Positions 1-64,000 of a stretch of 64,000 bases of DNA are shown piece by piece. Below the pieces are notes generated by a model. That model saw nothing but the letters and a program-made list of their open reading frames with translations. It searched no databases and was not told where the DNA came from. Both the position numbers and the translations under genes were made by a program. Every line of letters begins with the position of its first letter. Positions within the stretch are counted from its first letter, which is position 1. Source of the DNA: Alicyclobacillus pomorum DSM 14955 (GTDB lineage Bacteria; Bacillota; Bacilli; Alicyclobacillales; Alicyclobacillaceae); NCBI RefSeq assembly GCF_000472905.1, contig NZ_AXAR01000002.1:62001-126000 (forward strand), written 5' to 3'.

Positions 1-395
1 TGGGACATGCCCACCATCAGCACTTTGCCAGACTCCGTCACCTTGTCGACCAGCGCCTGCGCCTGGTCCAATTGCGTGGCCATCGGCTTCTCAAGGAGCA
101 CGTGCACGCCGGCGTCGAGGGCCTTCAACGCGAGATGGACGTGCGAGGTGTTGGGCGTGCAAATGCTGACCGCGTCCAGTGACTCGCTGGCCAGCATCTC
201 CTCGGCACTGCCGTACACACAAGGCCGAGGCCGACCGGTCTCTTTGGCAAATGCCGCGGCTGCAGCAGACACCCGCTCCACTTCAGGATCCGCAAACGCC
301 ACGACCTCCACGTCCTGTCGAGCTGCGTAACTGGGCAAATGCGCCGCGAGCGCAATGGATCCAACCCCAATGATGCCTACGCGAGTTGTTTTCAT
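1..395 (-). CDS. Gfo/Idh/MocA-family NAD(P)-dependent oxidoreductase, N-terminal part (runs off window)
   Basis: Reading from the ATG at 393-395 gives an N-terminus with the Rossmann motif GVGSIA (a G-x-G-x-x-A-type dinucleotide loop) right after a short beta strand (TTRVGIIG). An acidic strand end (VAFADPE) follows, then the family motif LLEKPMA at about residue 105. This order is typical of Gfo/Idh/MocA sugar or inositol dehydrogenases, whose catalytic half would lie beyond base 1. The start is preceded by a GGGGTGG-like ribosome site in the DNA just to its right. The genes to the right are a MurR/RpiR regulator and an MFS permease on the same strand, which suggests a sugar-related context. 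The substrate cannot be told from this fragment. The family call is firm; the role is not. Confidence 0.85.
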   Translation of the reverse strand, partial: MKTTRVGIIGVGSIALAAHLPSYAARQDVEVVAFADPEVERVSAAAAAFAKETGRPRPCVYGSAEEMLASESLDAVSICTPNTSHVHLALKALDAGVHVLLEKPMATQLDQAQALVDKVTESGKVLMVGMS

Positions 396-763
396 CGATG
401 CACCACCCCATCCGTTGTTCAACGAGCGATTTGCAAATGTCCAGAGCAGTGGATCGTCACGATGATGCAAATCGCTGGAATGATTTCCATGCCTCTTTGA
501 AGTCTGTCGCCGTGATGCCTGTGATGTGGTTGAAAGGGTAGATTCAAGATGGAGTCACTATGGAGTACACATTTTTAGAGGTTTACGATTTGAACACGAA
601 TTCGTTGACTGATATTTGTAGAGCGGAGTTCATATCCATAAAAATACATTTTGCCGGATATTTTCTTTACAGAGAGCGTAACCTAGCTGTAGATATGTGT
701 CAATACTCATTCAATTCTCACTTTTTATTTGAGCCATTCGACGTCTTGGCCTCAGGTGGGTTG
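396..763. other. Intergenic stretch with a 10-bp inverted repeat upstream of the oxidoreductase
   Basis: No convincing gene. The left half holds a perfect inverted repeat, GCGATTTGCA at 426-435 and TGCAAATCGC at 466-475 (30-bp spacer), 31 bp and more upstream of the oxidoreductase start. It could be an operator, possibly for the nearby MurR/RpiR regulator (inference). The right half (540-760) is AT-rich and without plausible coding sequence. Confidence 0.4.
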
Positions 764-1963
764 CTAAAACACATCCCCTCCGCGCTTCACCATCCAGGTA
801 AAACCACCGAGGCTGACGAAACAGGTGACGAAAGCAACCGCGTACAGCACGCTTCCTCCAGCTTTATCGAATATCGTGCCACCCACCAGACTACCGATAA
901 TGGCAGCAATCCCCGTGTTCGTTGCACTGTACACCATTTGCGAGGTGACGCGATTGGACTCATTGCTCACCCGGGCAGCCAGGGATATCCCCGCCGCCAG
1001 CGCGAGGCCGAAGGAGGCGCCGTGCAGAAGTTGCAACAAAATCATGACAACGGTGGGTGGATTCAGGCAGAGAACGGCCCACCGAAAGGCGAATACGGCG
1101 GTGGATAGCCACAGCACGCGCAGCGGCCCAATCTTTTGAATCAGTCGCCCGGACAAGAAGAATAGCGGCAACTCACTCATGGCCCCCAGTGCGTAGATGA
1201 GCCCCAGCCATGACTGGGGTCTCCCTAAATCCACGTAGTACAGCGAGAAAAAGTTGCTGTTCATCCACTGCGTCACCGACATGAGGAACGACAGAACCAA
1301 GATCTGAACGAACTGGCTGTTCCGCAGCACGCTGGACAGCCGATGGACCCCGCGTACCTCGCGCCGCCCCAACCACGGTGTACTCGGATAACCTGCTAAC
1401 CCGAACAAGGCCAGCGCAGTGGCGACCAAGTAGGATGGAATGAGCCAATGAATGCCAAAATACTGATACACAAGTGCTGCCGCGTTCGCAGCCATGGCAT
1501 ACCCGAGCGATCCAAACATGCGAATCTTCCCGTACAGACGGATACCCGTGTTGTACACCGTCATACTGTCGGACAGTGGGATCAAGCTCGTCTGAAAGAT
1601 GGCCATCACCCCCGTCGCGAAGGCAAAAGCCCAAACGCTGTGAAGGTTCGGCAACAAGAGATAGGCCGCCAACGGGCCCATCAGCATGCCGACGAAAAGG
1701 CTACGCCTAGGTACATTGTACCGGTCGTTCAGCACGCCCCAAAGGGGTTGAACCAGCATTCCCACCGCAGGGATGACGGCTAACACCCTTCCAATTTGGG
1801 TGTCGTTGGGGCCGTGAGATCTCAAAAACAAGCTGTAGTACGGCGAAAAAACACCGACTGTTGTGTAGAAGAGGAAATAATACGCGGACATACGAGCGTA
1901 CCGCGCCGGACCCACCGGAGCCAACTCGGACGGTTTCAGCGATTGCACGTTTACTTTTGGCAT
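764..1963 (-). CDS. MFS transporter, YwbF/nucleoside-H+-symporter-like (PPP family)
   Basis: A 399-residue, strongly hydrophobic protein with about 12 predicted membrane segments. The loop motif LNDRYNVPRRS between segments 2 and 3 matches the MFS A-motif position (G-x-L-x-D-R), and the N-terminal YFLFYTTVGVFSPYY is typical of the MFS_1-like sugar/nucleoside permeases such as Bacillus YwbF. The ATG at 1963 is chosen because CTAAGGCAGG lies just upstream; an in-frame start 18 codons earlier would overlap the stop of the MurR/RpiR gene. The stop of that regulator (1977) is 13 bp away, so the two genes are probably co-transcribed. A sugar or sugar derivative is the likely substrate, by inference from the regulator. 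Confidence 0.8.
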   Translation of the reverse strand: MPKVNVQSLKPSELAPVGPARYARMSAYYFLFYTTVGVFSPYYSLFLRSHGPNDTQIGRVLAVIPAVGMLVQPLWGVLNDRYNVPRRSLFVGMLMGPLAAYLLLPNLHSVWAFAFATGVMAIFQTSLIPLSDSMTVYNTGIRLYGKIRMFGSLGYAMAANAAALVYQYFGIHWLIPSYLVATALALFGLAGYPSTPWLGRREVRGVHRLSSVLRNSQFVQILVLSFLMSVTQWMNSNFFSLYYVDLGRPQSWLGLIYALGAMSELPLFFLSGRLIQKIGPLRVLWLSTAVFAFRWAVLCLNPPTVVMILLQLLHGASFGLALAAGISLAARVSNESNRVTSQMVYSATNTGIAAIIGSLVGGTIFDKAGGSVLYAVAFVTCFVSLGGFTWMVKRGGDVF

Positions 1964-1976
1964 GCATGTACCTGCC

Positions 1977-2837
1977 TTAGTAGATTTTATCCACCACACT
2001 TTTCGCGGTTCGCTCAAGGGCTGAAAACGCCGATTCTTTCATCCGCAGCGCCACCACGGTGGAGAGGATGTCGAGGATATGAATCTGGGCCAATTTCGAC
2101 GCGAACGCACCGCCTTGCATGGGAGACTCTTTCGACGCGCCGAGCAATGTGGCGTCCGCGTAGGACGTAATCGGAGATCTCGCGTGGTTGGTGAGACAGA
2201 TAATGAACGCTCCGTTCTCCTTTGCAATGCGAATCGCGTCAACCAGATCCTTCGTACTCCCCGATGTAGAGATCCCTACGACGACGTCGTTTTCATTGAC
2301 CAACGCACAGTTCATCGCAATGACATGAGCATCGGACGCTGCGTCGGCATTAAACCCGAGCCGCATAAATCGATATTTCGCATCGTACGCGGTAATCCCG
2401 GAAGAACCGACGCCGAAGAAGAACAGGCGCTTACCGCGGATCAGCGCGTCGGTCGCCTTCATGAGTTCAGACTCCTGCAAGAGACTCTGCGTATCCTCCA
2501 GCGCCTTCACGTTGTACGAGGTGATTTTCTTCTTCATCGTCTCGAGCGTGTCCGATTCTTCCAGCTGTCCATGCACGTGCTCGCTCGGGCTCACCAATTC
2601 CTGCGCGAGTGACAGCTTAAACTCCTGAAACCCACGAAAGCCCAACTTTCGACAAAATCGGATGACGGTCGTCTCCCCCACTGCCGCTTTCTCGGCCAGG
2701 TCCGTGACGGAAGAATACACCGTGGTCTGCACATCCCCGAGGACCACGTCTGCCACTTTTTGTTCTGCCTTCGACAACGAATTGTAGATGCTCTTCAACA
2801 TCGCGATGGAACTGGCTCCATTTGCGGTTTTCTTCAT
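1977..2837 (-). CDS. MurR/RpiR-family transcriptional regulator (HTH + SIS domain)
   Basis: 286 residues. Residues about 10-85 form the RpiR helix-turn-helix region, with AEKAAVGETTVIRFCRKLGF as the recognition part. Residues about 130-265 are a sugar isomerase (SIS) domain with FFFGVGSSG and VVGISTSGSTKD, the phosphosugar-binding loops. This family senses phosphosugars. The ATG at 2837 is preceded by GAGGGAGAAGA, a good ribosome site; longer in-frame starts upstream have none. It heads a minus-strand unit with the MFS permease, which it may regulate together with the Gfo/Idh gene beyond. The effector is unknown. Confidence 0.9.
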   Translation of the reverse strand: MKKTANGASSIAMLKSIYNSLSKAEQKVADVVLGDVQTTVYSSVTDLAEKAAVGETTVIRFCRKLGFRGFQEFKLSLAQELVSPSEHVHGQLEESDTLETMKKKITSYNVKALEDTQSLLQESELMKATDALIRGKRLFFFGVGSSGITAYDAKYRFMRLGFNADAASDAHVIAMNCALVNENDVVVGISTSGSTKDLVDAIRIAKENGAFIICLTNHARSPITSYADATLLGASKESPMQGGAFASKLAQIHILDILSTVVALRMKESAFSALERTAKSVVDKIY

Positions 2838-3165
2838 CTGCGTCTTCTCCCTCGTCTCTTCCCGACTCCACCCAATACAGCGCCTTCCCTTACGCACTGT
2901 CCTATGTCCTTTTGGACAATGTGAGCGTACGCGAACGTCATTGATTTCGTTCTTACGCCCACTGCTTCCACGCAACGGATGGATTGTTACAAAGAATAAT
3001 ACCACTCTAATGTTCATCTGTGGTGAAATATTCCCATTATCCACGAGCGAAATATTCAGTTCTTCATCACACTTTCCAACCGCTTACCATTAGAAAATTA
3101 TCACACTGTTTAGTAGAATAAAGGTAAAACGCTTGCGTGCGGTGCCACTCAATGAAAGGTTGTGA

Positions 3166-3672
3166 ATGGACATGTCTACAACGGAGATTCTACCGTTAGA
3201 AGATTTTCGAAAACTCCCAAAGAACGAACAAAAAGATCTATTGCTGGACTGGAGAAACCGATTTAAGACCAAAGATATCCAAAACAAGTGGGGACTGGAT
3301 CCCAACGGATTCTACAAGATTTTACACGAGCTTGGCGTGCCAACCCGAACGAGAACCACCGTCCCCTGGGACCTGCCGAAACCAACGGCCACCAAGCTGT
3401 CCGACTTACCCAGCTACCGGCAAAAGATCCGTACGGCGGGATCGCCCACTTCTCAGACGTCTGCAAATCCAGATTCCGGGACTCCTACAACATCATCCGG
3501 TACTGTATCCATTGATGTGGAACAGACAGATGCGCGGAAGAACTTAAGTGTGACCATCCAAGGCGTTTTTGACGGAAAGACGTTGTCCGCAAAACTGGAA
3601 GGCATTGCTCGTCTCTTGGAGCACTCTTCGGATAAATATTCCATCGAGTTCCGATTGAAGGACAGTCTATAA
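3166..3672 (+). CDS. Hypothetical protein, 168 aa
   Basis: I do not recognise a named family. The first 60 residues are polar and helical (LPKNEQKDLLLDWRNRFKTK, then WGLDPNGFYKILHELGVP), which reads like a small helix-turn-helix. A Pro/Thr/Ser-rich linker covers about residues 65-112, and a short acidic/beta C-terminal part (VTIQGVFDGKTLSAKLEG) follows. AAAGGTTG lies just before the start; a second ATG two codons later is equally possible. It is a single-gene unit closed by a hairpin terminator. A DNA-binding role is only a guess from the N-terminal pattern. Confidence 0.7.
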   Translation: MDMSTTEILPLEDFRKLPKNEQKDLLLDWRNRFKTKDIQNKWGLDPNGFYKILHELGVPTRTRTTVPWDLPKPTATKLSDLPSYRQKIRTAGSPTSQTSANPDSGTPTTSSGTVSIDVEQTDARKNLSVTIQGVFDGKTLSAKLEGIARLLEHSSDKYSIEFRLKDSL

Positions 3673-3684
3673 TAAAACTAAGCC

Positions 3685-3710
3685 AACCGGGGGAACACCC
3701 CGGTTCCTGT
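3685..3710 (+). terminator. Rho-independent terminator after the 168-aa gene
   Basis: An 8-bp stem AACCGGGG / CCCCGGTT with a 5-nt loop, followed by CCTGTTTGT. It sits 12 bp after the stop at 3672. Confidence 0.75.
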
Positions 3711-3763
3711 TTGTCACCATCTACGTGCACCATGGAAAGTGATCCAAGAAGGAGTGCATCGAC

Positions 3764-4426
3764 GTGGCGGCATTACCCATCCTGGAGCAGCTGGAACGGG
3801 TCTTAAAGGATTGGATTCCTGAAACGGCTTCCATCGCGGTGGCAGATCATCATCAGTACGTTTATTACGCACCGGGAGAGTACGATTTACGCATTCGTCC
3901 GGGTGAACCCGTTCGCCCCGGAAGTGTGGCGGATAGGGTCTTTCGAGAGCGGACACGCGTGGCATCCGATGTGGACTCGTCCGTGTTTGGGATTCCCTAT
4001 TACGGCATGGGGTATCCGTTTCAGTCCACGTCTGGCGATCTCTCTGCACTCACCGTCATTTTGCCACCCAACCGAAGAATCCAACAACAGCCTCTTCATT
4101 TCGTCATGGGGCAGCTGGACAACATGTGGCTCCCCACCCCGGTGGAGGATATTGCGTACTTCGAAAGTTACGAGAAGAAGACCTGGCTGTACACCGAAGA
4201 TCTCGCTTTGACCACAAACCATACGCTGCAATCGCTCGAGGCTCGACTGCCGAAGGGGCGGTTTCTCCGAATTCACCGCTCCTACATCGTGAACATTTCG
4301 TTTATCCAATCGATTTATCGCGATGCACGCTCAAACTTGGTGGTCAGCTTGAAACACCCTTCAAACCCACACTTGACGGTCGGGCAATCCCATGTCAGGT
4401 ACGTACGGGAGATGTTGGGGTTTTAG
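3764..4426 (+). CDS. LytTR-domain DNA-binding regulator
   Basis: 220 residues from a GTG start with AAGGAG 10 bp upstream. The C-terminal half (about 120-215) is a LytTR DNA-binding domain: VEDIAYFESYEKKTWLYT, then LPKGRFLRIHRSYIVNISFI, the family's signature 'F.RIHRSYIVN'. The N-terminal 110 residues (with IAVADHHQYVYYAPG and RTRVASDVDSSVFGIPY) do not look like a response-regulator receiver; no phospho-Asp pattern is seen. They resemble a small sensor domain. There is no histidine kinase beside it. The gene converges with the next minus-strand gene 28 bp away. DNA-binding call firm; signal unknown. Confidence 0.88.
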   Translation: MAALPILEQLERVLKDWIPETASIAVADHHQYVYYAPGEYDLRIRPGEPVRPGSVADRVFRERTRVASDVDSSVFGIPYYGMGYPFQSTSGDLSALTVILPPNRRIQQQPLHFVMGQLDNMWLPTPVEDIAYFESYEKKTWLYTEDLALTTNHTLQSLEARLPKGRFLRIHRSYIVNISFIQSIYRDARSNLVVSLKHPSNPHLTVGQSHVRYVREMLGF

Positions 4427-4454
4427 CAGGCAGGTACGTGAACAACCACAAGTG

Positions 4455-5183
4455 TCATCGCTGGGATGCGTAATAGCGCTTGAAATCCAACCTGTAGGCC
4501 ATGTACCCCGCAATCACGGCAAGGTTGAAAATCACATCCAGGGTCGCGTTGCCTGCATCCACGCGGATGTCATCTGTGGACCACTGCTCCAGCGCCGTGA
4601 GAATCGCTGGTTTTCGACAGGCCAGTGCCGCGTTCATCGTGCTCGTGGACCAACGAAAGAATCCGCTCGCTTCTCGTAACAACGGCAGAGCCAGGTAGAA
4701 TCCTTCACCTGGTCTCGGGTGATCCTGGTTACCAAAATGAAGTTCCTGTTCCCTTCGGGATAAATAGGTCGAGTAAGAACGGGTGTGTTTGCGAATCTTC
4801 TGGAGAATGAACTGATGATTGCCGTACACGTCCGCATCCGCCTCCAACAGGCATACAGCAGCCACAAAGTCCGCGACGACCTGCATCCCCCAGAGCCGCA
4901 AGCTGGCTAAAATGGTTTCTGCCTTCATGTCTCTATCCACTGGCCTGCGCAACACTTTGTACAACATATCTCCCACTTCACTGCGCGTACTCCATTCGCT
5001 CGTGTAGCTCCTGCAATAATCGATAAGGCCAGGCCATTTGTCTGCGTAGAAGGCTTCAACCTCCGGTTTGACCCCATCGAAAAGAACAAACTTCCCGACG
5101 TCATCCATCGTGAAGAGTTGCGCACCGTACGCTTGAAACTCCTCCGGCGAAGTGAATGTGTTAAATGTGGCCAATTTTGGCAC
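4455..5183 (-). CDS. Hypothetical protein, 242 aa
   Basis: Not recognised. The protein is soluble, helical and rich in aromatic residues, with no clear signal peptide or metal motif. Notable stretches are DKWPGLIDYCRSYTSEW near residue 50 and LLREASGFFRWSTSTMNAALACR near residue 170. The chosen start is GTG at 5183, with AAGGGA just upstream, a modest ribosome site. It stands alone between the convergent LytTR gene and a long non-coding gap. Confidence 0.6.
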   Translation of the reverse strand: MPKLATFNTFTSPEEFQAYGAQLFTMDDVGKFVLFDGVKPEVEAFYADKWPGLIDYCRSYTSEWSTRSEVGDMLYKVLRRPVDRDMKAETILASLRLWGMQVVADFVAAVCLLEADADVYGNHQFILQKIRKHTRSYSTYLSRREQELHFGNQDHPRPGEGFYLALPLLREASGFFRWSTSTMNAALACRKPAILTALEQWSTDDIRVDAGNATLDVIFNLAVIAGYMAYRLDFKRYYASQR

Positions 5184-5546
5184 CGTCCCTTACCAAATCG
5201 CTCAACCCCATTACAGATATGTCGCTGCCTGGCGTATATGAATAGGTTTCGCGACTGAGCCTGGCATTGCGTGGGTCAAACTGTATGTTCTTCCATTCTA
5301 AGCGTTGGTGAAGCATGTTTCAGCTCTCTTTTTAGAGACGTCTTCAACAAGAGGTTTGAAACAGAAATTCACGGGGGCAGTCAGCTGTTTTTCGTGTACG
5401 GGGAGACATTCGCAATCATGAGGAGATGGCGCAGGCCGCTCGTTCCAATCATGAGGCTGTCCCCAACACCATCGTAAGATGGGTGATGTGGACAGCCGCC
5501 TGTAATCAGTCGTGTAGCGCCTGCGCTATGAATCTGGGCGTAGTGG
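5184..5546. other. Non-coding gap
   Basis: No gene with a plausible start and codon pattern is seen on either strand. The 11-mer CAATCATGAGG occurs twice (about 5413 and 5446), of unknown meaning. Confidence 0.4.
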
Positions 5547-5744
5547 TTAGTCCGCGTAGTAGTTCGTGCCGGCCGAGAACTCGATGAAGACGCATGCCTC
5601 GTGACCAACCGCCCATGCATCGTGGCCAGGCGGCAGCATCATGATGTCTCCAGGACCAAACTCCTCCTCAGAGCCATCGTCCATGACGGCCTTTAGACGC
5701 CCTGACTGCACGTAGGCAACATGAGGGAGCATGCAACTCTTCAA
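5547..5744 (-). pseudogene. Cupin-domain protein, N-terminally truncated
   Basis: The 65-residue reading frame carries the C-terminal half of a cupin barrel: MLPHVAYVQSGRLKAVMDDG, then FGPGDIMMLPPGHDAWAVG and a final FIEFSAGTNYY. Cupins of this type are usually over 100 residues, and the first strands, with the HxH metal motif, are missing. A TGA lies two codons upstream of the first possible start (TTG at 5744), so no longer version exists in frame. It may be a decayed gene or, less likely, a short functional cupin. It sits 18 bp downstream of the DinB-like gene on the same strand. Confidence 0.65.
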
Positions 5745-5762
5745 TGTTCATTCTTCATCTCA

Positions 5763-6251
5763 CTACTCGCACGTTATTAGAAGATCGGTATCTGGGGGCA
5801 GGTATCCCATGTGACGAGTCATTGAGACGATTTGACCCTTGTGGTGAAATTCGTGTGTGATGGTGTGCATGAGCAATTGAAGAGGGGAGGCTGTGAGCGT
5901 TTCCTTCTCTCGCCACGGAATTGTTCGATGGAGCGGTTGCAGCATACCATCACCCCACTGCTCGTAGAGGTCATCTACCAAAGCGTCCACGGCCTCAAAC
6001 TTTCTACGAATACCCGGTATGTCGAGGCGTGCTAGTTCTTCCTCGGGCGTGAATGGGCTGTCCGATTTACCCAACACAAAAGCACCTAACCAAGCATTGT
6101 AGCAGTCCGCGATATGAACGAACGTCTTTCGTACACTCCCCCAACCGAATCCACTCAATTCGCAAGTGAAATCCTTGGGATCCAGTTCATTGCAGAAATC
6201 AAAGAGCACGCCGCGTGTCTGACGAACCCAATCGTATACGATACGATCCAC
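5763..6251 (-). CDS. DinB/YfiT-like four-helix protein
   Basis: 162 residues from a GTG at 6251, chosen because AGGGGGAG lies 8 bp upstream; an earlier in-frame start has no such site. The order of features fits the DinB superfamily: VYDWVRQTRGVLFDF (helix 1), FGWGSVRKTFVHIADCYNAWL (first metal-binding His), and MHTITHEFHHKGQIVSMTRHMGY with the HEFHH.GQ motif. These three His positions usually bind a divalent metal. Family members act as thiol-dependent S-transferases or have unknown roles. The cupin remnant follows closely. Confidence 0.85.
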   Translation of the reverse strand: MDRIVYDWVRQTRGVLFDFCNELDPKDFTCELSGFGWGSVRKTFVHIADCYNAWLGAFVLGKSDSPFTPEEELARLDIPGIRRKFEAVDALVDDLYEQWGDGMLQPLHRTIPWREKETLTASPLQLLMHTITHEFHHKGQIVSMTRHMGYLPPDTDLLITCE

Positions 6252-6376
6252 GATAAGTTCTCCCCCTGTCCAATCACGGCTTGTATGGTCAGCGATTTGC
6301 GAAATAACGACAAACAACTGGTTCAGGACAATATGGAGCCATTCTCGCCCGAGGGAAACACACCGAGCGTCTAAAT

Positions 6377-7159
6377 CTAGAGTAGCTCACCTTTGACAAC
6401 CGTCACCGCTTGCCCAGCCAATAATACGCGGTCATCTTGAATCTGCACTCTCAAAATACCTTCTCGTGCCGATAATTGCTTAGCTAGGAAATGGTTTGTA
6501 CCTAACTTCGACTGCCAGTACGGTGCTAGCGCGCAGTGGGCTGAACCCGTAACCGGATCCTCATTCACCCCGACCGCCGGAAAAAAGCAACGCGAAACAA
6601 AATCAAACGGTGTTTCCTCCGCTCGACTCGTTACCAGAATGCCTCTCGCATTTATGGTCGAAAGTTTTGAAAAGTTCGGCTGAAGTTCTCGAAGTTGACG
6701 CTCTGATTCCACTTCTACCAGCAAATCCATGCGATTCGATCCAGCATACACCAGCTTCACTCCAAGAGCATCTTCTAACTGCTCGGGCACTTCACAAGCC
6801 TCCACTTGTTCAAGTGGGAAGTTTAGTTCAATCCATCCTCCATCCAGCTTCGCAGTTAACCATCCGCTTTTCGTAAAGAATCGGAGTTCTTTTTCTTCCG
6901 GTTCTATCCCTGTCTCCCACAGGTAATGGGCACTGGCGAGGGTTGCATGTCCGCACAGCTCCACCTCTGCAACCGGAGTAAACCACCGCAACTCGTACCC
7001 ATCCTCTAACGGATACAGAAATGCTGTCTCCGATAAGTTCATCTCCTTAGCGACATTCTGCATCCACTGATCATCTTTACGCTCCTTCAACAGGCACACG
7101 GCAGCCGGATTTCCTTTAAACGGTTCACTGGTGAAGGCATCAATGATGTATAGGTTCAT
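6377..7159 (-). CDS. PhzF-family isomerase
   Basis: 260 residues, the usual length. The N-terminus IDAFTSEPFKGNPAAVC is the PhzF signature, followed by EMNLSETAFLYP with the catalytic Glu (SET.F). Then come RWFTPVAEVELCGHATLASAH, and in the second half GVNEDPVTGSAHCALAPYW, the DPVTGSAH motif. These mark the diaminopimelate-epimerase-like fold of PhzF, trans-2,3-dihydro-3-hydroxyanthranilate isomerase relatives. AGGGGGATAGC precedes the ATG. No other phenazine gene is near, so phenazine synthesis is unlikely; the substrate is unknown. Confidence 0.9.
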   Translation of the reverse strand: MNLYIIDAFTSEPFKGNPAAVCLLKERKDDQWMQNVAKEMNLSETAFLYPLEDGYELRWFTPVAEVELCGHATLASAHYLWETGIEPEEKELRFFTKSGWLTAKLDGGWIELNFPLEQVEACEVPEQLEDALGVKLVYAGSNRMDLLVEVESERQLRELQPNFSKLSTINARGILVTSRAEETPFDFVSRCFFPAVGVNEDPVTGSAHCALAPYWQSKLGTNHFLAKQLSAREGILRVQIQDDRVLLAGQAVTVVKGELL

Positions 7160-7282
7160 ATGTATGCTATCCCCCTACAGCTTTATTTGAATTGGAAAAG
7201 TCAGTTATACAATATTTTGAAAAATACGTTCGTAAAAGTTTCTAATCCGACAACGTAGTTCTATGGTAAATGGTCTATCGTT

Positions 7283-7788
7283 CTAATGTGAAAGCAGCCC
7301 ATTGGGACGGAACCTAGCCATCATCACTTCATCGACATACTGTCCTACTGATTTGATGCTTCCGGCCTTTCTTCCTTCGACGACAAAGCCAAACCGCTCG
7401 TACAATGCTTGAGCACGAGGATTCGTCGTAAGCACACCGAGTTCTACGCGTTCAAGCATGAGCCAGTTATCGGCTAAATCCAGTATTTTCGTCACAAGTG
7501 CGGTTCCAATCCCTTTGCCATGGTGTTCGGCATCCCGGCGATATAAAACATTCCAACGTGGGACTTTCGTCCAGACATCTGTACAAGTCCAGCGTGTCCA
7601 ACCACGACGCCATCCAACTCAGCAACGAATTCGTGATGGTTTGGCCCCAGTTTTCGATATCTTTCTTCTAACTGTTCAATGCGGTCTCTGGGAAGAGAGA
7701 GAATATACGGCATCACATGATTCTGAGATTGAATTCGATGAATGGCAGGAACGTCACTCAGCTGAACGGGTCGAATCACAAGATTCAT
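7283..7788 (-). pseudogene. GNAT acetyltransferase disrupted by a frameshift
   Basis: From ATG 7788 (GGAGGTC upstream) the frame reads VIRPVQLSDVPAIHRIQ and later FVAELDGVVVGHAGLVQM and HVGMFYIA, a normal GNAT N-terminal half. Around 7510-7530 the frame changes: HHGKGIGTALVTKILDLAD, the acetyl-CoA-binding Q/RxxGxG/A loop and helix, continues in another frame to 7283 and ends with the typical ALYERFGFVVEGRK. A single-base deletion explains this. The protein would be about 168 aa if repaired. It is either a young pseudogene or a sequencing error. Confidence 0.75.
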
Positions 7789-7972
7789 CCATTGACCTCC
7801 ATCAGACAATTTTAAAATCAGCAAAGATTTATCACTCATTTCCAAATTTACATCTAAACTAAAAGTATTTGAACATAGTGTGAGGTCATCACCCAAATGT
7901 TGTTGTATCGAAGCTGATCCTACCCGGCATCTTTGCTTCAGTTCCTTTGCATACAATGGGTATGCATTTGTG

Positions 7973-8077
7973 ATGGATCAAAAGCAGGCTGAAGATTTTG
8001 TGGTCGATGTGGTGAATCATAAGTACACGTTTGAACAGGTTGTTCGCATTATTAAATCGCATAGCCACCAGCAGTAG
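7973..8077 (+). CDS. Possible small ORF, 34 aa
   Basis: A short ATG-started frame (MDQKQAEDFVVDVVNHKYTF) with balanced composition but no clear ribosome site. It resembles the charged helices of small phage or spore proteins, but no family is recognised. It could be a remnant. Confidence 0.25.
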   Translation: MDQKQAEDFVVDVVNHKYTFEQVVRIIKSHSHQQ

Positions 8078-8350
8078 CGAAGGACCTGACGCCTTAGAAA
8101 CGCCAGGTCTTATCGTCCGGAAACCTTCGTTATGGTAACAACCACACACGCATCGCTTGAACGCGCCACGTAAACTGGATCGGGAAAAGCACGGATTAGG
8201 CGTGATCTCAAAGCAAATGGCGAATAAGGTCCCCTCCACTACCTATATTCGTCATCACTGCTATGGCGACGGCACCACGCCTCTTCCTGTGCTTCCTTCT
8301 ATCGAACCTTATAATACGTGCATCGCTTCCATTTCCGGTGTGTTCAAGGT
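8078..8350. other. Gap without recognisable gene
   Basis: Nothing supported on either strand. It separates the small ORF from the 3' end of the large phosphotransferase gene, and no strong hairpin terminator was found. Confidence 0.3.
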
Positions 8351-11026
8351 TCAAACTTGGTTCGGGTTATTCGATTCCCGTAGAATCTGCACGTACCCTT
8401 GGGTTCCGTCAATCCGAATGTATTGTCCGTTTTTGATGATCTCAGTGGCACCATCGATGCCTACCACTGCTGGTATGCCATATTCACGTGCAACGACGGC
8501 TCCATGCGTCATCATCCCACCGACTTCCATCACCAATCCCTTCGCCGAGTGAAACAGTGGTGTCCACCCAGGATCCGTAAACGGTGCAATCATGATTTCT
8601 CCTGGATGCAATTTGGCATCTTCCGGCCGCAACACGACCCTTGCATATCCTTCTACCATCCCAGCTGACACCGGTGTACCCATCAAGGCCCCTTCCGGCA
8701 CCTTTACGTCACGCCGTCTGCCCGTAATCACTTCACCTTCACTGGTCATGACACGAGGCGGTGTGAGTTTCTTATTTTGTTCATACTGATGTTTTCGTTC
8801 TTCAATGAGTTGGTGAACATCTCCTTTGAACTCACCAGTCTCCAAAGCGATGAGTTCGTCCAATGACAGATAGAACACATCTGACAGGTGTCGCAGAACG
8901 CTGTCTTTCACGAGCCGATTTGCTTCCTCCAAAATCGCACGCTTGAATATATCAAAATGCTGTACAAGGATGTACTTGGGATGTTCTCTCAGTCCCACCG
9001 TATTGCGATAAACATGAATGAGACGCGATATGATTCTCGCCTTGAGTATACCTCCACGTGTCCTCTTTACCCGTGAAATGATGCGGTTTGCAGCGTCTTT
9101 TGCTTCTCGTTCCCCTTCAGCGAATTTTTCCCGATGCTCGCCCGGGGCAAGGGTACGGATGTGGCTGATGATGGACGGTGCAAGTGCGGTAGGAGTCTCA
9201 CGCCACCTCGGGTTGCTGATATCGATTTCCCCCGGACACCGCATCCCATATCTGTCCAAAAATTTCTCGAAAGCTTCTTTGAATACTTTCCCTCCTTGGA
9301 CCTGGCCAAGGCCCTCGAAAAACGTCTCATTTTTGGCATGCTGTAAGTAGTCGACAACCTCAGGGTACTGTCTTGCTACGTCAGCGAGATCGCCAATCAT
9401 CAGCCCGAGTTCGCTGGTGACGTTTCCCGGAAGAGATTTGTTCAATAGATGTACTTGCTCATCCTCACCAAGCCATTTCTTTACCAATGCCTCCGTCAAC
9501 TTCATGGATACAACTCCCGGGCCCAGATACGGTGAGACATTTTTTACGATTTCCACTGCAACGGTGCCGAGGACTTCCTGGATCCGCTGAATACGCTGAG
9601 CCCCTGAAACCTCGAAGACAAAGCGTTCTGACGCCTGTACCTTACGTTTCATGAATGCGTTCACGGCTTGTTTGGCTCCGGACAGGTTGCCCATCAACAG
9701 ATGCGGCATCACCTTTCTCACAGCGGCAAGGATGAATCGGCGGACGCTCGCAGTAAGCTGTTTATTTGCGGGACGCTGAAATTCGGGGCGGCCTATCACG
9801 TCCTCAATCGCACTTCCAATTCGCTCGTCGATATTGCTAAGCAGCTTAGGCAATATCCGCTGGGCCTGTTTCACGTGTAGTAAATCAGTCGGATCGAAGA
9901 ATAATCGATTGCCCGCCTCTAAGACATATTTGCTCTCTGACCGGACAGAATGCGATTTCCCAAACGGGAACATCGTACGAAGCACCGACATCCCCAAAGG
10001 ACTCATGGCATCCGTCATCATCTGCTGATGACCAACTGAGATGAAGACGTGCAGTCGGTTGTCCGAAACCTTTGGTACGGGGTACAGTGATGTGATGGGA
10101 CGGCTTTGAAGAATGTAGAAAGCTCCCTCCGCGAGGCACCATTCAATGTCTTGTTCCGCGCCAAAATGTTCCTCAATTCGTTGCCCCAATTGTGCGAGAT
10201 GAACAATCTGGCTGTCCTGCAGAGCTTGCTCCTCCTGTTTTTGAAGCGGTAGATCTTGTGTCACTGTACCCCCTTCAGGATTCGAGTAAATGGCGAGTTT
10301 CTTCTTGGCAATCTTCTTCTGTATGATTTGGCCATCTCGAACCTGGTACAAATCAGCCGAAACAATACCCGAAACGAGGGCCTCTCCGAGTCCGAAACTC
10401 GCGTCAATAGAAGTCACCTTGCGGTGCCCGGTAATCGGATCCGCTGTGAACATGATGCCCGATACCTCTGGGAATACCATCTCCTGTACGACGACGGAGA
10501 GATACACGGAGCGGTGATCGAAACCGTTTTTCGCTCGATACGAAATGGCTCTATCTGTAAACAGAGACGCCCAGCAACGCCGCACAGCATTCAAGAGTTG
10601 CTCTTTCCCACGTATATTTAGGTACGTGTCTTGTTGACCTGCAAATGAAGCAGTCGGCAAATCTTCCGCCGTTGCACTGGAACGAACGGCGTAAGGTTTC
10701 TGTTTGCCAGTGCACTCCCATGCCTCTACTATCGCCGCTTCAACATCACTAGGAATGGGTACATCCTCTAAATGTTTTCGAATTCGTTGGCCTATCAGAC
10801 GAATTTCGTCCAAGTTTTCAGCATGGATACGGTCAAGCTGGTCAAAGAAGTTATTCATCTCATTGCTGGCCTGAACGAGGGCCTGGTACGCTGAGGTGGT
10901 TACGCAAAAGCCTTGTGGTACAGGGAAACCTGCCTTCGTCAATTCCCCAAGGTTTGCTCCCTTCCCTCCGACGTACGGTAATGATGCTTTGTCGACTTCT
11001 TTGAAGTACAAGACGAATTTCTCCAC
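8351..11026 (-). CDS. PEP-utilising phosphotransferase, rifampin phosphotransferase/PEP-synthase family
   Basis: 891 residues. The N-terminal ATP-binding region (about 1-320) has YVGGKGANLGELTKAGFPVP, AVRSSATAEDLPTASFAGQ and VSGIMFTADPITG, all typical of the PPDK/PpsA N-domain. The C-terminal swivelling domain has EVGGMMTHGAVVAREYGIPA, with the phospho-accepting His at about residue 841. The length and two-ended layout, with no PEP/pyruvate-binding TIM barrel, match rifampin phosphotransferase (Rph, about 860 aa) and Bacillus PpsA/YvkC better than true PEP synthase. The GTG at 11026 is chosen for its AAAGGGTGAGA site; a GTG three codons earlier lies inside that site. Drug inactivation is possible but unproven. 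Confidence 0.82.
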   Translation of the reverse strand: MEKFVLYFKEVDKASLPYVGGKGANLGELTKAGFPVPQGFCVTTSAYQALVQASNEMNNFFDQLDRIHAENLDEIRLIGQRIRKHLEDVPIPSDVEAAIVEAWECTGKQKPYAVRSSATAEDLPTASFAGQQDTYLNIRGKEQLLNAVRRCWASLFTDRAISYRAKNGFDHRSVYLSVVVQEMVFPEVSGIMFTADPITGHRKVTSIDASFGLGEALVSGIVSADLYQVRDGQIIQKKIAKKKLAIYSNPEGGTVTQDLPLQKQEEQALQDSQIVHLAQLGQRIEEHFGAEQDIEWCLAEGAFYILQSRPITSLYPVPKVSDNRLHVFISVGHQQMMTDAMSPLGMSVLRTMFPFGKSHSVRSESKYVLEAGNRLFFDPTDLLHVKQAQRILPKLLSNIDERIGSAIEDVIGRPEFQRPANKQLTASVRRFILAAVRKVMPHLLMGNLSGAKQAVNAFMKRKVQASERFVFEVSGAQRIQRIQEVLGTVAVEIVKNVSPYLGPGVVSMKLTEALVKKWLGEDEQVHLLNKSLPGNVTSELGLMIGDLADVARQYPEVVDYLQHAKNETFFEGLGQVQGGKVFKEAFEKFLDRYGMRCPGEIDISNPRWRETPTALAPSIISHIRTLAPGEHREKFAEGEREAKDAANRIISRVKRTRGGILKARIISRLIHVYRNTVGLREHPKYILVQHFDIFKRAILEEANRLVKDSVLRHLSDVFYLSLDELIALETGEFKGDVHQLIEERKHQYEQNKKLTPPRVMTSEGEVITGRRRDVKVPEGALMGTPVSAGMVEGYARVVLRPEDAKLHPGEIMIAPFTDPGWTPLFHSAKGLVMEVGGMMTHGAVVAREYGIPAVVGIDGATEIIKNGQYIRIDGTQGYVQILRESNNPNQV

Positions 11027-11049
11027 GATTCTCACCCTTTCTGAACCGA

Positions 11050-11475
11050 AACCAAGGAAATCAAATTGTTAGTATTTCCGTCATTAACACAACGACAGAT
11101 ATGGTGATAGACACCATCACTGATGCTCGTTTAATGGGTCCTTTAGGTATCGCTGTAAACCCGAATGGTCTGACTGCCTATGTAGCTAACTTTGGTCCCG
11201 CGTTAGTAAACGGGGGTAATGCTGTAGCAGTCATCGATACTACAACAGACACCGTAACATCAACCATTTCTTTAGCACCAGCCAGCGGACCATTTGATAT
11301 TGCATTTACTCCCGATGGTTCCCGTGCTTATGTAACAGATTTAAGTTCTAACAGTGTTTCAGTGATTGACACGACGACAAACATGGTGCTGAATACGATT
11401 GGTTCGATTCCAACACCTGCGGGAATTGCAATTACACCAAACGGAAGGTTCGCTTATGTGGAAAATTTTGTGTAA
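11050..11475 (+). pseudogene. YVTN beta-propeller protein fragment
   Basis: The frame contains repeated blades of the YVTN type: SISVINTTTDMVIDTI, GIAVNPNGLTAYVANFG, then FTPDGSRAYVTDLSSNSVSV and IAITPNGRFAYVENF. Normal proteins of this class have seven or more blades and a signal or start region. Here about three blades remain, the frame runs upstream of the first ATG (11101) to about 11050 with propeller-like sequence, and it stops abruptly at 11475. Both ends look lost. Its left end abuts the 5' end of the phosphotransferase gene on the other strand. Confidence 0.7.
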
Positions 11476-12019
11476 CCAGGAACTGTTACCGTCGTACTGG
11501 ACCATCTCTTGAACGGTTTTTCGGTAACAATTTAAACTATTCTGAATAAACGGTGCAACGTCTTTAAAAATTTGGCGGTGACAGCAATGGTGGAACGGAG
11601 TAAAGGAAGTGCGATGCCTTAGTGGGGATAGCTAGCCTGGATAGTGACGGTTGTTTTAGAAGCCGTCGCATTTCCTCATCTTCCTCCCCAGGTCGCGACA
11701 CACTTTGACGTGGCGGGACAGGCTAACCCGTGTACCTATCATGAATGGATCATTCTACGTCCCTATTGATTCAGCCACAGGGACGTAGGACATTTACCAC
11801 TATTTTTTCGGTAGAGTTGGGGACTGGTTTTCCTAGCCTCCGTACTTATGGAGTACCATTCCGCACGTCGAGTTTAGTAAGGCCTCGGTACTGAAATATG
11901 TGACTGCTCTCGATGTACCCCAAAAAACAGGATGAGCAGATGGCCGAAGGACCAAACAGAACGTGATAATATACAGTTGACGTGGAAAGTTCAGGGAATC
12001 TCAAAAGAGAGGGAAACAT
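11476..12019. other. Non-coding gap with a 10-bp inverted repeat
   Basis: No gene is seen. CTACGTCCCT (11755-11764) and AGGGACGTAG (11779-11788) form a perfect hairpin with a 14-nt loop, followed about 13 bp later by ATTTTTTC. It could be the old terminator of the YVTN gene or part of the 5' region of the GGDEF-EAL gene. Confidence 0.45.
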
Positions 12020-14143
12020 GTGAAACCGGACGTGAAAGTCGGCTTTTTCATTAGACGAGATGTCACTGAGGAGAAAAAGATGTGGAATACCCTTGAAGAA
12101 GGCGAAGCATTCTACCGCGTTCTATTTGATGCATCTCCTATTGGTCAACTAGTTCACGTGGACGGAAAAATCGTGTATGCGAATGCCGCTGCACTAGAAA
12201 CACTCGGTGCAGGGAGTCTCGATGAGCTAAGAACGGTGTCTGCATATGATTTAGTCACAACGTGGCGAGATAAGCCCATTAAATGTGTTCCATCAGGAAA
12301 TAAATTACAACATTATGGGTATTTAACCCGCCTTAATGGAGGATTCGTCCCATGTATCATTACAGCAACCACAATTCCATATGATGGAGAACAGGCTCGG
12401 TTGGTGACGTTTATCGACACCACAGAAGCCCATACCGCTGTCCAACAATTGGAGGCCAGCGAAGCTCGTGCTCGAGAAAACGAGGAGAAGTACCGGACAT
12501 TAGTCGAAGCCTCACCAATTGCCATTATCGTCCACCAAGATGGCTTCATCCGGTACACTAATCCTGCTGGGGTTAAGTTAGTTGGCGGAAACGACATCTC
12601 TGATATCATTGGGCAACCTGCGGACAAGTTTATTCACCCAGACAATGCTGCGGTTGTGCGTGAGCGTATGAAGGCCGCCCCCACCACGATGTTAGAACCG
12701 ATGGAAGAAAAATTCTTGCGTCTTGATGGCAAGGCAATTGACGTTGAAGTAATTGCTTTCCCGATTAAGTATGAAGACAGACCGGCTGCACAAGTTGTGT
12801 TACAAGACATTACTGAACGCAAACGGGCGGAGGAAATCATTCGATTTATGGCCTTCCACGACCCGCTTACTAAGCTACCCAACCGGACCATCTTTAGAGA
12901 ACGACTTGAGGAAGCACTCCTAGCCCGCAAGGACAATGAAGTGATTGCCGTCATGCTGCTAGACTTCGACCGCTTCAAACAAATCAACGATACACTCGGC
13001 CACTCCGTCGGGGACGAGGTTTTGATCATGGTCACCGAGCGATTACGCAGTTGTGTCTTTCCCAAGGGCGTGATTTGTAGGATTGGCGGAGACGAGTTTA
13101 CCATCATGATTCCAAACATACCTTCCAGACGTCATGTGGAGGAAATTGCGGAAACGATAAAGGCCGCATTCAATCAACCTTTAATTGTTGGTAAAGATAA
13201 ATTCTATTTGACCGCAAGCATTGGAGTGGCTCTCGCACCTGACCATGGAAACACCGGGAAGTCACTTCTTCGAAGCGCAGATATTGCGATGTATGCAGCG
13301 AAGGAACAAGGCAAAAACAAGTACCAGTTCTACACAAACGAACTGAATGAAGCGTACACCAAGCGGTTAGAAATTGAATCTGCATTGCGTGTAGCAATAC
13401 AAAATGGCGAGCTGGATGTATTCTATCAGCCCATTATTGATGTGAAGACAAAGGCGGTTGCCAGTGTAGAGGCTCTCGTTCGTTGGAATCGCCCAGGTTA
13501 TGGGATGGTCTCTCCACAAGACTTCATTCCAGTCGCTGAAGATACCGGCTTGATTTCACCCATCGGTGAATGGGTGATGAGAGCTGTCTGCGGTCAAATC
13601 AAAACATGGAAAAACCTTGGATATAAACCAGTCCCCGTCGCCATCAATGTCTCGGGACGAGAATTCTTACAAAACGACTTCGTACAGAAACTTATCGAAG
13701 TCACTCAGGAGACAGGCATTGACCCGTCTTTGCTGGAGGTTGAAATTACCGAAAGTACCATTGTTTGCGACGTTAAGCGCACGATTGACACCTTGCAACA
13801 ACTAAAGAGTTTCGGGATCAAATCTGCAATCGACGACTTTGGAACCGGGTATTCATCATTGAGCTATCTAAAAGATTTTCCTGTGGATAAGCTGAAGGTC
13901 GACCGTTCGTTTACGTTGGACATGAACCCGAAGAATGTGTCCATCGTCCGCGCGATCTTAGCCATTGCCCAGAATTTACACCTATCGGTGGTGGCTGAAG
14001 GAATCGAAGACAGTGCGCAGTTCAATCAACTGTGTGAAGAAGGTTGCGATTTCATTCAAGGATATGTGTTCAGCGAACCCATCCCAGCGCATCAGTTTGA
14101 ACAGAAGTTCCTCAAGAAAACATCGGAATCGGCCGCCATCTAA
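12020..14143 (+). CDS. PAS-PAS-GGDEF-EAL cyclic-di-GMP signalling protein
   Basis: 707 residues from a GTG with AGAGAGGG upstream. There are two PAS sensors, at about 28-140 (FYRVLFDASPIGQLVH) and 155-272 (YRTLVEASPIAIIVH). A GGDEF domain (about 278-437) follows, with the intact active-site motif RIGGDEF near residue 356, and then an EAL domain (about 450-700) with SVEALVRW near residue 484, plus EITES, IDDFGTGYSS and KVDRSF. Both diguanylate-cyclase and phosphodiesterase signatures are complete. No transmembrane segment is seen, so it should be cytosolic. The signal is unknown; PAS domains commonly bind haem, flavin or small ligands. Confidence 0.92.
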   Translation: MKPDVKVGFFIRRDVTEEKKMWNTLEEGEAFYRVLFDASPIGQLVHVDGKIVYANAAALETLGAGSLDELRTVSAYDLVTTWRDKPIKCVPSGNKLQHYGYLTRLNGGFVPCIITATTIPYDGEQARLVTFIDTTEAHTAVQQLEASEARARENEEKYRTLVEASPIAIIVHQDGFIRYTNPAGVKLVGGNDISDIIGQPADKFIHPDNAAVVRERMKAAPTTMLEPMEEKFLRLDGKAIDVEVIAFPIKYEDRPAAQVVLQDITERKRAEEIIRFMAFHDPLTKLPNRTIFRERLEEALLARKDNEVIAVMLLDFDRFKQINDTLGHSVGDEVLIMVTERLRSCVFPKGVICRIGGDEFTIMIPNIPSRRHVEEIAETIKAAFNQPLIVGKDKFYLTASIGVALAPDHGNTGKSLLRSADIAMYAAKEQGKNKYQFYTNELNEAYTKRLEIESALRVAIQNGELDVFYQPIIDVKTKAVASVEALVRWNRPGYGMVSPQDFIPVAEDTGLISPIGEWVMRAVCGQIKTWKNLGYKPVPVAINVSGREFLQNDFVQKLIEVTQETGIDPSLLEVEITESTIVCDVKRTIDTLQQLKSFGIKSAIDDFGTGYSSLSYLKDFPVDKLKVDRSFTLDMNPKNVSIVRAILAIAQNLHLSVVAEGIEDSAQFNQLCEEGCDFIQGYVFSEPIPAHQFEQKFLKKTSESAAI

Positions 14144-14206
14144 GTTTTAGATGCATGTGCCACAAATGGTGCAAACGCCTAGAACCATAAGAGTGATGGA
14201 GATACA

Positions 14207-14464
14207 ATGTTAACTTCTACTACGAGCACTATAGTGACGCTTTTAATTTCCTTATAAGCTACTGGCGCTATCATTTACGATGGTCGGAGGCGATTGGTAA
14301 AGAACTATGGTGGATGGGCGTTACTCACTTTTCTCTCAGCACCAGTTGGCGTGGGCTGTTATTTGACCTTTACAACCTCCAGACTTTGGATTCGAGCGTT
14401 GGGAGTTTTCGTAGCTTTACTTGGCGTGATCTCCCTCATTATCGCCATTTTCAACGTTCATTAA
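14207..14464 (+). pseudogene. Small membrane protein gene with an in-frame TAA
   Basis: From ATG 14207 (GGAG 6 bp upstream) the frame reads MLTSTTSTIVTLLISL, then TAA at 14255-14257. It continues in the same frame with ATGAIIYDGRRRLVKNYGG and two hydrophobic spans (LLTFLSAPVGVGCYLTF and ALGVFVALLGVISLIIAIF) to a TAA at 14462. With the stop repaired it is an 85-residue protein with three membrane segments. No start codon follows the internal stop closely. The family is not recognised. Confidence 0.55.
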
Positions 14465-14543
14465 GTAGAGCATCCAGTGTCCAATTCTTAACGAAACACA
14501 ACGAAATCTTATACGGAGGCGTAGAAGCGCTAAGGAATGTCTG

Positions 14544-14660
14544 ATGGCGCTGGCGGTGCAAACCGGATTACGAGTCATCAAGTCAAGATGCCAGAGGGGT
14601 GGATGCGCTCGTCGGTCCCAAGGGCAAGCACAATCCAGAGCGGAAGGCCGTACGCGGCAT
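14544..14660 (+). pseudogene. IS256-like transposase remnant (N-terminal fragment)
   Basis: Two short pieces in different frames read ALAVQTGLRVIKS and, from 14590, VDALVGPKGKHNPERKAVRG. The second resembles the N-terminal region of IS256/mutator-type transposases (ALVGxKGKHxPxRxAxRHG). Nothing downstream continues the gene. No terminal inverted repeats were identified. Confidence 0.5.
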
Positions 14661-14869
14661 GGTTTATTGTTTGTTCTAATGGAATGAGCCGTTTGATGAA
14701 TAGTACGCTTGGTGCGGCGTCCCCCATTGTTATCCTCACAACCGGATTATTATAAATTAAGGTACTCATACCATATATAGGATGATTTATTGAACAATTT
14801 TCGTCATCTATCATTTTTTAATCGATATCCAATATTTTTAGATTACACTATGGTAAGCGCACCAAAAAT

Positions 14870-15020
14870 TAGTCCGTACTCTTGGCGCTAGAGGCACGGG
14901 AACCAACAATATTTTACATAGTTTAACAATATATAGGTGAATGCAACGAAACGATAAACTAGCCAAATTAGCGAATTGGTGAATCACGCACACCTATGGT
15001 TCTGAAGCGTTATTTACAAA
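14870..15020 (+). promoter_or_regulatory. Possible degenerate c-di-AMP (ydaO-type) riboswitch upstream of the LysM-NlpC gene
   Basis: The leader contains GGCGCTAGAGG, CACGGGAACCAAC and ATAGGTGAATGC in the order seen in the first half of ydaO-type riboswitches (compare the clear copy at 44855-44992). The usual 3' block, CAGCTAAC followed by a G-C-rich closing strand, is not found here. Family members often control cell-wall hydrolases, which fits the next gene. Structure modelling is needed to decide. Confidence 0.33.
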
Positions 15021-15065
15021 ACTCTATTGTTGGATCCGTGTAGGACAGGAATGGAGTTCGTTCTT

Positions 15066-15905
15066 GTGCGTTTTAAACTGTTAACGGGTTTGTCTGCAAC
15101 CGCCGTGATGGGTCTTTCTTTCTCAACCGCATATGCCGCCAGTACAGTACAATACACCGTCCACCGTGGCGATTCCCTTTGGTCAATTAGTCAGCGTTAT
15201 GGCGTATCTTTGTCTTCGCTAGAAACGTGGAATCACCTCAGTGCAAGTAGCGTGATTCATGTTGGTCAAAGAATTGTGATCGAGAAAGAGAGTTCTTCCA
15301 CGTCCACAAGTACGTCCAGTACGAAGACGACCTCACCCTCTAGTTCTAGTTCCACGTACATAGTCAAGTCGGGCGACACCCTTTGGTCCATTAGTCAACG
15401 TTATGGCATTCCTCTGTCTTCACTCGAAGCGTGGAATAACCTGAGGGCCAGCAGTGTGTTGCACGTTGGTCAAAAAATCATCATTAAAGGCGGATCATTC
15501 ACGCTAGGAAGCCGCAGGAGCAGTCCAGTTTCTGGTGTGGTTGGATTCAAAGGATACGAAGTGGCGCAATATGCTGAGCAGTTCATTGGGGTTCCCTACG
15601 TCTGGGGAGGAACCACACCCAGTGGTTTTGATTGCTCAGGGTTGGTCCAGTATGTGTATGCACACTTTGGAACGACGCTGCCAAGAACGAGTTATGAACA
15701 GTTTAACATCGGAACCAGTGTTCCTACATCCGATCTGATGCCAGGTGATATCGTTTTCTTTGACACGTTTGGCAGTGGTGCATCCCACGATGGGATATTT
15801 ATCGGCAATGGTCAGTTCATTAGCGCGACGAGCTCAAAGGTAGAAATCGATAGTTTGTCTAACCCCTACTGGTCTGCACACTATCTGGGCGCCCGCCGCC
15901 CGTAA
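15066..15905 (+). CDS. Secreted LysM-LysM-NlpC/P60 peptidoglycan endopeptidase
   Basis: 279 residues from GTG 15066 (GGAG 9 bp upstream; ATG 15051 is an alternative). A signal peptide ends in FSTAYA-AS. LysM 1 (about 28-71, YTVHRGDSLWSISQRYG) and LysM 2 (about 99-142, YIVKSGDTLWSISQRYG) flank a Ser/Thr linker and bind glycan chains. The C-terminal NlpC/P60 domain has FDCSGLVQYVY, with the nucleophile Cys near residue 190, and ASHDGIFIG, with the catalytic His near 241. It should cut peptide stems in the wall, in the manner of LytE/CwlS-type D,L-endopeptidases. It has its own terminator. Confidence 0.93.
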   Translation: MRFKLLTGLSATAVMGLSFSTAYAASTVQYTVHRGDSLWSISQRYGVSLSSLETWNHLSASSVIHVGQRIVIEKESSSTSTSTSSTKTTSPSSSSSTYIVKSGDTLWSISQRYGIPLSSLEAWNNLRASSVLHVGQKIIIKGGSFTLGSRRSSPVSGVVGFKGYEVAQYAEQFIGVPYVWGGTTPSGFDCSGLVQYVYAHFGTTLPRTSYEQFNIGTSVPTSDLMPGDIVFFDTFGSGASHDGIFIGNGQFISATSSKVEIDSLSNPYWSAHYLGARRP

Positions 15906-15915
15906 TCGAGCCTCG

Positions 15916-15969
15916 AAAACCATCAGTAAATCTGCACGAAAATAAGTGCGGACTTACTGATGGTTTTTT
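15916..15969 (+). terminator. Strong terminator after the LysM-NlpC gene
   Basis: AAAACCATCAGTAA pairs with TTACTGATGGTTTT across a loop that itself holds a GCAC/GTGC stem, followed by TTTTTTA. Confidence 0.9.
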
Positions 15970-16132
15970 AAGTTACGCGTGTTTCCTCGATACAAAATGC
16001 AAACACTGTCACTTCGGCTGCAGACCATCGAGCTGCGAAGATTCCAAAGGCCCCTCAACAGACACCTTCCCCCTACAACCGTCAGAGTTTTCTGTGTTTA
16101 TTCGAAAAGCTATGGGAAGGAGGAAGATGAAG

Positions 16133-17215
16133 ATGAAGATGAAGAAACCATGGATACAACGAACGGCCTGGACAGCGGCATTCGCGGCGGCAGCCGTACT
16201 GGTCGGCGTCCCGGTGGGGTCCCCCCACGTGTACGCCGCCCCACTCTCCGGTAATCCGGCGTCGACAGACTCCTCCACCGGTCCCTACGCCCCGCTGAAC
16301 CAGCCCGGGCCACCGCTCGACGTACCGCAGTCCGCTTTGGCCGCTAGCCTCACCTACACGGCGAACGTCGTGCACGCCAAGACCAACCCGATTTTGCTCG
16401 TCGCGGGCACAACCATGACACCCGACATCAACTTCTCGTGGAACTACGAGCGCGCGTTCAAGGAGCAAAACATTCCGTTCTGCACGGTGACACTGCCCAA
16501 CCACGAGATGTCGGACATTCAGACCGCCGGGGAGTACATCGCCTACGCCATTCGCCACATCCACCAAATCTCCGGGCGCAAGGTGGACATCCTCGGCTAT
16601 AGCCAAGGTGGGATGGTGCCGCGCTGGGCGCTCCGCTTCTGGCCTGATACGCGGGCGATGGTGGATGACCTCGTCGCGATTGACCCGTCCAACCATGGCA
16701 CACTTGACGCAAACGCGCTGTGCCTCACACCCAGCGCGCCGGCCATCTGGCAGCAGCAGGAGAACTCTCACTTCCTGCAGGCGTTAAACAGCGGGGCGGA
16801 AACGTTTGCGGGGATTTCGTACACGGTGATCTACAGCCGTACCGACGAAGTCGTGTTCCCGAACCTCAACGCGGAAGGCTGTTCCGCCCTTCACACGGGG
16901 CAAGGGCAAATTGCGAATATCGCCGTACAGGACATCTGCCCGTCGGATGTCTCGGAACACCTCGCGATGGGCAGCTATGACCCAGTGGCGTACGCACTGG
17001 CGATGGACGCCTTCACTCATCCCGGCCCCGCCAATCCCGCACGCATCCCTCCGTCCGTCGGCTTGTCCCTGTTCCAACCGGGCGTCGACCCACTGACGTT
17101 CGCCACCAACTACGCGAATTACGTCGCAAACGCGGCCACTGTGCTGGCGACGTCACCGCGGGTGAACGCAGAACCTCCACTTGCCCCCTACGTATTTGCC
17201 CACGCGGCGCGGTAG
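16133..17215 (+). CDS. Secreted CalB-like triacylglycerol lipase/esterase (alpha/beta hydrolase)
   Basis: 360 residues. The start is ambiguous among three ATG AAG pairs after AGGAGG; ATG 16133 gives a 9-bp spacing. A long signal peptide (AAFAAAAVLVGVPVGSPHVYA-A) is followed by NPILLVAGTTMTP, an oxyanion strand. DILGYSQGGMVPRW holds the nucleophile Ser at about residue 157, VIYSRTDEVVFP the probable acid Asp, and SEHLAMGSYDPVAYALAMDAFTHPGPA the probable His. This pattern (TDEVV.P, H....P.AY...DA..H.G.A) is that of Candida antarctica lipase B-like and actinobacterial secreted lipases. Three or more Cys could form disulfides outside the cell. GC content is higher than in neighbours, hinting at transfer (by eye). 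Confidence 0.85.
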   Translation: MKMKKPWIQRTAWTAAFAAAAVLVGVPVGSPHVYAAPLSGNPASTDSSTGPYAPLNQPGPPLDVPQSALAASLTYTANVVHAKTNPILLVAGTTMTPDINFSWNYERAFKEQNIPFCTVTLPNHEMSDIQTAGEYIAYAIRHIHQISGRKVDILGYSQGGMVPRWALRFWPDTRAMVDDLVAIDPSNHGTLDANALCLTPSAPAIWQQQENSHFLQALNSGAETFAGISYTVIYSRTDEVVFPNLNAEGCSALHTGQGQIANIAVQDICPSDVSEHLAMGSYDPVAYALAMDAFTHPGPANPARIPPSVGLSLFQPGVDPLTFATNYANYVANAATVLATSPRVNAEPPLAPYVFAHAAR

Positions 17216-17504
17216 CGTCTCGATAGAGATGCTCGTCAATCGGGCCATCAGCCTAATTTGGACTCGATGTTGCTTTTTGTACCACAAACCTCTCGCGTTG
17301 CTTGCGATTTTCGTGGTTTAAGTAAAGTTTTCTACATTTCTCCGCAACAGGGCCTCACACGTATCGGCATGCACGTCATCGTGTCTCACACTGTTTCACT
17401 GTAAAAGTGACCCTCTCATGTAATGATTCCTTACACACCCCTAGACGAAGACACCCCCATATTCGAACAGTCCGAGCACCGCTTCGAAAATTCTTCGTAT
17501 TTTG

Positions 17505-17521
17505 TGTCACGAAACCTAACA
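17505..17521. promoter_or_regulatory. GlnR/TnrA box (TGTNA-N7-TNACA)
   Basis: TGTCA, seven bases, TAACA: an exact match to the Firmicute nitrogen-control consensus. It lies just upstream of the promoter and 158 bp before the amt start, where TnrA- or GlnR-dependent control of ammonium transport would be expected. Confidence 0.7.
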
Positions 17522-17528
17522 TAACCTC

Positions 17529-17557
17529 TTGCTGTACTGCGATAAAACGTGAATAAT
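17529..17557 (+). promoter_or_regulatory. Likely sigma-A promoter for amt
   Basis: TTGCTG, 17-bp spacer, AATAAT. The nitrogen-control box lies 8 bp upstream of the -35, an activator-like position. Confidence 0.5.
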
Positions 17558-17678
17558 GAGTTACAAACGTTTGAAGCGAGCGAAAAAACAGGGACAGCAC
17601 AAACGGATAGCGCGTGCAGACGGTCGTGAACCGTCGACGTTCGACCCCATGTCCCACAGTACTCCGAGGAGGTTCACC

Positions 17679-19028
17679 ATGAGTCCGATGACACTTTCCA
17701 TCAATCTAAATACGGTTTGGGTGGTGCTCACCGGCGCCATGGTCTTTTTTATGGAAGGCGGCTTTGCACTGCTGGAAGCTGGATTCATCCGTTCGAAAAA
17801 TCACGTGTCCATTGTGATGAAAGTGTTGGCGGACCTGATGTTCGGCGTGTTGGCCTACTTCGTCGTGGGCTTTGGGCTCATGTTTGGCAAAGACGCCCTC
17901 GGCCTGGTGGGCACAAGCGGATTCGCGCTGACCGGCACCCTCAGCCAGTTGGCACCGACCATTCCACACGCTGCGTTCTGGTTCTTCCAGGCCGCGTTCA
18001 CCGTGGCTGCCGTGAGCATCGTCAGCGGGGCCGTGGCGGAGCGAATGAACTTCAAGGCGTATCTGTTGTACGTGTTGGTCATGACGGCCATCATCTATCC
18101 GATTTCCGGCCACTGGGTGTGGGGGGCCGGGGGCTGGTTGGGACAGCTTGGCATGGAGGACTTCGCAGGTTCAGCTGTCATTCACGCGATGGCCGGTTTC
18201 TCCGCCTTGATGGCGGCGCAAATGGTTGGAGCGCGCCTCGGTAAGTACAATCCGGACGGAAGCGCCAACGTGTTTCCTCCGAGCAACATTCCGTTAGCTG
18301 CCGTCGGCACGTTCATCCTTTGGTTTGGGTGGTTCGGATTCAATGCCGGCAGTACGCTCGACGCCTCGTCGACCGTCATTGCACCCATCGCGGTGAACAC
18401 CCTCCTCGCCTCCGTCGGCGGCGGTGGCGCGGCACTCTTGTACACCCTCTTTCACGATGGCAAAGCGGACGTAGGGCAGACCATCAACGGTGTGCTGGTC
18501 GGTCTGGTCGCCATCACCGCTGGCTGTGCATACGTACCGGCGTGGAGCGCCATCATCATCGGCGCTGCCGCAGGCGTGCTGATGATTCTAGCCACGAATT
18601 GGATTGACCGCCTACGCGTGGACGATCCGGTCGGAGCGGTCGCAGTCCATGGGGTCGGCGGGCTGTTCGGAACCATGATGGTCGGCGTTTTTGCCACCCA
18701 CGGCGGACTGTTACTCTCGGGAAGCTGGCGGTTGCTGGGGGTAGAAACGCTCGGTGCGGTCGTGTTGTCCGTCTGGGGGATGGCCACCACGTATGGAGCG
18801 CTGAAGCTGATTGGTTGGCTTGTGCCTCTGCGAGTCACCTCAGCGGAAGAGTCGAAGGGCCTCGACCTGAGCCAGCACAGCGTCGGCGCGGTCCACTACC
18901 TTGTTCCCATGAATACTGGGAATCACGTGACCGGTCTCGGCCTCGGTCCGCAACGTGTCCGAATCACGGGTGTTCCGCAGACCGGACAGCCTGTGGAGCA
19001 ACCCGAGGTCTCCCCCGGTCGACGTTGA
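17679..19028 (+). CDS. amt: Ammonium transporter (Amt/MEP/Rh family)
   Basis: 449 residues from ATG 17679, after CCGAGGAGG with 6-bp spacing. About 11 membrane segments. Amt landmarks are FFMEGGFALLEAGFIRSKN near the start, PISGHWVWGAGGWL, FAGSAVIHAMAGFSAL with the first pore His, WFGWFGFNAGST, and VGAVAVHGVGGLFGTM with the second pore His. It conducts ammonium/ammonia across the membrane. The usual partner glnB/glnK (PII) is not next to it: the following DNA is a terminator and then a truncated gene. The upstream GlnR/TnrA box suggests expression under nitrogen limitation. Confidence 0.95.
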   Translation: MSPMTLSINLNTVWVVLTGAMVFFMEGGFALLEAGFIRSKNHVSIVMKVLADLMFGVLAYFVVGFGLMFGKDALGLVGTSGFALTGTLSQLAPTIPHAAFWFFQAAFTVAAVSIVSGAVAERMNFKAYLLYVLVMTAIIYPISGHWVWGAGGWLGQLGMEDFAGSAVIHAMAGFSALMAAQMVGARLGKYNPDGSANVFPPSNIPLAAVGTFILWFGWFGFNAGSTLDASSTVIAPIAVNTLLASVGGGGAALLYTLFHDGKADVGQTINGVLVGLVAITAGCAYVPAWSAIIIGAAAGVLMILATNWIDRLRVDDPVGAVAVHGVGGLFGTMMVGVFATHGGLLLSGSWRLLGVETLGAVVLSVWGMATTYGALKLIGWLVPLRVTSAEESKGLDLSQHSVGAVHYLVPMNTGNHVTGLGLGPQRVRITGVPQTGQPVEQPEVSPGRR

Positions 19029-19048
19029 AAACGGCCCCTTCGCGTTCC

Positions 19049-19092
19049 AACAAAACCCGCAGTCCAGTAGATGGACTGCGGGTTTTGTTTTG
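19049..19092 (+). terminator. Strong terminator after amt
   Basis: An 18-bp perfect stem (AACAAAACCCGCAGTCCA with its complement at 19072-19089), a 5-nt loop, then TTT. Confidence 0.93.
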
Positions 19093-19156
19093 CACCACAA
19101 TTTACCGATAGCAATATTCTATTCTCCAAACGCACCTCAACCTGACCAGTGCTGGG

Positions 19157-19963
19157 GTGCAAATGATGGGCTCAGATCCTTCGCAAACGGACGACCATAT
19201 GACCGTTACAGTGCACATGCAATCCGGCACTGTCGATGGGCAAGATGCGACCTACGTGCAGACGGTGATGCACGACGGTGGAGATGCGTCCCAGGATATG
19301 CAGGACCAGCTCTATGCGCAAGGCCAACATATCTATGAAAACCAAAACGACGGGAACGGTTGGGTAGACATCTCTAGCGATGCGAGCGCACAACAGATCT
19401 TGCAAGACGCCGAACCGAATGTGGACGTGAACTTGCAACACATATCCAAACTCACCGTCACGCGGTCGTCCAGCGGAAGCGTGTATCAAGGAAACATGGA
19501 TCTGTCTGCGTCACCCGATATGGAAAGTGCCCTGTTGGACGGCTTGTCGGATCCAAGCGCAACTCCGGCCCCACAACAAGCACTGGTGAATGCCATCATG
19601 AAGCGAAGCACAGGGACCGTGTCGTATACCTTGAGCAATACGCAAGGCGGGACGTATGTCACCAACCTAAAGGCCACGCTGCATGTGAATATCCCCGTCT
19701 CTGCACTGCCGCCCTCCAGCGACACGCAAGACATGCAGAAATACGTTTCGAGCATCGACATGACCGAAACCATTGTACTGACCAACGGATTTGAGAACGT
19801 GACCATGACCGCGCCCAGTGGTCTCCCCAGCCAGGCAAGCAGTGGAAATGCCGCAGCGGGACAAGGCGGATCGGCGGCGGTGGCGAAGTCAGGTACCTCC
19901 AGCACGACACCGTCGTTCTTCAGGCGCTTCAGAACGGAATTTCTGGATACGAAACGCTGGTAG
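19157..19963 (+). CDS. Secreted/lipoprotein-type protein lacking its N-terminus (probably truncated)
   Basis: 268 residues from a GTG without a good ribosome site. The body is acidic and rich in Asp, Gln, Ser and Met (TVHMQSGTVDGQDATYVQ, then DGNGWVDISSDASAQQIL), with alternating strands. This resembles exported lipoprotein folds of Firmicutes that bind lipids or hydrophobic ligands. The open frame runs upstream to a TAG at 19109-19111 with similar sequence (THLNLTSAG), but there is no signal peptide or lipobox, and the amt terminator ends just before. The 5' end of the gene has therefore probably been lost. A strong terminator follows. If expressed it would stay in the cytoplasm. Confidence 0.5.
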   Translation: MQMMGSDPSQTDDHMTVTVHMQSGTVDGQDATYVQTVMHDGGDASQDMQDQLYAQGQHIYENQNDGNGWVDISSDASAQQILQDAEPNVDVNLQHISKLTVTRSSSGSVYQGNMDLSASPDMESALLDGLSDPSATPAPQQALVNAIMKRSTGTVSYTLSNTQGGTYVTNLKATLHVNIPVSALPPSSDTQDMQKYVSSIDMTETIVLTNGFENVTMTAPSGLPSQASSGNAAAGQGGSAAVAKSGTSSTTPSFFRRFRTEFLDTKRW

Positions 19964-19992
19964 CGTTCCGATACGCACGATGGGATAAAGTG

Positions 19993-20028
19993 AAAACCAG
20001 AGAGGCGACCTCGCCTCTCTGGTTTTTT
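19993..20028. terminator. Bidirectional terminator between two convergent genes
   Basis: AAAACCAGAGAGGCGA pairs with TCGCCTCTCTGGTTTT over a 2-nt loop, and T runs lie on both sides. It serves the truncated gene (+) and the essC pseudogene (-). Confidence 0.92.
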
Positions 20029-20062
20029 GTGTGCAGAACCTGACAATCCGCGATTTACACTA

Positions 20063-23000
20063 TCACAAACTTTGCGAGGGCACCTTGCGAGTCGGTAGGT
20101 CCACCATGTCCATCGAGGTTTCCGCACGCTCAAACACGGTTTGCACGAGCATCGTCTTTTGGTTGCGCCGCATCAGATAACCGCGGCCGGGCGGCAGGTT
20201 ACCTACGTTCGGGCAGCCGAGCAACTTGGCTTCCTGCATATCACTGTTCATGACAAACATGGACGTCCCCATCTCTCGAAGTCGCTTGAACACAGCCTCG
20301 TACATGGAACTGGACGTTCCTCCGAGCCGGCGGGTCAACACGAGGTGAAATCCGAGATCGCGCGCTTGCAATAAGACATCGACCAGAGGAGACAATGGGC
20401 CCATGCCCTGCGACGCCACCCAGTCGTAGTCGTCGACGAACAAGTAATAGTGCGGCCCTGTCCAACGGTGCGGATTGCGCAACGCGGCAAGCGATAGGTC
20501 TTGACTGGACGGCATGCGCTCGTTCAGTTTTGCCAGGAGGCGCGTCACCATCTCGGTCACCATCGGGGCGGTGCACGCGTACCCGAACAGATGCGGCCCA
20601 TCCACAACGTCAATCAGCATCCGCCGGTAGTCCACCACCGCGATGTTAACGTCGTCTGGTGTCGATTGCTGGGTGAGCCCTTTGATCCAGTGTCGCAGTA
20701 GATTCGTCTTCCCGCATTCCGAGTCGCCCATGATGATGAGGTGGGGATCCGAAGATTGCAGGTCGAAATACACGGGCTCAAACTTGCTCGACTCGATGCC
20801 GAGAGGAACACCCGATGTGTTCCCACGATGCAACACGGCGATATCCTGGGTCGTCACAAGCTCGGGCAACACTCTCACCTGTGGAGCGGCGGGTCCGTCC
20901 CACCCCGCGGCAATCTGCTCGACGAGCGACACCAATTCGGACTTTGCGGCGAGGTCGCTGTCTGGCGCCACCTCAGTCAGTGCCGGTAAGGCCACCTGAA
21001 ACTGCAGTCCCTGTCTCGTCAATCCACGGCCAGGGACACCCGCTGGTAACGCAGCTTGGGCGGCGCGCTCGATTTCAGAATCCACGGGATCGTTTAACCG
21101 GAGCTCGAGTCGACCACTGATGTTGTCACGCAGTTTGATGCGGATATCTGGCCAGCGGTTGGCGGTTACAATCACGTGTACCCCATAGCTCAAGCCCGCC
21201 GTCACAATGTCGGTCAGGTCGTAATCGATGGTGTCAAGCTCAGCTTGGAGCTGTGCAATGTCATCGACCACGAGAAAGACGTCGCCATATGGGATGTCGC
21301 GGAAGTGACCGGCAGCCCGAAGCGCGCGGTAAGCGGCCATTCCATCAATCCCCCGCTCGCGGAACAGCAGTTCTCTATCTTCAATAATGTTCTTGATGTG
21401 GCGGATGAGCTGTGGAATCTTCTCCTTATCCGCCTTGCCACAGACCGCGCCAAAGTGGGGCCATCCTTCAAACACTCGGAGCAGTCCCCCGCCAAAGTCA
21501 ATCGCGTACAACTGGACGTCATGCGGCGTGTGCGTCAACATCAGGCCCGCTGCAATGGACCTGAGCAGCAGCGGTTCCCGCCGTTGATCCGCCGGGATGT
21601 CCAGCAGCCCAACAGGCACCTGCAGCATCCCAAGACTTGGATGCTTGTTCCACCGCCCTGGGACACAGTGATACTGCCACCCGGCCTCCTTTACTAGACG
21701 CCCTAATGTGATTTTAGTTGGGAGAGGTGGTAGCCACACTTGGTGCGCCGCATACTCCATTGGCGTACTCAGACGTGAGATCAGGACGTTCATGTCGGTC
21801 TTGGACGTCTTTGGCTGTGCCACGGATGCGTCACCCGCAACGGTCTTCAACATCGGGTGCACAGGCACCAGCTTCCCCGTTGGGGTGAACTCGCGAATCA
21901 GATCTTTTGTACTGCTCACCTGCTTTACCGGCACGTACGGAAGCAGGTGCATGCCAATGCTTCGTCCAATCCGGCCAATGGCAATGAACAGCTCCTGAAA
22001 CTCCGGGCGATTGGCGAGGAGTTCGCCGAACTCGTCCACAATGACGAGCAAATACGGCATCGGCTCCATGTCTCGGTGGTTCCGGCGCTTGGCGTGATAC
22101 TGTTTGATGTTGTCCAAATTCCCCGCTTCGCGGAGCATGCGATGGCGGCGTTCCAGTTCGCCAAACAGTGCAGCGTGGATTCTATCGACGAGCGTCAAGT
22201 CTTGCTCGAGATTTGTGACAATCCCCGCACTGTGCGGCAGCGTGGCAAGATCCGCAAAGGCGGCCCCGCCTTTGAAGTCCACGAAGACGAAGTTGAGCAC
22301 GTCCGGCGCATGCGTCAGCGCCATCGCCGTCACCATGGTCCGCAACAGTTCGCTTTTCCCCGAACCGGTCGCCCCTACAATCAGCCCGTGTGGCCCCATG
22401 CCGCCATCGGCCGCTTCTTTGAGGTCGAGACCAGCGGATCGCCATCGATTTTCACGCCAATCGGAAAGCGCAACAGGTCTTCGTGGGAGTCCAGTCGCCA
22501 CATCGATTCCGGACTGACCGCTTCCAGCACATCCAGTCCCATCACATCGGCGAGGCGCACCGTGTCTGCCAAGTCGGCGGCCGACTTCCGCTCGTTGATG
22601 TACAGAGGCGCCAACGCGCGAGCCACCGTTTCCGCTGTCGCCAAATCCACCTGTTCCGGCCGCCCATCCGTGACGCGTCGGCCGTCAAACCTCAGCTCTT
22701 CGTAAGAAAATGCAGACGTTGCGCATACGCGTGCCTGTACCCAGGACGGCATCTGCGTCGATGCATCCGCGATGTGGATGATGGTGATCCCCGCTTGCTG
22801 TGCATACCCGGCAATGTCCGCGATGTCAATCTCACCAATCCGATTCGGGTTGTCTAGTCTGTCGAGAACGAGGATGAGATGCGGTGGTTCAGCCAATGTG
22901 TTGGGCGCATCTTGCAGCGCTTCATCTGGGCGACCAATCCGCTTCAACCGCGGCAACATCTGCTCTTCGAACATCGCGGCGAAGTCGACCGGGTTGTCCG

Positions 23001-23856
23001 CCAGATAACACAGCGACGTCCCCCCTGAGGTGGCCTTCAATCCGTTGCCCCAATGGCAGTGCGGCAACCACTTCATCCAAGACCAGTGCTCCACGGTGTT
23101 CCCTTCGCAATACGCCATCAGTTGAACGTCGTTCGGCGCGTACAGCACAGCCACTTGGGTGAGTATGGACCGGACGAGCGCACGAACCTCCTCTATATCC
23201 CCGGTGACGGTCAATGATCCTACGGACGGGAGTGACAAGGAAATGGGGGCATCGTCCACATGCTCGTACGCCTCGACGAGGGCGGACGCTTGTTCGAGGA
23301 GGAGCGGATCAAAATCCAGCATCGGGTTGCTTGCTGCGTCGAAGCGAATCGGGCAGCACAGCTTGACGGGCCCCCGCGCCATGGAAACGTGGAGAAAGTC
23401 CGCATCCGTGCGGCGGCGTTCCCAAACCCGCTGCCGCGTCTTTGCAAATTCCACCAGTTGCCCTACATCCGGAAACAGCACATCCTGGAATGCTCGCTGT
23501 TTGTCCGTGATCTCCTGCAACTTTTCCGCCTGCATCTCCAAGTACTTGGTGTACTTTTCGTGGTTGCTTTTGTACTGCAGTTTCACCGTGCGCCGCTGGC
23601 CCCACCACATGAGGACCCCGGACAGAATCGAGCACACGGCAAAGCCGATGCCGAACACCATCATCCAGATGTTGTGGTAGATGAAAACGAAGCCGATGGC
23701 GCCGAGGCTGCCAATGACAGGCATCAAAAACGGCAACCATGCAGCAACTCCCTTCGGCCATTGCGGGATGGTCGGTGGCGCTATCATGGTGATTTCACCC
23801 GAGGGGAGCTGTCCCGGATACACGCGCGCGGGACGATTGTATTCCACACCGTTCAT
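20063..23856 (-). pseudogene. essC: essC/eccC-like type VII secretion ATPase, decayed
   Basis: The ATG at 23856 (AGGAGGCGACG upstream) starts a protein with two membrane segments (about residues 35-85), a linker, and tandem FtsK/SpoIIIE ATPase domains, as in EssC/EccC, the T7SS motor. Domain 1 keeps Walker A (GATGSGKSELL) and Walker B (LLVIVDEFGELL). Three lesions are seen. (1) Near 22430 a one-base loss shifts the frame between DGDPLV and LDLKEAADGG. (2) Near 21940 GRSIGMHLL joins directly to PYVPVKQVS; the roughly 60 residues expected between them are absent. (3) Near 21565 REPLLL joins to RSIAAGLML, removing the Walker A of domain 2. Domain 3 keeps GDSECGKTNLL. No esaA, essA, essB or esaB lies nearby. 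Confidence 0.88.
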
Positions 23857-24432
23857 AGCGTCGCCTCCTGTGGGGAGCGAATTCGGCGTGTGACTATGTC
23901 GAAATTTCTGCAAATATTGTCATGAGAGAATCTATCAAATGGATTTCCTACCGCTGGGCGATATGTGCCTCCGAGTTCAGGACCGTCAACCCCTAAGACG
24001 CTGACCAGCGTATCTCACCATCCTTACCAAAGCAACCATTCCGCGGCATCATGAGATATGAAAGATATAGGAGTTCGGGAATGACACGCGAGTCTCAAAA
24101 TGGGGGATATGGAGTGAGGTTGCCTTTTCTACAAAGACCCAAAACAGGAGAGTGAACGGTGGATACGATACCTGTGGTTTGTCGAAGAATGGGCGAATTG
24201 GTCGAATGAGCGAGCAATTGATGAACGATTGAATGTCGAAAATTCAGTCACATTGTCGCAGGTTTACAAACAGAGCGAGAATCGCGTACTTGGCAACGGC
24301 CTACACTGGTGACAAAGTCGTCGTAGGAATTGACTTGCGGCCTCCCGCTAGTGCCCTATACCATGCATTCAGGACAATGTTCGCCGACGCGAAAAACAAG
24401 AACCCGACTTGTAATCAATGGCCGGACAATGT
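23857..24432. other. Gap with an unassigned coding remnant
   Basis: The frame 24118-24312 (+) is open and protein-like without a start codon: KDPKQESERWIRYLWFVEEW, then ANWSNERAIDERLNVENSV, ending in a TGA. A second frame from 24233 (RIAYLATAYTGDKVVVGIDL) overlaps its end, as if one gene had shifted frame. The family is not recognised. Nothing else is supported here. Confidence 0.35.
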
Positions 24433-25104
24433 TCATTGAAGTACTTTTTGAAATGCGCTGCTGTATCGGACGTTGTCAAAATCCGTTTCGGTTCTCGCTT
24501 CTTGTTTAATACCAGGATTCAAGGCTATCGCGCGCTTCAAATAGGTAACAGCGTTTTGTACATCACCCCATCGGCCATATATGCTAGCAATACCGTAGTA
24601 GGCCCATGGCACCCACCAGTCATGCGTCTTTAAGTCCAATGCCGATTGATATGTTTTGATGGCATCCTTGTAATCACCGTAACGTTCCTCGCACAAGGCT
24701 TTGTTAAACCTTGCATATCCGTAGTTTGGATTCAACGCTAACGCTCTATCGATGTTGCTCATTGCTACACTGTAGTTGTCATTCCCCGCGTAGCAGAGTG
24801 CAATCCCTTTCACGTTGTACGCTGGATAGAAGGACCTATCCATGCGAATGGCCTCATTTTCAAGTTCAATGGCTTGAGAATAATGTTTGTCCGTAAAGGC
24901 ACGAACCCCCGCTTCGTATTTTGCTTCAACTGCTTGTTGTATGTGCGTATCCTTTGAACTCGGCGCTGACGTTTTTCCACGATCTATGACTTGCTTTGAC
25001 TGCGGATGATTGACAGTTACGTCACCCGGGTCACATCCATACATCAAGAATCCTGTGCATGACAAGACGAACGTCGTGATACCGGGAACCACGCTACGCT
25101 TCAT
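24433..25104 (-). CDS. TPR-repeat lipoprotein
   Basis: 223 residues from ATG 25104, with GGGGGTA upstream. The N-terminus MKRSVVPGITTFVLSC..MYGC looks like a lipoprotein signal with the modified Cys at about residue 24. From residue 65 come tetratricopeptide repeats: YEAGVRAFTDKHYSQAIELE, AYNVKGIALCYAGNDNYSVA, ARFNKALCEERYGDYKDAIK and AYYGIASIYGRWGDVQNAVT. Such repeats mediate protein contacts on the outer face of the membrane. It lies 38 bp downstream of the lipoprotein deacetylase on the same strand, so the two are probably one operon and may work together in the wall. Confidence 0.85.
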   Translation of the reverse strand: MKRSVVPGITTFVLSCTGFLMYGCDPGDVTVNHPQSKQVIDRGKTSAPSSKDTHIQQAVEAKYEAGVRAFTDKHYSQAIELENEAIRMDRSFYPAYNVKGIALCYAGNDNYSVAMSNIDRALALNPNYGYARFNKALCEERYGDYKDAIKTYQSALDLKTHDWWVPWAYYGIASIYGRWGDVQNAVTYLKRAIALNPGIKQEARTETDFDNVRYSSAFQKVLQ

Positions 25105-25142
25105 GAAACATACCCCCATAAGCACGATGAGAAAAACTGGAT

Positions 25143-26060
25143 TTAGCTGAGAGAGGGGCTAAGCTTTTTAGCAAAGTCTTGTAACGTCGTAAAATCCAGA
25201 ACTGAAATTCGATGTAGCGTCCAAGGCCCTTGTCTCCAGTTGGCGTAACCCCCGTTCTGCGTCACGGCCAGTAAGTATCCCGCCTTTCTGACCAGTGATA
25301 TGGTTTCCTGCGTATAGCCGCCGTCTGGATAACAAAAAAACAGCATGGGGTGATTCACAATTTTCTCAAGCACCTGTGCAGAGCCATGAATTTCATACTG
25401 TGCTTTGGATTCGCTGAGCGTTCTGAGATCCGGATGAGTCATCGTATGATCCTCAACATCTACGAGTCCGCTGGCCTGCATCTCCCGGAGCTCCGGAATC
25501 GTTAAATTCGGAAATTCCTTCTTACGATTCGGTTTCTCATGCGTATAGCCAGCAATGACGAACAGCGCCGCCTGGTCATGGTACTTCTTCAGAAGTGGAT
25601 ATACGTTAAAATAGACACTTTCATAACCATCATCGAAAGTGAGGATAATTGGGCGTGGAGGTAGCTTATAGCCATGGTACATCGCTGCATACAACTGTCC
25701 GAAGTTGATGGTATGAAAGTTATGACGGTGTAACCATTCGATTTCCGACAAAAACTGCCCGGGCTTCAACGTTGCGATGTCTCCAGGGACGTACTTGGCT
25801 TCATGGTATTCCAGAATCGGTACAGAAACGGCCTTGTTGATGACAACGTTTTGTGTCTCGTAGTAATTTCGTGGGTCTTGGACCCAGTGTTTATCGACAA
25901 GGGGTGAAACGCCTCGTACGGATTGTTCTTGATGTATTCCCTTTGCCGAATCCGTGGACGCGGCGACACGCATGGCATTCTTTGTGTCAGCTGCACACCC
26001 TCCAAGGAGCGGTAAAGTGATTGCGAACAAGGCAGCCAAATGAATCCAACGTCTAGGCAA
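25143..26060 (-). CDS. Lipoprotein polysaccharide deacetylase (NodB/CE4)
   Basis: 305 residues from TTG 26060, chosen for TGGAGGG 8 bp upstream and because it gives a clean lipoprotein signal (RRWIHLAALFAITLPLLGGC, Cys at about residue 22). The CE4 core is present: PIILTFDDGYE (catalytic base and metal Asp), VEDHTMTHPDLRTLS (metal His pair) and FCYPDGGYTQETISLVRKAGY. YETQNVVINKAVSVPILEYHE precedes the domain. It should deacetylate a surface or peptidoglycan polysaccharide (PgaB/IcaB-like or PdaC-like). An operon with the TPR lipoprotein follows it. Confidence 0.9.
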   Translation of the reverse strand: MPRRWIHLAALFAITLPLLGGCAADTKNAMRVAASTDSAKGIHQEQSVRGVSPLVDKHWVQDPRNYYETQNVVINKAVSVPILEYHEAKYVPGDIATLKPGQFLSEIEWLHRHNFHTINFGQLYAAMYHGYKLPPRPIILTFDDGYESVYFNVYPLLKKYHDQAALFVIAGYTHEKPNRKKEFPNLTIPELREMQASGLVDVEDHTMTHPDLRTLSESKAQYEIHGSAQVLEKIVNHPMLFFCYPDGGYTQETISLVRKAGYLLAVTQNGGYANWRQGPWTLHRISVLDFTTLQDFAKKLSPSLS

Positions 26061-26302
26061 GCGGAGATCCCTCCAGCATGGTTGATACTCATTCAAAGTG
26101 TGTCCTTCAATAGACTGGTTTAGCAGACAAGATGTTGTGCTTCCTCAGCACCAGAAACACGATGTTGTGCAGAACGGTTGCTCTTATATATTGAAATATT
26201 GAAGACTCAGAATATTATAGAGTAAACACGTCACGAGGCGAAATAGCATACCTGTCATTCATCATCTAACCTTCAGTCACCCCCTCTCTTCCGTTAATCC
26301 AT
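26061..26302. other. Upstream region with a 10-bp direct repeat
   Basis: GATGTTGTGC occurs at 26131-26140 and 26161-26170, exactly 30 bp apart, 70-110 bp upstream of the deacetylase start. It is a possible regulator site or a chance repeat. No gene is seen. Confidence 0.35.
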
Positions 26303-26806
26303 CTAAAAATTCGTGTACCAGTTTTTCTCCAATTCATAACACAAATCCAATAGCCGAGCACCCTCAGGCGAGTCTGGCCATCCCCAATCCCCGACCATTC
26401 GTGTCAACCCAAAACCTGTTCCCTCCGACGGACTCCTCAAGGTGTTGTCGATTGCCTGCTCTCTCTTGGAAGCAACCACCTGAATGAGCAGAGAGATTTG
26501 GTCGACGATGTGTGGTTTACCCAAGTTGGAGTAATAAGTACGTAACTTGTTCGCCTCTTCAGTGATTTGATCACACAAGTTGATAAATTCATGGACTTTG
26601 CTCAATGTAAATTGCCTCCGATAAGCGTTCACCAATTGATCCCGACCGTATGTACAATCCACCGAGGGTCCGCTTCTTTGAGTCTGAATCCGCCCCCAGT
26701 CACCTGGCTCTACTAATAAGTAATGGTGTAAAAAATAGAGCCACAACCCGAAAGAGTCTGGCTCATTTCCCTTATGGCCCTTCAAGTTCATCTTAACAGA
26801 TTCCAT
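26303..26806 (-). CDS. Hypothetical protein, 167 aa (possible orphan immunity protein)
   Basis: Not recognised. Soluble and rich in aromatic and charged residues (LWLYFLHHYLLVEPGDWGRI, then VVASKREQAIDNTLRSPSEG). It has no signal peptide. The ribosome site is weak, and the ATG five codons downstream is an alternative. It starts 13 bp after the stop of the 114-aa gene, which follows a toxin-like C-terminal remnant, so an immunity role is suggested by position only. Confidence 0.5.
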   Translation of the reverse strand: MESVKMNLKGHKGNEPDSFGLWLYFLHHYLLVEPGDWGRIQTQRSGPSVDCTYGRDQLVNAYRRQFTLSKVHEFINLCDQITEEANKLRTYYSNLGKPHIVDQISLLIQVVASKREQAIDNTLRSPSEGTGFGLTRMVGDWGWPDSPEGARLLDLCYELEKNWYTNF

Positions 26807-26819
26807 ACATTTGTTACTG

Positions 26820-27164
26820 TTACGATAGTTTATCCTTCTCGTCCAACCAAATCTCGATGATTTCCTTTAACTCATTCGTCTCAATTTCACACGGTTGCTC
26901 CTCTAAAGGGTCTATTTCATTGACCAGCATAGTGGTTTTTGGTCTTATTTCCAAACCATAGACATTTCCGGCAACTTCCATGTACTCAGAAACTCCAGTG
27001 AGGACGTCACTGATTGCCGAGGTGATGTAATGACTTCCATTACGGGAATGAACTTTAGCATAAAGAAATGACTCGACCATGCCAATTTCCTCTGGAAGCC
27101 TCATCAGAAGAATAGGTGATCCGTTATGGTGCTGCTTCATTTCAAATCGATATGAATATTTCAT
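26820..27164 (-). CDS. Hypothetical protein, 114 aa (possible immunity protein)
   Basis: Reads MKYSYRFEMKQHHNGSPILL and later SAISDVLTGVSEYMEVAGNV and IEIWLDEKDKLS. Small acidic proteins of this size commonly follow polymorphic toxin genes as antitoxins. Its start lies inside the last codons of the toxin-like remnant, with AAGGAGG upstream (GTG at 27173 is an alternative start), a translational-coupling layout. No family is recognised. The immunity function is inferred from position. Confidence 0.5.
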   Translation of the reverse strand: MKYSYRFEMKQHHNGSPILLMRLPEEIGMVESFLYAKVHSRNGSHYITSAISDVLTGVSEYMEVAGNVYGLEIRPKTTMLVNEIDPLEEQPCEIETNELKEIIEIWLDEKDKLS

Positions 27165-27449
27165 CCTGAACACCGACCTCCTTCAGTAAACTCGAAATGC
27201 CGAGATTATCTGCTGATGTCGATCCACCATCGACCGCCACCACCCCACCGACCACGGCACCCACACCTGTTTCGGATGTGGCCACTCCAAACGCTGCACC
27301 TCCGCAGCCTCGAGGCCTCCACCGATGACCTCCATCGTTGCATTTATCGTCGCACTGGGATGCGTAGCGAAGTTACCAATTCCGGTGGTCAGAGGCACGT
27401 CACAAAACTGAAGAAGCTTCCGAAACACATATGTAGATTGTCTACGCAT
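27142..27449 (-). pseudogene. Polymorphic/LXG-type toxin C-terminal remnant
   Basis: In the frame ending at TGA 27142-27144 the sequence reads GGAAFGVATSETGVGAVVGG, then VVAVDGGSTSADNLGISSLL and a short charged tail. Gly/Ala/Val-rich runs of this kind are common in the pre-toxin and transit regions of secreted polymorphic toxins. Upstream, a different frame gives PLTTGIGNFATHPSATINAT and MEVIGGGLEAAEV, so a frameshift lies near 27290. No N-terminal LXG domain is present. It is followed, with overlap, by the two small possible immunity genes. Confidence 0.45.
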
Positions 27450-27587
27450 GGCTGACCATGAGTTCGCATCGTTGAGGCTGATTCAAGTTCCCTTACCCCA
27501 AATGGCACATATGTGTTTTGCTGGTGCATATGAATACCATCGTGAAGCGGGTGTCTTCTGGAGGGAATCAAAGCTAGCGCGTTTTCA

Positions 27588-27785
27588 TACCGCGCCTACC
27601 ATGATTTGCGGTGATGCAGAGAGGCGTTTGACTCACAAGCTCGCTTCTTGGAACTGTGGGCGCAATGGCAACGGGACGCAGCAGGTCTGAACCAAGCGTT
27701 GACCGAAATCTCTCGATTGATGACTCAAGCTGCTGCCAACTACGAGTCTACTGATGCACAGATTGCCAATACATTTGGCCGCTAA
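27588..27785 (+). pseudogene. WXG100 (EsxA-like) protein C-terminal remnant
   Basis: In one frame ending at TAA 27783-27785 the sequence is FDSQARFLELWAQWQRDAAG, then LNQALTEISRLMTQAAANYE and STDAQIANTFGR. This is the second helix of a WXG100 protein (A..Y..TD..IA..F ending), the small substrates of type VII secretion. Upstream the same frame holds AYHDLR then a TGA (27612-27614) and no WXG turn or start. The gene is broken. Its presence 3.7 kb from the decayed essC supports a lost T7SS locus. Confidence 0.65.
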
Positions 27786-28013
27786 TCTTCAGTTCCTCCG
27801 CAGAAATCTTTTGTTGTTCCAATCACCTACACAGAGAAACGGTTGAATCACAGAGAATAGCCGTGACACGGGTACAAGGGTGAGAGAAACTCCAAAGTTG
27901 CCTCGCGCGTACACGCCGAGGTTTGATTTGGTGTTGTCTGCTCCTGTGCCTATGTTGGTGTCTGTTTTGATTCGAGTGAGTATGTAAGGACTCCAATACC
28001 ATCCGCGCACCCC

Positions 28014-28047
28014 AAAACCCGCAGCCCCCATTGGGCTGCGGGTTTTA
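28014..28047. terminator. Strong terminator between the WXG100 remnant and the deacetylase
   Basis: A 14-bp stem AAAACCCGCAGCCC / GGGCTGCGGGTTTT with a 5-nt loop. It can work in either direction. Confidence 0.88.
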
Positions 28048-28113
28048 TAGCGAAAGCAATCGTTTCAGCGGAAGGCCTGTCATCACGGACGCAGTTGACC
28101 CTTTGCGAGGCAT

Positions 28114-28974
28114 TCAATAATACGCCGGAGTATCGAGCAATTCCGGTACTGTTTTAAATTGATACCCTCCACCTCTCAGGGTTCGAATGATGTGAGGCAA
28201 AGCTTGAACCGTGTCGTTCAGACTTTCACCACGTCCCCCCGCCGAATGCATCAAGATGATGGACCCTGGTTTTGTGTGTGCCAACACATTCACGGACACC
28301 TGTTCTGCAGTGAGGCCGGACCAGTCCAGGCTATCCACATTCCAGAACAAGATTTTGTCCTTCAGCGCGATGACCTCACGGATGACCTCATTGTCCAACG
28401 CGCCGTACGGAGGCCTGAAAAACCGTGGGCGGACGCCAGCTACGCGATGGATGAGATTTGTGGTTTCTTCAATTTGCACGGGAACCTGTGACGCCGGGAT
28501 CTTCGTGAAGTTCGGATGGCTCCAGCTGTGATTGCCTACGATATGTCCATCTCGTACCAGTCGCCTTAAGATGCGTGGGTTCGACTGAACTCGTTGACCT
28601 ACGCACATAAAGGTGGCTTTAATTCTGTATGCATCCAGAACCTGCTGTATTCTTGGTGTCCAGAGGTCATCCGGACCATCGTCGAAGGTGAGTGCCACCT
28701 CTCGCTTATTTGTTGGCCCCTCTAGGATGATTTCGTTGGGATACAGCGCGTGCCAGTCAACATGTACGGCATACGGTGGGCGTTCCGGACTCCGTTCGGG
28801 CCCGCCTTCCAATGGAGGCTGCTGTCGAGAAGGATCACTACGGAAATGACCGTCACGATGGCTATCCTGAGTTACAAATCCTCGTACTAAGTACGGATCT
28901 AGTGTATAAGACGGATTGGCTCCGACCTCGTGCGAGTCGAAACTCCAGAAGTTTGGCGGATTGTAGTTGTACAT
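28114..28974 (-). CDS. Polysaccharide deacetylase (NodB/CE4), cytoplasmic-type or leaderless
   Basis: 286 residues from ATG 28974, with AAGGTGG upstream (GTG 28983 is an alternative). CE4 motifs: REVALTFDDGPDDLWTPRIQ (catalytic Asp and metal Asp), DGHIVGNHSWSHPNFTKIPA (metal His pair), RFFRPPYGALDNEVIREV, and NVDSLDWSG with SIILMHSAGG. These fit PdaA/PdaB/CDA-type peptidoglycan or chitooligosaccharide deacetylases. The first 90 residues are Pro/Asp/Arg-rich and hold no signal peptide. That is unusual for a wall enzyme; it may be a spore-associated protein released in the mother cell (inference). Confidence 0.85.
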   Translation of the reverse strand: MYNYNPPNFWSFDSHEVGANPSYTLDPYLVRGFVTQDSHRDGHFRSDPSRQQPPLEGGPERSPERPPYAVHVDWHALYPNEIILEGPTNKREVALTFDDGPDDLWTPRIQQVLDAYRIKATFMCVGQRVQSNPRILRRLVRDGHIVGNHSWSHPNFTKIPASQVPVQIEETTNLIHRVAGVRPRFFRPPYGALDNEVIREVIALKDKILFWNVDSLDWSGLTAEQVSVNVLAHTKPGSIILMHSAGGRGESLNDTVQALPHIIRTLRGGGYQFKTVPELLDTPAYY

Positions 28975-29559
28975 CGCGTCCACCTTGTCTGTGGTATTTT
29001 CGAAGTCACTGTCACACTATGCTGGGTGTACGCCCGAGTCCAATCCGCTCGAAAAAATGGGCTCCTGCATGTGACATGAGGTTCGTGAACAACTGGCGCT
29101 GGCAGATGCCCCATGTACCCCGTCCGCTCGGACGTAAGACAAGCGGCGTGGCACATCAGCGTTGTCGCAGTGGCTACGGAAAGGAAGAATCAAATATTTC
29201 GAGCATATTGTCGAAAGTTCGGGGAATGCCGTGAACGCCTTTCACTTTTATTTCGGTGGGATAACGTCGGGAAACACCGGGTCCACGGCTCGGATCAGGA
29301 ATGAGAGCATGATGTCCACCCACGTCATTATTTCCCGAGAAATGTCGAACAGTGGTATGAAGATATGCCTGTCCTCACATCAGCAAAGCCCGCAGACCTA
29401 TCCATTGGCCTGCGGGCTTTTCGGTGTGGAGTCTCCATGTCGCGAGTGAGGCGTCTTCGGCCACAAACCATCCGACCACCGTTCCGGAGCCGACGCATGG
29501 TCTCCATTCAACGGTTTGTGCGGCTCAACCACGGTTCAGAGCGGATGGAAGTGTCGCCA
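28975..29559. other. Gap with a terminator
   Basis: No supported gene. A plus-strand frame near 29215-29380 has a protein-like stretch (ESSGNAVNAFHFYFGG) reminiscent of GerPF-like spore proteins, but it is too short and altered to call. Confidence 0.3.
29385..29422. terminator. Hairpin terminator
   Basis: AAAGCCCGCAG and CTGCGGGCTTT with a 14-nt loop, followed by TCGG on the plus side. There is no intact gene directly upstream on the plus strand, so it may be left over from a lost gene. Confidence 0.7.
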
Positions 29560-30225
29560 TTACTCTCCGTACGCATTCAGTGCATTGATGGAATGTGCAA
29601 AAGCTGAACCCGCTTTGACGGCCGTGGCGACCAGTACAGCTTCTGCGACTTCCTCTTTCGTTGCACCTTGTTTCTTTGCCGCCTTTACATGCGCGTCAAT
29701 GCAGTAAGGACACCCTGTTACGTGTGCAACGGCCACGCCAATCAGTTCCTTATCTTTCGCAGAAATCCGGCCCGCCTTCATCGCCTCTTGGGCAAAATGA
29801 CGGAACGCCTTGAATGCGTCCTCGTGCAGATTGGAATATTCGCCGAGTCTCTTCGAATAGGAACCCCGATACAAGACATCGTCTGCGGTCTCATCGTAAG
29901 CGTTCAACGCGTTCACGCCGTGAGCCATGGAAGAGCCGGCTTTGAGATACGTGGCGACCATGATGGCCTCAGCCATTTCTTCTTTTGAAACCTCATATTT
30001 GCGTTTTGCATCTCCAACATGTTTTTCGATGCAGTATGGGCACCCTGTTACATGCGATACGGCAACTGCGATTAACTCCTTGGTCTTTCCTGAAATACGG
30101 CCTGGTGCCATCGCCTTTGCCGAAAACGTGTGAAAAGCATTCACAGCATCAGGCGCAAGGTCTCCCATCTCTTTGAGTCGAGCAGTATACGACTTTCTGT
30201 ACAAAACATCATCATTGATGGCCAT
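29560..30225 (-). CDS. Double AhpD/carboxymuconolactone-decarboxylase-like protein
   Basis: 221 residues from ATG 30225, with GGAAGGAG upstream. Two near-identical CMD domains are fused head to tail. In the first, GKTKELIAVAVSHVTGCPYC is followed by IEKHVGDAKR; in the second, AKDKELIGVAVAHVTGCPYC is followed by IDAHVKAAKK. Each has the AhpD-type redox motif E....C-P-Y-C...H. Linkers LYRKSYTARLKEMGDL and LYRGSYSKRLGEYSNL show the internal duplication. AhpD-like proteins reduce peroxides or partner peroxiredoxins through the Cys pair. It lies 106 bp downstream of thioredoxin. Confidence 0.9.
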   Translation of the reverse strand: MAINDDVLYRKSYTARLKEMGDLAPDAVNAFHTFSAKAMAPGRISGKTKELIAVAVSHVTGCPYCIEKHVGDAKRKYEVSKEEMAEAIMVATYLKAGSSMAHGVNALNAYDETADDVLYRGSYSKRLGEYSNLHEDAFKAFRHFAQEAMKAGRISAKDKELIGVAVAHVTGCPYCIDAHVKAAKKQGATKEEVAEAVLVATAVKAGSAFAHSINALNAYGE

Positions 30226-30331
30226 GATGGTTTCACTCCTTCCAACATAAAACATGAATCCATTTGCAAAATTTCACCAAAGTGATTCAACACGTCAGTA
30301 TGTTGCCTTTTGGCTGTGCTATCACTGACTA

Positions 30332-30652
30332 TCACAAAACGTCAGCGAGTTCTGCCATGATGTTGTTCTTTGGCATGTAGCCGACAAGTTGTTTCACCGG
30401 TTTACCGTTTTTAAAAACCATCATGGTGGGAATGCTCATAATGCCAAACTTGCTTGCGGTTTCAGGATTTTCATCAACATTCAGCTTGCCAACTTGCAAA
30501 GTTCCATCCAGCTCGTTCGCGACTTCCTCAAGAACGGGTGCAAGAATTTTACATGGACCGCACCAATCCGCATAGAAGTCGAGTAGCACCGGTTTGTCCG
30601 CATTCGTGAACGATGTGAACGTTTGGTCTGTTACCTTTGCAATACTTGCCAT
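30332..30652 (-). CDS. trxA: Thioredoxin
   Basis: 106 residues from ATG 30652, with GAAGGAGG upstream. The active site is YADWCGPCKILAPVLEEVA (CGPC at about residues 32-35), and SIPTMMVFKNGKPV carries the cis-Pro. It is a general dithiol reductant. It is transcribed away from the HxlR regulator and towards the double AhpD gene. It could feed electrons to that protein (inference). Confidence 0.95.
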   Translation of the reverse strand: MASIAKVTDQTFTSFTNADKPVLLDFYADWCGPCKILAPVLEEVANELDGTLQVGKLNVDENPETASKFGIMSIPTMMVFKNGKPVKQLVGYMPKNNIMAELADVL

Positions 30653-30708
30653 ATTATCTCCTCCTTCGTCTATATCACTCATGAAACTGATTTACACAAT
30701 GTTATTCA

Positions 30709-30756
30709 GTTACTTTTCGTAACCCATGCACAAACTATACATCGTCTACTTTTCGT
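30709..30756. promoter_or_regulatory. Candidate HxlR operator in the trxA/hxlR intergenic region
   Basis: GTTAC-TTTTC-GTAAC at 30709-30723 is a perfect 5-bp inverted repeat. Its core TACTTTTCGT recurs at 30747-30756, 36 bp away. Inverted and repeated sites of this size are usual for HxlR dimers. Confidence 0.45.
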
Positions 30757-30799
30757 TTGTCAACGGTTCGGGTAAAATTAGAGTGGGAGGCGAAAACAG

Positions 30800-31135
30800 A
30801 TGAGTACGAATGCGAAGGCGAAGGAAGTTGTTCCTCTCTGTTCAAAATTTCAATGGGCATTCACCCTGCTTGGGAGACCTTGGACTGGCATGATTGTTCG
30901 GGCATTGCTGAGTGGACCGAAGCGTTCAAAAGAAATTCTCGAAAGCATTCCAAGCATAAGCAGCAGAGTGCTTCATCAACGGCTGAGTGAGTTAGAAGAT
31001 GCAGGGATTGTCCAACGTACCATTTATCAAGAGAAGCCCGTACGCGTTGAGTACGGATTAACGGAAATGGGTAGAACGTTGGGGCCGGCGATGGATGAAA
31101 TTCAAAAATGGGCGGATAGATGGTGCAACGAATGA
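30800..31135 (+). CDS. HxlR-family winged-helix regulator
   Basis: 111 residues from ATG 30800, with GGGAGGCGA upstream. Family pattern: FTLLGRPWTGMIVRALLSGP, then RSKEILESIPSISSRVLHQR and LSELEDAGIVQRTIYQEKPV, which are the recognition helix and wing. A Cys near the N-terminus (VPLCSKFQW) is common in redox- or aldehyde-sensing members such as HxlR, HypR and YodB. It is divergent from thioredoxin and the double AhpD, so control of these thiol genes is likely. Confidence 0.9.
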   Translation: MSTNAKAKEVVPLCSKFQWAFTLLGRPWTGMIVRALLSGPKRSKEILESIPSISSRVLHQRLSELEDAGIVQRTIYQEKPVRVEYGLTEMGRTLGPAMDEIQKWADRWCNE

Positions 31136-31138
31136 AAA

Positions 31139-31160
31139 TAAACGCCTGAAAGGCGGTTTT
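31139..31160 (+). terminator. Short terminator after the HxlR gene
   Basis: AACGCC / GGCGGTT with a TGAAA loop, followed by TTGTG. A weak stem. Confidence 0.5.
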
Positions 31161-31999
31161 GTGTTGATGATGACAACGCATACTGAACTCAATAAGGATA
31201 TGCGATGTTTGTCGCTTCTTGGCGTTAGAGCAGGATAAATCGTGTTTTGACTGATGTATACACCCCTCAAGACTAAGGAAGGGCATTCCATGAAGGTGCT
31301 CGAAACTGCCTCGAGACGGCAAATGCAAGTTTTGATTGTCCATCGGCGGTTCCGCTGTGCAGCTTTCCGGACACCCCGTGATGATTCATTGAGGCAGCTC
31401 AATCAATGTAGAGGCAGGAGAAGGGAAACCTTCCATTGGTTTCACCTTTGTGTTTCCCCAACTAAAAAATGTAGAAAAACGCGGCGCTCTGATATACCAC
31501 GTTTTGTATATTCATGCACATCGATGCTTTCATCCTACTTCAGCACTCGCCCCCGTGAATAACAATCATTTCATATCATTTCGTTGACAACCAACCTAGT
31601 GTGATGACTTGGGTGTTGGGATTTGTTTGAGTTGAACCCATGGAATTGGGTTACTCGAATGCAAAATGAAGAAGACTTGCTCGGTTCATTCTTGCTTATA
31701 CCGAACAGACTTGACGATGCTGTCCAGTTCTTTACCATATCTCACAGTCGTCTCTGGCAACGTGAACACATATCAAAGAGAAGGCAATTAGTCGTGGATT
31801 CACATGACTGAGGGGCGTGAGGCGCCTTCACCAATCGTATCCACGACCAACCAACAAAAAGACAACTTCCGTCGCGGAGGCTAGTTCTTTATACATTACA
31901 ACATCTGCACTGGGCGTCAGCCGTCGATTAGGAGTTCTCCCTGTCTGCAGTAGTGCGCTTGGGATTGATTGCAGGAATTTGATGGGTCATAGGTTCTCC
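31161..31999. other. Long gap without a clear gene; contains an inverted repeat
   Basis: An unrecognised 62-codon frame (31623-31811, +; LLGSFLLIPNRLDDAVQFF) has no ribosome site and may be a remnant. GTCGTGGAT (31791-31799) pairs with ATCCACGAC (31839-31847), with a GGCG/CGCC stem inside: a structured RNA or terminator-like element of unknown role. Confidence 0.35.
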
Positions 32000-33460
32000 T
32001 CATATCTGTGTTTTGGTTGGATTGCTTGCCATGACGGCCCGGGCCTGCGTGCGAATTCGGCGGTCTGCGAGGGTCATGACAAGTGCCAAGGCGCTCACTG
32101 CAATCATGATGATGGCAATGACGTGCAGGTCATGATCCGTAACACTCTTGTGAAAGACGATGCTAATAATCGAAGAGGAACCAATCGAGCCGATGTACGC
32201 AAAGGTCCGGAGCAGACCCGACGCGGTACCGATTTGGTTGGCTTTGACCTGGGTGTAGAGGGCGGTCTGGTTCCCTATGGCCATGGTACCTAGTGTGATC
32301 CCGAAGATTAAGGTGATGGCCACCATCCAAATCATCGGGGTACTCGTGGTGAGCAGGAGGACTCCGACAGAAGCTACGAGTGAAGAGACGGCGGCCGCGA
32401 TGAGGGGTCCGCGCAGCAGGTTGTGACGTGAGATGGGCCGGACCACGATGGCCGAGAGGCCACTCATGGGCAACAAAAGTAAACCGGCTCCTTGCGAGGA
32501 AATCCCCCGTCCAGCCTCGAGCCACTGACTAATCCCATAGAGCACGGTATAGACGCAAAGCGATAGCAATGCCATCCGGAGATAAGTACGGGTGAGCGCT
32601 AAGTTCGAAGTGAACAGGCGAACGTCGAAGAAGGGATGGCGTGCTCGCAACTCCCATACCACGAGGCCAACGGCGAGTATCACGGCCAGCCCGAGAGCGA
32701 CCCAGTCCGGGTGGGGTAGCGAGAACAGGAACACCAGGAGCGCGGTAACCGTTGCACCAAAGCCAACAATGCCTGTAACGTCGATTCGAGATGCAATTTC
32801 TCTGACACTTCTTGTACCCTCCACGCGGGTGTCCCGGGGGATCCAGAGAGCAGCCATTAACAGCGCAACCAGCGCGACGGGGACGTTGACGAAAAATACC
32901 GTCCGCCATCCCCAAGCGCCGACAAGTACGCCACCTAGAGGCAGCCCAAGAGCCGCTGTCACCGTCGCCGCAATCTGCAGCCCGCCGAGTACACCCCCGG
33001 GCGGCTCGGTCAGCCCGGCCCGTTCGGCTCGGCGGCGGATAAGGAGCATGGCAGAGGGGTAGCCGGCAGAGGTACCGATCCCGATGAGCACTCGGGAGAC
33101 AATGAGCGTCGGCAAGTTCTGGGCCATCCCGCCCACGAGGCCGCCTGCAAGAACGATGAGGATGCCCGTTAGGAAGACCCGGCGAGGCCCAAATACTTCC
33201 GCCAGCTTTCCACACGTCGGTTGGGCGACCGCGCAAGCCAGGTAGAGCGCGCTAACGAGCACTGACGTGCTACCGACCGAGACGTGCGTTGCACTGGCGA
33301 TAGCTAACAGGGCCGTTGCAATCATGGAGCTGTTGATGGGGTTCAACGCAGACCCGATGAACATCGGCGTCACGAACCGCCACGAAAAGGCGTCCCCACC
33401 TCCAATTGGGCCGCCCGACTGACTGCGGTCAGCTCGAGCTCGATTTCTAGTCTTTTGCAT
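32000..33460 (-). CDS. MFS transporter, DHA2 type (drug/solute exporter)
   Basis: 486 residues from ATG 33460, with AAAGAGGAAA upstream, and about 14 hydrophobic segments. TCGKLAEVFGPRRVFLTG is the A-motif between segments 2 and 3, and SRVLIGIGTSAGYPSAMLLI is the drug-exporter region of segment 4-5. LGGLQIAATVTAALGLPLGG and GAWGWRTVFFVNVPVALVAL form the C-motif area and the WRxxFxxNxP signature of DHA2 (EmrB/QacA). It probably exports a toxic compound. There is no dedicated regulator beside it. Confidence 0.9.
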   Translation of the reverse strand: MQKTRNRARADRSQSGGPIGGGDAFSWRFVTPMFIGSALNPINSSMIATALLAIASATHVSVGSTSVLVSALYLACAVAQPTCGKLAEVFGPRRVFLTGILIVLAGGLVGGMAQNLPTLIVSRVLIGIGTSAGYPSAMLLIRRRAERAGLTEPPGGVLGGLQIAATVTAALGLPLGGVLVGAWGWRTVFFVNVPVALVALLMAALWIPRDTRVEGTRSVREIASRIDVTGIVGFGATVTALLVFLFSLPHPDWVALGLAVILAVGLVVWELRARHPFFDVRLFTSNLALTRTYLRMALLSLCVYTVLYGISQWLEAGRGISSQGAGLLLLPMSGLSAIVVRPISRHNLLRGPLIAAAVSSLVASVGVLLLTTSTPMIWMVAITLIFGITLGTMAIGNQTALYTQVKANQIGTASGLLRTFAYIGSIGSSSIISIVFHKSVTDHDLHVIAIIMIAVSALALVMTLADRRIRTQARAVMASNPTKTQI

Positions 33461-33658
33461 CGAGATTTCCTCTTTCCGTCTGATGCTGTCAACGGTGATG
33501 GCGCTATTCCTTCAGATCCCTATCCATGACGCGGTTTATCTACAATGCTTTCGTCTTGGTGGGTTCATACACCGTGCGCGTGGATATCAGACTTCATGCC
33601 CAGTTGAGCTAGAGTGTCTATCATAAGATTCGTGTTTCCGGGCATACTGGTATCGACT

Positions 33659-34228
33659 TTAACCCAATGACTCAATCCAAGCGTCGACCGTCAGCACATC
33701 TGCCTGACGAGGGAACACCTTCTCGATGAGAACGCGGTGAACCTCAGGATCGGCATCGAGACATGCATCTGAAAGCACCGTAAGCGCAAAGTCTTTATCC
33801 GCCGCTTCCCGCAAGGTCGATAGAACGACTCCGCTCGTGGCAATACCGCTAAGAATCAGCGTGTCGATTTGGCGGGATCGGAGTATGACTTCCAGATTGC
33901 TTCCAGCGAACGCGCTAACTCGAAACTTCGTAACAACTGGCTCGCCTGGTTGTGGCTGCACGGATTCATGAATTTGCGTCGCTGTGTCTGAGACAGTCAT
34001 TCCACCGAATTGAGAAACTTGTGAGAAAGACTTGTTTCGTGGGCTGATCTCGGGATAACCTTCACTAAATGCGACTCGCACAAAAATCACCGGAATGTTG
34101 TGTCGACGTGCGGCTTCCACGGCTTTTTGGAACGGAAGCAGCGCTTTCCCGTTTTCTGCGAAACGCGACACAATGCCGTTTTGTACATCCATGACCAACA
34201 GTGCGGTCTTATCGTGATGATTCTGCAC
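33659..34228 (-). CDS. Isochorismatase-like hydrolase lacking the usual catalytic Cys
   Basis: 189 residues from GTG 34228, chosen because AAAAGGAG lies 10 bp upstream; ATG 34249 overlaps that site. The fold landmarks are DKTALLVMDVQNGIV (catalytic Asp), VVTKFRVSAFAGSN (catalytic Lys) and LILSGIATSGVVLSTLREAA. In that last motif the nucleophile position normally reads G-x-x-T-x-x-C; here Val replaces Cys. LSDACLDADPEVHRVL is also typical. Many relatives share this Cys loss, so a different chemistry or a binding role is likely. It is divergent from the TetR gene across a perfect palindrome. Confidence 0.85.
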   Translation of the reverse strand: MQNHHDKTALLVMDVQNGIVSRFAENGKALLPFQKAVEAARRHNIPVIFVRVAFSEGYPEISPRNKSFSQVSQFGGMTVSDTATQIHESVQPQPGEPVVTKFRVSAFAGSNLEVILRSRQIDTLILSGIATSGVVLSTLREAADKDFALTVLSDACLDADPEVHRVLIEKVFPRQADVLTVDAWIESLG

Positions 34229-34260
34229 GTGTTGTACACTCCTTTTCATTATGCTAATCT

Positions 34261-34308
34261 CAAGCGGAGAATTCTCCGTTTGATATTAAACGGAGAATTC
34301 TCCGCTTG
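34261..34308. promoter_or_regulatory. Perfect 21-bp inverted repeat, TetR operator candidate
   Basis: Bases 34261-34281 and 34288-34308 are exact reverse complements (6-bp spacer GATATT). Each arm contains the 14-bp palindrome CGGAGAATTCTCCG. This gives two tandem dimer sites between the TetR gene and the isochorismatase-like gene, so both genes are probably repressed from here. Confidence 0.8.
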
Positions 34309-34350
34309 TCAAGAGCGCTTTGCAATTGAATGTTAGGGAGTGATGGTAGA

Positions 34351-34959
34351 GTGAATGATGCGGAGACAACCCACACTCGTTCTGAACGTCGTGATGCTGC
34401 CGAGAATCGTCAGCGTATATTGAATGCGGCTATTAAGCTATTTGAGCAATACGGTGTTGAACAAGTCAGTATGAATCAAATTGCCACAGAAGCGCAGATT
34501 GGTCCGGGAACGCTCTATCGCCGTTATAGAAACAAAGGTGAATTATGTCTGGATTTAATTAAGGACAACGTTTTTCTACTGTTCGAGGATATTGAAGCGT
34601 ACTTGAAGCAGAACCGGACAGAGCCACCAAGTCAACGATTGAAAGGGATTCTCAGCTTATTTATCCGTTTCAGAGAAACCAAAGCACAATTGCTTAAAGG
34701 AGTCGAGAACTCCGCGTCAACCAATCCACTTAGGTCCCGGACGCAGAGTCCTCTATATAACGAATTGCATCAACTATTCGTCGAACTATTTGACGAGATG
34801 GCTACTACCGAGCAGACCCATGCTAACAGTGTCTTTAGAGCTGATATGCTTTTCACGGCTTTAAGTAGCGATTCCTATCTATTTCAAAGAGAGGTGCGTG
34901 GTTATTCGCCTGAGGAGATTGTGGAACAGCTCTGTTTGACATTTCTTCCGAGAGAATAA
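34351..34959 (+). CDS. TetR-family regulator
   Basis: 202 residues from GTG 34351, with GGGAG 10 bp upstream (ATG 34330 is a weaker alternative). The N-terminal HTH: NRQRILNAAIKLFEQYGVEQ, then VSMNQIATEAQIGPGTLYRR and YRNKGELCLDLI. The C-terminal helical region resembles transcription-factor ligand domains (TetR_C_33-like, LKGVENSAS). It probably binds the perfect repeat just upstream and controls itself and the divergent hydrolase. Confidence 0.9.
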   Translation: MNDAETTHTRSERRDAAENRQRILNAAIKLFEQYGVEQVSMNQIATEAQIGPGTLYRRYRNKGELCLDLIKDNVFLLFEDIEAYLKQNRTEPPSQRLKGILSLFIRFRETKAQLLKGVENSASTNPLRSRTQSPLYNELHQLFVELFDEMATTEQTHANSVFRADMLFTALSSDSYLFQREVRGYSPEEIVEQLCLTFLPRE

Positions 34960-35051
34960 GTGTCCATTGAGTACATCGGGGTGGCGTATGCGTTCGTCAT
35001 GCTGGGGAGTGATAGAATTGAAATTACCAAATCCATCAACAGTTACCCCCT

Positions 35052-35483
35052 TCACTCCCCGCCGTGAGCCACACTGTTGTGTTTTGTGTTGCGAAATACC
35101 CACCATTTGTTTCCAATAAAGTTTACGACAAATGCGACGAGCGTGGAGGCCACCTTACACAACACAAGAGGCCACAGGAGCTTACGTAACATGGACAGTC
35201 CACAGACTGAAATCCCGTAAGACACCCCGTTTAGGGTGATGAACTTGAGGATTTCGGAATACTTCGGTGGATTGCGGTGGGCAAACGTCAAGTATCGGTT
35301 ACACAGATAACTGTTCAATATGCCACACGCATACGAAACCGACTGTGCAAGGATGACGTTCCAGTGCAGAAATCGCACCATCACAAAGAACGTCCCAAAG
35401 TCTACCGCCGTGTTCAGTAAACCAACCAGTGCAAAGCGCACCGATTGGTTGACCGTGTTTCGATGAAATCCTTTATCTTCCAC
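35052..35483 (-). CDS. GtrA-family membrane protein (probable polyprenyl-phosphate-sugar flippase)
   Basis: 143 residues with four membrane segments. SVRFALVGLLNTAVDFGTFF is the signature N-terminal segment, YACGILNSYLCNRYLTF the loop with the conserved N-S-Y...R..TF, and VVNFIGNKWWVF the end. GTG 35483 overlaps the stop of the glycosyltransferase (35473-35475), so the genes are translationally coupled. GtrA proteins move lipid-linked sugars across the membrane, and the GT2 upstream makes them. Confidence 0.88.
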   Translation of the reverse strand: MEDKGFHRNTVNQSVRFALVGLLNTAVDFGTFFVMVRFLHWNVILAQSVSYACGILNSYLCNRYLTFAHRNPPKYSEILKFITLNGVSYGISVCGLSMLRKLLWPLVLCKVASTLVAFVVNFIGNKWWVFRNTKHNSVAHGGE

Positions 35484-36435
35484 CCGGCGGCGACTCCTTT
35501 TGAAACCCCTTTTGGCTGCCGACAACGTACAACGGTCTGTCCCGCACCTCGTCGTAAATGCGGGCCAGGTACTGCCCCATCATGCCCAGTGAGACGAGGA
35601 CAACGCCGTTCAGGAGAGCGCAGGTGTCGACGCCCCATATGATCCCTGAGACGTCATGCCTGAACAAGAGCGATGAGAAAACCGCGTACACGAGCAACCC
35701 CAGGCACAGGATGATGACCATAGTTCCAATGTAGATGGGCATTTTCAGCGGTTTGTCCGAGAAGGACGTAATGGCATCGGAGGACAGACGCAGCATTCTC
35801 CTCAGTGGGTATTTCGTCTCGCCTGCAAGACGTGGATCCCGCACGTAATCGACAGCGGTTTGACGAAACCCCGACCAGGAGACGAGGCCCCGGATGAATC
35901 GATTCTTCTCGCGGATGGATTTCATCACGTCACACACCCGCCTATCAATGAGGCGGAAGTCGCCCGTATCCATTGGAATGTCAACATCGGTGAGTGCACG
36001 CAGCACTCGGTAGAAGAGTGCCGCGCTCCATCGCTTAAACCAAGTTTCCCCGAGTCGAACGGTTCGTCTGGCATACACGACTTCGTAGCCTTCAGACCAA
36101 CGTTCTATCATCTTTGGAATCAGTTCCGGTGGGTCCTGCAAGTCCGCGTCAATGACAATCACAGCGTCCCCCGCCGCATAGTCCATTCCTGCACTGATGG
36201 CCACCTGGTGGCCGAAGTTCCGGGAGAAATTGATGACTTTGACAGCGGGGTCTTCATCACACAGGGACTCCAAGATGGCTTGCGATGCATCCCAACTTCC
36301 ATCGTTGACAAACACGAGTTCATACGGTTCACTCAATCCGTCCATGACGGTTTTGAGGCGCTTGTAGGTCGTCGGAAGGACCTCTTGCTCGTTGTAGACA
36401 GGCACAACCACTGAGTAACGAACGCGCGTGCTCAC
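35473..36435 (-). CDS. GT2 glycosyltransferase, DPM/GtrB/YkcC-like (undecaprenyl-phosphate sugar synthase)
   Basis: 320 residues from GTG 36435, with GGGGAGGG upstream. The catalytic part is YSVVVPVYNEQEVLPTTY, VFVNDGSWDAS, then FSRNFGHQVAISAGMDYAAG and VIDADLQDPPELIPKMIERW. DXD-like DADLQDPPE and MDTGDFRLIDRRV are typical of polyprenyl-phosphate glucose/mannose synthases. Two C-terminal membrane segments (about 235-300) anchor it. It matches YkcC/GtrB of Bacillus-type cassettes. It lies between the GT39 enzyme and GtrA on one transcript. Confidence 0.92.
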   Translation of the reverse strand: MSTRVRYSVVVPVYNEQEVLPTTYKRLKTVMDGLSEPYELVFVNDGSWDASQAILESLCDEDPAVKVINFSRNFGHQVAISAGMDYAAGDAVIVIDADLQDPPELIPKMIERWSEGYEVVYARRTVRLGETWFKRWSAALFYRVLRALTDVDIPMDTGDFRLIDRRVCDVMKSIREKNRFIRGLVSWSGFRQTAVDYVRDPRLAGETKYPLRRMLRLSSDAITSFSDKPLKMPIYIGTMVIILCLGLLVYAVFSSLLFRHDVSGIIWGVDTCALLNGVVLVSLGMMGQYLARIYDEVRDRPLYVVGSQKGFQKESPPGGR

Positions 36436-36484
36436 AGTCGCTCCCTCCCCTCGGTTCAATGAAGGTCGGCTACTACGAATCTCA

Positions 36485-38713
36485 TCACAAGCCAGTGTAT
36501 TCATAGAGTTCCAATCCTCCTCGCACCCGGTCTAATCCCGTCGCAGTAGACGATGAAGACGTGGACTCCCATTCGCTACTCGGTACGAGTTTGCAATGGG
36601 ATGTGATCCACTGCGTGAGCGCCGACTGTGAACCCCCGAAACCGCCAAATCCAAAAGTGTTCCCGGACATTCGGCTTTGCCTGAATGCACCGTTGGCTTC
36701 ACTTGTCTCCGCCCACGTCGAAACTTGACCAGTGCGAGCACTTGTAGCGTTACCGAATCGCGAAGTCCGATCCGCCCCGAACGATGGAATTAAGAAGTAT
36801 TTCAGCTTCCCTTCTTTGGTCAATTGCTCGAGACCCTGAACATCGATGGCGGGATCTGCGCCCATAAAGCCGCCCATCGCCATCACCGGCAAACCGGTGT
36901 CGAGGATGATAGGCGCTGCCGTGGTGGCATTGAGTGTCGCCACAAGATAAGACCCTGGAGACGGCTTGTAATGTTTCTCCAAATAGGCTTCGAGTGCCGC
37001 GTCGCCCTTCTCCGAATCGGCCCCGAACGCCTGCATGTTTCCGAATCCCCCGCCGCCGTTGGAACCTCTTGTCTCTGGACCTGCCGCCGGCATACTTCCA
37101 CTCACCCCGTAGAGGATGGGCGTGAGGGCCCAATAACCTGGGGAAATCAAGAGAGCAACGAGCCCAAGCACGGTTCCTGCAGCCTTCACACCGATAGACT
37201 GCCGTGCGCGAGACATCAGGAACGCCGCAATCACCGCTGCACCGACACTGATGACAATAAGCACCGTACGCAGCGTCGGGTAGTTCCACACGATGCTGGC
37301 TTCAAACGCCAAATCAACGACAAATGCAATCGGCAGCAACCACTTCCAACGGCTGTTCGACTGAAAATCCCGCCACATCTTGACAAGCCCAGCACCGGTG
37401 AGCGCTGCAATGGCAGGCGCCATCGTCACCATGTAATATTGGTGGAAGAATCCCGCGACACTAAAGAACGCGGCCATCGGCAACAACCAGGCCAGCCAGA
37501 ACAACGCTCCGCTCTCCTCACGCGTCAAATCGCGACGCCAACGCACACCACGAAGGAGCGAAATCGCCGACAGGAGCGCAAGGGGCAGTAACCAGCTGAT
37601 TTGACCACTCAAAGCGGGCTGAAACAGTCGTAAGACGCCCGGCGTTCCCGTACCAAACATGCCTCCACCACGGAAGTTCCCGCCCATCCGCTGTCCGTTG
37701 AACCCGCCGGGGTTGTCTCCGAATTGGCCACGCCACTGAGCACCTGAGCCCCCATTGCCGCTCATACCACTTCTGGAGAATCCACCGTTTCCACCAGATG
37801 GATTCCCTCCAGAGCCAGCGCCCGTATTGGACTGGGCAAATTGGGTTGTGCGGCCCATATTGTATTGGCCGCCGGACTGGGCAGAATTCCCAGAGTGATA
37901 GGCTGCAGCATGACCTCCAAACCGATCCCCCGTCAATCGCGATATCCCGTTATATCCGAAGATCAACGACATTTCACTGTTATCTTGCGTACTTCCGACA
38001 TAGGGTCTGTCGCTTGCTGGCGTTAGGTCCACCGCGGCGGCCCAGGAAAACGAGATGGCCCCGAGTACGATGCTCATGGAAAGGAGATGGACGATTTTCT
38101 TTCGCCAATTCAATTTCGTTGCAAAATAGTAGCCCACATAGAGTGCAGGTAGGATGAGATAGGCTTCCATCATCTTGATGTTGAACCCGATGCCTTCGAG
38201 CACGCCAGTCCATAACAGCCAACGCAGCTTCTTTGTCTCGATGGCCTTCCACAAGCACCAAGTGGTCAGCAACATGAACAGGACAAGCATGCCATCCACT
38301 TCGTTGGTCCTTTGCACAGCAACCGCAATGGGTGTCAGCGCCATCACCGCAGCAGCAATCAGTCCGGCCACCTGTCCGAAGATTCGCTTCACTAAATGGT
38401 AGAGAACAGCCACAGAACAGACACCTGCGATGGCCTGCGGAAGCAGCAAGGCCCATCCATGAAAACCGAAGATCCAGGCGAACAACGCTTGGATCCAGAA
38501 ATCCACCGGAGGTTTGTCGATGGTAATAAATCCATTGGGATCGAAAGAATTAAAAAAGAAGTTATGCCAGTTCATGAGCATGCTTTTCACAGCAGCTGCA
38601 TAATACGCGTTCCCATAGCCTTCACGATTCAAACCATAAATATTAAGGAATGCGGAAACCAGCAAAATCATTGCGAGAACCGCATGATTCCATTTCAACT
38701 TGAAGCGTGTCAC
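36485..38713 (-). CDS. GT39/ArnT-like membrane glycosyltransferase (YkcB-like)
   Basis: 742 residues from GTG 38713, with GAGGGGAGG upstream. GT-C fold: the N-terminal loop LNREGYGNAYYAAAVKSML and FITIDKPPVDFW (the D-K-P-P motif) are hallmarks of YkcB/YycA relatives. About 12 membrane segments. Between about residues 265 and 365 there is a Gly/Asn/Ser-rich, low-complexity outer loop (SGGQYNMGRTTQ, GGNPSGGNGGFSRSG, MGGNFRGGGMFG). The C-terminal soluble part has AMGGFMGADPAIDV. It takes a sugar from undecaprenyl phosphate and places it on a wall polymer or protein. Und-P-sugar comes from the GT2 downstream. Confidence 0.88.
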   Translation of the reverse strand: MTRFKLKWNHAVLAMILLVSAFLNIYGLNREGYGNAYYAAAVKSMLMNWHNFFFNSFDPNGFITIDKPPVDFWIQALFAWIFGFHGWALLLPQAIAGVCSVAVLYHLVKRIFGQVAGLIAAAVMALTPIAVAVQRTNEVDGMLVLFMLLTTWCLWKAIETKKLRWLLWTGVLEGIGFNIKMMEAYLILPALYVGYYFATKLNWRKKIVHLLSMSIVLGAISFSWAAAVDLTPASDRPYVGSTQDNSEMSLIFGYNGISRLTGDRFGGHAAAYHSGNSAQSGGQYNMGRTTQFAQSNTGAGSGGNPSGGNGGFSRSGMSGNGGSGAQWRGQFGDNPGGFNGQRMGGNFRGGGMFGTGTPGVLRLFQPALSGQISWLLPLALLSAISLLRGVRWRRDLTREESGALFWLAWLLPMAAFFSVAGFFHQYYMVTMAPAIAALTGAGLVKMWRDFQSNSRWKWLLPIAFVVDLAFEASIVWNYPTLRTVLIVISVGAAVIAAFLMSRARQSIGVKAAGTVLGLVALLISPGYWALTPILYGVSGSMPAAGPETRGSNGGGGFGNMQAFGADSEKGDAALEAYLEKHYKPSPGSYLVATLNATTAAPIILDTGLPVMAMGGFMGADPAIDVQGLEQLTKEGKLKYFLIPSFGADRTSRFGNATSARTGQVSTWAETSEANGAFRQSRMSGNTFGFGGFGGSQSALTQWITSHCKLVPSSEWESTSSSSTATGLDRVRGGLELYEYTGL

Positions 38714-38812
38714 GCGATTTCCTCCCCTCGTTTTCTGTAGATATCGATGAGATGATTGACCTATCGTCTGATGTGGAAGGAGACACCCAATGGTTCCCCA
38801 TCCGGATACGAT

Positions 38813-39778
38813 TCATGACTTGGATACACCCGTGGACATCAGATCGGCGGCCAGTGGTGACTGTAGGAGTGTCCGCAAATACGCCAACAATTCAATACGC
38901 AGATTGTCTCGGCTGAGTGCATATTCAATTGAGGCTTGAATGTACCCCAGCTTGTTTCCGACATCGTATCGGTTGCCACGAATCTCCCACGCGAGCATTT
39001 GGTGCTGCTGATTGAGCACCCGCAAGGCATCCGTCAATTGGATTTCTCCCCCTTTTCCGGGGGCTGTAGTGTGTAGAATCGGAAACAAGTCCGGCTCCAA
39101 GATGTATCTCCCGACCACCGCGAGATCCGATGGAGCCGTTTCCGGACTGGGCTTCTCGATGACGTCTTCAATCGCCAACATTCTGCGATTGGAGCACTCA
39201 GGCAATCGAACGGGCGTGATAATGCCATACCTATCCACCTCATTCCGAGGCACCCTTTGAACCGCGATGACCGAAGTACAAAACTGTTCATACGCTTGAA
39301 TCATTTCCTTCAAACAGGGCGTTTCCGACTGAATCAAGTCATCGGGCAGCAGTACTGCAAACGGCTCGTCACCCACAAAATGACGAGCACAGAGCAGTGC
39401 ATGGCCAAGGCCAAGGGGCTCTGTTTGCCGGATAAAGTGGATATCTGCCATACTCGAGATATCGCGAATGACTTGACACAGCTTGTGCTTGCCCTTTTCC
39501 TCAAGCATCCGTTCCAATTCCTTGGACTTACTGAAATAGTCCTCCAGCACGTATTTACCGCTACTGGTCACAATGAGAATACTTTCGATGCCTGAGGAGA
39601 CGGCCTCTTCAATCACAAACTGAATGGCCGGGGTATCCACGATGGGCAACATTTCTTTTGGCACTGCCTTGGTGACGGGTAAGAGCCTCGACCCAATCCC
39701 GCCGGCAGGAATCACCGCTTTACGAATCAATGTTTTTCTCAACTCCACAATCAGTTCATCAGGATTCAAAGCATGCAA
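38813..39778 (-). CDS. galU: UTP-glucose-1-phosphate uridylyltransferase
   Basis: Up to 321 residues. RKAVIPAGGIGSRLLPVTKA is the nucleotide-binding signature (canonical A-G-x-G-T-R; here Ser replaces Thr). KEMLPIVDTPAIQFVIEEAV, FAVLLPDDLI and AIEDVIEKPSPETAPSDLAV also match GalU. It makes UDP-glucose. The start is uncertain: TTG 39778 is the longest, and other TTG or GTG codons about 10-17 codons downstream are possible; none has a perfect ribosome site. It lies upstream of the GT39-GT2-GtrA run and could supply UDP-glucose for it. galE and galK lie far away at 62-64 kb. Confidence 0.9.
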   Translation of the reverse strand: MHALNPDELIVELRKTLIRKAVIPAGGIGSRLLPVTKAVPKEMLPIVDTPAIQFVIEEAVSSGIESILIVTSSGKYVLEDYFSKSKELERMLEEKGKHKLCQVIRDISSMADIHFIRQTEPLGLGHALLCARHFVGDEPFAVLLPDDLIQSETPCLKEMIQAYEQFCTSVIAVQRVPRNEVDRYGIITPVRLPECSNRRMLAIEDVIEKPSPETAPSDLAVVGRYILEPDLFPILHTTAPGKGGEIQLTDALRVLNQQHQMLAWEIRGNRYDVGNKLGYIQASIEYALSRDNLRIELLAYLRTLLQSPLAADLMSTGVSKS

Positions 39779-40005
39779 CGTCCTCGTGGACGATAAAACG
39801 TAAGTGCATCACAGATAGGTTTAATCATAGACAGTCGTTTTTGTGTGCCGGTGGAGAAAGTGTGGAGATTGTATTGAGATGCGTAGATCACGAGCAGCCC
39901 GAGTGATGCCCCACCGCGGATGGTAGGTCCTCAATAGTGGATAGCTCGAATCGGGGATGAAAGGAACGAGAAGTTAGAGGTAAACTCAAATGAAAGCAAG
40001 AGTAA

Positions 40006-40027
40006 GCCCCAGCCTTGCGGCTAGGGC
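40006..40027 (-). terminator. Hairpin after the L,D-transpeptidase gene
   Basis: GCCC-AGCC and GGCT-GGGC with a 4-nt loop and one mismatch, 8 bp downstream of the transpeptidase stop. The tail is only moderately T-rich. Confidence 0.55.
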
Positions 40028-40035
40028 ATACATTC

Positions 40036-40743
40036 TTATTTGACTTCGATTTCAACCTCGGGATTTTCTTTTGGATTCAACCACTTTAACAGATTGATAA
40101 TATTTGTTCTTGAGATTGCAACACAGCCGTCTGTCGCACCCGTAGAATACCGCCACTCATGAATAAAAATCGCACTTCCCTTATAAGGGATTCGCTTCGT
40201 GTTATAGCCAATGACAACGCCATACTCATACAAATTATCCCTTCGTCTCATGACTTCGTATGATTTTGCGTTCGGTTTTCCGCGCACCCATTTGTTGTAT
40301 TGGGGTGAAGTCGGATCCTCAACCCAAAAGTCTTCGCTCGTGCTTTGCCTGTAGGGCATTTTTGTAAATGTATTCGGGTGATAACCGAACGCAAACAACA
40401 GTGGATAAGTGCCAAGGGGTGTCTTTCCATCACCTTCTCGTTTGTTCCATGTAACACCGTGATAGCCAACGACAGCAGCTACGGTTGGATACGTCTTTAC
40501 CCATTTGTTTCCGGTAACTGTGTACCCAGTCAATGTTGCCAAATGCGTTGTATAATTTGCTGCAGTCACAACAACAACTTGACGAGGAGCGGGCGTTGTT
40601 TGTGCATACGCACTCACTGGTAAAAAGAAGGTGATTAAGACAAAAATTATCGTGACTATCTTTTTCATCGGAAGTACCCGTGCAAGTGGCTGTTCCAGCC
40701 TATTGCGCCTGTGCCCAGAATAAGTAAACACTTTCTTCAACAT
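40036..40743 (-). CDS. Secreted L,D-transpeptidase (YkuD family)
   Basis: 235 residues from ATG 40743, with AGAGGTG upstream; a shorter start at an internal MKK (25 codons later) is possible. A signal sequence (MKKIVTIIFVLITFFLPVSA-YA) lies after a basic extension. The domain reads GVTWNKREGDGKTPLGTYPL and ends SAIFIHEWRYSTGATDGCVA, the H...(T/S)..GC motif with the catalytic Cys. Such enzymes form 3-3 cross-links or attach proteins to the wall. The basic 25-residue extension before the signal is odd and favours the shorter start. Confidence 0.85.
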   Translation of the reverse strand: MLKKVFTYSGHRRNRLEQPLARVLPMKKIVTIIFVLITFFLPVSAYAQTTPAPRQVVVVTAANYTTHLATLTGYTVTGNKWVKTYPTVAAVVGYHGVTWNKREGDGKTPLGTYPLLFAFGYHPNTFTKMPYRQSTSEDFWVEDPTSPQYNKWVRGKPNAKSYEVMRRRDNLYEYGVVIGYNTKRIPYKGSAIFIHEWRYSTGATDGCVAISRTNIINLLKWLNPKENPEVEIEVK

Positions 40744-41116
40744 ATCAATCACCTCTAAGATGTCGAATAGAGTTCATGACAACTTTTTCTGCAGACACTA
40801 CGGGGGAATATTTCAATCTCTTGTTATCTTTTTTCTGTTTTCGTTCATGCCACCCCTAAATACGTTGACGGGAAAACGAACAACGTAAATTGGTGGAGTT
40901 TTTGGCCTCCCAATCAGGTTGGTTCACCACGGGAGGCCCTCTCCACAGCAAGCGTGCAATGTAAGTCCTACTATGGTGCCTACCATCCAGAAAGGCTGTT
41001 CGTAAAGACGCCGAACTGTACACAAAATAACCGCCCCTTATGATTACCGACGGTCAATATCCTGTCCCCTCAGTATGGTTGGCATGTAGCTGAAACTGTT
41101 CGGGAGATGTCGTAAC
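40744..41116. other. Gap with an 8-bp inverted repeat
   Basis: GGCCTCCC (40904-40911) and GGGAGGCC (40931-40938) form a hairpin with a 19-nt loop. No gene is recognised. Confidence 0.35.
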
Positions 41117-41596
41117 TTATTGTTGAGGTTCGTTCTTACTGATCCAGTTCCACATTTCTTGCCACTTAGATAAAAATAACGCTGCTCTATCCGAGGACTC
41201 AATAATATCGAAGTAATTCGACTCCTCACTCGCACTCAATGAGAAGTTCCAACTGCCGGACTCCACGGCTATTTTATCTTTCACAGTAAACTTGTGATGC
41301 ATAATTTTATGCTTTTGACTGGTCCCTACTACAAGTGGAACCCCAGCTGAACGTAGCTGCTGAATTTCAGGATGTTCGTATTTCCCTTCCGCCTGTGAAT
41401 AGTCACAGACAAGAGCTACATCCACTCCTGAACGATGCAATCGAATCAATTCATCCACCAAAGGCGGAAGATGTAATGAATAAATCGCGATCCGCAAATG
41501 TTTTTTCGTGCTACGAACAAAGTCCAAAAAAACCTTCTGCGTATCATCATCCGGAGAAAAGAATGTATGAATTTGAGCTTTCGTACTAAGACTCAT
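41117..41596 (-). CDS. Single-HKD phospholipase-D-like protein
   Basis: 159 residues from ATG 41596, with GGAGGTAGAGG upstream. The core motif HKIMHHKFTVKDKIAVESGS then WNFS is an H-x-K(x4)D type site with the trailing G-S-x-N. IAIYSLHLPPLVDELIRLH and GVDVALVCDYSQ are the preceding strands. One HKD per chain means it must dimerise, as Nuc-type endonucleases do. It lacks a signal peptide. It could be a nuclease; no partner gene is seen. Confidence 0.88.
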   Translation of the reverse strand: MSLSTKAQIHTFFSPDDDTQKVFLDFVRSTKKHLRIAIYSLHLPPLVDELIRLHRSGVDVALVCDYSQAEGKYEHPEIQQLRSAGVPLVVGTSQKHKIMHHKFTVKDKIAVESGSWNFSLSASEESNYFDIIESSDRAALFLSKWQEMWNWISKNEPQQ

Positions 41597-41951
41597 TCCT
41601 CTACCTCCACTTCGTTTGGAGAGATGAAAAACGTTTCATTGGATTGGAGCATCGTTCACGCAGACAATTTGATCATTTCCAGGCGAAGACCTCCCTTTAC
41701 ATTCAAAATGAAGGCACGATCCTTGTGTGTATCGTTTGGGACACATCATACCGAACTAGATTGCCGTTTATCTGAGTAATTTCGAATGGACTCATTATAC
41801 TTAATGAATGTAAATTAGTGGTTAATTTTGTATTGAGAACCCACTAACTATTGTTTGAAACTATCTAACTTCGCCTCGACTGTAGTCGGGGCTATTTTGC
41901 GTCACTTACGTCGAATCCCACGAACGAAACTAGGGATTCGTCTTCGCTTTG
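41597..41951. other. Gap with a terminator-like hairpin
   Basis: GCCTCGACT (41873-41881) pairs with AGTCGGGGC (41884-41892; one G-T pair), followed by TATTTTGC. There is no intact plus-strand gene to its left; a short frame near 41620-41780 could be its decayed remains. Confidence 0.45.
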
Positions 41952-42593
41952 TTACTTTAGTGTGGTTAGCGTAAAATTTGCTGCATCGATAAATTTATCA
42001 GCCGCTAAGATAGCGATATAACCATCCGTATAGTACCGATCGCCTTCACCGTTGTATCCATCGTTAGTGGGCGTGGAATAAGGGATTTTAATTTCCGATG
42101 CCATAAACGGTTTCAATTGTGCCGCAACCGAATCCCGTTCCTTATCCACATCAGCATCTATATGATGGGTTGGTAAATCATTGATATGACTAAGTTCAAT
42201 GCCGCTGTCGTAAGTTGCTGAACCAATCCATATATCTTGTCCAGCATACACATCTCCTGTATCCCATAGACGGATGTGCTCGCGCGTACGTGCGGTTTTT
42301 CCAGGTCGTTCAAACGCTAAATCTTCCTTTCGGCCAAATAAGTATAAGTTGCTCACAGGAGCTGTTGGATATGGTCTTCCAAAAATCGAATTAATGCCAA
42401 TTTTTAATGAAGTTTTACCGGTAATGGGATCTGGGACTTCCCAACCTGCTTTGAGAAAAACCTGTGTAATGGTTGTTTTGTCCGCAAGTATTAAAATATT
42501 AATGGGATCGCCTGGTCTCCCATGTTTAGTTCGTGTGCACTTTGGATAATCATCAAGAGATATTTGTTCTGTACCGTTACGTTGTTTGTTCAT
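41952..42593 (-). CDS. LssY C-terminal domain protein
   Basis: 213 residues from ATG 42593, with GGGGAGG 8 bp upstream. The whole protein is one LssY_C domain: GRPGDPINILILADKTTITQ, FLKAGWEVPDP, FGRPYPTAPVSNLYLFGRKE, DLAFERPGKTARTREHIRLW and THHIDADVDKERD. This domain usually sits at the C-terminus of larger membrane proteins (DedA/PAP2-type LssY of Legionella) or stands alone. No membrane segment or signal is present. Its biochemical role is unknown. Confidence 0.85.
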   Translation of the reverse strand: MNKQRNGTEQISLDDYPKCTRTKHGRPGDPINILILADKTTITQVFLKAGWEVPDPITGKTSLKIGINSIFGRPYPTAPVSNLYLFGRKEDLAFERPGKTARTREHIRLWDTGDVYAGQDIWIGSATYDSGIELSHINDLPTHHIDADVDKERDSVAAQLKPFMASEIKIPYSTPTNDGYNGEGDRYYTDGYIAILAADKFIDAANFTLTTLK

Positions 42594-42770
42594 CTCAGCA
42601 TCCTCCCCGATGTTTATACCCAATCTCAGATCTCGTCCGTCCAATCTTGTCGTGTTTATGTGAAGTATAAACGATAACCCCCGAGATGTGCTGGTTTCGT
42701 GCACAGTGACACGGAAACATTGATTATTAATCCCTTTCGCGTGTCTCTGCGAAGTGGATATTAAAAGGAG

Positions 42771-42851
42771 ATGATGTTTACGAACATTCGTCTAATGGAT
42801 GAATCAGATGCACGGTTGTACCGAGAAATAACGCTACGTTCGTTCAGTTGA
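42771..42851 (+). pseudogene. GNAT acetyltransferase N-terminal remnant
   Basis: After AAGGAG, the frame MMFTNIRLMDESDARLYREI then TLRSFS ends at TGA 42849-42851. The order IRLMDESDA..YREI.L is the usual first strand and helix of GNAT proteins. Nothing downstream continues it clearly. Confidence 0.55.
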
Positions 42852-43017
42852 ACTTTATTAGACATCCCGTGGTCTCTTTGTATGGGTGAATCATAACGTT
42901 TTAGGACCCGATTATCCGATTGCAACTGGGGCAATGATGATGTGGGCGGACGAATACGAGGATAAAACCGTGTGTGTCCCACCCGTATAGATAAGAGCAC
43001 AGGGGGAGTGAATCGCA

Positions 43018-43851
43018 GTGGGTATTCCAGAGCATGGCACACGTGAGACACCGCTGCGTCGGCTAACAATAACAGTGTTCATGCTCATTGTGTTAGCTAC
43101 CATTCTAAGTTTCGCCAACGACTCTGATCTCCTCGGGCATATTCCTAGGCAGCAACAGCTGGCGATAGATTGGGTGTTTTGTATTGTTTGGTTTGTTTGC
43201 AGCGCGTGGTTGATCCGCCATGTCGAAAGAGGAATATTTCGAATGGTCTCTGGGAGAACCAAACTGGATAATCGTGTTGCCACGCTGTGGAGCCGAGCGT
43301 TCAGTGCTATGGGTTACGCCTTTGTCCTGGTTATCGCTCTGCACCTACTCCACATCAGGGTCGGGAGTATTTTGGTTGGCGGTGCGGTCACCGGTGTCCT
43401 TGTAGGTATAGGCGCTCAGTCAACGTTATCGAATCTGTTTGCCGGGTTGGTTTTGTTCACCGTTCGTCCTTTTTCCGTTGGTCAAACCGTGACACTTCGA
43501 ACATACCTGTTCAGCGGCATTGAATACAGTGGAACAGTATCGGATATCAATTGGTACTATACCGTCCTGGTTGATGGGTCACAGAGACGCCTTGTGCCAA
43601 ATTCCGCTGTGATTGCATCAGCAATTACGATCGTGTCAGAACTTCCTTCAACACAGCTATACACCATTCCGTTGCCATACAGTCTTTCTGTATCCACATT
43701 TAAACAGCGAATACAGGAGGTATTCAACGGAGATGTAGACGTGACCATAAAGGACTTTGGAGAAGACAGTTACAGTGTCCAAATTAGGATACCTGAAGCA
43801 GCCAGCGCGGACGACCTTCGGGAAGCGATTGCACGATGTAGGGAGCAGTAA
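43018..43851 (+). CDS. MscS-family mechanosensitive channel
   Basis: 277 residues from GTG 43018, with AGGGGGAG upstream. Three membrane spans (about 17-35, 50-68, 88-130) lead into the pore helix, where GSILVGGAVTGVLVGIGAQS then TLSNLFAGLVLFTVRPFSVG is the MscS signature (G-x-x-x-A-x-x-x-G pattern, F.RPF..GD position). The soluble beta domain follows (SGTVSDINWYYTVLVDGSQR and LVPNSAVIASAI). It would open upon membrane tension and release solutes. Single gene. Confidence 0.92.
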   Translation: MGIPEHGTRETPLRRLTITVFMLIVLATILSFANDSDLLGHIPRQQQLAIDWVFCIVWFVCSAWLIRHVERGIFRMVSGRTKLDNRVATLWSRAFSAMGYAFVLVIALHLLHIRVGSILVGGAVTGVLVGIGAQSTLSNLFAGLVLFTVRPFSVGQTVTLRTYLFSGIEYSGTVSDINWYYTVLVDGSQRRLVPNSAVIASAITIVSELPSTQLYTIPLPYSLSVSTFKQRIQEVFNGDVDVTIKDFGEDSYSVQIRIPEAASADDLREAIARCREQ

Positions 43852-44077
43852 AATGATTTACTGACAACGAAGCGCTTTCAGACTCAAGTATTTACTGGGG
43901 CGTCTCTATGTGGAGACTCTCCATCCCCCTTCAGTCTAGTGTCGAATGTAAGATACATTACAGAACTGTCATGTCACGTAATGATCTTTCCTCACGGAGC
44001 GTGGAGGGAGCATTGTTATTGCGTTCACAGGGGCGAATGTTCAATTAGGATAAGACCACCGAGGTCCATTCATATAC

Positions 44078-44109
44078 AAAACGCGGCACATCAGGGCGCC
44101 GCGTTTTTC
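44078..44109 (+). terminator. Terminator downstream of the MscS gene
   Basis: AAAACGCGGC / GCCGCGTTTT with a 10-nt loop, followed by TCTG. It lies about 230 bp after the mscS stop. Confidence 0.8.
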
Positions 44110-44164
44110 TGCATTTTGATATCACTCACTGTTTCTGAGGGGAATCCCGACACTAAGCACTGTC

Positions 44165-44457
44165 TCACTTTGCTTGCAAGTGTTTTTCGAGTGCTTCCTC
44201 CAACACTTGAACCATGCTCTTTCCAGATTGGGCGGCAAGCATCTTTAGCCGCTTGTGCAACTCCAAGTCCATATCAAAGGTTGCTTTTTTCACAGCCCTT
44301 TTCTGTTCTGTACCAGAGTCCTGTATTCCTGTATTTACAGATTCCTGTGTTGCTGTGGTTTCTCCTTGAATTATCTCGTACTGAGCAGTGGATTTTTAAC
44401 AGGTTCTGCTCTTTTCCTTCCCAGAAGACCGCCCAAATGTTCTTTCTTAGATGACAC
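44165..44457 (-). pseudogene. Ribbon-helix-helix (CopG/plasmid-partition-like) gene with a frameshift
   Basis: GTG 44457 overlaps the stop of the ParA fragment and starts VSSKKEHLGGLLGRKRAEPV, then KNPLLSTR and a stop. In another frame the protein goes on: EIIQGETTATQESVNTGIQD, KKATFDMDLELHKRLKMLAA and QSGKSMVQVLEEALEKHLQA, ending at TGA 44165-44167. The last part is a clear ribbon-helix-helix (K.TFDMDLELHKRLKMLA...G.SM..VLEEALE). A one-base shift near 44395 separates the halves. Small RHH proteins after ParA act as partition adaptors. Confidence 0.65.
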
Positions 44458-44626
44458 GTTCCTTCAACTCCTTGATAAAGTCTTGATACGGTCTGAGTGC
44501 AGCTAAGTCTACTCGGGTACGGTTCTGTAATCCCTCGAATGAAAACTCCTTAATCCTGGTCCTGCGGCGAATCAGTGTATTGAACACGATGTCCTCATAG
44601 TCGTCATCTCCTGATCTCGACCACGA
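44447..44626 (-). pseudogene. ParA-type ATPase C-terminal fragment
   Basis: From a TGA at 44627-44629 to TAA 44447-44449 the frame reads DYEDIVFNTLIRRRTRIKEF, then SFEGLQNRTRVDLAALRPYQ and DFIKELKERVI. This resembles the C-terminus of plasmid ParA proteins (N..IR.RT.IKE.S..G......D..AL..Y..F..EL). The Walker A, A' and B motifs are missing. It overlaps the RHH gene by 11 bp (ending at 44457), as in plasmid par operons. Confidence 0.6.
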
Positions 44627-44854
44627 TCATTTCGTTTTCCTCGTAGATGAGCAAATGAAGCAGGCTACCGTTTGGCCAAATCTCATGTAGTAGCCTCTCT
44701 GAGATTCCTAATTTCCAGATATACCAGTATACTTCGATAAGCATGGGGCATTCACGTGCAGACCGAATGTGCGGTTGTATCCGGCGAAATCCGCCCGTAT
44801 CCTCGCTTTTCCTATACAAGTTAGTCTTTGATGTTTCGTTATGGACGAGCTACA
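44627..44854. other. Unassigned stretch between par remnants and riboswitch
   Basis: A minus-strand frame, SERLLHEIWPNGSLLHLLIY and EENEMIVVEIRR*, is open but unrecognised; it may be part of a lost toxin or partition gene. No other gene is seen. Confidence 0.25.
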
Positions 44855-44992
44855 CTCTACTAAACTTCGTTTGCGCTGAATCCCGAAAGGGAACGGAGGA
44901 ACCAATCTTTGGGGTGAATCCAGTCTGCCTGACTGGTAGGGCAATCTCTTAAGCCCAAACCCGACAGCTAACTTCGTAAGCGTTTAAGAGAG
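44855..44992 (+). ncRNA. c-di-AMP riboswitch (ydaO-yuaA type)
   Basis: Closing stem CTCTACTAAAC (44855-44865) pairs fully with GTTTAAGAGAG (44982-44992). Inside are the conserved blocks of the ydaO class in order: TTTGCGCTGAATCCCGAAAG, GGAACGGAGGAACCAAT, GGGGTGAATCC, TAGGGCAATCTCTTAAGCCC, CCGACAGCTAACTTCG and TAAGCG. The last block, with CAGCTAAC and a G-C-rich flank, is the family's signature. c-di-AMP normally turns these genes off. The gene below is short and unrecognised. Confidence 0.88.
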
Positions 44993-45004
44993 GAGAGCTG
45001 TGCT

Positions 45005-45301
45005 ATGCCTATTTATACGGTGACTCCAAGTTCATCACAGCGGTCATCAAAAACAGAGACCCCTAAGGCTCAGAGGGCGAAAGCCCTGCGGTCGCAGTCG
45101 AGTTTCGTTCACACAGTGGTCCCCAGATCCTCATTCAATCGGCCGTCGGTGGATGAAAGCCGGTGGAAGGTGGGAAGGTGAACCACAATTAACCATTTCA
45201 GTATACAGAACGATGAGGATTACCCACCGTTATCTCCAGTAACTGAACCCCTTGTTACTCCAGCGATGTTATCCACAGAACTGAGTTACAGGGGCGTCTA
45301 A
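45005..45301 (+). CDS. Riboswitch-controlled short ORF (58 aa) with an in-frame TGA
   Basis: ATG 45005 follows GAGGAGAGCTGTGCT, a good ribosome site 12 bp after the riboswitch. The first open part gives 58 residues (MPIYTVTPSSSQRSSKTETP, rich in Ser, Arg and Gln) and a TGA at 45179-45181. The same frame continues open for 39 more codons (TTINHFSIQNDEDYPPLSPV, then TEPLVTPAMLSTELSYRGV) to TAA 45299-45301. Either it is a 58-aa protein or a 98-codon gene that acquired a stop. No signal peptide, membrane segment or known domain is visible. The unit has its own terminator. Function unknown; the riboswitch shows it was under c-di-AMP control. Confidence 0.5.
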
Positions 45302-45316
45302 TGAACGCCCCTTTTG
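45290..45316 (+). terminator. Terminator of the riboswitch unit
   Basis: AGGGGCGT / ACGCCCCT with a 7-nt loop, then TTTG. It closes the transcript beginning with the riboswitch. Confidence 0.85.
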
Positions 45317-45610
45317 TGTAATCATTCCGTATGACCATGTTTCATTTCACCACCAATGGTAATCATCCTGAAGAACCTCGTCTCCGTTGATCTTTGAAAT
45401 CAAATCTCAGCACAGCGGAGGTGGTCGATGACGAGATATAGTTAAACGGCCGACGATGTGAGCGGTGGTGCTCCATGTGTCAATTCATATCGCGCGTCTG
45501 AGTTTTTGTTACATCGCGACTGAGATTCATTCTAGTTTTGACCGGCGCTCCTCTCCTCAGGTATTTGTCGAAGTTGGGCCGCCAATCGTGGTCCCAGGGA
45601 AGGAGGTACC
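45317..45610. other. Gap before the 56-aa gene
   Basis: No gene with a start is seen. A plus-strand open frame from about 45518 (RRSSPQVFVEVGPPIVVPGK) overlaps the start of the next gene and may be residual. Confidence 0.25.
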
Positions 45611-45781
45611 ATGGATTATTCGAGTGTATTTGAAACTTTGATTTTGTCGCGCTCCGACTTGGTTTATTGGCCAGCGATTTTGAACAAAATTCGCGGTCTC
45701 GTCGAGTCATCTGACATCAAAGTTGTCGACATTCAGCGAGACAAAGAACAACTCATCATTGTCTTTCGCAAGTGTTCTTAA
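45611..45781 (+). CDS. Small hypothetical protein, 56 aa
   Basis: ATG 45611 is preceded by GGGAAGGAGGTACC, a very strong ribosome site. It codes MDYSSVFETLILSRSDLVYW, then PAILNKIRGLVESSDIKVVD and IQRDKEQLIIVFRKCS. Composition is that of a folded alpha/beta miniprotein. It is probably co-transcribed with the IreB-like gene 51 bp downstream. No family is recognised. Confidence 0.6.
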   Translation: MDYSSVFETLILSRSDLVYWPAILNKIRGLVESSDIKVVDIQRDKEQLIIVFRKCS

Positions 45782-45832
45782 TGGCAGGTGCCGTTCACGT
45801 AGCGATATGAATTTACCGAAGGGGTGCATGTG

Positions 45833-46102
45833 ATGAACCGATTGCGTGGGTCAATGCTTCCGGTCGCTGCGTTCGAATCAATGTTGAAAAACACGGATGC
45901 ATGCCAGGCCTTGCAGTTGGCGTATTTCGCACTCGTTGAAAAGGGATACAATCCAATCCGCCAGATCACTGGTTACTTGACCTCTGGAGATCCGGCGTAT
46001 ATTACCGATCATCTCGATGCCCGTAACACTATCCGCCGGATTGAACGCGATGACTTGATTGAAGAACTGGTTCGTTTATACGTGCTCTTCAAACGACATT
46101 GA
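45833..46102 (+). CDS. IreB-family (UPF0297/YrzL-like) protein, orphan copy
   Basis: 89 residues from ATG 45833, with GAAGGGG 8 bp upstream. The signature of IreB is clear: [40 protein letters not shown] and [12 protein letters not shown]. IreB is a substrate of the PASTA kinase IreK and acts in cell-envelope stress. The canonical gene sits between alaS and ruvX; none of those is here. The N-terminus ([19 protein letters not shown]) differs from the usual one, which carries the phosphorylated Thr residues near positions 4-7. Only the middle and C-terminal parts match. It may be a divergent paralogue. Confidence 0.75.
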
Positions 46103-46254
46103 GCGGTTGGTCTCAGAATCGTTCATTTTTCTCTTTGGGATATCTTTCAATCAATGCTGTCCACATCGGCTTTCAATTGGCCCGAGAGAAAATCAGTTAT
46201 GAATCGACCTACCTCGGTGTTCAAATCCAACATCTTCGAGAGCGCCGCATTTGA
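46099..46254 (+). CDS. Possible small ORF overlapping the IreB-like gene
   Basis: An open frame, possible TTG start, reads [20 protein letters not shown] and [13 protein letters not shown] before a TGA. It is helical and charged. There is no ribosome site of note. Probably a remnant of an accessory gene. Confidence 0.22.
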
Positions 46255-46300
46255 TTTCTATGTTTACATGTCCTGGTTTTTGCGAGTTTCAATACTTCGT

Positions 46301-47572
46301 CTAGTGCGAGTTCCTGATGAATATGGGGTTGGAAAGGGCTGCCACCAGCATACTGTTGGCTGCGGAACAATGCCTCCACAACTCAGCACGTATGAATTGC
46401 TTCGAGTGATGTGAGAGTTCGACCTGAAAGGAGCCTGGCTCATCAATCGCATGTCGCATGATCTCGCCCTCTTCGTTGATAATGACCACGACATCGCCGG
46501 GCTTTGCCCCTTCCAAACACACTGAGACAGATTCCGAAGGCATGATTTCGTCTCCCATCATGGCGTCACCACTTCGCACCTCCAATCGAGGGCCATGTGG
46601 GCGGTAACTGAGCGTAATGTGCCCGTCGTGGATGGCCTCCAGAATGTCCTCTGCCCTGCGAGATTTCGCGTACACATACGCCGTTGGGTAACCATGACGG
46701 ACAGTCGGATGAGAGCGGTGTGTGTCGCTTCCACCGACGGCAATGATGCGTTGGCCCTGCTCTAACATGGACTGCCACAGTGCAAGGCTTTCCTGGTTCG
46801 ACCTACGCCACGGGCCGTTCCAAACTTCAAGCCAATCAAAAGGAACTTCGTAGCCCCACTGCCACTGGCAACTTGGACCCGCGTCATCATACGGGTGATT
46901 GATGGAAACTGCAGCGCCTCTCTGCTTCGCTTGTTCCAACAAGCGCCGCACATCTTCCACATGTTGCACCCTGAAGTCGTCACAGGGAATGGGGACGCCG
47001 AATAGATTCGCGTGGCCGTGATACGTCGTCAATTCCATCGCGGGAATATATGTAACAGGAGACTCAGCAGGTTGGGCAAGGTTCTGACTCACCGTGTTGT
47101 GATCGGTCAACGCCACAAAGTCGAGTCCCACACCTCTTGCAATCCTATCGAGGTCAGCGAGTGTGTACGCGCCATCGCTGTGGACAGTGTGCAGGTGGAG
47201 ATCTCCCTGTAACCACCGGTACTTTGGGCCCGAAAGCGTTATCGTGGCATTAATCTCAGCGCCGCCTTCACCGATTACATAGACTCCAAGCAATACAGCC
47301 CACTCTCCGGGCACGATATCTCCCTTTAGGTAGCCGGGGGTTGCGTCATCCAGGCCAACCTTTAGGTCGTACTTGGTGCTGCCGCTCCAGCCGCGAACCT
47401 GTAGGGGATCTGAAAGTCCTACATCAATGATGCAAGTCTCTTTCCGATTCGGTGTGACCGTAATCTGGGCGTGAATTTCACATGTACCCTCTGGCACTGT
47501 AAAAGGAAGCTCTAGGAATCGCCCCATGTCCATGGATGTAACATTTGCAGACAAAGTCAACACGGCACTCAT
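46301..47572 (-). CDS. PHP-domain metallohydrolase, CehA/McbA family
   Basis: 423 residues from ATG 47572, with AGGAGG upstream. PHP motifs: YRWLQGDLHLHTVHSDGAYT (first metal His pair), FVALTDHNTVSQNL, SINHPYDDAG and RIIAVGGSDTHRSHPTVRHG. CehA/McbA-type proteins split phosphoester or carbamate bonds with a trinuclear metal site. The first 130 residues are a beta-rich domain (VGLSDPLQVRGWSGSTKYDL) seen in this family. The gene ends the ABC-importer operon 11 bp after the second permease, so its substrate is probably what that importer brings in. Confidence 0.9.
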   Translation of the reverse strand: MSAVLTLSANVTSMDMGRFLELPFTVPEGTCEIHAQITVTPNRKETCIIDVGLSDPLQVRGWSGSTKYDLKVGLDDATPGYLKGDIVPGEWAVLLGVYVIGEGGAEINATITLSGPKYRWLQGDLHLHTVHSDGAYTLADLDRIARGVGLDFVALTDHNTVSQNLAQPAESPVTYIPAMELTTYHGHANLFGVPIPCDDFRVQHVEDVRRLLEQAKQRGAAVSINHPYDDAGPSCQWQWGYEVPFDWLEVWNGPWRRSNQESLALWQSMLEQGQRIIAVGGSDTHRSHPTVRHGYPTAYVYAKSRRAEDILEAIHDGHITLSYRPHGPRLEVRSGDAMMGDEIMPSESVSVCLEGAKPGDVVVIINEEGEIMRHAIDEPGSFQVELSHHSKQFIRAELWRHCSAANSMLVAALSNPIFIRNSH

Positions 47573-47583
47573 GCACAAGCCTC

Positions 47584-48447
47584 CTATTCCTTGGTCGATC
47601 CCAGGAAAATCCCTTTCACGAAATACTTCTGGACGAATGGATAGACCAGGATCAGCGGCAGTATGGCAATCACAATGCCGGCCATTTTCACGTTGTTCGT
47701 CACGAGTTCTCCGCTCGACATGGAATCGCCCGAGTTGACGAGGGCATTGAGGGCGACTTGGAGCGTGTATTTACTCGGGTCGTTCACAAAGAGAATGGTG
47801 GAGAGAATGTCGTTCCACCGTCCGACGAACTCGAAAAGAGTAACCGTTGCCAGTCCTGCTTTCGATAAAGGAAGGCAAATCCGCCAAAACAGACGAAAGT
47901 GACCAGCGCCATCGATTCTCGCCGATTCCAGAATGTCGCCAGGAATCGAGAGAAAGAAGTTTCGCATGAGTAAAATGCTGAAACCGGACACCATGCCTGA
48001 TAGAATCAGGGCCGCTAACGTGTTGAGCAATCCCAACTGTTGCATCGTGACGTAAACCGGGATCATGATGGCCTCGAAGGGGATCATCATGGTGACGAGG
48101 ATGAATACAGTCAATGCTCGGCGCCCAGGAAATCGTGGCTGTGCGAGTGCATATCCAGCTAGGGCCGACAGCAAAACATGTAGTACGGTGCCCACCACTG
48201 TGACAATGACGCTGTTTTCAAACGGCTTCCAAATGGCCAGTACAGACCAGATGGTCCGATATCCCGAAAGGCTGAAGTGACGAGGCCACAGTTGGATGCC
48301 TGGTTGCATCGACGCGAGATTTGAGCTGAACGAAACCGCCAAAGCGTTCCACAGTGGGATAATCATCGTCGCACAAATAAGGAGGAGAAAAGCCACATTC
48401 ACGAACACAAATAGCGTGTTTCCCACCCTCGTCGCAAATCTAGGCAT
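47584..48447 (-). CDS. Carbohydrate ABC transporter permease 2 (LplC/MalG type)
   Basis: 287 residues, six membrane segments, with the EAA-loop ESARIDGAGHFRLFWRICLP that docks the ATPase. SGMVSGFSILLMRNFFLSIP precedes it. CUT1-type sugar importers have two such permeases; the partner is just upstream. There is no ATP-binding subunit in this locus, so a shared MsmX-like ATPase encoded elsewhere is expected. Its 5' end lies 15 bp after the other permease. Confidence 0.9.
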   Translation of the reverse strand: MPRFATRVGNTLFVFVNVAFLLLICATMIIPLWNALAVSFSSNLASMQPGIQLWPRHFSLSGYRTIWSVLAIWKPFENSVIVTVVGTVLHVLLSALAGYALAQPRFPGRRALTVFILVTMMIPFEAIMIPVYVTMQQLGLLNTLAALILSGMVSGFSILLMRNFFLSIPGDILESARIDGAGHFRLFWRICLPLSKAGLATVTLFEFVGRWNDILSTILFVNDPSKYTLQVALNALVNSGDSMSSGELVTNNVKMAGIVIAILPLILVYPFVQKYFVKGIFLGSTKE

Positions 48448-48462
48448 GTTGCATCGCTCCTC

Positions 48463-49401
48463 CTACAGTTCGTTGTACTGCACCAGACGGCGGGTGATGA
48501 GTGTCAGAAGCAGCGTAAATAACAGGATGAGAAGCGCACTTGCCGTGGCTTGCCCGATGTTCATCTGTTGCAGCCCTTTGTCGTAAACATACGTCATCAA
48601 CACGTCAACCTTCGGCTCAATGACGGCGTTTCTCATGACGTAAATTTGTTGGAACAGCCGCAAAAGCCCCATGATGGAGAGAAGCCCAACGACTTTCATG
48701 GTGCGACGGAGCATGGGAATGGTCACATGCCACATCTCATGCCAGCGAGTGGCTCCGTCCACGCGAGCAGATTCGTACAATGCCGGATTAATGCCGACAA
48801 TGGCCGCGAGATAGAGAATGCAGTTGAAACCAACTTCCTTCCAAACGGTGACAAGGATGAGCACCCAGCGGGCCAGATTCGGATTGGTCATGAACTGTAC
48901 CTGAGGCAGATGCAGCACCTGTAGAACGGTGTTCACGAGTCCACCGTCCGGGGTCAGCATGTAAATCCACAGTCCGCCCACCACCACCCAGGAAAACAAG
49001 TGGGGAATGTAGATGACCATTTGAATCGTACGCTTTAACCAGCTTTGCAGCACCTCGTTTAACGACAGTGCAATGACAATGGGTGCCACGAAGCCAATCA
49101 CCAGAATTCCAGCTCCGAGAATGGACGTGTTGGCAAAGGAAGACCAAAATTCACTATCCGACAAAACATCGACGTAGTTTTGAAACCCGACAAAAGGCCG
49201 GTTGCCGATGAAGCGGAAGTTTTGCATGCTGATAAGCACTGCATGCGCCAGCGGATAGTACGTCATAATCACAAAATAGGCGATGGCTGGCAACAACATC
49301 AGATAGAGCGGTACGGCGTGCTTTAATTTCGCTGCCCTTTGAGTACGCAATGTGGTTGCAGTCATCGACGTCCGAGGTGAGAGTGTCTGCGTGCTCGCCA
49401 C
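48463..49401 (-). CDS. Carbohydrate ABC transporter permease 1 (LplB type)
   Basis: 312 residues from GTG 49401, with AAGGGGGG upstream. Six membrane segments follow a 30-residue basic cytosolic tail (TLRTQRAAKLKHAVPLYLML). The EAA loop is ALYESARVDGATRWHEMWHV. PLAHAVLISMQNFRFIGNRP and the length match CUT1 permeases of the LplB family. It works with the second permease and the lipoprotein binding protein upstream. Confidence 0.9.
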   Translation of the reverse strand: MASTQTLSPRTSMTATTLRTQRAAKLKHAVPLYLMLLPAIAYFVIMTYYPLAHAVLISMQNFRFIGNRPFVGFQNYVDVLSDSEFWSSFANTSILGAGILVIGFVAPIVIALSLNEVLQSWLKRTIQMVIYIPHLFSWVVVGGLWIYMLTPDGGLVNTVLQVLHLPQVQFMTNPNLARWVLILVTVWKEVGFNCILYLAAIVGINPALYESARVDGATRWHEMWHVTIPMLRRTMKVVGLLSIMGLLRLFQQIYVMRNAVIEPKVDVLMTYVYDKGLQQMNIGQATASALLILLFTLLLTLITRRLVQYNEL

Positions 49402-49431
49402 GTTGGGCCCCCCTTCACGGGTGGATGAGGG

Positions 49432-50820
49432 TCACTCATCCACCAGGTGTTTTTGCAGTAGTGTAGCGTGCATCTCGGCAACGGCTTCTTGGGCGGACAA
49501 CTTCCCAAGAACCGCCTCTTCACCGTATTGCCACACAATCTTTTGGGCCTCGGTCCAGCCTGGCAATGAAGTGGGCTGATATCCATATTGGACACCAATG
49601 CTTTTCGCCTTCGCATATCCTTTTTGCAACGCTGGGAATGGGTTTTTCCACTCAGAACTGATGGGTTGCGGATCGCCGTGGTCCATGTTTTCTGCCTTGC
49701 CGACTTCCGTCAATTGATACTTGCCGCCGCTGACTGTGTAGTCGACGCCTTTCACACCCAGGGAGCCAAGCACTTCACCGGCCTCTGTGTTCCACCACTC
49801 CAAGAACTTGAACGCGAGGTCGGGATGTGGTGCGTTTTTCGGGATGGCCCAAACACTTGTGTCCCCTTTCGAAACGAGAACTTTCCCATCCGGACCGACC
49901 GCTCCCGGCAAGGCTTCGGCATCGAACGTAGAGGCAGCTCCCGCTGTGCTGGCCAAGTTGTTCAGCATGGGAACCCAAGCGTCCCAATACACGAACATGC
50001 CAACCCGTCCAGACAAGAACTCGTTTCGTTCATCCGCTGTACTATTTGTGACAAAATTGGGGTCCAACAGTTTATCGGTATACAGCTTGTGTAACCATTC
50101 ATAGACAGGAACAGCCTCTGAAGTGGCATACGGAATGGTGCGCTTTCCGTTGACCATGACGTACTCATTTTTGAGTCCAACCGCGCTCATAAACGGTTCA
50201 ATGTCGTACAACTGCGACAGTGTCAAACCGTATACGCCCTTCTTTTCTTTGAAGACTTGGAAGATGTGATAGAAGTCGTTGAGCGTTTTCGGCTGCGAGA
50301 GCCCCAACTCGTTCATCCAGTCTTGGCGAACGATGGGCATCAAGGCGCCCTGATACTTCACGGGCACTGCATAAATCCCGTTCGTTTGCGGAATTCGGAT
50401 GTCATTCCATTCCCACTGGGGTACGACCTTCGGGTTACCGAGCACGGGGGACTGCTGGATTTTACTCTGCAGGTCCATGACTTCGCCGTTCTGAACCATG
50501 TCGGCAAGGTTGGGGCCCGTGGTGTAGATGACATCCAGCTTTTGACCGGATGACAACATGGCTTGAAGCTTTTGATCGTAGTCCGTAGGGATGTGGATGA
50601 AATTTACTTTGCAGTGCAGAGCTTGTCCAATTTCAGCGGCGAACTGCTGGTCTTCTTGCGGATTTTTCCCACCAACCACATTGGACGCGATGGTCAGCGT
50701 CGGTTCATTCGCATCTGCGCCAGAGTTGGACGAACTGGATGAACCGTTGTCACAGCCAATGAGCGTAAGGGTCAGGGCAGATGTGGACAAAACGGCCAAT
50801 ATACGGCGAATGGATGGCAT
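49432..50820 (-). CDS. Extracellular solute-binding lipoprotein (CUT1)
   Basis: 462 residues from ATG 50820, with GAGGAGCG upstream. Lipoprotein signal: RILAVLSTSALTLTLIGC then DNGSSSSSNSGAD, lipidated at Cys about 23. The mature protein looks like LplA-type binding proteins: KLDVIYTTGPNLADMVQNGE, FLSGRVGMFVYWDAWVPMLN and NAPHPDLAFKFLEWWNTEAG. It captures a sugar, or sugar conjugate, for the two permeases downstream. It lies 14 bp after the LacI-family regulator, in the same operon. Confidence 0.92.
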   Translation of the reverse strand: MPSIRRILAVLSTSALTLTLIGCDNGSSSSSNSGADANEPTLTIASNVVGGKNPQEDQQFAAEIGQALHCKVNFIHIPTDYDQKLQAMLSSGQKLDVIYTTGPNLADMVQNGEVMDLQSKIQQSPVLGNPKVVPQWEWNDIRIPQTNGIYAVPVKYQGALMPIVRQDWMNELGLSQPKTLNDFYHIFQVFKEKKGVYGLTLSQLYDIEPFMSAVGLKNEYVMVNGKRTIPYATSEAVPVYEWLHKLYTDKLLDPNFVTNSTADERNEFLSGRVGMFVYWDAWVPMLNNLASTAGAASTFDAEALPGAVGPDGKVLVSKGDTSVWAIPKNAPHPDLAFKFLEWWNTEAGEVLGSLGVKGVDYTVSGGKYQLTEVGKAENMDHGDPQPISSEWKNPFPALQKGYAKAKSIGVQYGYQPTSLPGWTEAQKIVWQYGEEAVLGKLSAQEAVAEMHATLLQKHLVDE

Positions 50821-50834
50821 AACGTCACGCTCCT

Positions 50835-51869
50835 CTACGTGTTGGACGGCGGAGTCCAAGGTCGGCAGGACTCACGCAAGACGAGATGTGAAGGAATTAT
50901 TTTGTGAATGACGGGTGCAGAATTGTCGCGAATTCGTTCAATCAACAATGCAGCCGCTTCGCGACCCAATTCCTCTGAATTTAGCGAGACGCCCGACAAC
51001 GGTGGATTGAACTCTGGCGCGAATACCGAGTTATCGCTGAAGGCGAACACAGAGATGTCTTGCGGAATGGAAATCCCCAATTCCATCGCCGCTCGGTATA
51101 CCCCTAGCGCAACCTTGTCCGTGTCAGTAATCACTGCAGAGAACGAAATATGGTTGGAAAATACGTCCTTAAGCGTCTGATAACCATAATCCACAGAAGG
51201 TACATCCAACCTCTTAAAAACGTGGAGTTCCGGGCGCATACGAACTCCCGCTTGTAGAAATGCCTTCTGATATCCGCGCTGTCTATCCGCCGAAACAGTG
51301 CGTTCGTTCGTGGCATTGAGAAATAAGATGTTTTCGTGGCCAAGCTCGAGCAAATATCGAGTTACTTGCTCTGCCATGGCTTCGTTGTCGTTGTCCACAT
51401 ACGAGACTCGCGATTGATATCTCTCTGGTGGACGGCCAATCACCACAACTGGCGGGTCAGAATCCGTATACCCATCTAGTCGAGTATCCTGTTGCTCAGG
51501 GTCTAAAAAGATTTCTCCATCCACTGGATTTGTGGTGATATGCTTCGACTCTCCCTGATAGTCTGGTGTCAGGGTATTGACCAGCAATCGGTATCCATGG
51601 TCGTAGCAAACTTGTAGAACGCCATTCATCAACGACATGTGAAACTGGCTGAACTTTGCACGTTCGGCGGGCATGCTCAAACCGATAATTCTGGTCTCTT
51701 TCATGGACAAGGTTCGGGCCCAGTAATTCGGTTTGAAATTCAGCTCCTTTGCCACCTGCAGTACGCGCTCTGCAACCTCCCTTCGAACTGGGCGTTTCTG
51801 CGTGAAGACGTTTGATACAGTACCTTTGGAAACGCCAGCCAAGCGTGCTACGTCATCGATATTTGCCAT
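50835..51869 (-). CDS. LacI-family repressor
   Basis: 344 residues from ATG 51869, with GCGAAGGAGAAG upstream. The N-terminal HTH IDDVARLAGVSKGTVSNVFT and the hinge AKELNFKPNYWARTLSMKET are textbook LacI/GalR. The periplasmic-binding-like domain (VNTLTPDYQGESKHITTNPV, VVVIGRPPERYQSR) binds the effector. It opens the operon lacI-SBP-permease-permease-PHP. The perfect 18-bp palindrome 23 bp upstream of its start is the likely operator, so it controls the operon and itself. Confidence 0.93.
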   Translation of the reverse strand: MANIDDVARLAGVSKGTVSNVFTQKRPVRREVAERVLQVAKELNFKPNYWARTLSMKETRIIGLSMPAERAKFSQFHMSLMNGVLQVCYDHGYRLLVNTLTPDYQGESKHITTNPVDGEIFLDPEQQDTRLDGYTDSDPPVVVIGRPPERYQSRVSYVDNDNEAMAEQVTRYLLELGHENILFLNATNERTVSADRQRGYQKAFLQAGVRMRPELHVFKRLDVPSVDYGYQTLKDVFSNHISFSAVITDTDKVALGVYRAAMELGISIPQDISVFAFSDNSVFAPEFNPPLSGVSLNSEELGREAAALLIERIRDNSAPVIHKIIPSHLVLRESCRPWTPPSNT

Positions 51870-51891
51870 GGCACTTCTCCTTCGCCTCTGA

Positions 51892-51909
51892 TATTAAACC
51901 GGTTTAATA
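51892..51909. promoter_or_regulatory. LacI-type operator (18-bp palindrome)
   Basis: TATTAAACC-GGTTTAATA is a perfect palindrome with the central CG typical of LacI/GalR operators. It lies 23 bp upstream of the repressor start. Confidence 0.85.
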
Positions 51910-52500
51910 AAGGGCCTTTGGAGTTTGAGTTAAGGACTCTTAAAGAATCTGTAATGGTAGACGGGGATGGTGAAAGTCACGACGTTAGAGAATGAAAATG
52001 TGGTGCGAGCTTCTACTCGGCGGATTGAGTGACCTGAGATTGTTTGAATAGAGATAACGAGATTCCTCCGTGTCCATCTCATTGGCCAGACTGCACATGG
52101 AGAGGTGGCAGGGGGATAATGGCGAAGATTGCCTTGCAACATCCTTTGTCTTTCATGGTTAGTGACTATCTAACCCACCCACTTGCCTTTTACAGCAAGT
52201 CCGATGCAGAAGCATAGCCTTTCATATAGATGATCTGGTAGCGAGTATTGCAAGAGTGTTGAGTCTTCGCCAGTAACTTTGGTAATACCCAACCCGGATT
52301 GGGTTAACCAATTTGTGTCCACAGTGCCCAACTCTTTAATCGACCTTTTATTATTTCCAATCAACAGTATGTCCCTCACTCCCGCCTATCGATATGATTT
52401 CCTCCAAACATTAAACCCCATCCCCCTCGTCACGTTCGAGTCTCTCCTACTGTGGTATCCAATATTGGGCTACATAACGTATTTTCGTGGGAGGTATATC
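51910..52500. other. Gap between the ABC operon and the lipoprotein gene
   Basis: No gene is recognised. AACCC-GGATT-GGGTT (52291-52305) is a short inverted repeat. A minus-strand frame (51930-52142) with FSNVVTFTIPVYHYRFF was considered, but it has no start region and was rejected as a gene. Confidence 0.35.
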
Positions 52501-52857
52501 ATGAACACAAAACGCATTCTGACAGGCGTAACCTCATTACTCATCCTCGGTACCCTTGGCCTTACAGGATGTAGCACGAATACGTCCACAAATAATGAAG
52601 CTTCGGGGGTCAGCAATTCCACGTCAAAGAGTCATACCACAACACACAATAAAAACCTCACAAGTGCCACCGCAGCTCTAAAGCCGCAAAATAAATTAGA
52701 ACGATGTCGTGCTATCTTGCCGTCATCCATTTGCGTGCCGCCAGAACATGGATGGCCAGTGGACGCCGACCAGATAGACTCACGTGGTTGCGGCATTGTT
52801 ACAGACCTCTTGAACAGTTTCTCAGCTTCGCGAAACCTAGCCGCCGTTGTATACTGA
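52501..52857 (+). CDS. Small lipoprotein, 118 aa
   Basis: ATG 52501 with TGGGAGGTATATC upstream. Lipoprotein signal MNTKRILTGVTSLLILGTLG then LTGC, modified at about Cys 24. The mature part begins with a Ser/Thr/Asn-rich stretch (STNTSTNNEASGVSNSTSKS). The C-terminal 55 residues (LPSSICVPPEHGWPVDADQI) look more folded but may be altered by a frameshift, since the end is Arg/Cys-rich and irregular. Function unknown. Confidence 0.65.
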   Translation: MNTKRILTGVTSLLILGTLGLTGCSTNTSTNNEASGVSNSTSKSHTTTHNKNLTSATAALKPQNKLERCRAILPSSICVPPEHGWPVDADQIDSRGCGIVTDLLNSFSASRNLAAVVY

Positions 52858-52892
52858 AAAACGCAGTACACCTACAGAAAGAAGGTGTGTTG

Positions 52893-53570
52893 ATGGCAAT
52901 CCCATCTTCGTTTGTTACGCCGGAAGTGTCGAATGAACACGAAATTGTGATTAAAAAGTCTCGGTTCATTGGACATGTGGTTCCAATAAAGTCTGTGGAA
53001 GACGCGGAGGCTGCGCTGGAGCGCATTCGCACGGTGCACAAGACGGCGACGCACAATTGTTACGCGTACCGCGTCGGGCTCGGTGTGCCCGTTGAGCGAT
53101 TCTCCGACGATGGCGAGCCGAGCGGTACGGCTGGAAAGCCGATTCTGGAAGTGTTGCGGAGGAAGCCTATCGACAACGCGCTGGTTGTCGTCACGCGCTA
53201 CTTCGGTGGTACGTTGCTCGGTGCAAGCGGTTTGGTTCGCGCCTACACGGATGCAACGGTGGAGGTATTGGACCATACGCCCATGCTGACGTGTCAGCGA
53301 ATGGTCTTGGTCACCATTCGCTGCGATTACGCGCAGTACGGCAAGTTTGAGTATGAGTTAAATGCGCGCGACATGAAAATGTTGAACAAAGAATTTACCG
53401 ATGCGGTGTCGTTCCAGGTCTGGTTGGAAGAGAGCACTGTGGACAAATTTCTCGAAGAGGTCTCCAACTGGTCGAATGGCCAGGCAGAGTGTGTGACATC
53501 TGAGGCAGAATACGTGGGCATTCGACCAGACGGAGGATTTGTCACCGGTGTCTGGTCACCAGCGGAATAA
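52893..53570 (+). CDS. YigZ/IMPACT-family protein (YvyE-like)
   Basis: 225 residues from ATG 52893, with AGAAGGTG upstream; a longer frame starting inside the preceding gene is not used. Signature: EIVIKKSRFIGHVVPIKSVE, HNCYAYRVG, then RFSDDGEPSGTAGKPILEVL and VVVTRYFGGTLLGASGLVRA. These define the UPF0029/IMPACT N-domain. The C-terminal DUF1949 part follows (VTIRCDYAQYGKFEYELNAR). Members interact with translation or ribosome-associated GTPase control. Single gene, convergent with the next by 7 bp. Confidence 0.92.
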   Translation: MAIPSSFVTPEVSNEHEIVIKKSRFIGHVVPIKSVEDAEAALERIRTVHKTATHNCYAYRVGLGVPVERFSDDGEPSGTAGKPILEVLRRKPIDNALVVVTRYFGGTLLGASGLVRAYTDATVEVLDHTPMLTCQRMVLVTIRCDYAQYGKFEYELNARDMKMLNKEFTDAVSFQVWLEESTVDKFLEEVSNWSNGQAECVTSEAEYVGIRPDGGFVTGVWSPAE

Positions 53571-53577
53571 GCGATAC

Positions 53578-54123
53578 TCAGATGATTTCGTGCATGCGCA
53601 AGTAGAAGTGAAAGTAGGACGCCGTGTGCCGGTGTTCCTCAAAGAGATGCAGCGGCATGGGCGCTACGATATCCGCTCCGGATGTGAGTTTGATGCTGAT
53701 GGAGACGGGATCTGCGCCTTTGCTGGTCACCCTTTCAATGTGCTCGATGCAGGTTGTGGCTATGTATCCCGTGGCGCCGTCGCTGCGGATGAACGGCGTA
53801 CGAGCTTTAAATGCGAACAATGCCAAGCCGCGCGGGCCAATCACGAGCGGCACCCATTGCGACCTTCGGGTTGCCTGTGCGTAATGCTTTCGCATCTGGC
53901 GGATGTCGATGCCGTAGTAGTTGGCCACCGACTGAAAGATTCGAGATGAACTGCTCCCCAGTATGAACCGCCCCCCGTCAGCCAGGTACACATCGCTCGC
54001 GTTTCCCCCGTAGCCCGGGACGTAGATGGGCAGCCAGGCCGCCACTTTGGGGATCCAAAGCTTGTCCGCCGGTCTCGACTTCCGATTCAGGTACATCGGA
54101 ATCCCATCTGCAAAGTATTGCAT
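53578..54123 (-). CDS. ComK-like protein (tentative)
   Basis: 181 residues from ATG 54123, with GGGGGATAGGGTGA upstream. The order of features resembles ComK: YLADGGRFILGSSSSRIFQS (where ComK has an SCxxFGxSxxGR loop), ATRRSQWVPLVIGPRGLALF (a KxPIxxxxxxxxFFP counterpart), then TPFIRSDGATGYIATTCIEH and SIKLTSGADIVAPMPLHLFE. Conservation is weak, so it could be another small regulator. It lies divergent to a sigma-like gene, as competence regulators may. Needs a profile search. Confidence 0.4.
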   Translation of the reverse strand: MQYFADGIPMYLNRKSRPADKLWIPKVAAWLPIYVPGYGGNASDVYLADGGRFILGSSSSRIFQSVANYYGIDIRQMRKHYAQATRRSQWVPLVIGPRGLALFAFKARTPFIRSDGATGYIATTCIEHIERVTSKGADPVSISIKLTSGADIVAPMPLHLFEEHRHTASYFHFYLRMHEII

Positions 54124-54160
54124 TCACCCTATCCCCCTCAAAGGTTCCTATGTTTTACAA

Positions 54161-54190
54161 TTACACACCACGGATTATACATTTGTGTAA
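54161..54190. promoter_or_regulatory. Inverted repeat in the divergent promoter region
   Basis: TTACACA (54161-54167) and TGTGTAA (54184-54190), separated by 16 bp. It is located between the ComK-like and sigma-like genes, 40-70 bp upstream of the former. Confidence 0.35.
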
Positions 54191-54295
54191 CCCCAGTCGA
54201 CAATACAATTATTAAAAGATTACGTACTTTGGTGAAAGTCTGTATTTTGTCTTCACAAACCTTTGCCCTACGTTTATCTTGCGCGCAAATCTGAT

Positions 54296-54309
54296 GGAGA
54301 CCGGTCTCC
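54296..54309. promoter_or_regulatory. 14-bp palindrome ahead of the sigma-like gene
   Basis: GGAGACC-GGTCTCC is perfect and sits 20 bp before the GTG start, near where a promoter or operator would be. Confidence 0.45.
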
Positions 54310-54329
54310 CGTTTGGGAGATGGCACAAA

Positions 54330-54926
54330 GTGAACATCCGTATCCAAACCAACCTGAACGATCCCCTTCACCACCTGGTCCGTCAGGCCCAATCGGGCGT
54401 CCCTGCAGCGACCGCGGAACTGACAGCGCAATTTATGCCTTTGTTGCGGAAGGCAGCGAGCAAGTACAGAAGGATATCCTATGAGGACGCGTTGCAAGAA
54501 GCGTGTCTGGCGTTTCTGGAGGGAATTGCGGAGTACAATCATGAGCTCGGCATTCCGTTCCCCGGGTACATCCAGCGTAAGGTGTTTGGCGAAGTGAGGA
54601 CCGCCATGCGGCGATTGTGGCGGACAGAATCGCGCAAAGCCCGACTGGTGTACGCGAGTTCAGATGGAGAGAGCGAACTGGACCCGTGGAATGACCTTGC
54701 TCTCAAATGCCCGTCAGCCGAGGGACGCATCCAGGACGTGGTCACGTTGCTGTGGCTGGACAGCGCCGGGCTGAGCCATCGAGAGCGGCTGGCCGCACAC
54801 GCGCTACTGCAGGGCTTGACCTGCAAGGAAGTGGCCGCTGCCGTTGGGGTTGGTACAGAAAGCGTCAAGACGTGGCGGAAAAGAGCGCTGCGGAAGTTGA
54901 AAATCGCCTTATCTGACGAGGGTTAA
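54330..54926 (+). CDS. Sigma-70-family-like factor (sigma-like/ECF-type)
   Basis: 198 residues from GTG 54330, with GGGAGA 9 bp upstream; an earlier TTG at 54279 lacks a site. The region 2-like part is LVRQAQSGVPAATAELTAQF and PLLRKAASKYRRISYEDALQ with EACLAFLEGIAEYNHELGIP, matching sigma region 2 (bulky helix, DALQEACLAF). The region 4-like HTH is LTCKEVAAAVGVGTESVKTW then RKRALRKL. The order and length suit small sigma factors of phage or sporulation type (also SigI/YlaC-like). It is divergent from the ComK-like gene. Confidence 0.75.
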   Translation: MNIRIQTNLNDPLHHLVRQAQSGVPAATAELTAQFMPLLRKAASKYRRISYEDALQEACLAFLEGIAEYNHELGIPFPGYIQRKVFGEVRTAMRRLWRTESRKARLVYASSDGESELDPWNDLALKCPSAEGRIQDVVTLLWLDSAGLSHRERLAAHALLQGLTCKEVAAAVGVGTESVKTWRKRALRKLKIALSDEG

Positions 54927-55025
54927 GCAATTGTTCGACTTTGCGCGAAGTCCTCGGATTTGTAGGGGTGACACCCTTCGACACTACGGATTGATATAAT
55001 GGACGTGCATAGAGAACGGCTCTTT

Positions 55026-55209
55026 CAGGGGCGGCTCACTCCCTTTTTCACAGGAAGGGGGTGAGAGATGATTGACGACGTACCAAGCACTGACGCTTGC
55101 CATTAACCTTGCAGGGTTGGTGTTGGCCATCGTCGCATTCAACAAGAAAGACCGCCCCTGAGTCAGCGGTGAGCGGTCTATTGCCGTTGTTCCGCACGAG
55201 CCGCCCCTG
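55026..55209 (+). repeat. Long-range 12-bp inverted repeat around the toxin gene
   Basis: CAGGGGCGGCTC (55026-55037) and GAGCCGCCCCTG (55198-55209) are perfect complements that enclose the toxin ORF and its ribosome site. In type I toxins such 5'-3' pairing hides translation until the RNA is processed. GACCGC/GCGGTC near 55150-55180 adds a second stem. Confidence 0.65.
55072..55161 (+). CDS. Holin-like type I toxin, 29 aa
   Basis: TTG 55072 with AAGGGGGTGAGA upstream codes TTYQALTLAINLAGLVLAIV then AFNKKDRP. It has a short helix, one membrane span and a basic tail: the layout of the 'putative holin-like toxin' family of Firmicutes (YxALxLxxxxxxLVLAIVxF...K). Such peptides are toxic membrane disruptors controlled by an antisense RNA. 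The antisense transcript would lie on the minus strand over 55160-55260, but I cannot see it directly. The RNA is boxed by a 12-bp inverted repeat and a terminator. Confidence 0.75.
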   Translation: MTTYQALTLAINLAGLVLAIVAFNKKDRP

Positions 55210-55226
55210 GTGAGGGCTCTATGCGG

Positions 55227-55252
55227 GCCGCCAGCGTTGCCGCGCTGGCGGC
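55227..55252. terminator. Hairpin of the toxin unit
   Basis: GCCGCCAGCG / CGCTGGCGGC with a 6-nt loop, then TTATC. It ends the toxin RNA or starts the antisense one. Confidence 0.7.
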
Positions 55253-55381
55253 TTATCATTATGTATTATTGTATCGCAAATACGGCTGTCTATGCATGTC
55301 GCCTTGAGGCAAATGTGTATTGGTGGTCGGCCTGTAGGCCATCAATGAACGAATGGCATCGCGTCTGAAGCGAGAAGCGGC

Positions 55382-55825
55382 TCATTCGGTGATGGCAAAC
55401 AGGATTCTCCCCTCGGCGACCACCTGGCCATCCACTTTGGCAATTCCGTGTCCTTTGCCCATCGTTCCACGCAGCCTATCGATGATCACTTCCATCTCCA
55501 GCTTGTCTCCGGGCCGCACTTGTCCGCGGAACCGCAATTCGTCGAGGCCCGCCATCATCGGGAGCTTGCCCTTCATTTCAGGCAACGTGAGGACAGCAAC
55601 GCCCCCGAGCTGTGCCATGGCCTCCGTCACGAGTACGCCAGGCATGACAGCGTACGCCGGGAAATGCCCGGTAAAGTGAGGTTCGTTGATGGTCACCATT
55701 TTGTACCCCACTGCGCGTTTTCCAGGGTCCAACTCGGTGACCCTGTCCACAAGCAAAAACGGATAGCGATGGGCCAAGATCTTTTGAATGTCTTCCACGT
55801 AGAGTGGAAGGCTCAGTTCAGACAC
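55382..55825 (-). CDS. fabZ: 3-hydroxyacyl-ACP dehydratase FabZ
   Basis: 147 residues from GTG 55825, one of several in-frame GTG/TTG codons after AAAGGAG. FabZ signature: ILAHRYPFLLVDRVTELDPG, then EPHFTGHFPAYAVMPGVLVT with the catalytic His, and EAMAQLGGVAVLTLPEMKG with the Glu. It removes water in the fatty-acid elongation cycle. The consensus HFPGxPxMPG is here HFPAYAVMPG; the change of GxP to AYA is unusual but catalytic residues remain. The gene occupies its usual place near mbl and the flagellar gene. Confidence 0.93.
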   Translation of the reverse strand: MSELSLPLYVEDIQKILAHRYPFLLVDRVTELDPGKRAVGYKMVTINEPHFTGHFPAYAVMPGVLVTEAMAQLGGVAVLTLPEMKGKLPMMAGLDELRFRGQVRPGDKLEMEVIIDRLRGTMGKGHGIAKVDGQVVAEGRILFAITE

Positions 55826-56192
55826 CAACAACACGCTCCTTTATTGATCCTTGCCAGCGCGCCGCGCATTCACCCCAAACATTACCGACATACGGTACAG
55901 TACCTCGTGTGAACAATAGGGGTACTCCTGGACGGCACATCGGTGCTGGCGGGTTAGCATAGGTGTTGGGCTGTCTGGCCAAGATGCCGGTTTGACCGAA
56001 TTGCATCGAGGCTCAGACAGCCACAACACCGTGTGAATCAATACGTTTCGAAATGGGGTGAACCCACGTCCGCCCCTTTCGGATCAATTTGCTCATATAT
56101 CATCAATACATGAGTGATGTGCAAAATTCCTCTAGAGCGTTGGACGTAATTTTGCAAATCGCTGACATACGTCATCTTGGACAAAGCATACC
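55826..56192. other. Gap between fabZ and the phosphatidyltransferase gene
   Basis: No recognisable gene. The stretch contains a few short repeats and AT-rich bases near 56090-56160; no hairpin with a T tail is seen. Confidence 0.35.
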
Positions 56193-56732
56193 CTATAGCA
56201 CGCGACGATGCACGTCAATCAGACGCATGCTGGCGACGTACAACAGCGTTGTGATATAAGACAATACCACTGTAAACCACAGTAAGCCGTTTGTAGCGTC
56301 AGTGCTTGGCCACTGCAGCATGACGGAGCAAATGGTGATGTAATAACAAACGGTGGTGCTCTTTCCCCACCTGTTGGCCTTCGGTACGGCGCGCTTGCCT
56401 TGGACGTAAAAGAAGGTGGCGCCAATAATCATGGCGAGATCTCGAAAGACAAGCAGTCCTGCCACCAACAACGGCACACGCCCGGACTGTAAAAGGGAAA
56501 ACAGGACGGCAAGCATCATGGTTTTGTCCGCAAGAGGATCCAACAGCTGGCCCGCTTGCGTTTCCTGGCCGTGTTTCCGCGCCAGGTACCCGTCCAGGAT
56601 GTCTGTCAGCCCGGCCACAAGCAACACAAAAAGAGCCCCTACCTTATGTTCACTTTCAGTTCCGTAGAAGGCCCAAAGATAAACTGGAATCAGTACGAAA
56701 CGAAATAATGTGAGCGTATTTGGGAGATTCAA
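56193..56732 (-). CDS. CDP-alcohol phosphatidyltransferase (PgsA-like)
   Basis: 179 residues from TTG 56732, with GGGGG upstream. The catalytic motif is complete: D-G-x2-A-R-x8-G-x3-D-x3-D as DGYLARKHGQETQAGQLLDP then LADK. About five membrane segments. It transfers a phosphatidyl group to an alcohol; for this length and sequence, glycerol phosphate is the usual acceptor, giving PGP as in PgsA, though inositol or other alcohols are not excluded. It lies between the flagellar gene and fabZ, an uncommon insertion in this conserved block. Confidence 0.85.
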   Translation of the reverse strand: MNLPNTLTLFRFVLIPVYLWAFYGTESEHKVGALFVLLVAGLTDILDGYLARKHGQETQAGQLLDPLADKTMMLAVLFSLLQSGRVPLLVAGLLVFRDLAMIIGATFFYVQGKRAVPKANRWGKSTTVCYYITICSVMLQWPSTDATNGLLWFTVVLSYITTLLYVASMRLIDVHRRVL

Positions 56733-56921
56733 GGTGGTACCCCCTTAGTCCATGCCCATTATATATCTGACGTTTGTGGCGTGGCAACCAAGTATGCCCA
56801 TCGGAGGAGCCTACCAATACCTTCTTTTTATAAAAAGTACCCCCAGACCAACTTGTGCCGGGGATTGCCCTGCAGCCTGTCTTTTTTGTGTGTACAGAGC
56901 ATCTACGTCTATGGGATATCG

Positions 56922-58332
56922 TTATCTACGGATTTGGTTTGCATCTCCCATCATCCGGTTGGTCATCTGCTCTGCCTCTGCGTTCAGATCAAACATCCGT
57001 TGGGCCGCAATCATGTCGGCCATTTCCTGCGTCAAGTCCACGTTGCTCATAGCCAACATGCCCTGCTGGATGGATCCACCCGTGTTCTGCCCACCACGGT
57101 TGGCCAAAGTCCACTGCGCCCCCGGATTCAGCACAAACTCGTTACCTCAGATGGCGGACAGCTGCTGCCCTGGCATGGACACGGTCACAATGGCCAGCTT
57201 CTGCCCAGTTGCTCTGCCGTTCAAAGTCACAGAACCGTCGGCTCCGATGGTCATCTGGGGTGACCCCTTGCCCGCGTAGCGAATACGCCCACCCTTTGTA
57301 TCTAACACAGGCTCGCCACTTTGCGTTGCGAGGAAAAACGATCCGTCCTTACCCTTACCCCACGTAAAGTTCCCCGCTTTCGTCAAGTGCAATTGTCCAT
57401 CCGAGCCTTGCACGGCGAAGAACCCATCTCCTTGGATGGCGAAATCCATGGGATTGTCCGTTCGCTGCAAAGGCATGTCAGAGAAATTCTTTTCTTCGCT
57501 GACCGGAATCACGCCCGTGCCGCCCCACCACCCCGGCGGAGTCATTCGCCCAGCCTGGCTTTCCACACCAGGGTTCCCTGTGCCCCGAAGCGTCCACCAA
57601 CAGGTTGTTGGACGTCACATCGAAGTGCCCATCTCGCGCAAGCGCAATGCCGCTTTGACCTTCAGGAGACTGAAACGCGACGGCAAAAAAACTGTGGTCG
57701 CCCATGTCCGTCTGGTTCCCAATCCGCAACCCTTGCTCAGTGAACCCCGGTTGCCCCGGCCATCCCATGATGTGTCCGCTCGCATCCGCAAATACGTAGG
57801 ACGGGTTCCCTGCTGCGTCGTAGTCCGGTTTGCCGTCCGCCGCGTACAGGGATTGTCCCTGATATTTCGGATTTCTCACAGCGAACACGCCGGATACAGC
57901 TTGTCCATTCGGTCCCACCACTGCGAGCGGCACACCACCGAGTTCGAGACGCCCTTGCGCACCGACCGCGACCGTCCCGACCGCGGATTGAACCCCTGCT
58001 TGTCCTGCAGGGACAGCCGCATAGGTACCGGCCGGCGTGTTATCCACAATCGCCACGTCCAAGTTGCGACCCGAGTCTTGCAACTGACCTTGAATGAACT
58101 GGGGGATACCTTCCTGGAACACGACGCCCGTGCCCATCTTCCCCACTGTGGTTGTGCTGCCATTGTCTCCATAGTTCATCAACTCTTGGAGCTGTTCCGG
58201 AAACGACAACAGCTCTCCAGTCGTCGACTTAAAACCAGGCGTCTCCGAGTTGGCGAGGTTGTTGGCGAGCACCTGCTGCATGCGTTCATCCGACAGCATT
58301 CCAGAAGCCGCTGTGGTCAAACCCCTCAACAC
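56922..58332 (-). pseudogene. Flagellar hook-basal-body protein (FlgG/FlhO-like), frameshifted and with an in-frame stop
   Basis: From ATG 58332 the start MLRGLTTAASGMLSDERMQQ and VLANNLANSETPGFK is the flagellar rod/hook N-terminal signature. The first frame runs to about 57478. Near 57571 a GGGG run appears to carry one extra G: removing it joins LLVDASG to TGNPGVESQAGRM and then TDNPMDFAIQGDGFFAVQGS, typical FlgG/FlgF sequence. At 57147-57149 a TGA splits SMPGQQLSAI from GNEFVLNPGAQ; the C-terminal SNVDLTQEMADMIAAQRMFD (the conserved V-D...M..AQR.F) follows to 56922. Total about 470 codons, longer than the usual 270. Two lesions in one gene argue for a real pseudogene. Confidence 0.75.
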
Positions 58333-58339
58333 GAGGAGG

Positions 58340-59362
58340 TCACCGTACCTTTTGGACCTTGCCTGGCAGTTTGCTGATGCGTTTCCAGTGCGGACTTTCC
58401 AACAACATGCCGGTACCGATGACGACGCACTTCATCGGATCTTCCGCCACGTGGACGGGAATTTGCAGCTCATCCGCCATCAGCTTGTCCAGGCTGTCGA
58501 CGAGTGCGCCACCGCCAGTCAAAATCACACCTTTATCAAAGATGTCCGCCGCCAGCTCGGGCGGCGTTTTTTCCAGCACTTGCTTCGCGGCTGCAATAAT
58601 TGCCTCGATGGGTTCCTGGAGTGCTTCGCGCATCTCATGCGCCTGCACGGTAATCGTCTTGGGGAGGCCGGACAACATGTCGCGGCCGCGGACGTCCTGT
58701 TGCCCGCCGCGGCCGTTCGGATATACCGTGGCAAGCTCTTTCTTCAGCTCTTCTGCCGTACGTTCCCCAATGAGGAGGTTGTGTTGTTTCTTAATATATT
58801 TGATAATCGCATCGTCAAGCTTGTCCCCCGCGATGCGAAGAGAAGCGGAGGTCACGACATCGCCGAGTGACAGGACGGCGATGTCCGTGGTTCCTCCACC
58901 AATATCTACAACCATGCTGCCGCTCGGTTCAAAGATATTGAGCCCAGCGCCGATGGCAGCAGCCTTCGGTTCCTCTATTAAATCGACGTGCTTGACGCCG
59001 CAAGCCTCCGCAGCTTCACGCACTGCCTTTTGTTCCACCGAAGTAATCCCAGCCGGCACGCAGATCATGAGACGCGGACGAAACATGACACTCTTGCCGA
59101 TGGTTTTGCGTATAAAGTGACGCAACATAATTTCAGTAACCTCAAAGTCGGCAATCACGCCATCGCGCAACGGACGAATCGCGACGATGTTCCCCGGGGT
59201 GCGCCCGAGCATCTGGCGGGCTTCCTCGCCGACAGCTACGACTTGTTTCGTATTTTGATCAATCGCGACGACCGAAGGTTCATTCAGTACGACGCCATGT
59301 CCTTTCACGTGAACGAGTACGTTTGCAGTGCCTAAGTCAACGCCAATTTCCTTTGAAAACAT
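58340..59362 (-). CDS. mbl: Mbl-type MreB actin homologue
   Basis: 340 residues from ATG 59362, with GGGGAGGACTC upstream. Actin-like signatures: FSKEIGVDLGTANVLVHVKG, LMICVPAGITSVEQKAVREA, EEPKAAAIGAGLNIFEPSGS, MVVDIGGGTTDIAVLSLGDV and GVILTGGGALVDSLDKLMAD. It forms filaments under the membrane and guides lateral wall synthesis. The order spoIIID-mbl-flagellar gene-fabZ matches Bacillus subtilis, so it is Mbl rather than MreB. The stop is 7 bp before the flagellar gene. Confidence 0.95.
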   Translation of the reverse strand: MFSKEIGVDLGTANVLVHVKGHGVVLNEPSVVAIDQNTKQVVAVGEEARQMLGRTPGNIVAIRPLRDGVIADFEVTEIMLRHFIRKTIGKSVMFRPRLMICVPAGITSVEQKAVREAAEACGVKHVDLIEEPKAAAIGAGLNIFEPSGSMVVDIGGGTTDIAVLSLGDVVTSASLRIAGDKLDDAIIKYIKKQHNLLIGERTAEELKKELATVYPNGRGGQQDVRGRDMLSGLPKTITVQAHEMREALQEPIEAIIAAAKQVLEKTPPELAADIFDKGVILTGGGALVDSLDKLMADELQIPVHVAEDPMKCVVIGTGMLLESPHWKRISKLPGKVQKVR

Positions 59363-59540
59363 TTGCGGCGAGTCCTCCCCAACTGAGCGTGCATCTGAGC
59401 GTATCTGTTGCCACGGTGATATGCATGTAGACCATCTTGCAATAGACCATCTATGGGCGGTATATGAACGGATTGTGTGACAATGATCCGTTACAATCCA
59501 TCACATGCACTTGGTGTTTCATTCAAGATAAGTAATGTTT

Positions 59541-59861
59541 CTACAGGCTGCTGGAAACTCCTTTTCTCGTCTCGAAGTTTTTCGACGAATTTCGATCCGC
59601 TTCGGGATCTACGCCCTCCTTATTGTATTTCAATTTGGTTGCTTCGCCTCCGCGCAGGTGGCGAATGGATTTGTGATACTCGAGAATTTCTTTCACTCGG
59701 TTTGCCAAATCGGGGTTGATTTCCGGCAGCCGCTCCGTCAAATCTTTGTGTACCGTACTTTTGGATACTCCAAATTCACGTGCAATGGTGCGCACGGTGT
59801 TGCGAGTCTCCACAATGTACTCACCGATTTTCAGAGTACGCTCCTTGATATAATCATGCAC
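59541..59861 (-). CDS. spoIIID: Stage III sporulation transcription factor SpoIIID
   Basis: 106 residues from GTG 59861, as in B. subtilis, with GGGGAGG upstream. The sequence MHDYIKERTLKIGEYIVETR, then NTVRTIAREFGVSKSTVHKD and LTERLPEINPDLANRVKEIL is nearly identical to the known protein, including the helix-turn-helix. It switches mother-cell genes during sporulation. The C-terminal tail (GVDPEADRNSSKNFETRKGV) is longer and divergent. A sigma-E-like promoter precedes it. Confidence 0.97.
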   Translation of the reverse strand: MHDYIKERTLKIGEYIVETRNTVRTIAREFGVSKSTVHKDLTERLPEINPDLANRVKEILEYHKSIRHLRGGEATKLKYNKEGVDPEADRNSSKNFETRKGVSSSL

Positions 59862-59900
59862 TCCCCTCGCCTCCCCAGTTCTGCTCAGATGGTCTGATAC

Positions 59901-59929
59901 AGTATATGAGGGGGTGTACACCGTATGAC
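59901..59929 (-). promoter_or_regulatory. Sigma-E-like promoter of spoIIID
   Basis: On the minus strand GTCATAC, 14-bp spacer, CATATACT, compared with the sigma-E consensus (GTCATATT and CATACANT). It lies 40-70 bp upstream of the start. SpoIIID is a sigma-E gene in B. subtilis. Confidence 0.6.
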
Positions 59930-60016
59930 TTGGTTTATCCAATTACGCCCTATCACGGCTTGTTTTATCGAAATATCTTCCGATATCTCTCGATTTCTCC
60001 TCGGGAAATAAAAGAA

Positions 60017-60045
60017 AGAGGCCGTCTCATAGAGAGACGGCCGAA
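60017..60045 (-). terminator. Terminator downstream of spoIIQ
   Basis: GGCCGTCTC / GAGACGGCC with a 5-nt loop. On the minus strand it is followed by TCTTTCTTTTATTT, about 40 bp after the spoIIQ stop. Confidence 0.85.
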
Positions 60046-60085
60046 ATCAATCGTACTGCAAAGGGTTGGGTATTGTGTCTTAGCC

Positions 60086-60802
60086 TTAGGCCTTGGGCAA
60101 TAATGTACCCGGATCCACCGGATTGCCGTTCTTCAAGACCTCAAAGTAGAGATGGTTGCCCTGCGATTTTTCAAAGGCGCAGGTACCGCTGGTACCGATG
60201 GCTTGCCCTTGTGTCACCTTGTCTCCAGCTTTGACCTTGGCGTCGTTCAAAGATTCATAGTGAACGACATAGCCATCGTTCGTGGCGACTTCCACGGTGA
60301 GGCCGTAAACCGGATTCGGCGTCACGGAGGTCACTTTCCCGTCAACAGCGGAGACTACTGTGAACGGCTGCTGATTGGATGCCTGGATGTCGTAGCCGGT
60401 GTGCGGGTAGTACGTGTTGTCGTAGAAAACCAATGAAGCGGCTTGTTCCTTGGCGCTGGCCTTGTCGCTGAAGAAACCGAGGCTAACCTTGGTTTGGGTC
60501 GCGTCTGCGACCGGCCACTGAAACTCGCTCGAAACCGCCGTGTTTCCGGATGGAACGTTGTCCACGCCGGTGCTGGTTGTTGGAGTGCTGCCGCCGGACT
60601 GGCTCTTGATGTACATAAGTCCGATGATGAGTGCGGCAGCTCCTAGGTAGATAGCCGGGTACACCCAACGCTTCGCAAAAATCTTGCGGTTTGCTGTGGG
60701 CACCACCTGCTTTGCAGGAGTCTGGTTACCCTTTTGATTCTCTTTACTGGCCTGAATCTCTTTACTTGCTTGTGGTTGTTGTGGATGCTTGTTTTCATCC
60801 AT
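60086..60802 (-). CDS. spoIIQ: SpoIIQ-like M23 (LytM) forespore protein
   Basis: 238 residues. One membrane segment (WVYPAIYLGAAALIIGLMYI, about residues 46-65) follows a Gln/Lys-rich cytosolic tail, giving a type II orientation. The LytM domain has TYYPHTGYDIQASNQQPFTV, the H-x-x-x-D zinc pair, and GNHLYFEVLKNGNPVDPGTL. The usual second site H-x-H is H-L-Y here, so one metal ligand is missing and enzyme activity is doubtful, as in B. subtilis SpoIIQ, which pairs with SpoIIIAH across the septum. A sigma-F-type promoter is present upstream. Confidence 0.87.
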   Translation of the reverse strand: MDENKHPQQPQASKEIQASKENQKGNQTPAKQVVPTANRKIFAKRWVYPAIYLGAAALIIGLMYIKSQSGGSTPTTSTGVDNVPSGNTAVSSEFQWPVADATQTKVSLGFFSDKASAKEQAASLVFYDNTYYPHTGYDIQASNQQPFTVVSAVDGKVTSVTPNPVYGLTVEVATNDGYVVHYESLNDAKVKAGDKVTQGQAIGTSGTCAFEKSQGNHLYFEVLKNGNPVDPGTLLPKA

Positions 60803-60823
60803 GTAGCGCTCACCTCACTACGA

Positions 60824-60852
60824 AGTGTCGCCACGTTATCAATGTTTTATAC
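60824..60852 (-). promoter_or_regulatory. Sigma-F-like promoter of spoIIQ
   Basis: On the minus strand GTATA, a 15-bp spacer, then GGCGACACT. This matches the sigma-F/sigma-G consensus (GYATA - N15 - GGNNANANT). It lies 22 bp upstream of the spoIIQ start. Confidence 0.72.
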
Positions 60853-60856
60853 TTTG

Positions 60857-60915
60857 TTGCACGTATTCTCGTTCACTCCTGCGCTAAAGCGAGCCGTTCA
60901 CGAGAATACGTGCAA
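60857..60915. repeat. 16-bp inverted repeat upstream of the spoIIQ promoter
   Basis: TTGCACGTATTCTCGT (60857-60872) and its exact complement (60900-60915), separated by 27 bp. It could insulate spoIIQ from the M24 operon or bind a regulator. Confidence 0.6.
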
Positions 60916-61122
60916 TTTTCTATGTGATCTTCCAACGTTGTCAACGATGGTATGGGGGCATTGTGCAGCAGCACCCGCCTGTACCAGCGGTTTCGAGGCA
61001 ATGGAGAGAACATAGGAAATGCGCGGGTGGGCATATATATATTGGATGAACTCTAGTGCAACCATAACAGGGGGTCTGAGAGAACATGCTGATGTCGTTC
61101 GCACACTTTCATAGGATAGCCA
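60916..61122. other. Gap between M24 peptidase and spoIIQ
   Basis: No gene is seen. It lies downstream of the M24 peptidase stop. Confidence 0.3.
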
Positions 61123-62208
61123 TTACTCAGGTTGCACCAAAATGTCCGGCCGCAAGTATGTCCTCCCGTCCCACTCTACTTGCAAGTACGGCCAGTCGCC
61201 CGTGTGTGTGAGAAACTCGTTGCCTGCCTCGCCCACCAGAATGGTGTCCTCCGACTTGATACCGCGAATGGCAGGGTTCCAGGCGTACGCCTGTCCTACT
61301 TGAATGAGCTGGTGCGTCTTTGGCGTGGCCAAAAACTCGCGCGAGGCGTATCCGGTTGGCCCGCCTTGGTGCAGGAGCTTCCAGTCGTCCGGGTAACCGA
61401 CTTCGCGATATGCGTCCATCGCGGTCTGGAACACATCCGACACGCGCTTGCCTGGGCGCGTTGCGGCGTTCATGCGAACGTCGATGTACGCGCATTTCTG
61501 CTTGTTTTCCGCAAGGTTGGCTGGCAGCGGGCCGAAGTGCACGAAGCGAGTCGCGTTGGCGACCAACCCGTACTTTTCCGCACAAATGACGACCATCGCG
61601 TACTTCTCCAGCCGCTTGGCTGTGGGAATCGGATGGCGGTAGTTGAAGACACGCTCGTCCGTGGACACGAGCGTCACCACAGGCGTCAGCCCGCGCCGCA
61701 TCACCTCCCCCGCAAGCGACGCGGCGATTTCATGTTCTGTTTGTCCGGGCCGAATCTGACGAGCCACCCGTTCGATAGATTGCGCGGTCTCCAGGCAGAC
61801 CCACCGATACTGTTCCTGTTGATGTGGGGTCAACGTGCGCCGGAGTTCCGAGAGAGCAGCGGCGACGTTTTCGCCGCGGGCGTCATCGGTATCAAAGGCG
61901 ACGCGCTTGCCACGTAGTAGAGCATGTAGTTGGCCATCCACGCCTTCCGTCCAGTCGGGCGCCACCACTTCGAAGTCCAGGTCAAACAACTCTTCTTCCT
62001 GGATTCGGCGCGCTTCAATCGAGTTGGTCACGCACACGACCTTCTCGGGAAGGACAATCAAGTCCGCCACACCGAATTCGGAGGTCAACACGATGTGGTT
62101 GTCCCGGCCGCCCGTGACCCAGGCGAAGTTCGCGCGGGTCTTCAGGACCATCGCGTCAAACCCCGCCTGAACCATGTAGTTGCGGATGTTTTGAATCGCC
62201 TGGTTCAC
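61123..62208 (-). CDS. M24-family aminopeptidase-like protein
   Basis: 361 residues from GTG 62208, with AAGGAGG 8 bp upstream. The N-terminal part (NIRNYMVQAGFDAMVLKTRA, FAWVTGGRDNHIVLTSEFGV) is creatinase/prolidase-like. The C-terminal fold has QIRPGQTEHEIAASLAGEVM. The usual metal ligands of M24 peptidases (two Asp, one His, two Glu) are incomplete: AYIDVRMNAATRPGKRVSDV and LHQGGPTGYASREF show D and H at altered sites, so it may be a non-peptidase paralogue. It lies 13 bp downstream of galE, on the same transcript. Confidence 0.75.
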   Translation of the reverse strand: MNQAIQNIRNYMVQAGFDAMVLKTRANFAWVTGGRDNHIVLTSEFGVADLIVLPEKVVCVTNSIEARRIQEEELFDLDFEVVAPDWTEGVDGQLHALLRGKRVAFDTDDARGENVAAALSELRRTLTPHQQEQYRWVCLETAQSIERVARQIRPGQTEHEIAASLAGEVMRRGLTPVVTLVSTDERVFNYRHPIPTAKRLEKYAMVVICAEKYGLVANATRFVHFGPLPANLAENKQKCAYIDVRMNAATRPGKRVSDVFQTAMDAYREVGYPDDWKLLHQGGPTGYASREFLATPKTHQLIQVGQAYAWNPAIRGIKSEDTILVGEAGNEFLTHTGDWPYLQVEWDGRTYLRPDILVQPE

Positions 62209-62221
62209 CGCTTTCACCTCC

Positions 62222-63208
62222 TTAGTCCTCGTAGCCGTTCGGATGGCTTTGGTGCCACGCCCACGCGGACGCGACAATGGTGGACAGGTCATCGTATTGG
62301 GGCTTCCATCCCAGCACTTGTTTCGCTTTGTCCGAGGAGGCCACGAGGACGGCCGGATCGCCAGGGCGACGCGGCGAGTGAACCGCGAGAATATCGCGGC
62401 CTGTGACTTCTCGGGCGACATCAATCACCTGTTGCACGGAAAATCCGGTGCCGCTGCCGAGATTGAACGCTTCCACCCCCCCGCCCGTCCGCAGGCGATT
62501 CACAGACAGGCGGTGTGCGCTTGCGAGGTCCATCACGTGGACGTAGTCGCGGATGCACGTGCCATCCGGCGTCGGGTAGTCGTTGCCGAAGATGGAGACG
62601 TGCGGGCGCTGACCGAGCGCCGCCTGCAGTACAATCGGAATCAGGTGTGTCTCGGGGTTGTGGTCTTCGCCAATCGGCAACGTCGGGTGCGCCCCTGCCG
62701 CATTGAAGTAGCGCAGGCTGATGGACTTCAGGCCGTACGCCTGGTGACACCAGCGGAACATGCGCTCAATCGCCAGTTTTGTTTCGCCGTACGGATTCGT
62801 AGGAACGGTGGGATCTTCTTCGTGGATTGGGGTTCGAACCGGCTCTCCGTATACAGCCGCCGTCGAGGAGAACACGATGTTCAGGACGCCGTTGTCGACC
62901 ATCGCGGACAGCAACTTGGCCGTCGCTGCGACGTTGTTTTCGTAGTACTGCAGCGGCTTCTCTACGCTCTCCCCAACGAGCGAGTTCGCTGCGAAATGGA
63001 CCACAGTGTCCACCTTGTGATCCCGCAAAATCCGCCCGACCTGTTCGGTATCGCGGATGTCCACCTCGTACAATGGGACATCCCGCACCGCAGCGCGGTG
63101 GCCTTGGCGCAAGTTGTCTATGACGACGACGTCTTCACCATGCGCCACCAACTCGGCCACGGTGTGACTTCCAATGTAACCTGCTCCACCCGTCACTAAT
63201 ACGGACAT
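62222..63208 (-). CDS. galE: UDP-glucose 4-epimerase
   Basis: 328 residues from ATG 63208, with AGGAGAAGGTG upstream. GalE landmarks: SVLVTGGAGYIGSHTVAELV (Rossmann G-x-x-G-x-x-G), VHFAANSLVGESVEKPLQYY, VFSSTAAVYGEPVRTPIHEE and the YGETK catalytic pair, LRYFNAAGAHPTLPIGEDH. It interconverts UDP-glucose and UDP-galactose with bound NAD. It lies 14 bp after galK and 13 bp before the M24 gene. galT is not seen in the window. Confidence 0.96.
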   Translation of the reverse strand: MSVLVTGGAGYIGSHTVAELVAHGEDVVVIDNLRQGHRAAVRDVPLYEVDIRDTEQVGRILRDHKVDTVVHFAANSLVGESVEKPLQYYENNVAATAKLLSAMVDNGVLNIVFSSTAAVYGEPVRTPIHEEDPTVPTNPYGETKLAIERMFRWCHQAYGLKSISLRYFNAAGAHPTLPIGEDHNPETHLIPIVLQAALGQRPHVSIFGNDYPTPDGTCIRDYVHVMDLASAHRLSVNRLRTGGGVEAFNLGSGTGFSVQQVIDVAREVTGRDILAVHSPRRPGDPAVLVASSDKAKQVLGWKPQYDDLSTIVASAWAWHQSHPNGYED

Positions 63209-63222
63209 ATTGACACCTTCTC

Positions 63223-64000
63223 CTAGAGTATTGATTTCGCCAGTTGAGCCAACTCGTCGCTCGTCACTTCGCGGACGCCGTCTCCGATGTCGGAGACGTA
63301 AAAGGACGGTGCCCATCCGGTTTGCTCTATGTACCGTTCTGCCACGACTTGCTCAAACACTGGTAACTGAGGCGCTTCCACAAAGCTCACAGTGCAGCCG
63401 CCGAATCCAGCGCCAGTCATTCTGGATCCGATACAGCCCTCGACAGTCCAAGCCGCCTCGACCAACGCGTCCAACTCCGGGCCGGTGACCTCGTAGTCAT
63501 CCCGAAGCGACCGGTGGGACTCGTTCATCAGCTCGCCAAACGCGCGCAAATTCCCCTGTTCCAGGAGGGTGGCGGCGCGCTGGGTCCGCGCGTTTTCAAA
63601 CACCACGTGGTGAGCCCGTTTCCTTAGTCTTTCATCGTCAATCACGGCGGACAGCCGCTCCCAATCCTCCACCGAGACGTCCGCCAGACACGTCAGGCTC
63701 GGGTTCGCCCGCTGCATCTGCGCCAGCGCGGCTTCGCATTCCTGGCGGCGTTCATTGTACTTGGAATCGGACAGGACGCGACGTTTGTTGGTGTTGGTGA
63801 TGACCAGTTTGTACCCAGGCGCTTGAACGGGCACCAGTCGGTAGTGGAGCGTGGCACACTGCAACAACAGCGCATGATCCGCCCTGCCCATGCCCACCGA
63901 GAACTGGTCCATGATGCCGCAGTTCACGCCGACGAATTGGTTCTCCGCTTCTTGCGACAGCAACGTCAATCGCTCGACGCTCAGCCCGGCACCGCTCAGT
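63223..64000 (-). CDS. galK: Galactokinase, C-terminal part (runs off window)
   Basis: About 259 residues in frame to the window edge. GHMP-kinase features: GLSVERLTLLSQEAENQFVG then VNCGIMDQFSVGMGRADHAL with the catalytic Asp, and near the C-terminus SRMTGAGFGGCTVSFVE, the third GHMP motif. It phosphorylates galactose at C1, the first Leloir step. galE follows by 14 bp. The N-terminus, with the substrate-binding RxxLxGEHxD motif, lies outside the window. Confidence 0.95.
   Translation of the reverse strand, partial: LSGAGLSVERLTLLSQEAENQFVGVNCGIMDQFSVGMGRADHALLLQCATLHYRLVPVQAPGYKLVITNTNKRRVLSDSKYNERRQECEAALAQMQRANPSLTCLADVSVEDWERLSAVIDDERLRKRAHHVVFENARTQRAATLLEQGNLRAFGELMNESHRSLRDDYEVTGPELDALVEAAWTVEGCIGSRMTGAGFGGCTVSFVEAPQLPVFEQVVAERYIEQTGWAPSFYVSDIGDGVREVTSDELAQLAKSIL

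Follow-up and report, generated by a model that had tools for sequence, protein, structure and literature searches.

A c-di-AMP riboswitch in an unusual cassette copy before a small, family-less ORF in Alicyclobacillus pomorum

Introduction

What does a complete c-di-AMP riboswitch control when the only frame directly behind it is a short ORF? This question is raised by a locus in the window, the stretch of 64,000 nucleotides of Alicyclobacillus pomorum DSM 14955 analyzed here. The original prediction, made from the letters alone, described a c-di-AMP riboswitch driving a 58-codon ORF of no known family that continues in frame past a TGA, and proposed either a new type of small c-di-AMP target or a gene that had recently died. 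We find a real riboswitch in an unusual cassette copy. The state we favor, at roughly even odds, is that it controls the translation of a lineage-specific small ORF; with appreciably lower probability it is an orphan without useful cargo.

Results

The riboswitch unit

The unit reads, in order, promoter-like hexamers, aptamer, Shine-Dalgarno (SD) sequence, ATG at 45005, 58-codon ORF and a terminator-like hairpin. Its features are as follows.

44732–45134, + strand: duplicated cassette, with DNA homology to the C31 locus of the same genome (blastn, 84% over 334 bases, then 75% over 71)
44828–44856, + strand: putative promoter TTGATG-N17-TACACT, read in the sequence, 4/6 matches per hexamer
44864–44997, + strand: c-di-AMP riboswitch aptamer, RF00379, full length, 117.1 bits (cmscan)
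44945–44952, + strand: loop strand of the P7 pseudoknot, UCUCUUAA, 8 perfect pairs with 44984–44991
44984–44991, + strand: 3' strand of P7, UUAAGAGA, its last base being the first SD base
44991–44995, + strand: SD sequence AGGAG, 9 bases 5' of the ATG at 45005
45005–45181, + strand: 58-codon ORF including the TGA, the first 41 codons patterned like coding sequence when compared with the C31 paralogue
45182–45301, + strand: in-frame continuation past the TGA, 39 codons and TAA, with no sign of selection around the TGA
45290–45312, + strand: terminator-like hairpin from the terminator scan, with tail TTTGTGT; −14.6 kcal/mol

The Infernal check proposed with the original prediction was run, and RF00379 matched at 44864–44997 (+) with E 2.5e-27 over model positions 1–134 of 134, against a gathering score of 38 bits. 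This was the top-scoring of the 18 matches above the cut-off in the 3.40-Mb genome, and the riboswitch is real and complete. The aptamer ends did not show a perfect 11-bp closing stem, pairing over at most 5 uninterrupted Watson-Crick base pairs, or 8 when G-U pairs are counted (CGUUUGCG/CGUAAGCG). From the sequence, the RNA would be expected to bind c-di-AMP and to change expression with its ligand.

The P7 pseudoknot that marks the RF00379 class was present in the window aptamer with all 8 pairs intact. The pairing of loop and tail covaries over 97 loci: in 97 of 100 non-redundant loci the helix had a mean of 5.9 pairs, compared with 4.6 when partners were swapped, and the highest mean in 200 swaps was 4.9, so that 0/200 reached the observed value. 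Judged by this covariation, the P7 helix is real across c-di-AMP riboswitch loci. Among the 64 loci that have a helix of at least 5 pairs and an SD-like word, it covers at least two SD bases in 44; at the window locus the overlap is only one base and the SD sequence abuts P7.

The putative promoter agrees with the consensus at 8 of 12 hexamer positions and falls under the threshold of the promoter scan. The 17-base spacing and near-identical hexamers recur in three paralogous riboswitch loci. A ribosome site was present as predicted; the AGGAG word is absent in one paralogue, C35a. The unit had also been credited with its own terminator. A terminator-like hairpin does stand at its end, but the scan that found it is weak taken alone, with 3 terminator-like sites compared to 2.3 in shuffles. 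The hairpin starts 292 bases past the aptamer, with no terminator close by, and a terminator near the aptamer with a 5' arm matching the CGGGGG strand is absent in the window locus. In six other loci, paralogous or related, the 5' arm of the terminator (CCCCCGU or CCCCCGC) is complementary to an aptamer strand reading ACGGGGG or GCGGGGG at −15.3 to −18.8 kcal/mol, a complementarity that fits an ordinary antiterminator. The 5' arm of the window hairpin reached only −8.7 kcal/mol with the aptamer. Its 3' arm can pair with the aptamer at −12.0 kcal/mol, and for the hairpin stretch as a whole the value is −19.9 kcal/mol, in broken helices; direct coupling of hairpin and aptamer through some other pairing is possible.

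Coding pattern of the ORF

The predicted 58-residue product is basic (11 K/R, 3 D/E). It matched no Pfam family at E ≤ 1, and the claim that the ORF belongs to no known family holds. Its sole good relative was a 57-codon ORF in the same place behind the C31 riboswitch of the same genome. Over 41 aligned codons the two differ at 31 sites, distributed 8, 7 and 16 over the three codon positions, with dN 0.193 and dS 0.758 (dN/dS about 0.25), and the frame is preserved across a 36-base gap in the alignment. When the same comparison was made in shifted frames, dN was not below dS. Random placement of the differences gave p 0.008 for dN/dS and p 0.014 for third positions, and a binomial test of the third-position excess gave p 0.027, all from one pair and its 31 differences. 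Nucleotide identity to the paralogue was 75% in the ORF, 76% in the promoter segment and 75% in the stretch behind, and is thus not higher in the ORF. The codon comparison is moderate evidence that an N-terminal part of about the first 41 codons is translated; the level of nucleotide identity speaks against it. The proposal of a new small c-di-AMP target likewise receives moderate support from the frame kept across the gap and the third-position excess.

In the 17 codons up to and at the TGA (45179–45181), the differences from the C31 copy number 7, 7 and 6 by codon position, which is no coding pattern. The continuation noted in the original prediction is open to a TAA at 45299–45301, but not beyond chance: by simple arithmetic, with 3 of the 64 codons being stops, 39 codons in a row stay open with a probability of about 0.15. 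Since there is no coding signal beyond the first 41 codons, the extension past the TGA looks like chance. The stop-interrupted gene was the least supported part of the original prediction, and recent death of the gene found no support since the TGA interrupts nothing demonstrably coding.

Searches for homologues

A search for conserved, uninterrupted homologues behind the same riboswitch had been proposed as a check, and none were found in the related genomes searched. With the C31 paralogue as query, 0/40 other family genomes held a convincing homologue; the family search (41 genomes) returned the genome's own two copies and three weak matches, with E from 0.0086 to 0.045. A search with the two-row alignment over 398 genomes drawn from the class, the own genome included, gave one match in the 397 others (E 9.6e-4), with two stops inside. 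The searches also covered the own genome and 2 genomes of the genus, and a genus match in G001 (E 0.048) was dropped; it has two stops inside, and no Rfam match reached the gathering score at its locus. No homologue was found in phages. DNA of the unit matched 11 plasmid records only within about 44879–44995, that is, within the aptamer. Because no convincing homologue was found in these genomes, the whole 58-codon ORF is possibly without function. A LysM remnant was considered, as the paralogue begins YTVVPGSS, and was dropped for want of Pfam support.

A copied cassette and the genes behind it

Parts of the unit recur elsewhere in the genome. By blastn, the C34 copy is 87% identical over 272 bases (common to window positions 44744–45009) and ends just past the ATG, and the C35 copy is 82% identical over 147 bases (common to 44852–44997) and ends with the aptamer. 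Homology with C31 continues beyond the ATG into the ORF, and the window aptamer is near-identical to that of C31a. An ATG stands at +7 after the aptamer in 4/4 paralogous loci (window, C31, C34 and C35).

At this ATG, C34a and C35a have short ORFs of 12 and 27 codons, with an aptamer-complementary CCCCCG terminator close behind, followed by a phosphodiester glycosidase gene in C34a and a ProP-like transporter gene in C35a. The window and C31 copies have no CCCCCG terminator, and their ORFs run to 58 and 57 codons. The corresponding aptamer strand reads ACGGGGG in C34a and C35a, and ACGGAGG in C31a and C2a, the window copy. Since the latter two have no such terminator, it appears as if the pairing constraint has lapsed in their aptamers.

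The 130-base promoter segment has six copies in the genome at E ≤ 1e-19. Three of these precede genes for EctA (TIGR02406, 168.4 bits, cut-off 120.6), a PHB-type esterase and an amino-acid permease, and no Rfam riboswitch was found at those three at E ≤ 5. The copy before the amino-acid permease retains a degraded aptamer start, with 76.7% identity over 172 bases including the promoter. Ectoine is an osmolyte and, therefore, the segment is plausibly an osmostress promoter. Contig C1 (L248, L250, L251) carries two promoter-cassette copies, before ectA and the amino-acid permease gene, and a paralogue of the 56-aa gene described below.

Riboswitches of this genome mostly precede transporter and envelope-type genes, judged by position only. 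C35a stands before the ProP-like transporter (its top NCBIfam match is ProP, with 488.8 bits, under the cut-off of 544), C34a before the phosphodiester glycosidase, 460 bases on, C31a before a UDP-glucosyltransferase-like protein, 366 bases on, and C32a before a cytosine/purine permease. C2b precedes a protein with LysM and SLT domains, C31b one with LysM and cell-wall hydrolase domains, and C34b one with an NlpC/P60 domain. By its downstream genes, the window copy departs from this pattern. The original prediction had held that it would fall if the riboswitch normally controls another gene. This is half the case, because the unit is one of several dispersed cassette copies and most riboswitches of this genome precede transporter and envelope-type genes.

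The neighborhood in the window

Two genes follow the unit on the same strand and are outside it unless the terminator is read through.

45611–45781, + strand: unnamed 56-codon ORF, with relatives in 34/41 family genomes (own included)
45824–46102, + strand: second ireB copy (PF06135, 95.6 bits), whose start and upstream stretch match the C1 locus

A match to the C1 locus (L248) covers the 56-aa gene and the start of the second ireB protein; on C1 the corresponding sequences precede and begin, respectively, a 364-codon ORF. The second ireB is apparently a chimeric gene. The usual ireB is on C33, between alaS-like and ruvX-like frames named from their translations. With the 56-aa gene and ireB start matching C1 and the usual ireB on C33, the neighborhood of the unit is a patchwork. 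Upstream of the unit, on the same strand, lies an MscS-like mechanosensitive channel gene (43018–43851, +). Further along the window, RF01412 (BsrG type I toxin-antitoxin RNA) matched at 55008–55250 (+) with 68.1 bits (gathering score 55). Inside this match is a 29-codon TTG-started ORF at 55072–55161, MTTYQALTLAINLAGLVLAIVAFNKKDRP, which looks like a small membrane toxin of the BsrG kind.

Leader ORFs behind c-di-AMP riboswitches of the family

We examined 127 of the 298 RF00379 matches in 41 genomes, namely the full set of 18 from the own genome plus 109 of the other matches, taken from the higher-scoring part of the list; 100 loci were left after removal of near-duplicates. G013_L053, with bounds shifted by a contig end, was left out of the start-codon, terminator and P7 counts. 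A long gene follows directly in 28/100 non-redundant loci and does not in 72/100. In the latter an ATG at +7 occurred in 14/72 loci, compared with 1.15 expected, and an ATG anywhere from +2 to +9 occurred 34 times in 32 of the 72, compared with 9.2 expected, the expected counts being taken from positions +20 to +99. GTG was also enriched at +2 to +9 (24 vs 9.0) and TTG was not (12 vs 13.2), and these counts speak against a leader-ORF reading.

In the 14 non-redundant loci with a close terminator hairpin and an ATG behind the aptamer, the first in-frame stop was inside the hairpin in 8/14, compared with 4/28 in the two other frames (Fisher p 0.006). The terminator finder reported 25 hairpins in 126 loci; inspection by eye found that it missed those of L032, L033, L034 and L048, and that L119, one of the 14, has a false hairpin inside a 140-codon frame. 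At C35a a close terminator is present, yet the ORF runs through it. When seven short-ORF pairs were pooled, 42/89 differences fell at third positions (p 0.005); these pairs were hand-chosen after pairwise pN/pS comparison of the ORFs, and over all 81 pair choices p ranged from 0.0005 to 0.043, or from 0.015 to 0.086 for the five equal-length pairs alone. Since the loci are partly related, all p-values for leader ORFs are too small. Some pairs looked non-coding (L056/L084, pN/pS 1.19; L095/L101, 1.12), and several SADPP pairs gave 0.6–0.8.

A 61–62-codon ORF in the same position in G008, G009 and G015 was clearly coding (pN/pS 0.12–0.16) and, thus, small proteins directly behind a c-di-AMP riboswitch do occur. 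At these loci (L037/L066, L040/L062, L038/L061) the conserved ORF lies between tandem c-di-AMP riboswitches, and a UspA-like ORF comes next in G008 and G009. Leader ORFs of 28–48 codons follow the riboswitches at L095, L101, L105, L106, L127, L129 and L132. Their peptides, MLYTA... and MYRRF..., share an (S/T/A)ADPP motif and otherwise differ. No paper on a leader peptide of a c-di-AMP riboswitch was found among open-licence papers.

Discussion

We read the unit as a rearranged cassette copy, made of a promoter and a c-di-AMP riboswitch and probably belonging to the osmostress response. The explanation we favor, which we consider about as probable as all others combined, is that the riboswitch controls translation of a lineage-specific small ORF. 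Transcription would start at a promoter segment of the kind that also stands before ectA. With c-di-AMP bound, the aptamer would close P7 (44945–44952 with 44984–44991), which ends on the first SD base, and the ribosome would be hindered at the ATG at 45005; when c-di-AMP drops under osmotic or K+ stress, the ORF would be translated. The CCCCCG terminator that could serve direct antitermination in the paralogues is missing in the window and C31 copies and, therefore, ribosome control at this ATG would be the simplest platform left. The product would be a basic, lineage-specific 58-residue peptide of which about the first 41 residues are kept. Translation of the ORF and a function of its peptide are inferred. 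Several findings count against this reading: the single base that P7 shares with the SD sequence, the alternative pairings of the window hairpin with the aptamer, a codon comparison confined to one pair and 31 differences, the failure to find a convincing homologue in 40 other family genomes, an ORF no more similar to its paralogue than the flanking stretches, the AGGAG word missing in C35a, and a promoter that agrees with the consensus at only 8 of 12 positions.

Another possible explanation, with a clearly smaller share of the probability, is that the rearranged copy has no useful target and that a short leader ORF, once its terminator was lost, lengthened into the 58-codon frame without gaining a function. 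The 12- and 27-codon ORFs at the same ATG in C34a and C35a agree with this, as do the failure to find convincing ORF homologues in the 40 family and 397 class genomes, the patchwork neighborhood that shares the 56-aa gene and ireB start with C1, and the permease-side copy, in which only a decayed aptamer start is left. It is harder to reconcile with the third-position excess in the ORF and with the aptamer, which outscores the 17 others in the genome and is near-identical to that of C31a, so that either selection still acts on it or the copying was recent. The 39 further open codons would be explained by a pseudogene of a longer protein, at least about 98 codons in length, that the TGA inactivated, and in the C31 paralogue the stop (TAA) does lie at a different place, within a local insertion, with none at the position of the window TGA. 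We regard this as very improbable, as the 17 codons to the TGA have no codon pattern, no protein family was matched and no uninterrupted homologue was found in the family and class genomes.

The ORF could also act as a gate, its translation causing read-through of the terminator to feed the 56-aa gene and the second ireB. Those genes are on the same strand about 300 bases past the hairpin, no promoter-like site turned up in the scan from 45316 to 45611, and the frame continued past the TGA finishes in the hairpin loop. This reading is unlikely, though less so than the killed longer protein. The silence of the promoter scan says little, as it also missed the riboswitch's own putative promoter, and the ORF's own stop lies 111 bases ahead of the hairpin, not in it as in a leader-ORF attenuator. 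Furthermore, the 56-aa gene and part of its upstream stretch occur on C1 without the cassette, and the pairing of this gene with ireB was seen in 0/20 named IreB loci (flanks up to 5 kb) and 0/9 other loci of the 56-aa gene (1.5 kb).

A broader and more speculative idea, to which we give about one chance in five, is that c-di-AMP riboswitches of the family often gate the ribosome of a leader ORF, which blocks the hairpin as it translates, and that the window unit is an escaped leader ORF in an osmostress regulon. In such translation-coupled attenuation, the P7/SD tail, the ATG at a fixed distance and the stop inside the hairpin would together allow the ribosome to keep the hairpin from forming. 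The window unit would then have escaped from its attenuator to become a small protein gene under c-di-AMP control.

If the small ORF is translated, it would be an unusual c-di-AMP target, a lineage-specific peptide rather than a transporter or wall enzyme, and an example of a riboswitch cassette that was copied and handed new cargo. The leader-ORF pattern, if it holds, would bring a ribosome-dependent platform into a class usually described as a direct terminator or ribosome-site switch. If neither holds, the locus would be a decaying copy of an ordinary riboswitch. Overall, a stress-control cassette seems to have been copied and reshuffled here, and the copy now drives either a small protein peculiar to this lineage or nothing of use.

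Compared with the RF00379 ydaO/yuaA class, the window likewise has an aptamer that covers the full model, P7 included, and differs in having a short, family-less ORF in place of a transporter or wall-enzyme gene. The ydaO riboswitch is listed in a review among those in which the aptamer docks on and occludes the ribosome site (PMC10907184). C34a, C35a and their relatives in G020 and G022 share the aptamer and the ATG behind it, C34a and C35a also the promoter hexamers, and they differ from the window by the aptamer-complementary CCCCCG terminator close behind. The Bacillus thuringiensis kdpFABC c-di-AMP riboswitch likewise has its aptamer in the 5' leader; there, its ligand is reported to promote termination and to lower expression, K+ limitation raises it, and an intrinsic terminator follows the aptamer directly, where the window has an SD sequence and ATG instead (PMC6488665). 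A short ORF under a riboswitch is also found in Mycobacterium tuberculosis, where B12 riboswitches with translated uORFs that shape downstream expression are described; those uORFs lie inside the aptamer (metE) or overlap the gene (ppe2), and ligand and aptamer are other than in the window (PMC11260477).
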